In this document: in pieces, positions 1 through 21,486 of the stretch
Numbering within the stretch: the stretch's first letter is position 1
Layout of the letters: each line of letters starts with the position of its first letter
The notes under the pieces: generated by a model
Databases searched by the model: none
What the model was told of the DNA's origin: nothing
What the model saw: the letters and a program-made list of their open reading frames with translations, nothing else
Source: a virus
Virus record (IMG/VR): IMGVR_UViG_3300031951_001392
Coordinates: 1 to 21,486 of that record
Length of the DNA stretch: 21,486 nt
Direction: 5' to 3' (one strand)
Position numbers and translations under genes: made by a program

Positions 1-1141
1 AAATAACATCGGGATCAAAACTACCGAAGCCATCAAAAAGATAAAGCGGCCAATGTCCAAGGGTTCTGGAGTAGACATCTGTTAGTTCAGTGCGTGAGTG
101 TTCACCAATGTGGTAAGGTTTGCCTTCAGCGACGGACATCAGTCCCAAGGCGGTTCGACGGTTACTTTCTTCAAGTGCCAAGTAGCCAACTCGTTCTCCC
201 TTGTTGAGAAGGTGAGTTGCGAGTTCACGACAGAAAGAGGATTTACCAATACCAGAGCCTGCAGTAATTGTGACAAGCTCTCCACACCTGATCCCGTGTA
301 GCTTCTGCTGGAGCCCTTGATAGGGGTATTCATGGAGTCCATCATCGTTAGGTTTAAGGATCTGCTCTAGAAGGCTCTTCGCTTCGACAATGCCGTCTGG
401 GCGGTATGCGGAAGCATTCCAGATTGCTTCTTTAATCGCTTGTGTCTTGCCAGCCTGGAGTGCATCGGAAGCATCCTTGAAATCTGGCAAGTGAGCGATC
501 TTAACCTTGCCTGGTGGCAATACCCCTGCCGCATCCTTCGCAGCTTGACGGCCTGGATCGTCGTTATCAAAGAAGAGGACAATCTCCTCATAGCCCTGGA
601 GCCACTCAAGCTGCCTTTGAATCGCACGCTTGGCCGAATTGGCACCATCCGGTATTGATACCATCGGCCAATTCCCCGCGTAAGCCTGATAACACGAAAG
701 CGCATCAAGCTCTCCTTCGGAGATAACAACTCGTTTCCCAGAACTTGGGAAGAGCTGCTGTCCAAAGAGTTGTCCATCAGGGTTTGATCCTTCCCATCGA
801 AATTGTTTGTCAGGGGTTTTTACCTTGGCACCAGTGCAGCTTCCATCCTTTGCAAAGTAATGGAAGTAGAGTTGATTACCTTCTCGATGAACTCGATACT
901 TACGGCAAGTCTCTTCACTGAGGCCACGTTTAGGTAGTGGCTCAGGGGTTCCCTTAATGGGAAATGTCATTCGTGGTTTTGACGATTTGACAGCGTTGAA
1001 TTCACCAGCTTCCCAATAGCCACACCCAAAGCAGTAGCCATGGCCGTCGTCGTAACGACCAAGATTGTCTCCACTACCACAATTAGGACAAGGTTCATGG
1101 GTGAGATACTTACTTGTTTCTGTATCGAGAGATGACTGCAT
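1..1141 (-). CDS. Primase-helicase, T7 gp4-like (3' end outside window)
   Basis: Makes RNA primers and unwinds DNA at the phage replication fork. Read on the minus strand from the ATG at 1141 (MQSSLDTETSKY) it stays open for 380 codons to the window edge. Seen: a primase zinc-binding domain with C18, C21, C37 and C40, nearly the same positions as in T7 gp4; a TOPRIM core with SEGELDALS (E142/E144) and FDND (D192/D194); then a linker and helicase Walker A GSGIGKSS at about 295-302. The later RecA-like helicase motifs lie beyond the edge. The start codon is embedded in the end of the upstream small gene (32-nt overlap), as expected for translational coupling. Only a weak purine stretch precedes the ATG. 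The family call is secure; the length of the full protein cannot be seen. Confidence 0.95.
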   Translation of the reverse strand, partial: MQSSLDTETSKYLTHEPCPNCGSGDNLGRYDDGHGYCFGCGYWEAGEFNAVKSSKPRMTFPIKGTPEPLPKRGLSEETCRKYRVHREGNQLYFHYFAKDGSCTGAKVKTPDKQFRWEGSNPDGQLFGQQLFPSSGKRVVISEGELDALSCYQAYAGNWPMVSIPDGANSAKRAIQRQLEWLQGYEEIVLFFDNDDPGRQAAKDAAGVLPPGKVKIAHLPDFKDASDALQAGKTQAIKEAIWNASAYRPDGIVEAKSLLEQILKPNDDGLHEYPYQGLQQKLHGIRCGELVTITAGSGIGKSSFCRELATHLLNKGERVGYLALEESNRRTALGLMSVAEGKPYHIGEHSRTELTDVYSRTLGHWPLYLFDGFGSFDPDVI

Positions 1142-1319
1142 TGATCAGCTTTTCGTAAATGTCAGCGGAGTTCTGGAAGTACGAATGCCAATCGTTTAGT
1201 GCATCAGCAAAGCAAGTGACAACTTCATCGGGTGTCAATTCACCAAGCTTGATCGCCTCCTCTGCCTCACATAATGCATCGGAGAAGAATTCAGTGATGC
1301 GCTCTTTAGTGGTCGTCAT
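1110..1319 (-). CDS. Small acidic helical protein, paralogue of the next gene upstream
   Basis: A 69-aa protein of unknown function (MTTTKERITEFF start), rich in acidic and helix-forming residues. It shares a core with the 1316-1465 product: E-L-T-P-D-E-V-V-x-x-F-x-D-A-L-N aligns with S-S-P-N-D-I-V-x-x-F-x-D-A-L-D. The ATG overlaps the upstream stop by 4 nt (ATGA), and its 3' end overlaps the primase start by 32 nt, so it belongs to the replication operon. No membrane segment or metal-binding motif is visible. It is probably a small partner of replication proteins, but that is position-based guesswork. Confidence 0.75.
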   Translation of the reverse strand: MTTTKERITEFFSDALCEAEEAIKLGELTPDEVVTCFADALNDWHSYFQNSADIYEKLINAVISRYRNK

Positions 1320-1465
1320 TGTTGTGTGTGGAAACGTTGGATCAATTCTTCGTAGCTATCCAATGCATCTTCAAAGCCTTCAACAATGTCATTCGGTGAG
1401 GAATGCTTGTCGAGAGCCATGATTAGATTGGTAGCTAGATCTTTGATCAGCTCTACATCAGCCAT
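1316..1465 (-). CDS. Small acidic helical protein, tandem paralogue
   Basis: About 49 aa from the ATG at 1465 (MADVELIKDLAT). The same frame is open further upstream to a possible start at 1519, but that would overlap endonuclease I by 67 nt and would add an N-terminus that looks unlike a protein, so I chose the internal ATG, which overlaps the endonuclease stop by 13 nt. The core P-N-D-I-V-x-x-F-x-D-A-L-D-S matches the following gene, suggesting a local duplication. Function unknown. It ends FHTQQ, overlapping the next start by 4 nt. Confidence 0.65.
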   Translation of the reverse strand: MADVELIKDLATNLIMALDKHSSPNDIVEGFEDALDSYEELIQRFHTQQ

Positions 1466-1806
1466 TCGATTGGGATACTGTGGAACACACACCATTGGAA
1501 TCCGTGTTTCTCGGCCCATTTGGCGTATGTTGTTTTTGATCCTTTGTAGATCTTGTTATAGGGCGATTGAAATACAAAGCGAATATCAAGGTCAGGGTTC
1601 TGATCCTTTACTGCCTTCATCTTTCGACGATCCTCTTCGGTCAGATGACCTTTCACCTCAAGGTAGATACCTGAAGGCAAAAGAAAATCTGGACAGTAGT
1701 TATGTTGGATCTGATATGCAACCTTGGTTGATTCGTACTCGTACTTCACGCCCAGGTTGGTGAGAAGATCAGCGACCTTTTCCTCCAACCCAGAGCGGAA
1801 AGCCAT
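1453..1806 (-). CDS. Endonuclease I (Holliday-junction resolvase), T7 gp3-like
   Basis: Junction-resolving and host-DNA-degrading nuclease of the T7 gp3 family. 117 aa, somewhat shorter than the T7 enzyme. The active-site block CPDFLLPSGIYLEVKG is clear: D40, E50 and K52 correspond to the PD-(D/E)XK triad of T7 endonuclease I, with the N-terminal SGLEEKVADLL helix (E8/E9) supplying the other acidic residue. It starts 5 nt after the SSB stop. Its place between gp2.5 and gp4 is the T7 order. In T7 the enzyme resolves replication branches before packaging and recycles host DNA; the same role is inferred here. Confidence 0.93.
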   Translation of the reverse strand: MAFRSGLEEKVADLLTNLGVKYEYESTKVAYQIQHNYCPDFLLPSGIYLEVKGHLTEEDRRKMKAVKDQNPDLDIRFVFQSPYNKIYKGSKTTYAKWAEKHGFQWCVFHSIPIEWLM

Positions 1807-1811
1807 CGGAA

Positions 1812-2390
1812 TCAGAAATCGATGTCAGTTTCAGTTGCAGGTGCCGGAGTCACGTTCGGATCGTCGGCCTTGAAACCCTTGGTTTTACCAAAGAGTTCAA
1901 CGACATCGTCCGCATTCATATCGCCAGAATCAACACCAGCAGAAGATGAAATGCTAATAACTTGCACACCTTGCAACTTCAAAGAGGTTCCATAGGAGAA
2001 CCCATCTTGCTTGGTGTAAGGCTTTTGAAAGAATGCAAGCTTCACAACACTGCCGCTATAAAGCGGAATGCTGGGATCACGCAGAACCGTACCTTCGCTA
2101 TCAACGATAGTGGGCTTCAGTTTGTCTTCGTCTTTCCAGCTGAATTTGACTTTGTACTTACCTTGCTCCACTTCCTCCCATGGCTCAGGTTGAGCAAGAG
2201 CACGCTTGGGATTCTTGAGCTTAGACTTAGCCCACTCAAGTGCGGGGCCACGGTCTTGCTCTAGTTGCTCGATAATACTTTCATCGGAAAGAATAGCAGA
2301 CAACGTATAGCCAAATTTGCTGGGTTTCATCACAGCTTGAAATCCTTCAAGGACAACAGGCTTTTCAGTGACGATAGTTTTGGGGGCCAT
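1812..2390 (-). CDS. Single-stranded DNA-binding protein, T7 gp2.5-like
   Basis: 192 aa. It binds ssDNA and contacts replication partners. Recognised by order (between RNA polymerase and endonuclease I), by size, by the OB-fold-like central region (YKVKFSWKDEDKLKP; VVKLAFFQKPY; SLKLQGVQVIS), and by an acidic tail ending TETDIDF. A C-terminal aromatic after an acidic tail is the hallmark of gp2.5, where it docks on DNA polymerase and helicase. The start codon shares one base with the RNA polymerase stop (TAATG), so the two are translationally coupled. I saw no unusual feature. Confidence 0.9.
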   Translation of the reverse strand: MAPKTIVTEKPVVLEGFQAVMKPSKFGYTLSAILSDESIIEQLEQDRGPALEWAKSKLKNPKRALAQPEPWEEVEQGKYKVKFSWKDEDKLKPTIVDSEGTVLRDPSIPLYSGSVVKLAFFQKPYTKQDGFSYGTSLKLQGVQVISISSSAGVDSGDMNADDVVELFGKTKGFKADDPNVTPAPATETDIDF

Positions 2391-4729
2391 TAACAGAAAA
2401 AATAGGTGGATTCAAGGACGGATTCAAGATCGAGATCACCAATGATTGGTGGCTCTGTCTCGGCGTCAATTGCTTCAGCAAAATCCAGAAGTGGATTGCT
2501 GATGGTAAAGATTTCGCAGTAGGTTTCCCTGACTACGCGGTTCAATGTGCCCATGTCAGTTGCTCGACAAAGCACTGAATCGTGGATCACCGTGAACGGT
2601 GCGTTGAACTTCAGGAATGCTTGATGAAGGATCGAAGCATCCAAAGAGTGGATAAGGTTGGGAGCTGTGCTGGATTTATGACCAGCAACATCTGGGCCTT
2701 CGTGACCTGTAGTTAGGTTGACTTCACAACGACCAAGGATCTGTAACTTGATTGTTGTTACCTTACGTTTGCGTCGGTTTTGTCTGACAATAAACCCAGA
2801 TGGTGTTTCCCAAGTAAGGTGATCTACGCCGCGCTTAAACGCTGCGCCAACTTCTTGTTTGATCCAATCCATGACACGCATTGGACCTGGGACAACCTCA
2901 TACATCGCTTCTCTGACTGCATTCACAATCAGAGTGAGTTCTTCAGGTGTAAACTCAGCACCCTTTTCTTTCAAGGCTTCACGGATGTAAGCCCTGTTGG
3001 AATGTTTGGTTGCGTTGTATGGAATGGTCATCACTGTTCTCTTTGTGACCTTCCGATCAAGGAGAGCAGCTAGGTGATCTGGCAGTTTTGGTTTGGCAAC
3101 CTCAGCCACAACTTTGTACGCATCCTGTGGTGTATCTGACGGAAAGACATTGACCAACCTTGCAGTTGATTGATCTCTCGCCATACCAGCCAGGATCTGT
3201 AGTCCTGAGCACGTCGCATCAATAGCAACCGGCAGATTTGTCCAACTTCTTGTGCACTCAATGACACAAGCGTTGTACTCCTCACATGCAGCGAGGAACT
3301 GCCACGGCTCATCTGCAGCCTCCCATTCGACTATCTCCACTAGTGGAGCGCTAGCCACACGAGAAATCAAGCGGTGGTTCTGAAGAACCCAGTCCTGACG
3401 TTCTTGCATCGTGGCTTTGTCCAACCCATTTCCGTAGCAGGTTGCTACTTGAAATGCCAGCCAGGCTTCTGCTTCATCCGTCATGAACGACGGTTCAGCA
3501 AACTTCAGCAGGGATTTACCGAAGTCAGTGTCTTGTGGGGTAAGGAAGGCCGGGATCGGATACGTACGACCTCGATAGTCAAATGACCACGGGAGATAGA
3601 ACTTGTCTTTCCCCTTGAAGATCTTGACGGTCTCCATCGTCATGCGTGTTCGGCATGACCGTTTGAATGACGCAGCGTTCTGGTTCAGGACCTCTGCTGC
3701 TTGCCGTCTGTACTCGTGCCTGGCCTCGTCGTTCTCAGCGATGTCGAACGGTTTGTTGGGGAGGGGTAGCTCAATGATCGGCAAGAACTTACCGACCTTG
3801 TACTGACGCTCCATCAAGGTCTCAGCCACGTCAACGATGAACTCATTGAGCGTGTAGGCAACCTTCTGGAGCTTGTTCAAAAACAGGAGTGGCGTGTTCC
3901 CCTGTACTAATCCGCCCTCACCGCGTCGCACCATCTCATGGCCATGCATTAACTCGTTGAGGAGGTAGCCACCAGCCTTGATGGGACTCCAATCTCGTGG
4001 TGGGACCAACATGGGCCACGCCATTGGAGCAAACATCAGAGCGTCTTGCATCAGCTCCTCCTTTTGCATGGCAAAGAGAAGACTCGGCACCAGCAAGGTG
4101 TACCGCCTCTTATCTCTGACAACCATGTGCTTGTCGAACCACCCAGTGGCCTTCAGCACACAGTCAAGAAGCCACCCACCAAGCTTTGCTTTTGTAGCAG
4201 TTGGCCAATTGTCCCAGTGATGCTCGTGGCGATTCATCATCGTGCGAGCCACCGTGGCCTTCTGCTGGGTGCCGCAGGCGCTGTGCCAGTACTGCCGCTT
4301 AATGCGGTCATACAGCTCAGGATCCTGTGACTCGTACCAGCGGAGCTGACACTCCTGCTCCAGGGCTTGGCCGATGGCAACGATCACATTGGCGATCTCG
4401 TTGGCCTTGTCCTTTGGGCTGAACACCTTGTCGAAGGTCAGCTTCAACGCAATGGCTGCTGCTGCCTCTGGTTCGATCTCAGCCAGGTATTGATGGATGG
4501 TGGCGAAGTCAACGCCGTTCTGCCCCTTGTGGATGCGTATCAGCGTGTCCTCTATGACCCGTGAGACCTCTCCAAGGGCTGCCTGGATACTGGCTACCCC
4601 ATAGACCGTTGCCGACCCGTAGGAGCGCTCCTCCAGCTTGCGTGTGTTGTCCAGAAAGCGTTCTCGCCCGTAGGCAATGGCCCGCTTTTCCAGCTCGATC
4701 TGTTGCTCCGTGAGAGCAGGTGAAACCAT
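2390..4729 (-). CDS. Single-subunit phage RNA polymerase, T7 gp1-like
   Basis: Transcribes the middle and late phage genes from phage promoters. 779 aa, shorter than T7 RNAP (883) but in line with cyanophage polymerases such as that of Syn5. Motif A: DATCSGLQI with catalytic D504. Motif B/O-helix: KRTVMTIPYNATK with K563 and Y571, spaced exactly as K631/Y639 in T7. Motif C: VIHDSVLC with catalytic D717. Also PWSFDYRGRTYP near 400. ATG at 4729; upstream lie a palindromic operator-like site (4775-4786) and a terminator (4796-4825), so it is probably the head of its own transcription unit. The 5' third is visibly more GC-rich (about 53-60% in sampled lines) than the 3' third (about 45-50%). Confidence 0.97.
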   Translation of the reverse strand: MVSPALTEQQIELEKRAIAYGRERFLDNTRKLEERSYGSATVYGVASIQAALGEVSRVIEDTLIRIHKGQNGVDFATIHQYLAEIEPEAAAAIALKLTFDKVFSPKDKANEIANVIVAIGQALEQECQLRWYESQDPELYDRIKRQYWHSACGTQQKATVARTMMNRHEHHWDNWPTATKAKLGGWLLDCVLKATGWFDKHMVVRDKRRYTLLVPSLLFAMQKEELMQDALMFAPMAWPMLVPPRDWSPIKAGGYLLNELMHGHEMVRRGEGGLVQGNTPLLFLNKLQKVAYTLNEFIVDVAETLMERQYKVGKFLPIIELPLPNKPFDIAENDEARHEYRRQAAEVLNQNAASFKRSCRTRMTMETVKIFKGKDKFYLPWSFDYRGRTYPIPAFLTPQDTDFGKSLLKFAEPSFMTDEAEAWLAFQVATCYGNGLDKATMQERQDWVLQNHRLISRVASAPLVEIVEWEAADEPWQFLAACEEYNACVIECTRSWTNLPVAIDATCSGLQILAGMARDQSTARLVNVFPSDTPQDAYKVVAEVAKPKLPDHLAALLDRKVTKRTVMTIPYNATKHSNRAYIREALKEKGAEFTPEELTLIVNAVREAMYEVVPGPMRVMDWIKQEVGAAFKRGVDHLTWETPSGFIVRQNRRKRKVTTIKLQILGRCEVNLTTGHEGPDVAGHKSSTAPNLIHSLDASILHQAFLKFNAPFTVIHDSVLCRATDMGTLNRVVRETYCEIFTISNPLLDFAEAIDAETEPPIIGDLDLESVLESTYFFC
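3335..3348. promoter_or_regulatory. Palindrome site A (CTCCACTAGTGGAG), inside RNA polymerase gene
   Basis: A perfect 14-bp palindrome and the longest member of the repeated TSCACWWGTGSA family. It lies inside the RNA polymerase frame, coding A-P-L-V-E, so it may be coincidental. It shares 12 bp exactly with site B upstream of the same gene. Confidence 0.4.
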
Positions 4730-4774
4730 GTTGTCTTAAGAAATGTGTGCGGCTAGTACCGGTAAAAAGGGCTA

Positions 4775-4786
4775 TCCACTAGTGGA
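4775..4786. promoter_or_regulatory. Palindrome site B (TCCACTAGTGGA), upstream of RNA polymerase
   Basis: A perfect 12-bp palindrome 46 bp before the RNA polymerase start codon, in a short intergenic stretch after a terminator. Read on the minus strand it sits between TTGTCT and GATAGC/ATAGCC, a weak -35/-10-like pair, so a bound protein could block a promoter there. An 8-bp palindrome TACCGGTA lies 18 bp nearer the gene. The operator role is inferred from symmetry, repetition and position. Confidence 0.5.
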
Positions 4787-4795
4787 GCGACCTAG

Positions 4796-4825
4796 ACAAA
4801 AGAAAAGACGGGGACTAGCCCCGCC
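4796..4825 (-). terminator. Intrinsic terminator between integrase/attP and RNA polymerase
   Basis: On the minus strand GGCGGGG and CCCCGTC pair (one G-T wobble) around the 5-nt loop CTAGT, followed by TTTTCTTTTGT. It would stop transcripts that come through the integrase and attP before they reach the RNA polymerase gene. Confidence 0.75.
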
Positions 4826-4855
4826 TTGATTCGTTAATGCAGTGCTCTGAGACGC

Positions 4856-4897
4856 GTACCTGAAACTAGCGCGTCTACCAATTCCGCCACATCCGCA
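4856..4897 (-). other. Candidate attP core: 5' part of a tRNA-Leu gene
   Basis: The minus strand reads as the 5' half of a bacterial tRNA-Leu: acceptor GCGGATG, D-arm GGCGGAATTGGTAGACGCG, anticodon stem CTAGT and loop TTCAGGT (anticodon CAG), after which the match stops. 42 bases are tRNA-like. The T-arm and 3' acceptor are absent, so it is not a working tRNA gene. P-SSP7 is known to carry a 42-bp match to its host tRNA-Leu next to its integrase; here the core likewise lies directly downstream of the integrase gene. The integration role is inferred. An exact host match would confirm it. Confidence 0.82.
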
Positions 4898-4922
4898 AGT
4901 GGCACAAGGTCAACTGCCGCAG

Positions 4923-5036
4923 TCGATTTCAGAGAAAAATCGAGTCGTCAGACCCTGTAGATCTCGGTTTGGGACTCGCCGAGATGGCGTTCCGAACCCG
5001 ATGAAAAGAGCGTATCACAGCACCGCTAGGAGCGGT
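4923..5036. repeat. Inverted repeats flanking the attP core
   Basis: Between the tRNA-like core and the integrase stop are three short inverted repeats: TCGATTT/AAATCGA (4923-4929 and 4937-4943), ATCTCGG/CCGAGAT (4961-4967 and 4979-4985) and ACCGCT/AGCGGT with a 3-nt loop (5022-5036, touching the integrase stop). They could be integrase arm sites or, for the last one, an RNA hairpin ending the integrase message. The stretch 4730-5035 contains no gene. Confidence 0.45.
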
Positions 5037-6121
5037 TAGATCCGAGTCATTGCAGCTAGTTGTGGCATCTGAGCCAGCAATTGTTGCAAAGCATTAACCT
5101 GATTCAGGAGCTGGTCATAGGACGGCTGAGCGGGTTGAGCGGGTTCCGGTGCGGGCTGGGTAGCTCGCTGGAGCTGAGCGTTGAGGGCCTGGTGAGCTTG
5201 GTTGCGGGCCACATCCGAAACCTTGCAGTAACGAAGTGTGGTTTCGATCCGCTTGTGACCCATCAAGTCTTTGATGGTCATTGGCGGCACACCAGACTCA
5301 TTAAGAAATGTGGCGTAGCTGTGACGCAGTGAATGAATGACGTGTTTCTCGTCAATTCCTACATAGTTGCGAATCTTATTGAAGGAGCGTCGTAACGAAT
5401 CAGCAGAGCCGAAGTCATCGGCAAAGATGTGCTTCCTTGGGGGCTGATCACGTGTCCTTTCGATCATGAATGGAAGGATCCGATCTTGAATGGGGAGGAC
5501 ACGCCAGTTTTTGGCCTTAGTGACGAAACCGTCACGCCCACCTACGTGGATCCGCAGGTTAGGTATGTCGATGTCCATCACTCTGAGCTTTTGCAGCTCA
5601 CCAAGACGCATGCCAGTGAGTCCCAACGTCAGGAAGATTTCTCCCAACGCCGGGTAACCAAAAACATTGCATGAAGCCTCATACAATTGCTCCATTTGTG
5701 ACATCGTGAACCACGTCAGACGTGACTCCGAACCACTGAACATCTCCAACGCTTCAAACGGAACCTCGTCAATAAAACGATGCCGCTTGCAATGATTGAC
5801 GATTGTTCGGATGGTATCAATAACCTTGTTACAGGTTTCCTTTGATGTCCAGTTACGTTCATCTTCAAGCTCAAAGATAAGCTGGGTAACAGCAGCTTGA
5901 TCAAGCCTGGAGATTGGGTAACTAGCACCACGCATTTCAATCACATGATTGACTTGAATAGTGCGAAACATCGAAGGCTTTGAGATACCACTCGGTCTCT
6001 CGTCTTTGGGGAGTTGTTGAATGCGTTTCCACTCATCAACAGCCTTGCGTTCACGTACCCATGAGTCACGAGTCTTGAACGTGTACTCTGCACACTCACC
6101 AAATGTGCGACTATGTGCCAT
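5036..6121 (-). CDS. int: Tyrosine recombinase (phage integrase)
   Basis: Site-specific recombinase for insertion at the host tRNA-Leu. 361 aa from the ATG at 6121 (MAHSRTFGECAEY), chosen because AGAGGA lies 7 nt upstream; a longer form from 6160 has no such site. Catalytic set: R172 (TGMRLGEL), H263 and R266 (HSLRHSYA), H289 (LMGHK) and nucleophile Y298 (TTLRYCK). The N-terminal part (about 1-130) holds the SAM-like core-binding domain. After Y298 there is a tail of about 60 aa with a Pro/Ala-rich linker (PAPEPAQPAQP) and a Leu/Gln-rich helix, longer than in many integrases. It overlaps the winged-helix gene by 11 nt, so the two are co-expressed. The candidate attP is 140 bp downstream. Confidence 0.95.
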   Translation of the reverse strand: MAHSRTFGECAEYTFKTRDSWVRERKAVDEWKRIQQLPKDERPSGISKPSMFRTIQVNHVIEMRGASYPISRLDQAAVTQLIFELEDERNWTSKETCNKVIDTIRTIVNHCKRHRFIDEVPFEALEMFSGSESRLTWFTMSQMEQLYEASCNVFGYPALGEIFLTLGLTGMRLGELQKLRVMDIDIPNLRIHVGGRDGFVTKAKNWRVLPIQDRILPFMIERTRDQPPRKHIFADDFGSADSLRRSFNKIRNYVGIDEKHVIHSLRHSYATFLNESGVPPMTIKDLMGHKRIETTLRYCKVSDVARNQAHQALNAQLQRATQPAPEPAQPAQPSYDQLLNQVNALQQLLAQMPQLAAMTRI

Positions 6122-6461
6122 AGAGAATCCTCTTGATTGTGAGGGAGAAGCGTTCACCACGCTGAGTCAATGACAGGATCACACGATTACCCATCAAAGG
6201 ATCTGGCTCCTTTTTGATTAAGTTAGCGCCAGGTTTTCCTAGTCTATCCCAATCAGAAAGCATGTCCGTATTGCGACTTGCACTAGCTGAACTCATCTTA
6301 AGATCTTTCTCAAGATCAGACTGCAGCACACGTTCATGGATTGCGATATAGAGAAATGCTGCAACAGCTTGGGCCGGAAGGCTTGTTCTGAGAGCACGAA
6401 ACTCAGCCATCACCTCTAAAAGAGGTAACAACTCTTCATCAACAACCTGTTTAAGAACCAC
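6111..6461 (-). CDS. Winged-helix DNA-binding protein, MarR-like (putative phage regulator)
   Basis: About 116 aa with a GTG start at 6461; no ATG is available in frame after the preceding stop. The middle reads as a helix-turn-helix: LPAQAVAAFLYIAIHE, then LQSDLEKDLKMSSASASRNTD, followed by a wing-like strand pair (NLIKKEPDP, NRVILSLTQRGERF). This order is typical of MarR-type winged-helix proteins, which bind palindromes as dimers. It is directly upstream of and overlaps the integrase, so it is a candidate lysogeny regulator or excision/integration control protein. Its operators could be the TSCACWWGTGSA sites described here; no binding evidence exists. The 150 nt before it (6462-6611) hold no gene; a TTGACC at 6607-6612 could be a -35 element, without a good -10. 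Confidence 0.7.
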   Translation of the reverse strand: MVLKQVVDEELLPLLEVMAEFRALRTSLPAQAVAAFLYIAIHERVLQSDLEKDLKMSSASASRNTDMLSDWDRLGKPGANLIKKEPDPLMGNRVILSLTQRGERFSLTIKRILYGT

Positions 6462-6611
6462 TTTCGTTGGGGCCAGACCAATCCCAAATTAACTGAAAAC
6501 ACCCCCACTCTGCACTGATGGAGGAACTTGTGCGGAATAAATGCGGCTTTCGCGCTGTGAACCGCTGATGCCAGCCGCAGTACAAACCGATGGATGGGAA
6601 ATAAACGAGGG

Positions 6612-6785
6612 TCAACCTTCCAGAGCAGCTTGTAGAGGGTTAATACAGTAGTACTGACGTACGAGGGCGTCAAGCGGTGTCTCATCGTATCTGCTGCACA
6701 ATGCAGAATATGCATAGAGCGAAGGGTAAACCGTTAGATCATCCAGATCATCCGGTTCGCATTGATCAGTGGTCAGAAGCATCAT
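6612..6785 (-). CDS. Small protein of unknown function (57 aa)
   Basis: Open frame of 57 codons starting MMLLTTDQCEPDDLDDL and ending INPLQAALEG. The start overlaps the upstream stop (GAATGATG), typical of coupled phage genes. Acidic near the N-terminus, with several tyrosines in the middle (VYPSLYAYS, RQYYCINP). No recognised family, membrane segment or signal. Position argues for a real early gene: without it the interval would be an unusual 320-nt gap in a packed region. Confidence 0.65.
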   Translation of the reverse strand: MMLLTTDQCEPDDLDDLTVYPSLYAYSALCSRYDETPLDALVRQYYCINPLQAALEG

Positions 6786-7078
6786 TCAGGAAGGTAGTTA
6801 ATCGTTCCGATAATGGAGTTAGTCAGGATGGTGACCTCATCATCAGATAAAGCACTTTCTCGTATGCGGTTGTGAGCTTTAGATTCCAGCTTGTACGCAT
6901 ACTCCTTGAGCTTATTCTGCTTGCGGTCATAGACACGTACAACAGCACAGTAAGGTTGAGGAAGATGCCACACCATGACTTCTTCCAAGATCTCCTCAAT
7001 GGTTGATGTTTCGATGTCGTCGTCGTCTAGGTTGTTCACCTCCTCCCATTCGTTGGGAAATGGATCTTTCTTGGCCAT
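6782..7078 (-). CDS. Acidic early protein of unknown function (98 aa)
   Basis: 98 aa from ATG 7078 (MAKKDPFPNEWEEV). The N-terminal third is strongly acidic (NNLDDDDIETSTIEEILEE), followed by a mixed strand/helix region (YCAVVRVYDRKQNKLKEYAYKLESKAHNRIRES). A DNA-mimic or host-takeover role would fit its charge and its early position, but there is no specific evidence for it. It overlaps the following 57-aa gene by 4 nt. Confidence 0.75.
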   Translation of the reverse strand: MAKKDPFPNEWEEVNNLDDDDIETSTIEEILEEVMVWHLPQPYCAVVRVYDRKQNKLKEYAYKLESKAHNRIRESALSDDEVTILTNSIIGTINYLPE

Positions 7079-7202
7079 ATGCTGGGAGCTTAAAGCATCG
7101 TTCTAGTTCTTGGATTGACTCCAGATCACCTTCGCAGTCAACTAGGCAGGCATTGAGCATGCAGAATTGACGACTTAGGCGTTGTTGTAACGGTTCAGGC
7201 AA
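6996..7202 (-). CDS. Possible small gene with TTG start, overlapping the next gene
   Basis: 68 codons from a TTG at 7202 with AAGGA 9 nt upstream. The N-terminal 40 residues (PEPLQQRLSRQFCMLNACL, DLESIQELERCF) look like a genuine helical protein. The C-terminal part, where it overlaps the 98-aa gene by 83 nt, is an Arg-rich stretch (RRRRHRNINH) that looks like out-of-frame reading. The gene may therefore be real with an untypical long overlap, or its true end may differ. If it is not real, 7079-7426 has no gene. Confidence 0.4.
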   Translation of the reverse strand: MPEPLQQRLSRQFCMLNACLVDCEGDLESIQELERCFKLPAYGQERSISQRMGGGEQPRRRRHRNINH

Positions 7203-7426
7203 GGAGTTGAGTCCTTGTGTAAACGACAGCCTTTTACTGTCGTGGAAGAAAAAAGGGGGAGTGTTACTTCACGCGCCACAACTCTCCCTGGGCGAGGATC
7301 CACTCTCAACAGCGGTGGATCGGTGCTTCCTATGTAGCCGTGGTGAGGGCTGCTCCGGCATTGGATCAGAGGCTCGCGCCTCCGATGCATCAATGATGCC
7401 GTGTTTCTCCACTAGTGCAGCGTCTT
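7203..7426. other. Non-coding stretch with two inverted repeats
   Basis: No convincing gene on either strand. It holds GATCCAC/GTGGATC (7297-7303 and 7315-7321, 11-nt loop), ACGACAG/CTGTCGT (7223-7229 and 7237-7243, 7-nt loop), and site C of the palindrome family at its upstream end. It is probably the leader of the 7202/7078 gene group; the second hairpin lies just before the AAGGA of the TTG-start gene. Confidence 0.5.
7408..7419. promoter_or_regulatory. Palindrome site C (TCCACTAGTGCA)
   Basis: A 12-bp member of the TSCACWWGTGSA family, one mismatch from full symmetry. It starts 8 bp past the stop of the ribbon-helix-helix gene, at the head of the leader of the following small-gene group. 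Operator role inferred. Confidence 0.5.
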
Positions 7427-7597
7427 TCAGCCGGTTCGCTGATCGTCACATAGGGCACGCTCCACGAGGTAGGCCACAAGGTTGCTCATGCTGCGTCCCT
7501 CCTTTTGAGACTGCTCCTCCACACGTTGAAAAACCACCCCCGACAACACAACAGTGAGCCGTTGGGTGGTAGTGCGTCTGTACTCGTTGTAAGCCAT
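7427..7597 (-). CDS. Ribbon-helix-helix DNA-binding protein (56 aa)
   Basis: A 56-codon frame from ATG 7597 (MAYNEYRRTTTQ) to TGA 7427. After a basic N-terminus comes a beta strand (QRLTVVLS), a first helix (VVFQRVEEQSQKEG) and a second helix (SMSNLVAYLVERALCDD). This is the CopG/Arc-type plan: a strand that inserts in the major groove, then two helices, with a Gly between the helices. Such proteins dimerise and bind inverted repeats, often their own promoters. A perfect 12-bp palindrome lies 48 bp before the ATG and site C just after the stop. A transcription-factor role is likely; the target is unknown. An intrinsic terminator (7677-7705) separates it from the gene upstream, so it has its own promoter. 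Confidence 0.78.
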   Translation of the reverse strand: MAYNEYRRTTTQRLTVVLSGVVFQRVEEQSQKEGRSMSNLVAYLVERALCDDQRTG

Positions 7598-7644
7598 GGC
7601 AATAGGCTGCGTCCATGAAATGTCGTAACGTTGTCCCCCTCATG

Positions 7645-7656
7645 GTACGGCCGTAC
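7645..7656. promoter_or_regulatory. 12-bp palindrome GTACGGCCGTAC, LexA-box-like
   Basis: A perfect palindrome, extended as GGTACGGCCGTACT. The cyanobacterial LexA box as I recall it is RGTACNNNDGTWCB; this fits except that the D position is C. It lies upstream of the ribbon-helix-helix gene and downstream of a terminator, where that gene's promoter must be. On the minus strand TTGCTG lies 17 nt before TACGGC, a weak promoter pair overlapping the palindrome. It may instead be the binding site of the gene's own product. Confidence 0.45.
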
Positions 7657-7676
7657 TACCAGGATTTGGGTGCAGC

Positions 7677-7705
7677 AAAAAGCCCCGAGGGTTTCCCCCC
7701 AGGGC
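7677..7705 (-). terminator. Strong intrinsic terminator after the DUF7227-like gene
   Basis: On the minus strand GCCCTGGGGG and CCCTCGGGGC form a 10-bp stem (two wobbles) around a GAAA tetraloop, followed at once by TTTTT. It lies 69 bp after the stop codon at 7774. One of the clearest terminators in the window. Confidence 0.88.
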
Positions 7706-7773
7706 CGTGTGCCTTGGCTGCTACCGCGCTAGCCGGTGAGCTGCTGTCTTCAGTTATGCATCAGATTCTAGCA

Positions 7774-8463
7774 TCATGCGATGGTGGCCTCAACTTTCTT
7801 AGCTTGTGTACCGTGTGCTTTGAATGCAACGACACACGTACGATTAGCGATTGAGCATAGCTTACACTCCGCGCAGTTCTTGTCACTCCACTGGGCAGGG
7901 CAGACTAAGAACTTAACGCCGTCATGTTCCCACGTCTTGCGTGATTCATTCTTGGGAACTATGCAGACACTAGGTATACCTTGTTTGTGCAGTTCTGCGG
8001 CGTGGGTTTGGCTATGGGCTGAAGCGTTAACGGTAAGGCCGTTGTTGTTGGAACGTTTCACCATAACAACGTTGTTCATGTTGTCCATCTTATGGTGAGT
8101 ATAAGTCCAAGCGATTAGCTTGCGATCAGCACAAGCGTCAGTGATTAACTCAAGTGCATGGGCATTGATTAACCCGTTACTGTGAGGCAAATCCCCCGCT
8201 TGATTATGTCTGAAACATGTTCCCTCAGGGAGAGACTTAAGCTCACGAATAAAGGTTTCGATGTCATTACCGCGTGGCTTGTCTCTGTATGGGCCATCAG
8301 ATACAGCGTCCCAGTGTAACTTGAGAGGCCCGGTTTCAGCATAGCAACCATTACCAAACAAAGGGCAGGATGGTGAGCAGCTATCACGTGATGTTGTGCT
8401 AACTGCAATCGGGCCAGTCTTAGCGTTACTGGACTTTTTGGTCAGGTGGTACCAGTGAGCCAT
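7774..8463 (-). CDS. DUF7227-like cysteine-rich phage protein
   Basis: 229 aa from ATG 8463. The sequence pattern (SNAKTGPIAVSTTSRDSC, GNGCYAETGPLKLHW, RHNQAGDLP, CPAQWSDKNCAEC, VVAFKAHG) matches the DUF7227 family, which I know from phages and mobile elements and which has no established function. Cysteines form two groups: C29, C33, C40 (CX3CX6C) near the N-terminus and C188, C197, C200, C203, C210 near the C-terminus. The layout recalls an Fe-S protein with a SPASM-like tail, but the first group is not the canonical CX3CX2C of radical SAM enzymes. A redox or nucleotide/nucleic-acid modifying role is possible. It is the last gene of a small-gene group and is followed by a strong terminator. 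Confidence 0.8.
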   Translation of the reverse strand: MAHWYHLTKKSSNAKTGPIAVSTTSRDSCSPSCPLFGNGCYAETGPLKLHWDAVSDGPYRDKPRGNDIETFIRELKSLPEGTCFRHNQAGDLPHSNGLINAHALELITDACADRKLIAWTYTHHKMDNMNNVVMVKRSNNNGLTVNASAHSQTHAAELHKQGIPSVCIVPKNESRKTWEHDGVKFLVCPAQWSDKNCAECKLCSIANRTCVVAFKAHGTQAKKVEATIA

Positions 8464-8499
8464 GATTAGTCTTTGCAGAAGTGGAGAGAGTTAGGTAAA

Positions 8500-8646
8500 T
8501 CAAACTACGCCATATAGTGCATCGAGGAACTCTTCCTCATCATCAAAAGCATTCGGATAGCCACGGCCTTGATTGATTGTCTCGATCTTGTCTCTGTGTT
8601 CTTCAGTCCACGGTGCCTGATCTGGAAACAAATAGGGGTGATTCAT
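8500..8646 (-). CDS. Small acidic protein (48 aa)
   Basis: 48 codons from ATG 8646 (MNHPYLFPDQAPWTEEHRDK) to TGA 8500. It ends in an acidic helix (FDDEEEFLDALYGVV). Codon use and composition look protein-like, and it is set in a row of closely packed small genes between the membrane proteins and the DUF7227-like gene, 36 nt upstream of the latter. Function unknown. The ATG overlaps the end of the tiny hydrophobic frame upstream. Confidence 0.7.
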   Translation of the reverse strand: MNHPYLFPDQAPWTEEHRDKIETINQGRGYPNAFDDEEEFLDALYGVV

Positions 8647-8711
8647 CGTTGCTTAAGATGTAGGGCGATGAGAAGAGCGACTAATGGTGGAAGTGGAAGG
8701 AATAAGATCAA
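8643..8711 (-). CDS. Possible 22-aa hydrophobic peptide
   Basis: A TTG-start frame of 22 codons (ILFLPLPPLVALLIALHLKQR after the start residue) that overlaps the upstream stop as TTGA and the downstream start as ATGA. The peptide would be a single proline-rich membrane span with a basic end. The linkage at both ends is suggestive, but a frame this short is easily accidental and no Shine-Dalgarno site is seen. Confidence 0.25.
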   Translation of the reverse strand: MILFLPLPPLVALLIALHLKQR

Positions 8712-8878
8712 CGGCTTACTTGTTGCACTTGTGGAGGATGCTTGGCAAAAGGATCTACACCTAAGCCACCAAGAACGGTCAGTGTGCAAAGGGCAGCACT
8801 GAATAGAAAGAAAGCGCCGGTTTCTAGCCAGAGATAAAGATAGCCAGCAGGAATACGACGCTTGTGATTAGTCCGCAT
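8708..8878 (-). CDS. Small single-span membrane protein (56 aa)
   Basis: 56 codons from ATG 8878 (MRTNHKRRIPAGYLYLWLET) to TGA 8708. A basic N-terminus is followed by one clear hydrophobic span (about 13-41: YLYLWLETGAFFLFSAALC, TLTVLGGLGV) and a polar tail (DPFAKHPPQVQQVSR), so positive-inside topology puts the N-terminus in the cytoplasm. The start lies two bases after the upstream stop (TAATCATG), indicating coupling. Function unknown; early membrane proteins of lytic phages often alter the host envelope or block superinfection, but nothing specific supports that here. Confidence 0.72.
   Translation of the reverse strand: MRTNHKRRIPAGYLYLWLETGAFFLFSAALCTLTVLGGLGVDPFAKHPPQVQQVSR
8724..8735. 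promoter_or_regulatory. Palindrome site D (TGCACTTGTGGA)
   Basis: A member of the repeated palindrome family, located in the last codons of the 56-aa membrane protein gene and 78 bp before the 48-aa gene start. On the plus strand it matches site F over 16 of 17 bp (both read TGCACTTGTGGAGGAT). Being within a gene lowers confidence that it is a regulatory site. Confidence 0.4.
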
Positions 8879-8880
8879 GA

Positions 8881-9078
8881 TTACGCGAGAGATGCAATGA
8901 GCTGAGCTTTGGTCTTACCTTTTGCACCGTATGAACGGAGCATCTGGCAGGTAATGGGTTGAAAGGATAGTTCTTCTGTGATGGTGATCAGTGAATCAAT
9001 TAGCTGAACGGTGCCGTCGAGCACGTCATAAATTGCCTGAGCGATGATGACAAGAAGTAGGAGAATGGTTTTTTCCAT
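8881..9078 (-). CDS. Small membrane protein (65 aa)
   Basis: 65 aa from ATG 9078 (MEKTILLLLVIIAQAIYDVL). Residues 4-17 form a strongly hydrophobic segment that could be a signal anchor. The rest is polar and helical, ending with LRSYGAKGKTKAQLIASLA, which resembles the short helix-turn-helix tails of SAP/Rho-N-type modules (inference, weak). Coupled by a 2-nt gap to the following membrane protein gene. Function unknown. Confidence 0.65.
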   Translation of the reverse strand: MEKTILLLLVIIAQAIYDVLDGTVQLIDSLITITEELSFQPITCQMLRSYGAKGKTKAQLIASLA

Positions 9079-9105
9079 GGTGTTAGTGTGCGTCCGTGTG
9101 ATTAA

Positions 9106-9300
9106 TCAGTAACCGAGCCAGGCCAGCAAAGCCTCAGCATTGTTACTGGCCAGGGCTTCTAGGTTGATGCCGTGGGCGTCTGCCAGTACGTGCCACCAGG
9201 AGAAGCCATGTTCCTTCAGGAGACGGCTAGCGTCAGTGTCGGTGAGGTTGCCGTCCTCATCTGCTGCAGAGAGGACAGAGTCTTCGTAGGTAGTGAACAT
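9106..9300 (-). CDS. Small helical protein (64 aa)
   Basis: 64 aa from ATG 9300 (MFTTYEDSVLSAADEDG). A GTG further up (9315) would add five residues but would place the start inside palindrome site E, so the ATG is preferred. The body is helical with a conspicuous HGFSWWHVLADAHGINLEAL and a C-terminal EALLAWLGY. No known family. It is the first gene of the small-gene group; sites E and F lie just upstream, so its expression may be directly controlled by whatever binds them. Confidence 0.68.
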   Translation of the reverse strand: MFTTYEDSVLSAADEDGNLTDTDASRLLKEHGFSWWHVLADAHGINLEALASNNAEALLAWLGY

Positions 9301-9310
9301 GTGTGGTGCT

Positions 9311-9322
9311 TGCACAAGTGGA
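9311..9322. promoter_or_regulatory. Palindrome site E (TGCACAAGTGGA)
   Basis: A family member ending 11 bp before the ATG of the 64-aa gene, where the ribosome-binding site should be. No Shine-Dalgarno sequence is present there. A protein bound here could block elongation of a transcript starting upstream. Confidence 0.5.
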
Positions 9323-9381
9323 GGGAAGCAGCGAGCAGAAATCGATCTGTGCCGCTTGAGCCAACCATAAGCGATAGACCC

Positions 9382-9393
9382 TGCACTTGTGGA
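9382..9393. promoter_or_regulatory. Palindrome site F (TGCACTTGTGGA)
   Basis: A family member 82 bp upstream of the 64-aa gene and 71 bp from site E (centre to centre), in non-coding DNA. With site D it shares a longer identity on the plus strand (TGCACTTGTGGAGGAT). The pair E/F would be a natural operator for the first small-gene operon. Confidence 0.55.
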
Positions 9394-9603
9394 GGATACT
9401 GTAACAAGTCTTCACACTACAGATAACTTTAGACCTAATCACACCATATGTAGCGTCTGACCCACGCAAAACCACTAGATACCACCAGAAGTAGTGCATA
9501 CATACCACTTTTGACCCCATTTACAGCTAGTTTGTAGAACTAACCGCACCTAAATAACCCCAGGAAGAAGGGGGATACGGGGGTCTGCGTCCAGGTACAC
9601 CGA

Positions 9604-9632
9604 TATATAAGGCTTAAGAAATTTTTGTTGAA
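9604..9632 (-). promoter_or_regulatory. Possible host-type sigma70 promoter for early genes
   Basis: On the minus strand TTCAAC (-35-like) and TATATA (-10-like) are separated by exactly 17 nt in a locally AT-rich stretch. It points toward the small early genes starting at 9300. Both hexamers differ from consensus, so this is a candidate only. Confidence 0.35.
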
Positions 9633-9713
9633 TATCTAAGACCCCTCTACAAGCCCCAGGAAGACGTATGAAATGCATTGAACATACGAAGACACTCAAT
9701 AACACTTACACAC

Positions 9714-9733
9714 GCCTTCTAGAGGCTTCTAGA
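9714..9733. repeat. Short dispersed repeat, copy 1
   Basis: GCCTTCTAGAGGCTTCTAGA matches 18 of 20 bases of the segment at 12791-12810. It lies just downstream of the 72-aa gene's stop. TCTAGA occurs twice with a 4-nt loop, so it can fold as a hairpin. Confidence 0.45.
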
Positions 9734-9762
9734 TAGCTGTAATGAAGCTCTAGTGAAGGTGG

Positions 9763-9981
9763 CTACCGGCTTTGCGCCTGGTCTTCAAAAGTCCATTTAC
9801 TGTTAAAGAATACTCGCGTCCAAAACCTGATCCAACGATTTGGGATGGGACGAGTTTTGGCTTCAGTATCCAAAAAGCTGACGACCAGTTGCCCTTGCCC
9901 GAATAAATCGCACCAGCAAATTACTTCTGGCTGTTCAATCTTCATGCCGCTCCAAGTGGTTTCAGGTAGTGGTTCGGTCAT
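9763..9981 (-). CDS. Small protein of unknown function (72 aa)
   Basis: 72 aa from ATG 9981 (MTEPLPETTWSGMKIEQPEV). Seen: a beta-rich middle (ICWCDLFGQGQLVVSFLD) and a basic aromatic C-terminal part (RWIRFWTRVFFNSKWTFED). No family recognised. It starts 41 nt after the thyX stop and is probably on the same transcript. No Shine-Dalgarno site is obvious. Confidence 0.6.
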   Translation of the reverse strand: MTEPLPETTWSGMKIEQPEVICWCDLFGQGQLVVSFLDTEAKTRPIPNRWIRFWTRVFFNSKWTFEDQAQSR

Positions 9982-10022
9982 TTGGAATAATTAGTGGTAA
10001 TGACTACTACGGTTAAGGATGA

Positions 10023-10688
10023 TTATTCTCTACCCCACATCGCCTCACATACATTAGGAACATACTGATGAAGAAGATCCTGAACCTGACCAGCAATGAT
10101 TGCATGTTCTCGTTGTGTTCCATGACCAGTCCTCAGATCACAATAATGCAACCAAGACCGAATAGACCCATTCATATACAGTCGAGTAGGGGTAGCCATT
10201 GGCAACACTTCTCTGGCACACTCTTTTGCTACCCCATCTTTCAGCATTCTCAGATACAAGTCATAACACTGGTTGTACAGCTTGATTGTCTCTTCAGTGT
10301 ACTGATATCTCAACCCTAGGCTTAGATCATCAGTGCTATTCTGTCGGTTCTTACTATCCTGTTTACGGAACTGTGGAGGGGCTGCTACTTCTGTTACCTC
10401 AGCATACCGTTGACTAAACTCTTGGAAACTGAAGCTTCGATGCCTAAGGATCTGAGCTGCTATGGACCTAGTCGTATTGATTTCTACACACATATTGACC
10501 ATCTCAAAGGGAGACCAATGTTGATGATCAATGAGGTATTTAATTAGCTTAGCACTGGTCTCAGTGTTTGATTGATTGGAAGGGTTGGACACCCTAGCCA
10601 TGTAACTGATGAGGTTCTCTGCTTCTGGTGTGATGTGGATGAGTGAGACGGAATGAGATGTAGTGGAACGTTGAGTAGCAGTATGCAT
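10023..10688 (-). CDS. thyX: Flavin-dependent thymidylate synthase ThyX
   Basis: Makes dTMP from dUMP using methylenetetrahydrofolate, FAD and NADPH, supplying thymine for phage DNA. 221 aa. The ThyX signature RHRX7S is intact: RHRSFSFQEFS at 82-92, preceded by NTTRSIAAQIL. HWSPFE (58-63) corresponds to the family's HxSxFE block, and the C-terminal NGSIRSWLHYCDLRTGHGTQ segment holds the expected Arg for dUMP binding. ThyX is common in cyanobacteria and their phages. Here it lies after the large terminase, at the end of the late block, and not with replication genes. The first 14 residues are poorly conserved-looking, and the start has no clear ribosome site, so a slightly later start is possible. 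Confidence 0.95.
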   Translation of the reverse strand: MHTATQRSTTSHSVSLIHITPEAENLISYMARVSNPSNQSNTETSAKLIKYLIDHQHWSPFEMVNMCVEINTTRSIAAQILRHRSFSFQEFSQRYAEVTEVAAPPQFRKQDSKNRQNSTDDLSLGLRYQYTEETIKLYNQCYDLYLRMLKDGVAKECAREVLPMATPTRLYMNGSIRSWLHYCDLRTGHGTQREHAIIAGQVQDLLHQYVPNVCEAMWGRE

Positions 10689-11020
10689 TAATAGTTGTTG
10701 TTCATTGTATAGGTAGTAGAATCAATATCATTCAGATGGTCATTAAGAGACCATTCAGATGATATGGATTCAATCTCCCTTTAGTTTCAGTTTCAGTAGT
10801 TAATGAGAGATGTCCATTCACCCGCTCACTTCGTTCGCTGAGGACATCAACTAATTGTGTCTTTAGTTGTTTTTGTGTCATTAGGAAAATGGATGTCCAT
10901 CCCCAGGGACATCAAAGGGAGGGGAGTTGGGGATCACGTCTACGTGAGACACTACTCCCCCCCTTTCCCCCTTTTAATCCGCCCTCAGCCAGATCGACTG
11001 CTACGACTGGTGTCTTATTT
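10689..11020. other. Structured non-coding region after large terminase
   Basis: 332 nt without a supportable gene but dense in inverted repeats. (1) 10719-10771: arms GAATC/GATTC, ATATCAT/ATGATAT and ATGGTC/GACCAT, symmetrical TCAG internal loops, 7-nt loop. (2) GATGTCC at 10809-10815 with GGACATC at 10842-10848. (3) CAACTAA/TTAGTTG at 10848-10854 and 10863-10869, followed on the plus strand by TTTTT. (4) GATGTCC at 10892-10898 with GGACATC at 10907-10913, the same stem as (2). (5) 10914-10966: AAAGGGAGGGGAGT with ACTCCCCCCCTTT (one bulge), enclosing TCACG/CGTGA. On the minus strand hairpin 4 is followed by CATTTTCC and may end the terminase transcript. Position at the T7-style genome end suggests a packaging or terminal-repeat processing site, or a structured RNA. 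Confidence 0.65.
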
Positions 11021-12760
11021 TTAGACCCAGGTGGGAATGGACCCCCGTCTACCGCCCCCACGAGCGGCTCTCCGTTGTCCAAGATCAAACCCCATGACAA
11101 GGTGATCTGTGGCGCTCTGAGGGTCATCTAGAAAGGTTTCCAGGAGATCCTGCCAGTCTTCTTGTCTACGGGCTTTAACGGCCTCGTAGGCGCTGATGGA
11201 CATGGCATCAGTGAAGTACTTCACCCCTTGAGCAAGGGAGTCCAGACGGTCATCGTGTTTGACGGCACCCTTCTCCCGGCACATGCGAGACATCTGGTAG
11301 AAGAGCATGTACAGAAGTCGTTCTTCTGGTGCTGCGTCTTTATTGGAGTTGTAGTCCCACTCAACCACCCCTCGATCCAGGATGAGTCTATGTTGGTTCA
11401 TGACAGGTTCTAGGGCATCGATAATCCTGTCTTCTTTACGGACATTTGCTCGTACTTCTTCTACGTCTATGGCTTGCTTTGTTTGTTGGAGATGTTTTTT
11501 GAACAGTTCTGCGACGATACCGTCACCGAAGTTGGTTTCGATGAGGAGTTTAGTAACATTGTACCGCTTACACCCACGAAGGATGTCAAGAAGTGTATTG
11601 TCGCTATAACCGTCGCGATACGCTCGTACTTCGTGAACGTAGAGAAAGCCATTTCGTTGACTGATATAGGTTGCTGCTGTTTCGTCACTACCACGACCTG
11701 AAGGGTCTACCGAGCAGATCGTTTCGGTGTAGTCACCCCAGTCCCCTTGGAGCTGCATCGGGGAGTAGAAGTAATCACCTGGGAGGCCAACCGTAGGCAA
11801 ATCTTTGAGGATATTACGAGGATCACTGCACCAAACAACAGCATCAGGTGCTTGGGTTGGGTTGACTGAAGTGACAATGAGATCACTGAATTTAAGTGGG
11901 AACTTCTCAGCATCACTCAAGGTGGTATCCAGCATAAACTGCAACATGAAGTTGCTGCGACCCATGGCTGCTTCCCGTTCCAGCAGGTCATCCGATTGGA
12001 AACGGTCTGGATCAGTGGGAGACCACTCCTCAGCACCCATCTCGATGTCTTCTACGATCTGTGGTGCCAGCAGGTTCTCGTATTGACTGAGCTTGTCTTT
12101 ACGGGGGTAACGTGCTGGCCACACAAAGGGTCGGTAGTTCCGTTCAGCCAGCTTGCGGTAGATGGTGAAGGTGGTTTGGGGTGTCCCTAGGTACATAATG
12201 CGGCTATCCTTCTTCGGTGTAAGGATGGATTCCGCTTCTGTACACAGCTGCAGGAGCTTCTCCCGCATCATCTCAGTCATCGAGTTACCAGGAACTTCGA
12301 TGTCATCCAGAATCATCAGGTCTGCACGGCTACCTGTTAGCTGACCCGTAATACCAACGGACTTAACGGATGGTGCTTGGTGAGGAGAGCAGTTGACATC
12401 AAAGCTGATTCGTGACCACCGGGCGTCATCTGACTTCGGTCTTAGATGGCTGAGCCATGGTGTTTCGATGATCAGCTTTTGAAGGAAGATCGACATGTTA
12501 TCGGCACGCTCTTTAGAGGCGGAGATAATCATGATCTTCTTTTCTGGGTTGTTGAAGAGTGTCCAAAGGACGAAGGCACCTGTGATCCAGCTCTTACCGA
12601 CACCACGAAAGGCTTGGATCTGTAGACGCTTTGGTCCTAATTGCAGATAATCTGCGATGGCGTATTGTGCACGGGTTGGAGAGGGAAGATCGAGTTGCTG
12701 CCACAGGGCTTGCAGGAACAGCTTGAAATCGCCCCGTAAAGCCTCAAGGATATCGTTCAC
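11021..12760 (-). CDS. Large terminase subunit, T7 gp19-like
   Basis: ATP-driven packaging motor and nuclease. 579 aa, close to T7 gp19 (586). ATPase: Walker A FRGVGKS at 51-57, ISASKERAD at 79-87, Walker B LMILDDIEV at 148-156. Nuclease: SVDPSGRGSDETA (D352), LIETNFGDG (E408) and DDRLDSLAQ (D504/D507), the RNase H-like acidic set. The start is GTG at 12760 (MNDILEALRGDF); no ATG occurs before residue 89, and the N-terminus aligns well with gp19 from memory. An intrinsic terminator ends 17 nt upstream, so the gene needs its own promoter, possibly in the short AT-rich run before the GTG. The C-terminus is Gly/Arg-rich (RRAARGGGRRGS). Confidence 0.95.
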   Translation of the reverse strand: MNDILEALRGDFKLFLQALWQQLDLPSPTRAQYAIADYLQLGPKRLQIQAFRGVGKSWITGAFVLWTLFNNPEKKIMIISASKERADNMSIFLQKLIIETPWLSHLRPKSDDARWSRISFDVNCSPHQAPSVKSVGITGQLTGSRADLMILDDIEVPGNSMTEMMREKLLQLCTEAESILTPKKDSRIMYLGTPQTTFTIYRKLAERNYRPFVWPARYPRKDKLSQYENLLAPQIVEDIEMGAEEWSPTDPDRFQSDDLLEREAAMGRSNFMLQFMLDTTLSDAEKFPLKFSDLIVTSVNPTQAPDAVVWCSDPRNILKDLPTVGLPGDYFYSPMQLQGDWGDYTETICSVDPSGRGSDETAATYISQRNGFLYVHEVRAYRDGYSDNTLLDILRGCKRYNVTKLLIETNFGDGIVAELFKKHLQQTKQAIDVEEVRANVRKEDRIIDALEPVMNQHRLILDRGVVEWDYNSNKDAAPEERLLYMLFYQMSRMCREKGAVKHDDRLDSLAQGVKYFTDAMSISAYEAVKARRQEDWQDLLETFLDDPQSATDHLVMGFDLGQRRAARGGGRRGSIPTWV

Positions 12761-12776
12761 GGTAGATTGTACCTAA

Positions 12777-12818
12777 ATAGAAAAAGAGAGGCCTTCTAGG
12801 GGCTTCCAGAGGCCTCTC
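12777..12818 (-). terminator. Intrinsic terminator upstream of large terminase
   Basis: GAGAGGCC and GGCCTCTC form a perfect 8-bp stem with a 17-nt loop, followed on the minus strand by TTTTTCTATTT. It separates the late lysis/small-terminase transcript from the large terminase gene. Read-through may be partial, as is known for T7's own terminator. Confidence 0.78.
12791..12810. repeat. Short dispersed repeat, copy 2 (inside terminator)
   Basis: GCCTTCTAGGGGCTTCCAGA, 18/20 identical to 9714-9733. Here it makes up part of the 5' arm and the loop of the terminator. Confidence 0.45.
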
Positions 12819-12828
12819 CGTGCGTGTA

Positions 12829-12945
12829 TTAATCCCAGTACGGGTAGCTCAGATCTTCATCAATCAGATCATAAAGAGCGTGTGCCATCACAAGCTCAGG
12901 ATTAAATGGCAGTTCAACAACAGGAGGCGCTACCTCAACCGGCAT
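12829..12945 (-). CDS. Small protein (38 aa) after the disordered protein
   Basis: 38 codons from ATG 12945 (MPVEVAPPVVELPFNPEL) to TAA 12829, ending DLIDEDLSYPYWD. The start overlaps the end of the 426-aa gene by 11 nt, and the terminator begins 11 nt after the stop, which is just where a last gene of a transcript would sit. Proline-rich N-terminus, acidic aromatic C-terminus. Function unknown. Confidence 0.62.
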   Translation of the reverse strand: MPVEVAPPVVELPFNPELVMAHALYDLIDEDLSYPYWD

Positions 12946-14215
12946 TACGCTTACGTCGTTGTTGTTCATCACGTTGTTTGGAGATTGCATCTTTAAGTTT
13001 CTCAGAACCAGACTTTTGCTTCAATGCAGAGGAGTATGTGTCAGCATTTTTGACGGGACCAACACCTTTAGTGTTGTTTTTCACGTCAGCGGAGTAGCGA
13101 GCACCGTCTTTGACGGGACCAACACCCTCACGGTCTTCCCGTTGACGCATACGGGCCTTCATATCAGCGTCGATAAGTGGGTTATTGGTGCGACTGGTGC
13201 CGTAGTTACCAGATTCACGGTTGGCAGTGGCTGCAGAGACGCGCATAGGGCCACTCTGAGGTGCTGTAGAGGCTGTTTGAGAGCGTTGAGTGGCGCTAGA
13301 ACGGCCTTGGGAGTCTTGAGAAGTGCCACCACCACCCCGTGATGGGGTAGAACCACCCCCAGATTGGGTAGGAGCAGGCGGTTTGGGCTTAGCGGCGGGG
13401 GGATTACCAACACCTTTTAGACGCTGGCGTTCTGCAGCAATCTGTTGGTTGCGGTAATCGTTGTACTGCTGGCTCCCGGTAGGGACACTGCGACCATTAG
13501 AAGTGTTGACACCACGGCTGCCGCGACCGTTAGCGTCTGGTTTGACTTTGTCGCGATTCCAGCTAAAGGTTTTGTTGCGGTCGGACATGGCTTTAACCTC
13601 ACTGGCCATTGCTGCTGCAATACCAGCAGGTCCGAGGAGACGACCTGCACCACCTAAGAGACGACCTGCACCACTAGTTGCGGAACTGGCAGTACGTGCT
13701 AGGGCTCCATTACCGCTGGTACGAGCTAAAGCACCACCACTACGCCCTTGAGGAAGAGCAGGGCGGGCATCACTGCGACCGATACGGTTAGGTCCTGTTG
13801 AGCCCTGGGCTGCGTTAGCTGCCTTAGCTTCAGCACGAGTGCGGCGAGTACCGGTGGAAACAACGGCGCCGCCTTTTTGACCAGGAGGAAGTGCTGGTTT
13901 CGCCTGAGGCTTAGGAGCGGTACGAGGGGCTGGACGGGTTGGTTTTGTACGAGAAGCGGTTTGAAGACGTTGCAAATCAGAGGCAGAGCTGCGTGCAGGC
14001 AGAGCAGGCTTAGAAGTCCCAGAGACCTTCGCAGATCCAGAAGACACACGTTGGCTAGCGTTGGTTACACGAGCACCAGATCCTTTGACGCGAGTATCGT
14101 CACTAGTGGGCTTAGCAGTAGAAACCTTTGCCCGGTTATTCCGGCCCTTATCCGTGGTAACCGGCTTGGTTGTCTTACGCTTACTACGATTAGAAGAAGA
14201 GGTAGGTTTTGCCAT
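12935..14215 (-). CDS. Basic, disordered, repeat-bearing protein (426 aa)
   Basis: I do not recognise a family. The protein is rich in Ser, Thr, Gly, Ala, Lys, Arg and Pro, so largely disordered and positively charged. Seen: N-terminal KR-rich region (NRSKRKTTKP); PALP motifs at 70-73, 107-110 and 152-155, the latter two within PALPxGxxGGA; one hydrophobic helix near 185-205 (GRLLGPAGIAAAMAS); Gly-rich linkers near 290-315; and a tandem 20-residue repeat at about 364-403, each copy starting GVGPVK. At DNA level the last repeat shares an 18-bp identity (near 13048 and 13108). Its place among late genes next to the terminases suggests a virion or DNA-packaging accessory. A DNA-binding role would fit the charge. 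Both are inference. Confidence 0.8.
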   Translation of the reverse strand: MAKPTSSSNRSKRKTTKPVTTDKGRNNRAKVSTAKPTSDDTRVKGSGARVTNASQRVSSGSAKVSGTSKPALPARSSASDLQRLQTASRTKPTRPAPRTAPKPQAKPALPPGQKGGAVVSTGTRRTRAEAKAANAAQGSTGPNRIGRSDARPALPQGRSGGALARTSGNGALARTASSATSGAGRLLGGAGRLLGPAGIAAAMASEVKAMSDRNKTFSWNRDKVKPDANGRGSRGVNTSNGRSVPTGSQQYNDYRNQQIAAERQRLKGVGNPPAAKPKPPAPTQSGGGSTPSRGGGGTSQDSQGRSSATQRSQTASTAPQSGPMRVSAATANRESGNYGTSRTNNPLIDADMKARMRQREDREGVGPVKDGARYSADVKNNTKGVGPVKNADTYSSALKQKSGSEKLKDAISKQRDEQQRRKRNAG

Positions 14216-14217
14216 AA

Positions 14218-14547
14218 TTAATTAATCCAAGAGAGAATAAGCTGTTCTTTATTGGGGTTTTCACCGAAGGTGGCTCTCATCCATTGGAGCCAGTTTTGAC
14301 TTCCCTTTGCTTGATTACACGATCTACAACTGGGCACAAGATTGGATGTAAGGTCGGAACCTCCAAATGCTTTAGGTCGAACATGATCAAGAGTGAGTTC
14401 ATTAGCGTCATAAGTTTCTCCGCAGTAAACACATTGACAATTGAAGTGCTCTTTGATGGCTTTACGCCAGAGCCGTTTTGCTTCAGGGCTTGTCATGGTT
14501 ATTAGGTTTTGGAGATAGTGGTCAGGCGAGGGAAGTAGCGGAGTCAT
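14218..14547 (-). CDS. HNH endonuclease, zinc-type
   Basis: 109 aa from ATG 14547, or about 92 aa if the ATG at 14496 (MTSPEAKRLWRKA) is used. HNH core: CVYCGETYDAN (C39, C42), LTLDHVRPKAFGG (D54-H55), SNLVPSCRSCNQAKG (N69, C74, C77, N78). The two CxxC pairs bind structural zinc. Such genes in phages are either free-standing homing enzymes or help the terminase cut DNA; HNH proteins that assist packaging are known next to terminase genes in some tailed phages. It overlaps the upstream HNH stop (TAATG). Confidence 0.88.
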   Translation of the reverse strand: MTPLLPSPDHYLQNLITMTSPEAKRLWRKAIKEHFNCQCVYCGETYDANELTLDHVRPKAFGGSDLTSNLVPSCRSCNQAKGSQNWLQWMRATFGENPNKEQLILSWIN

Positions 14548-14792
14548 TACCGTTTAGCGTTCGTCTTACGTGCTCCCTTTGCACGGTTAGTTTTACGTGG
14601 AACAATCCGTAGATTGTCTCGGGAGTTATTCATTGGGTTGTTATCCTTGTGGTCTACTTCATGACCACTAGGGATATCACCCATGGAACGCCTTGCTCGT
14701 GCTCGTGCAGCATCTTCTTTGCGATGAGCACGCCGGTATGACTTTAGATATTCAGCACGGTCCTTATACTCTTTTTTCCAGTCTCGTGCCAT
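14547..14792 (-). CDS. HNH endonuclease, homing type (HNH_3-like)
   Basis: 81 aa. After a very basic N-terminal arm (RDWKKEYKDRAEYLKSYRR, then KEDAARARARR) comes the HNH motif GHEVDHKDNNPMNNSRDNL with E45, D47, H48 and N60, then IVPRKTNRAKG. No zinc cysteines, so this is a different class from the next gene. It overlaps the small terminase by 29 nt. Homing nucleases of this type often invade packaging and replication genes of phages. Confidence 0.87.
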   Translation of the reverse strand: MARDWKKEYKDRAEYLKSYRRAHRKEDAARARARRSMGDIPSGHEVDHKDNNPMNNSRDNLRIVPRKTNRAKGARKTNAKR

Positions 14793-15027
14793 TTAATCGA
14801 CTCCTTACTAGTTCGGGATCAACCTTTGGAAGGATGTTGACCAGTTGATCAAGTGGTGAACCTTCAACAGCTATACCGCTGATGTCATTCTTAGAAAGCC
14901 AGTCACAAGCAGCCTTAAGATCAGCAGTAGTTGCTTCACCAGATTTGATGCGCTTAAGAAGCTCTTGAGTGACAAGGTTATGCAGTTCGTTAAAAGTATC
15001 TTCAGTGGCTTTAGTTTGCTTAGCCAT
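14764..15027 (-). CDS. Small terminase subunit, T7 gp18-like
   Basis: 87 aa, nearly the size of T7 gp18 (89). It is thought to recognise the concatemer and start packaging with the large subunit. The central SGEATTADLKAACDWLSKNDI is the pattern I associate with small terminases of T7-like phages. N-terminal helix TFNELHNLVTQELLKRIK; acidic/basic C-terminus. It overlaps the upstream coiled-coil gene by 8 nt and the HNH gene by 29 nt. No strong catalytic motif exists in this family, so the call rests on pattern, size and place. Confidence 0.75.
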   Translation of the reverse strand: MAKQTKATEDTFNELHNLVTQELLKRIKSGEATTADLKAACDWLSKNDISGIAVEGSPLDQLVNILPKVDPELVRSRLNGTRLEKRV

Positions 15028-15253
15028 TTCTCAAAACAATTTGATCCAGCTTATTCTCGATGCGGATCATGTGATCCTCCATCTTTTGAAGTGCTGAGGA
15101 AAGTTCTTCACGTTGCACGTATTTCTCAGCAATACGTAGTTCGACCTGATCAATGCGTTTGTCTACATCTGAGATACGGTTATGCATACGTGAATGCAGT
15201 GCTACAACTGCTGTGAAGACGGCAATAGTGCCAGATACGGCGGCTTCAATCAT
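15020..15253 (-). CDS. Membrane-anchored coiled-coil protein (possible spanin or holin-like)
   Basis: 77 aa. An N-terminal hydrophobic stretch (EAAVSGTIAVFTAVVALHS, about 3-21) followed by a charged heptad-rich helix (DVDKRIDQVELRIAEKYVQ through KMEDHMIRIENKLDQIV). One anchor plus a periplasmic or cytoplasmic coiled coil is the plan of inner-membrane spanins (T7 gp18.5) but also of other small phage proteins. It lies between endolysin and small terminase, overlapping both by 8 nt, which supports a lysis role. Confidence 0.65.
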   Translation of the reverse strand: MIEAAVSGTIAVFTAVVALHSRMHNRISDVDKRIDQVELRIAEKYVQREELSSALQKMEDHMIRIENKLDQIVLRNG

Positions 15254-16223
15254 GTTCCCGCAAGATACGTATTAGTTTGTCCGCATATGCGGGATCAGTG
15301 GCGTATTTTTCCGTTACAAGAAGACGAGCACACTCTTCTGGAGAGGATGCACGGTTGACACCTTTGTAGTTCTTGTAATCTCTGTACCACTTGTTGACGA
15401 GATCTTGGACGCATTCAAAGAGTGATGGATAGTCCTTGAACCAAGCGTCTGTTTTAATCTCCATACCACCGACAAATTCAGCGGTACGTTTCAGGGTGCC
15501 TTGGCCTTCAGTACCCTTGATGCCGAAGTAATTGTTCTTACCAGAGGTGTGTTTGCCGTAGCCGCTCTCCAAGGCCCACTGAGCAGCCACTACGGATGGA
15601 TGCTTGGAGCCTGCAGCAGTTGCAGCAGCTTTGACACCAGCCCAAGTGTTGTCGTAGCTGGTGACTGGTCGCGTCTGTTGTACGGGTCTAAAGGTCATAA
15701 ACCAACCAGTCCCTGGACCTTCAACTTCCCAACGCTTCAGCCAGTTACGCCAGGTGTATTTGACTTCTTTGCCACCGGAGCCAACTTTGACGTAGCCACC
15801 ATTGACGTTATCCATCTCACCGTATGGATCGTGGAAGATACCGTGTTCTCCATCATCACCAATGAGGAGCATCCAGTGGCCACCACCAACGGGTTTGGAG
15901 ACATGACCTTTGTGGAGGATGCCAACTGCTACTGGATAGCCTGCTTTTAGTTCGTTGAGTAGCGTCTGTCTGGTTCCCTTCTGGTAGAAGGAAGCGAACA
16001 CACCGTACTGCTGACAGGCTTTGATTTGACTGGTGGATTGGGTTGTATCACCATATTTGAGAACTGTTCTCAAGTAATCATCATCTGCATTACTACCTTT
16101 CAGCGCATCAGGACGGAGATACTTAATGGCCATAGCGCACGTTGAGCTAAAGCACATCCGATCTCCGTGACCTGTTGCACTATCTGTTTGGGGGTAGTAC
16201 TGCTTAACACTGAGCAGTACCAT
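15246..16223 (-). CDS. Two-domain endolysin: C39-like peptidase plus glucosaminidase
   Basis: 325 aa with two catalytic modules. N-terminal half (1-180): C39-like cysteine peptidase layout, DRMCFSSTCAM (C24 or C29), GGGHWMLLIGDD (H116) and FHDPYG (D132). C-terminal half (about 190-320): glucosaminidase/lysozyme-like domain with HPSVVAAQWALESGYGKH (putative catalytic E219) and NNYFGIKG. It would cut both peptide bridges and glycan chains of peptidoglycan. T7 uses a different enzyme (an amidase, gp3.5), so this is a separate lysis solution. Neighbours on both sides are small membrane proteins. Alternative: a virion-associated wall hydrolase. Confidence 0.85.
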   Translation of the reverse strand: MVLLSVKQYYPQTDSATGHGDRMCFSSTCAMAIKYLRPDALKGSNADDDYLRTVLKYGDTTQSTSQIKACQQYGVFASFYQKGTRQTLLNELKAGYPVAVGILHKGHVSKPVGGGHWMLLIGDDGEHGIFHDPYGEMDNVNGGYVKVGSGGKEVKYTWRNWLKRWEVEGPGTGWFMTFRPVQQTRPVTSYDNTWAGVKAAATAAGSKHPSVVAAQWALESGYGKHTSGKNNYFGIKGTEGQGTLKRTAEFVGGMEIKTDAWFKDYPSLFECVQDLVNKWYRDYKNYKGVNRASSPEECARLLVTEKYATDPAYADKLIRILREHD

Positions 16224-16228
16224 GATGT

Positions 16229-16426
16229 TTACTTGAGGGTATCCTTAATGCGTTGGATTTGGTCGTCTTCCTTACGCAGGGGCTTCAGAGCGTTGATGCC
16301 ACTAAGGATGAGTTGAACAACACCGTTGTCCTTCAGCTTGGATGCACCGATGATCTCGGAGCCAAGGAACAGTGCAAGAAAAGCAAGTGCCTCGTAGGAC
16401 ACTTTGATGCCAAGAATAGTGATCAT
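16229..16426 (-). CDS. Small membrane protein, holin candidate
   Basis: 65 aa. One clear hydrophobic segment (about 10-26: EALAFLALFLGSEIIGA), a second weaker one (VVQLILSGINAL), and a charged C-terminus (RKEDDQIQRIKDTLK). Small size, membrane segment, charged tail and a position directly before the endolysin fit a holin, but I cannot assign a holin family. The start follows the DUF7936-like stop by 2 nt (TAATCATG). Confidence 0.6.
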   Translation of the reverse strand: MITILGIKVSYEALAFLALFLGSEIIGASKLKDNGVVQLILSGINALKPLRKEDDQIQRIKDTLK

Positions 16427-16428
16427 GA

Positions 16429-16737
16429 TTAGTTCCAGGGTAAACCAGCGGCTTTCGTCGGCTGGCGTTGTTCATCAAGTTGAGCTTGCAGAGCAGCTTC
16501 GATTTCTGTGACTTTTTCATCACCGAACTTGTTTTTGACCCAACCGACCACAACCTCTTCGGTCAGATCAGCAAAAGGAATCAGGTCGCCTTCAGGACGC
16601 TCAAGACCGAGAGATCCGTAAGCACCAGCGGAGTAGGTATCATCTTTAGCGCTGACGGTGTAGTGAACGGTGAAGACGTAACCGTCAGTGGTTTCACGTT
16701 CCAGGTTGGCAACGTTCCAGGTGAAAGTAGTGGACAT
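16429..16737 (-). CDS. DUF7936-like small phage protein
   Basis: 102 aa (MSTTFTWNVANLERETTDG). The pattern TFTWNVANLER, then TVHYTVSAKDD, TYSAGAYGSLGLE, EEVVVGWVKNKFGDE and QAQLDEQRQPTKAAGLPW matches a protein common beside tail genes of marine cyanophages, which I know as the DUF7936 family. It appears beta-rich, then helical. A virion or tail role is plausible from position but not shown. 27 nt separate it from the tail fibre stop. Confidence 0.72.
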   Translation of the reverse strand: MSTTFTWNVANLERETTDGYVFTVHYTVSAKDDTYSAGAYGSLGLERPEGDLIPFADLTEEVVVGWVKNKFGDEKVTEIEAALQAQLDEQRQPTKAAGLPWN

Positions 16738-16764
16738 AATATGTAGGTCTATTAGTGAGTAGGA

Positions 16765-19455
16765 CTACACGCCTTCAAGGGCTGCAACTTTGGCTTCCAG
16801 AGCTTCGATGCGCTCCATTGCTTCCTGCAGTGCCTTGACGGCCTTCATGTAGAGCACCGAATAGTTGACGCTCTTGGTGACTTCGCCGGTTTCGTTGCCG
16901 TCTTCGTCGCGGTCAGGTGATTCGCTGACAAGGCCGGGGGAGACTAGCTCGACTTCTTGGGCAATCAGGCCAAGTTGCTTGTGTGTCTCTTGCTTGGTCT
17001 CTGGCTTGAGGTTGTAGTTGACAACTCGAAGGGACTTCAAGTCATTCCATTGAGAGTTGGCATCGACAACGTTCTCTTTCAGTTTTATGTCAGAAATGGC
17101 ACCGTAGGAGTTGTTGGTGTTCTTTACATCGCCGTTATGAGCAACAGTAAATGAATCAGTGCCGCCGTTAATACCAGAGGCACTATGCGAAAGGGTAAAA
17201 AGCGGATTACTAGACGCAGCATTGCCTGAAGCGTACTGAATTGTGCCTGCACCGGACGAGCTGAAGTAACGAAATTCGCCAACAGCGGTTATCCGCATCC
17301 GCTCTGTGGGGGTGCTCGCTCCATCTTTAGTAGTGGAGAACACTAATCTCGTCGGAAGGTCATTCGCTCCAGGTGTCCCATCGACTTCCGCTTTGATCGA
17401 CGCACCAGGTGTATTTAGGTCTGTTCCGTCAGACCCAGAGAATGTAATTCTGCCAAGCTCATCGCCGTTGGCAACGATGGTGGCAGAACCGATAGACGTT
17501 CCCCGTGATTTAGCGATATACAAACCGCAGCCTTGTGCGTCGTTACTGAAACGCGACAGACTTAAACCGCCACGGGAGTCAGTGCCTTTGACTTGGACAA
17601 ATGGCTCTTCTCCGTCACTAACCGCAGCGCTCGTAGACGTGCCAACTAATAGCCTACGACTTGAATCAATGCGAAGTGCCTCACCGGGAGGTGTCGAGGC
17701 GTCGCCTGCATAAAAAACTAAACTGCTATTCCAGCCACTTCCTTCGTGCTGGCAGGAAATCCGAGCGCGGTGCCCTGCCCTAAATCCATTGGTTGCGGGT
17801 ACGTCAAAAAGTAGAGACGCCGTTCCACCGTTTGTAGAAGTATCAACGCGAAGATTGCCTGCACTGCTTTGTACATGCAAGGCATCGCTAGGGCTAGTAG
17901 TGCCAATCCCTACCGCTCCTGCCGAGGTGATATTAACCGACTGACCACCTACAGGCGTGAAGATTGAAATCAGGTCGGTTGATTCATCCTGCAGAAGACC
18001 CCCCTTGAAGACGGAGCCGTTGCCGAACTCGTAGCCCCTGAAGTTTCCAGCAGTTGTGCCAGTTCCAGTAACTCTGATTCGCGCCGAGTTGGTATTCGCT
18101 GACCTAGCTTCAAATAACGTGGCAGGCGTAGAAGACCCCAGACCTAAGCGGCCACTGGAGTCGATGAACAACCGCCCCGTGCCGTTAGTCGAGATGGCTA
18201 GTTGATCTGCGCCGGGTGAGTAGATGCCAGTATTGGTGTCGCCGGAGATAAATACTGACGGTGATGCGGCAGTGCCAGCTGTGACACCAAGAGCACCAGT
18301 CATGGTGCCACCAGCAATAGCTAGCTTGTTAGTGTCAAGACCGAGGACATCCGATTGGAGTGTGGTGATGTCAGATTCAGCAGCTGTTACATCACTCTGC
18401 AACGTGCTAATCGCATCCCCATACCGATCTTCTGGATCATTCGGGAAGTATTGAATCCAGTTCCACGTTGCACCAGTGGTCGTGTAGACAAGACGAACAC
18501 TAAGCCCAGAGTCACCAACAAAGCCAGAAGGCAAACCACTCAGCGGAGTGAAGCTCTGAATACCAGTGGAGTTGACAACCTCTACAGCATCGTTGTTGGA
18601 GGGAGATCCTGGGATCGCAGCAACGTTGGCTACGGTGTCATACAGGATGGCATTAGCCACAGCAGAGGCTGCAGCGTTAGCCGTGCTGATAGCAGTATTG
18701 GCTGTGGAGAGTGCAGTGGATGCGTTGCTGGAGGCTGTATTGGCCGTCGAGACAGCAGAGGAGGCATTACTAGAGGCTGTGTTAGCCGTGCTTACAGCTG
18801 CTGAGGCATTGGTAGATGCAGTATTAGCAGTAGAGACAGCAGCAGACGCATTGGAGCTAGCTGTGTTGGCTGTGCTAAGAGCGGTGTTAGCCGTGCTAAG
18901 AGCCGTAGCAGCACTAGTTGAAGCACTATTAGCCGTGTTAAGGGCTGTAGTGGCGTTAGAGCTAGCTGTATTAGCCGTAGACACAGCAGCACTTGCGTTG
19001 GTGCTAGCGGTGTTAGCCGTAGATACTGCGGCACTAGAGTTTGCTAAAGCTGTATTAGCCGTACTAACAGCTCCGTTAGCCGTGCTGATAGCAGTATTAG
19101 CATTAGTCAGTGCAGTGTTAGCTGTCGTCGTAGCGCTTGCAGAGACGTTATTAGCTTCCTGTGTTACGTACAGGTTCTGCGTGAAGTTGTCATTCAGATC
19201 ACTAGATCGAATAGCGGATCCAGGATAGAACGTAGCCTGTAGACTGCTATCGTCAGTCTCACGATAAATCCGAATTGCAGCACCATTAGCAGGAGCCGTA
19301 TTGAATTGGATTGTCGTAGCGTTGGCAAGGGTGTATGCAGTTGTAATCGTACCGTTCAAGGAAACCTTGATGTCGGTAGTTTCTAGGTATGGGAAGGTAA
19401 AAGAAAAGAGGACGGTGGTTCCGTCCCCTGTGTAGGTATTCTGAGTGACAGCCAT
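16765..19455 (-). CDS. Tail fibre with T7 gp17-type N-terminus and S74 chaperone C-terminus
   Basis: Receptor-binding fibre, 896 aa. Residues 1-105 (QNTYTGDGTTVLFSFTFPYL, ETTDIKVSLNG, AIRSSDLNDNFTQ) are the T7-tail-fibre virion-attachment domain. Residues about 105-270 are a low-complexity coiled shaft of 7- and 14-residue units such as ANTASSNASAAVST. Then come several beta-rich blocks (GNTGIYSPGADQLAIST; AGAVGIGTTSPSDALHV). The last 109 residues are a peptidase S74 intramolecular chaperone starting at SDIKLKENV (S788, D789, K791), with GLIAQEVELVSP and a C-terminal coiled coil. S74 domains cut themselves off after trimer folding. It starts 6 nt after the internal virion protein. Confidence 0.95.
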   Translation of the reverse strand: MAVTQNTYTGDGTTVLFSFTFPYLETTDIKVSLNGTITTAYTLANATTIQFNTAPANGAAIRIYRETDDSSLQATFYPGSAIRSSDLNDNFTQNLYVTQEANNVSASATTTANTALTNANTAISTANGAVSTANTALANSSAAVSTANTASTNASAAVSTANTASSNATTALNTANSASTSAATALSTANTALSTANTASSNASAAVSTANTASTNASAAVSTANTASSNASSAVSTANTASSNASTALSTANTAISTANAAASAVANAILYDTVANVAAIPGSPSNNDAVEVVNSTGIQSFTPLSGLPSGFVGDSGLSVRLVYTTTGATWNWIQYFPNDPEDRYGDAISTLQSDVTAAESDITTLQSDVLGLDTNKLAIAGGTMTGALGVTAGTAASPSVFISGDTNTGIYSPGADQLAISTNGTGRLFIDSSGRLGLGSSTPATLFEARSANTNSARIRVTGTGTTAGNFRGYEFGNGSVFKGGLLQDESTDLISIFTPVGGQSVNITSAGAVGIGTTSPSDALHVQSSAGNLRVDTSTNGGTASLLFDVPATNGFRAGHRARISCQHEGSGWNSSLVFYAGDASTPPGEALRIDSSRRLLVGTSTSAAVSDGEEPFVQVKGTDSRGGLSLSRFSNDAQGCGLYIAKSRGTSIGSATIVANGDELGRITFSGSDGTDLNTPGASIKAEVDGTPGANDLPTRLVFSTTKDGASTPTERMRITAVGEFRYFSSSGAGTIQYASGNAASSNPLFTLSHSASGINGGTDSFTVAHNGDVKNTNNSYGAISDIKLKENVVDANSQWNDLKSLRVVNYNLKPETKQETHKQLGLIAQEVELVSPGLVSESPDRDEDGNETGEVTKSVNYSVLYMKAVKALQEAMERIEALEAKVAALEGV
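18640..19150 (-). repeat. Imperfect tandem repeats coding the fibre shaft
   Basis: About 500 nt of degenerate repeats with periods of 21 and 42 nt (7 and 14 codons) coding Ala/Ser/Thr/Asn heptads. Base-level copies are diverged at third positions, but core words such as GCTGTGTTAGC or GCTGTATTAGCC (plus strand) recur. Likely site of length variation by recombination. Confidence 0.8.
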
Positions 19456-19461
19456 GACGCT

Positions 19462-21486
19462 TTACTTTCTTGTGTCGAGTATTTGCTGAAGCTGTTGAGC
19501 GGATTGCACCGCACCTGCAACATCACCTTGATTAAGCTGACCCTTAATCATTTTGCGGTAAGCAGGGATGTTGCCAGTAGAGGCTTGTTCATACTCATAA
19601 GCTGCCCATGCTTTATCAAAGGCATCATTATGGATACGATCAAGCATGTCATAAGTGGCAAGTTCTTTAATTGGAAGGACAGAGTTGTCGAGGTTTCCAC
19701 GCCTTTTCGCAAACTCAGTTACCTTCTTGTCCCACCACTTCTCATCTTGCTGACGTAATTGGTCGATCTGGTCCGCAAGGCCGTAGTTCTTACCGATCCA
19801 GTTGTTGATCCAGTGACGCTCTTCTGCAGTCAGATTCTGTTTGGTAACAGGGTTAACACGAGGTAAGTTTAGCCCATCCCAACCAGTCTGCAGCAGCCAT
19901 TGACGCCAAGGTTCCATACCACCGTTAGTGTTGAAGAATGGAAGAGCAACATTGATGGCCGCAATAAAGGGTTCCTCTTCACGGATGCGTTCACCTGTGT
20001 AGACATCAAGAAGATCCTTCAGGTAGTCATTACCTTTAAAGAGAAACTTGTTGCGATTGAGAAGATAAGACCCAATATCGTTCTCTACATCCTTGAGCTG
20101 TGGTGTGATGGCAGCACTGAGCATGCTGCGAACTCCACTGAACGGAATGACGGTCTGGTCTACTTGAGTGGCAATCAGACGTGACCAGGCTGCTTCATCT
20201 CCGCTGAGGGCCGAGACAAGTGGCTCAAAGCCACTAAGGAACGTTTTATTAGCAACGTTCATGCTAACGGCAAAAGCGATCTTCCTGAACCAATCTTCGG
20301 TCACAGGCTGGTCAACTCGCGTAGATTGGTAAACAACATCACCAACAAGAGCCAACAAATCAGAATAGGGTTCAATACCCTTATAGCTGCGCCACTCACC
20401 AGTAACTGGGTCACGGAAAGAATTAGGCTTAAAGCCCATCTTGATCATGCGAGCACGTTCTGCACCATCTTGAGGACCATTACCAGTGAGGTTACCTGCA
20501 AGTGCGTACATACCGGCAGCCATCACAATGGTTGATCCCATGAGTTGACGGCCTAAATACTCTGACTTAACGGTTTTAAAAAGGATCTCGGCGTCATTGG
20601 AGGTTGGGTTGTGGCCGTGCTCCCTTAAGACAGCTGAAATTTCATCTGGAGTCCTAGCTGCGAATGTACGGCGGACACGTCCGACAGCAAGCCCCATAGA
20701 GCTAAGTGGGTTGAATGACCATGCAAACTCAACACCGTTCAGTCCTGTCTTGGGGAACATGAACAGTCCCTTAGCAGCAGGAACATTCTTCATAATGTTC
20801 TCCAAGCTATCGACCATCTTGTAGTCGAGTTGAAGTGTCAGCTCTTTGGCAGCATGGCGAATAGCTTCATCCTTAATCAGCCCAGATGGATCGAAGGCTT
20901 GACTATACAGTTCACGTTGTTTAGCTTGGAATAGTTCTTCGTTGAAGACACCTTTTGTTTGTGAAAATACCTCGTCGTACGCATTGAACCGTGCACCCAT
21001 GCTGGCCATCATGGAGTTGACGAAGCCATCAAGCGAATGAAGTGCATTTGTACCTGCACGGACAACGTTATTCTTGTTGAAGGCGTGGAAAACCTTTGCC
21101 AAATTCCAAGCCGCCACACGACCTAAGTCACCAGGATTCCCTGAGTTTTCCCACTTAGTTTGTACGTAGTCTTCAACAGCTGTGAAGTCATCGTAAATAG
21201 AAGAGACTTCATCTGCACGTCCACGATTGGCTACAAACTCAGGATCTGCATTAATTTTTCGCCACTCTTCAGCCATGTGCTTACGAGCACGATTTAGGTT
21301 TTCAGCGACGCCACCGAAACCGTATAACGCACGCCTAAATACTTGGTCACCGCCCTCTCCGATAAATTTAGAGCCAGCAAGGATGGACACTGGTTTGGTT
21401 ACAAGACCAATGATATTGCCAACCGCAGCCCGTGATGGTGCGCGGCCAAGGAGCATAAAGTTATAGCGGGTAGCCTGTGCACCCTG
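19462..21486 (-). CDS. Internal virion protein, T7 gp16-like (5' end outside window)
   Basis: 674 codons of a larger protein; the frame is open through the right edge (GAQATRYNF before the first in-window Met), so the ATG at 21456 is not the start. It precedes the tail fibre, where T7 has gp16, the ejected internal core protein. Seen: long amphipathic helical stretches, hydrophobic segments (GSTIVMAAGMYALAGNL; FIAAINVALPFF), and Trp-rich loops (EPWRQWLLQTGWDG; HWINNWIG). No lysozyme domain is visible in this part; in T7 it is at the N-terminus. Large ejected or polyvalent proteins of other phages look similar, so the call depends on gene order. Confidence 0.78.
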   Translation of the reverse strand, partial: QGAQATRYNFMLLGRAPSRAAVGNIIGLVTKPVSILAGSKFIGEGGDQVFRRALYGFGGVAENLNRARKHMAEEWRKINADPEFVANRGRADEVSSIYDDFTAVEDYVQTKWENSGNPGDLGRVAAWNLAKVFHAFNKNNVVRAGTNALHSLDGFVNSMMASMGARFNAYDEVFSQTKGVFNEELFQAKQRELYSQAFDPSGLIKDEAIRHAAKELTLQLDYKMVDSLENIMKNVPAAKGLFMFPKTGLNGVEFAWSFNPLSSMGLAVGRVRRTFAARTPDEISAVLREHGHNPTSNDAEILFKTVKSEYLGRQLMGSTIVMAAGMYALAGNLTGNGPQDGAERARMIKMGFKPNSFRDPVTGEWRSYKGIEPYSDLLALVGDVVYQSTRVDQPVTEDWFRKIAFAVSMNVANKTFLSGFEPLVSALSGDEAAWSRLIATQVDQTVIPFSGVRSMLSAAITPQLKDVENDIGSYLLNRNKFLFKGNDYLKDLLDVYTGERIREEEPFIAAINVALPFFNTNGGMEPWRQWLLQTGWDGLNLPRVNPVTKQNLTAEERHWINNWIGKNYGLADQIDQLRQQDEKWWDKKVTEFAKRRGNLDNSVLPIKELATYDMLDRIHNDAFDKAWAAYEYEQASTGNIPAYRKMIKGQLNQGDVAGAVQSAQQLQQILDTRK

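Follow-up and report, generated by a model that had tools for sequence, protein, structure and literature searches.

The array of five hairpins between the large terminase gene (terL) and thyX of this virus probably forms the structured 5′ leader, including a terminator-like region, of a transcript that the phage's own RNA polymerase (RNAP) would make from a φOR-type promoter at positions 10989–10968 of the minus strand. The DNA analyzed here (the window) is a virus contig of 21,486 bases from a T7-like cyanopodovirus, in which every recognized gene lies on the minus strand. The upstream neighbor of the array is terL (11021..12760, minus strand; Pfam PF22530 Terminase-T7_RNaseH-like, E 2e-36) and its downstream neighbor is thyX (10023..10688, minus strand; Pfam Thy1, E 2e-47). 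Genes encoding an integrase (6160–5036) and the RNAP (4729–2390) are found on the same strand. The nearest isolate found, Synechococcus phage S-SRP01 (MW015080), has a gene order identical to that of the window, and its alignment to the 332-base intergenic region covers 248 bases at 74.5% identity. A tRNA search of the window returned no gene. Two small HNH endonuclease genes lie side by side at 14218–14792, between the lysozyme and terminase genes.

The array occupies positions 10966–10719 and is described here in the sense of the minus strand, on which all annotated neighbors also lie. HP1 (10914..10966), a long, G/C-rich and terminator-like hairpin followed by TTT, lies at the predicted transcript start. 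HP2 (10892..10913) has the stem GATGTCC/GGACATC and is followed by CATTTTCC, while HP2b (10848..10869), which is based on predicted folds, combines the stem CAACTAA/TTAGTTG with the loop AGACACAA. The stem of HP3 (10809..10848) is identical to that of HP2, so the arms of these two hairpins can swap partners. HP4 (10719..10771) is a 53-nt compound hairpin with internal loops that ends 30 nt before thyX. The sequence-only reading of this DNA had reported five hairpins after the large terminase gene, one of them a 53-nt compound hairpin with internal loops, a GATGTCC/GGACATC stem common to two of them, and no gene, and all of this proved accurate: none of the short open reading frames listed for the terL-thyX interval, which run into terL or the hairpins, is a convincing gene. 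In the 12 sequences scanned, ATGTCC/GGACAT hairpins occur only after terL.

By folding energy alone, the array is below shuffled sequence and moderately unusual, and it is not unique in the window. The plus strand of 10700–10980 has a z score of −4.3 relative to shuffled sequence, and the minus strand of the array scores −3.35 as RNA and −4.25 as DNA; several other stretches score lower in a sliding energy scan, for example 15987–16236 and 9487–9736. Segments of the integrase and lysozyme coding regions (5362–5986 and 15987–16236) are far more stable than shuffled sequence, with z scores of −5.7 and −6.4.

Covariation across relatives provides stronger evidence than energy and makes a strong case for the array. 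Across 11 relatives, both partners have changed in 12 of 43 consensus pairs, compared with 3.2 in shuffled alignments, none of 500 of which reached the observed value, and sliding the partners by one to three columns destroyed the pairing signal. Such a comparison with related phages was among the checks that the sequence-only reading had suggested. All seven pairs of HP2 are intact in all 11 clade members, two of them doubly changed, and HP2-type stems elsewhere (AATGAAC/GTTCATT, AATGATC/GATCATT, GATGTCA/TGACATC, and AATATCC/GGATATT) show that variation is compensated. Within the window clade, 6 of 10 pairs of HP3 are doubly changed, and the inner stem of HP4 is 100% paired with three doubly changed pairs; in relative L017 this inner stem consists of unrelated letters that are still complementary. 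HP1 retains the shape of a long hairpin in S-SRP01, L017, L331, and L059 with quite different letters. Rfam contains nothing that scores above its gathering thresholds in the window or five relatives, where only sub-threshold chance matches were obtained.

The array is preceded by a predicted phage RNAP promoter, GCTGAGGGCGGATTAAAAGGGG (10968..10989, minus strand), which lies about 30 nt after terL, ahead of the terminal-repeat marks described below, in a position comparable to that of φOR in T7. A second copy, GGTGAGGGCGGATTAGTACAGG (3901..3922, minus strand), is located inside the RNAP gene at codon 269, and the two are identical at 17 of 22 positions. Taken by itself this match is weak because another block of the window also reaches 17 in a block scan; what gives it weight is its position, which the window shares with all the other genomes. 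A phage-specific promoter pair was found in 12 of 12 genomes, with one copy at RNAP codon 269–274 and the other just after terL. The two copies within one genome agree at 16–21 of 22 positions; promoters from different genomes mostly agree at 10–16, with a few related phages at 17–18. In every phage examined, the terL-side copy lies within about sixty bases past terL, and in Syn5 it overlaps the end of this gene. The two sites of Syn5 are copies of its known promoter ATTGGGCACCCGTAA, which has been experimentally defined, with the +1 G directly after it (PMC3950665), and the terL-side RNA of this phage would open with a hairpin. In T7, φOR is found 99 nt past gene 19, and the repeat and the ATCTGTT motif come in the same order as in the cyanopodovirus isolates described below. 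Two features of a φOR-type unit are present in the window, namely a promoter sequence repeated in its own genome and its placement between terL and the terminal repeat. Given this promoter pair, the predicted φOR-type transcript would begin with the array itself.

Comparison beyond the window covered 202 distinct sequences located downstream of terL, drawn from four scans of contigs and from isolates. Of these, 168 (including L095, L082, and L096) contain AGGGTGGA, mostly in the form of the loop AAGGGTGGA, right where the RNA is predicted to start, and in 155 of the 168 the loop is unpaired in the predicted fold and closed by a stem. All eight stem pairs tested in 25 diverse copies have changed on both sides, with 44 doubly changed cells compared with 18 in shuffled data; a pairing table anchored on all stems is blurred by bulges. 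In the stems of the AAGGGTGGA hairpin, G-U and A-C combinations, scored alike, occur in a ratio of 132:44, for which composition predicts about 1.2:1. This excess favors an RNA of the terL strand, although no probability is attached to it because related sequences are not independent. A comparison of sense and antisense folding energies did not favor the sense strand.

A covariance model recovers this hairpin at E <0.01 in 9 of 11 isolate genomes, once in each and only after terL. The match in S-SRP01 is weak and lies at the same place after terL, and none was obtained in Syn5, where AAGTGGTG replaces the AAGGGTGGA loop. The hairpin is absent from Rfam and described nowhere in the open-licence literature searched; an earlier description elsewhere is possible. 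On these sequence comparisons, the AAGGGTGGA hairpin is a previously unlisted, predicted RNA hairpin conserved in most viruses of the group. The window itself shows no pattern match, and model R1 stays under 9 bits. Its lineage has lost the first hairpin and retained the remaining ones, so conclusions on the AAGGGTGGA hairpin apply to the relatives. The idea that the loop pairs with a complementary site elsewhere in the phage was rejected, as TCCACCCTT and its shorter forms are either absent or scattered without a common location. Another idea considered was that the G-run GGGGGAAAGGGGGGG at the RNA start could act as a primer or in an R-loop.

In the relatives, the first hairpin is followed by a terminator-like hairpin and then by an HP2-type hairpin. 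A terminator-like hairpin of −8 kcal/mol or below was found downstream in 63 of 90 sampled sequences compared with 9 of 90 shuffled ones, and the predicted short RNA has a median length of 60 nt. HP1 of the window has an energy of −25.6 kcal/mol and a T-run of only TTT, and a terminator scan selects HP2 instead, at chance rate. Purified Syn5 polymerase has been reported to ignore the T7 terminator. That a promoter stands before its own terminator in all these phages suggests that a short RNA, or transcription at this site, may matter. Tentatively, cyanopodoviruses could even make a dedicated noncoding RNA of ∼50–120 nt from the terL-side promoter, with a 5′-terminal hairpin that bears the invariant loop AAGGGUGGA and with a terminator hairpin. 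Such an RNA would act at the genome end, either in the initiation of replication or in packaging, and the window lineage would carry a rebuilt version of it; we regard this as possible, with the odds against it.

We consider it unlikely that the array is simply an ordinary cluster of terminators at the end of an operon, in which HP1 stops late terL transcripts, the other hairpins stabilize RNA ends, and the promoter is functionally unlinked. The hairpin and T-run that directly follow terL in most relatives and the single transcription direction of all genes would agree with such a cluster, but a plain terminator needs neither a promoter ahead of it, as found in 12 of 12 genomes, nor a first hairpin whose loop is invariant. 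Much less probable is a cis-acting leader of thyX that controls translation or mRNA decay. HP4 does covary and ends 30 nt ahead of the thyX start; comparable hairpins, however, precede talC or small open reading frames in P-SSP7, P-SSP2, P-GSP1, and NATL1A-7 and other genes in L009 and L017.

The sequence-only reading had offered two interpretations, a structured phage RNA and a pac or terminal-repeat element. The first is supported, as a prediction, by covarying pairs directly behind a predicted phage-polymerase promoter, whereas the second is not supported, given where the terminal-repeat marks lie. Isolate records that contain both ends show direct terminal repeats of 237 bp (Syn5), 206 bp (P-SSP7), 150 bp (S-TIP37), and 180 bp (S-SBP1), and those of P-SSP7 have been sequenced from particles (PMC3350473). 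In all four phages, the repeats sit downstream of thyX or talC. The sequence directly after the repeat is ATCTGTT in Syn5, ACCTGTT in P-SSP7, and ATCTGTC in S-TIP37 and S-SBP1, which gives the pattern A[TC]CTGT[TC]; the 160-bp repeat of T7 (V01146) is likewise directly followed by ATCTGTT. This heptamer is a class II pause and termination motif of T7 polymerase (PMC11617373), which pauses at the concatemer junction and meets the packaging proteins there (PMC3276506).

The repeats of P-SSP7, S-TIP37, and S-SBP1 open with a common mark, TATA..GG(A/C)CGCA..CCCC. In the window, a left mark (TATAT..GGACGCA..CCCCC) is found at 9609 and a right mark at 9424, both beyond thyX. They delimit a predicted direct terminal repeat of ∼185 bp (9425..9609, minus strand), the left edge of which is uncertain by a few bases, with ATCTGT, similar to the pause motif of the concatemer junction, at its predicted boundary (9419..9424, minus strand). 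The copy of A[TC]CTGT at the predicted repeat boundary is thus at 9424 and not within or beside the array. The contig contains the sequence 9609–9419 only once, which would be expected if a linear genome had been assembled across its ends, and no palindrome was found near the predicted repeat with the search settings chosen. The probable region of the packaging end is 9425..9609, more than 1.1 kb from the array and outside it. The array does lie toward terL from the genome end, and in T7 the genome ends some distance after gene 19. Even so, it is very improbable that the array serves as a packaging site or terminal-repeat element, given that the repeats of the four isolates and the corresponding marks of the window are found beyond thyX or talC.

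For the preferred reading, a leader and terminator-like region behind a φOR-type promoter, we propose the following course of events. The single-subunit RNA polymerase of the phage would start just after terL, as the paired promoter copies and the example of Syn5 suggest. HP1 and its short T-run may stop many transcripts at roughly 60 nt and thereby yield a short structured RNA. Transcripts that pass HP1 would run via HP2–HP4 and thyX, cross the terminal repeat, and reach the ATCTGT site, with HP2–HP4 presumably shaping or protecting the 5′ end of this longer RNA. Several observations count against this proposal: the promoter copies of the window agree at only 17 of 22 positions and tie with another block, its T-run is restricted to TTT, purified Syn5 polymerase is reported to ignore the T7 terminator, the energy test does not favor the sense strand, the window lacks the AAGGGTGGA hairpin, and T7 has no comparable array.

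These results correct the reading of the locus by placing the genome end elsewhere, at a site predictable from sequence, and they provide predicted promoter sequences, each specific to its phage, for numerous cyanophages from marine and fresh water that have not been cultured. They also indicate that one defined, predicted transcript begins with a conserved RNA element that is so far unlisted. If the short RNA exists, the life cycle of T7-like phages would include an additional noncoding RNA.

Compared with known systems, the locus shares with S-SRP01 (MW015080) its gene order and the overall shape of HP1, the letters of which are unrelated. As in intrinsic (class I) terminators, a G/C-rich hairpin is followed by a T-run in most relatives; unlike in these, the T-run of the window is weak, and the array lies downstream of a promoter and not only of a gene. 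The right end of T7 (V01146) also contains a phage-polymerase promoter after the large terminase gene, a small gene, the repeat, and ATCTGTT at the boundary, but it has no comparable hairpin array between φOR and gene 19.5, and T7 uses many more promoters, with 15 cited (PMC3950665). In Syn5, the promoter letters differ, AAGTGGTG stands in place of the AAGGGTGGA loop, and no HP2 motif was detected. Syn5 shows the same arrangement of a promoter pair, with one copy inside the RNAP gene and the other past terL (PMC3950665), and its terL-side RNA would likewise start with a hairpin that is followed by a terminator-like hairpin.
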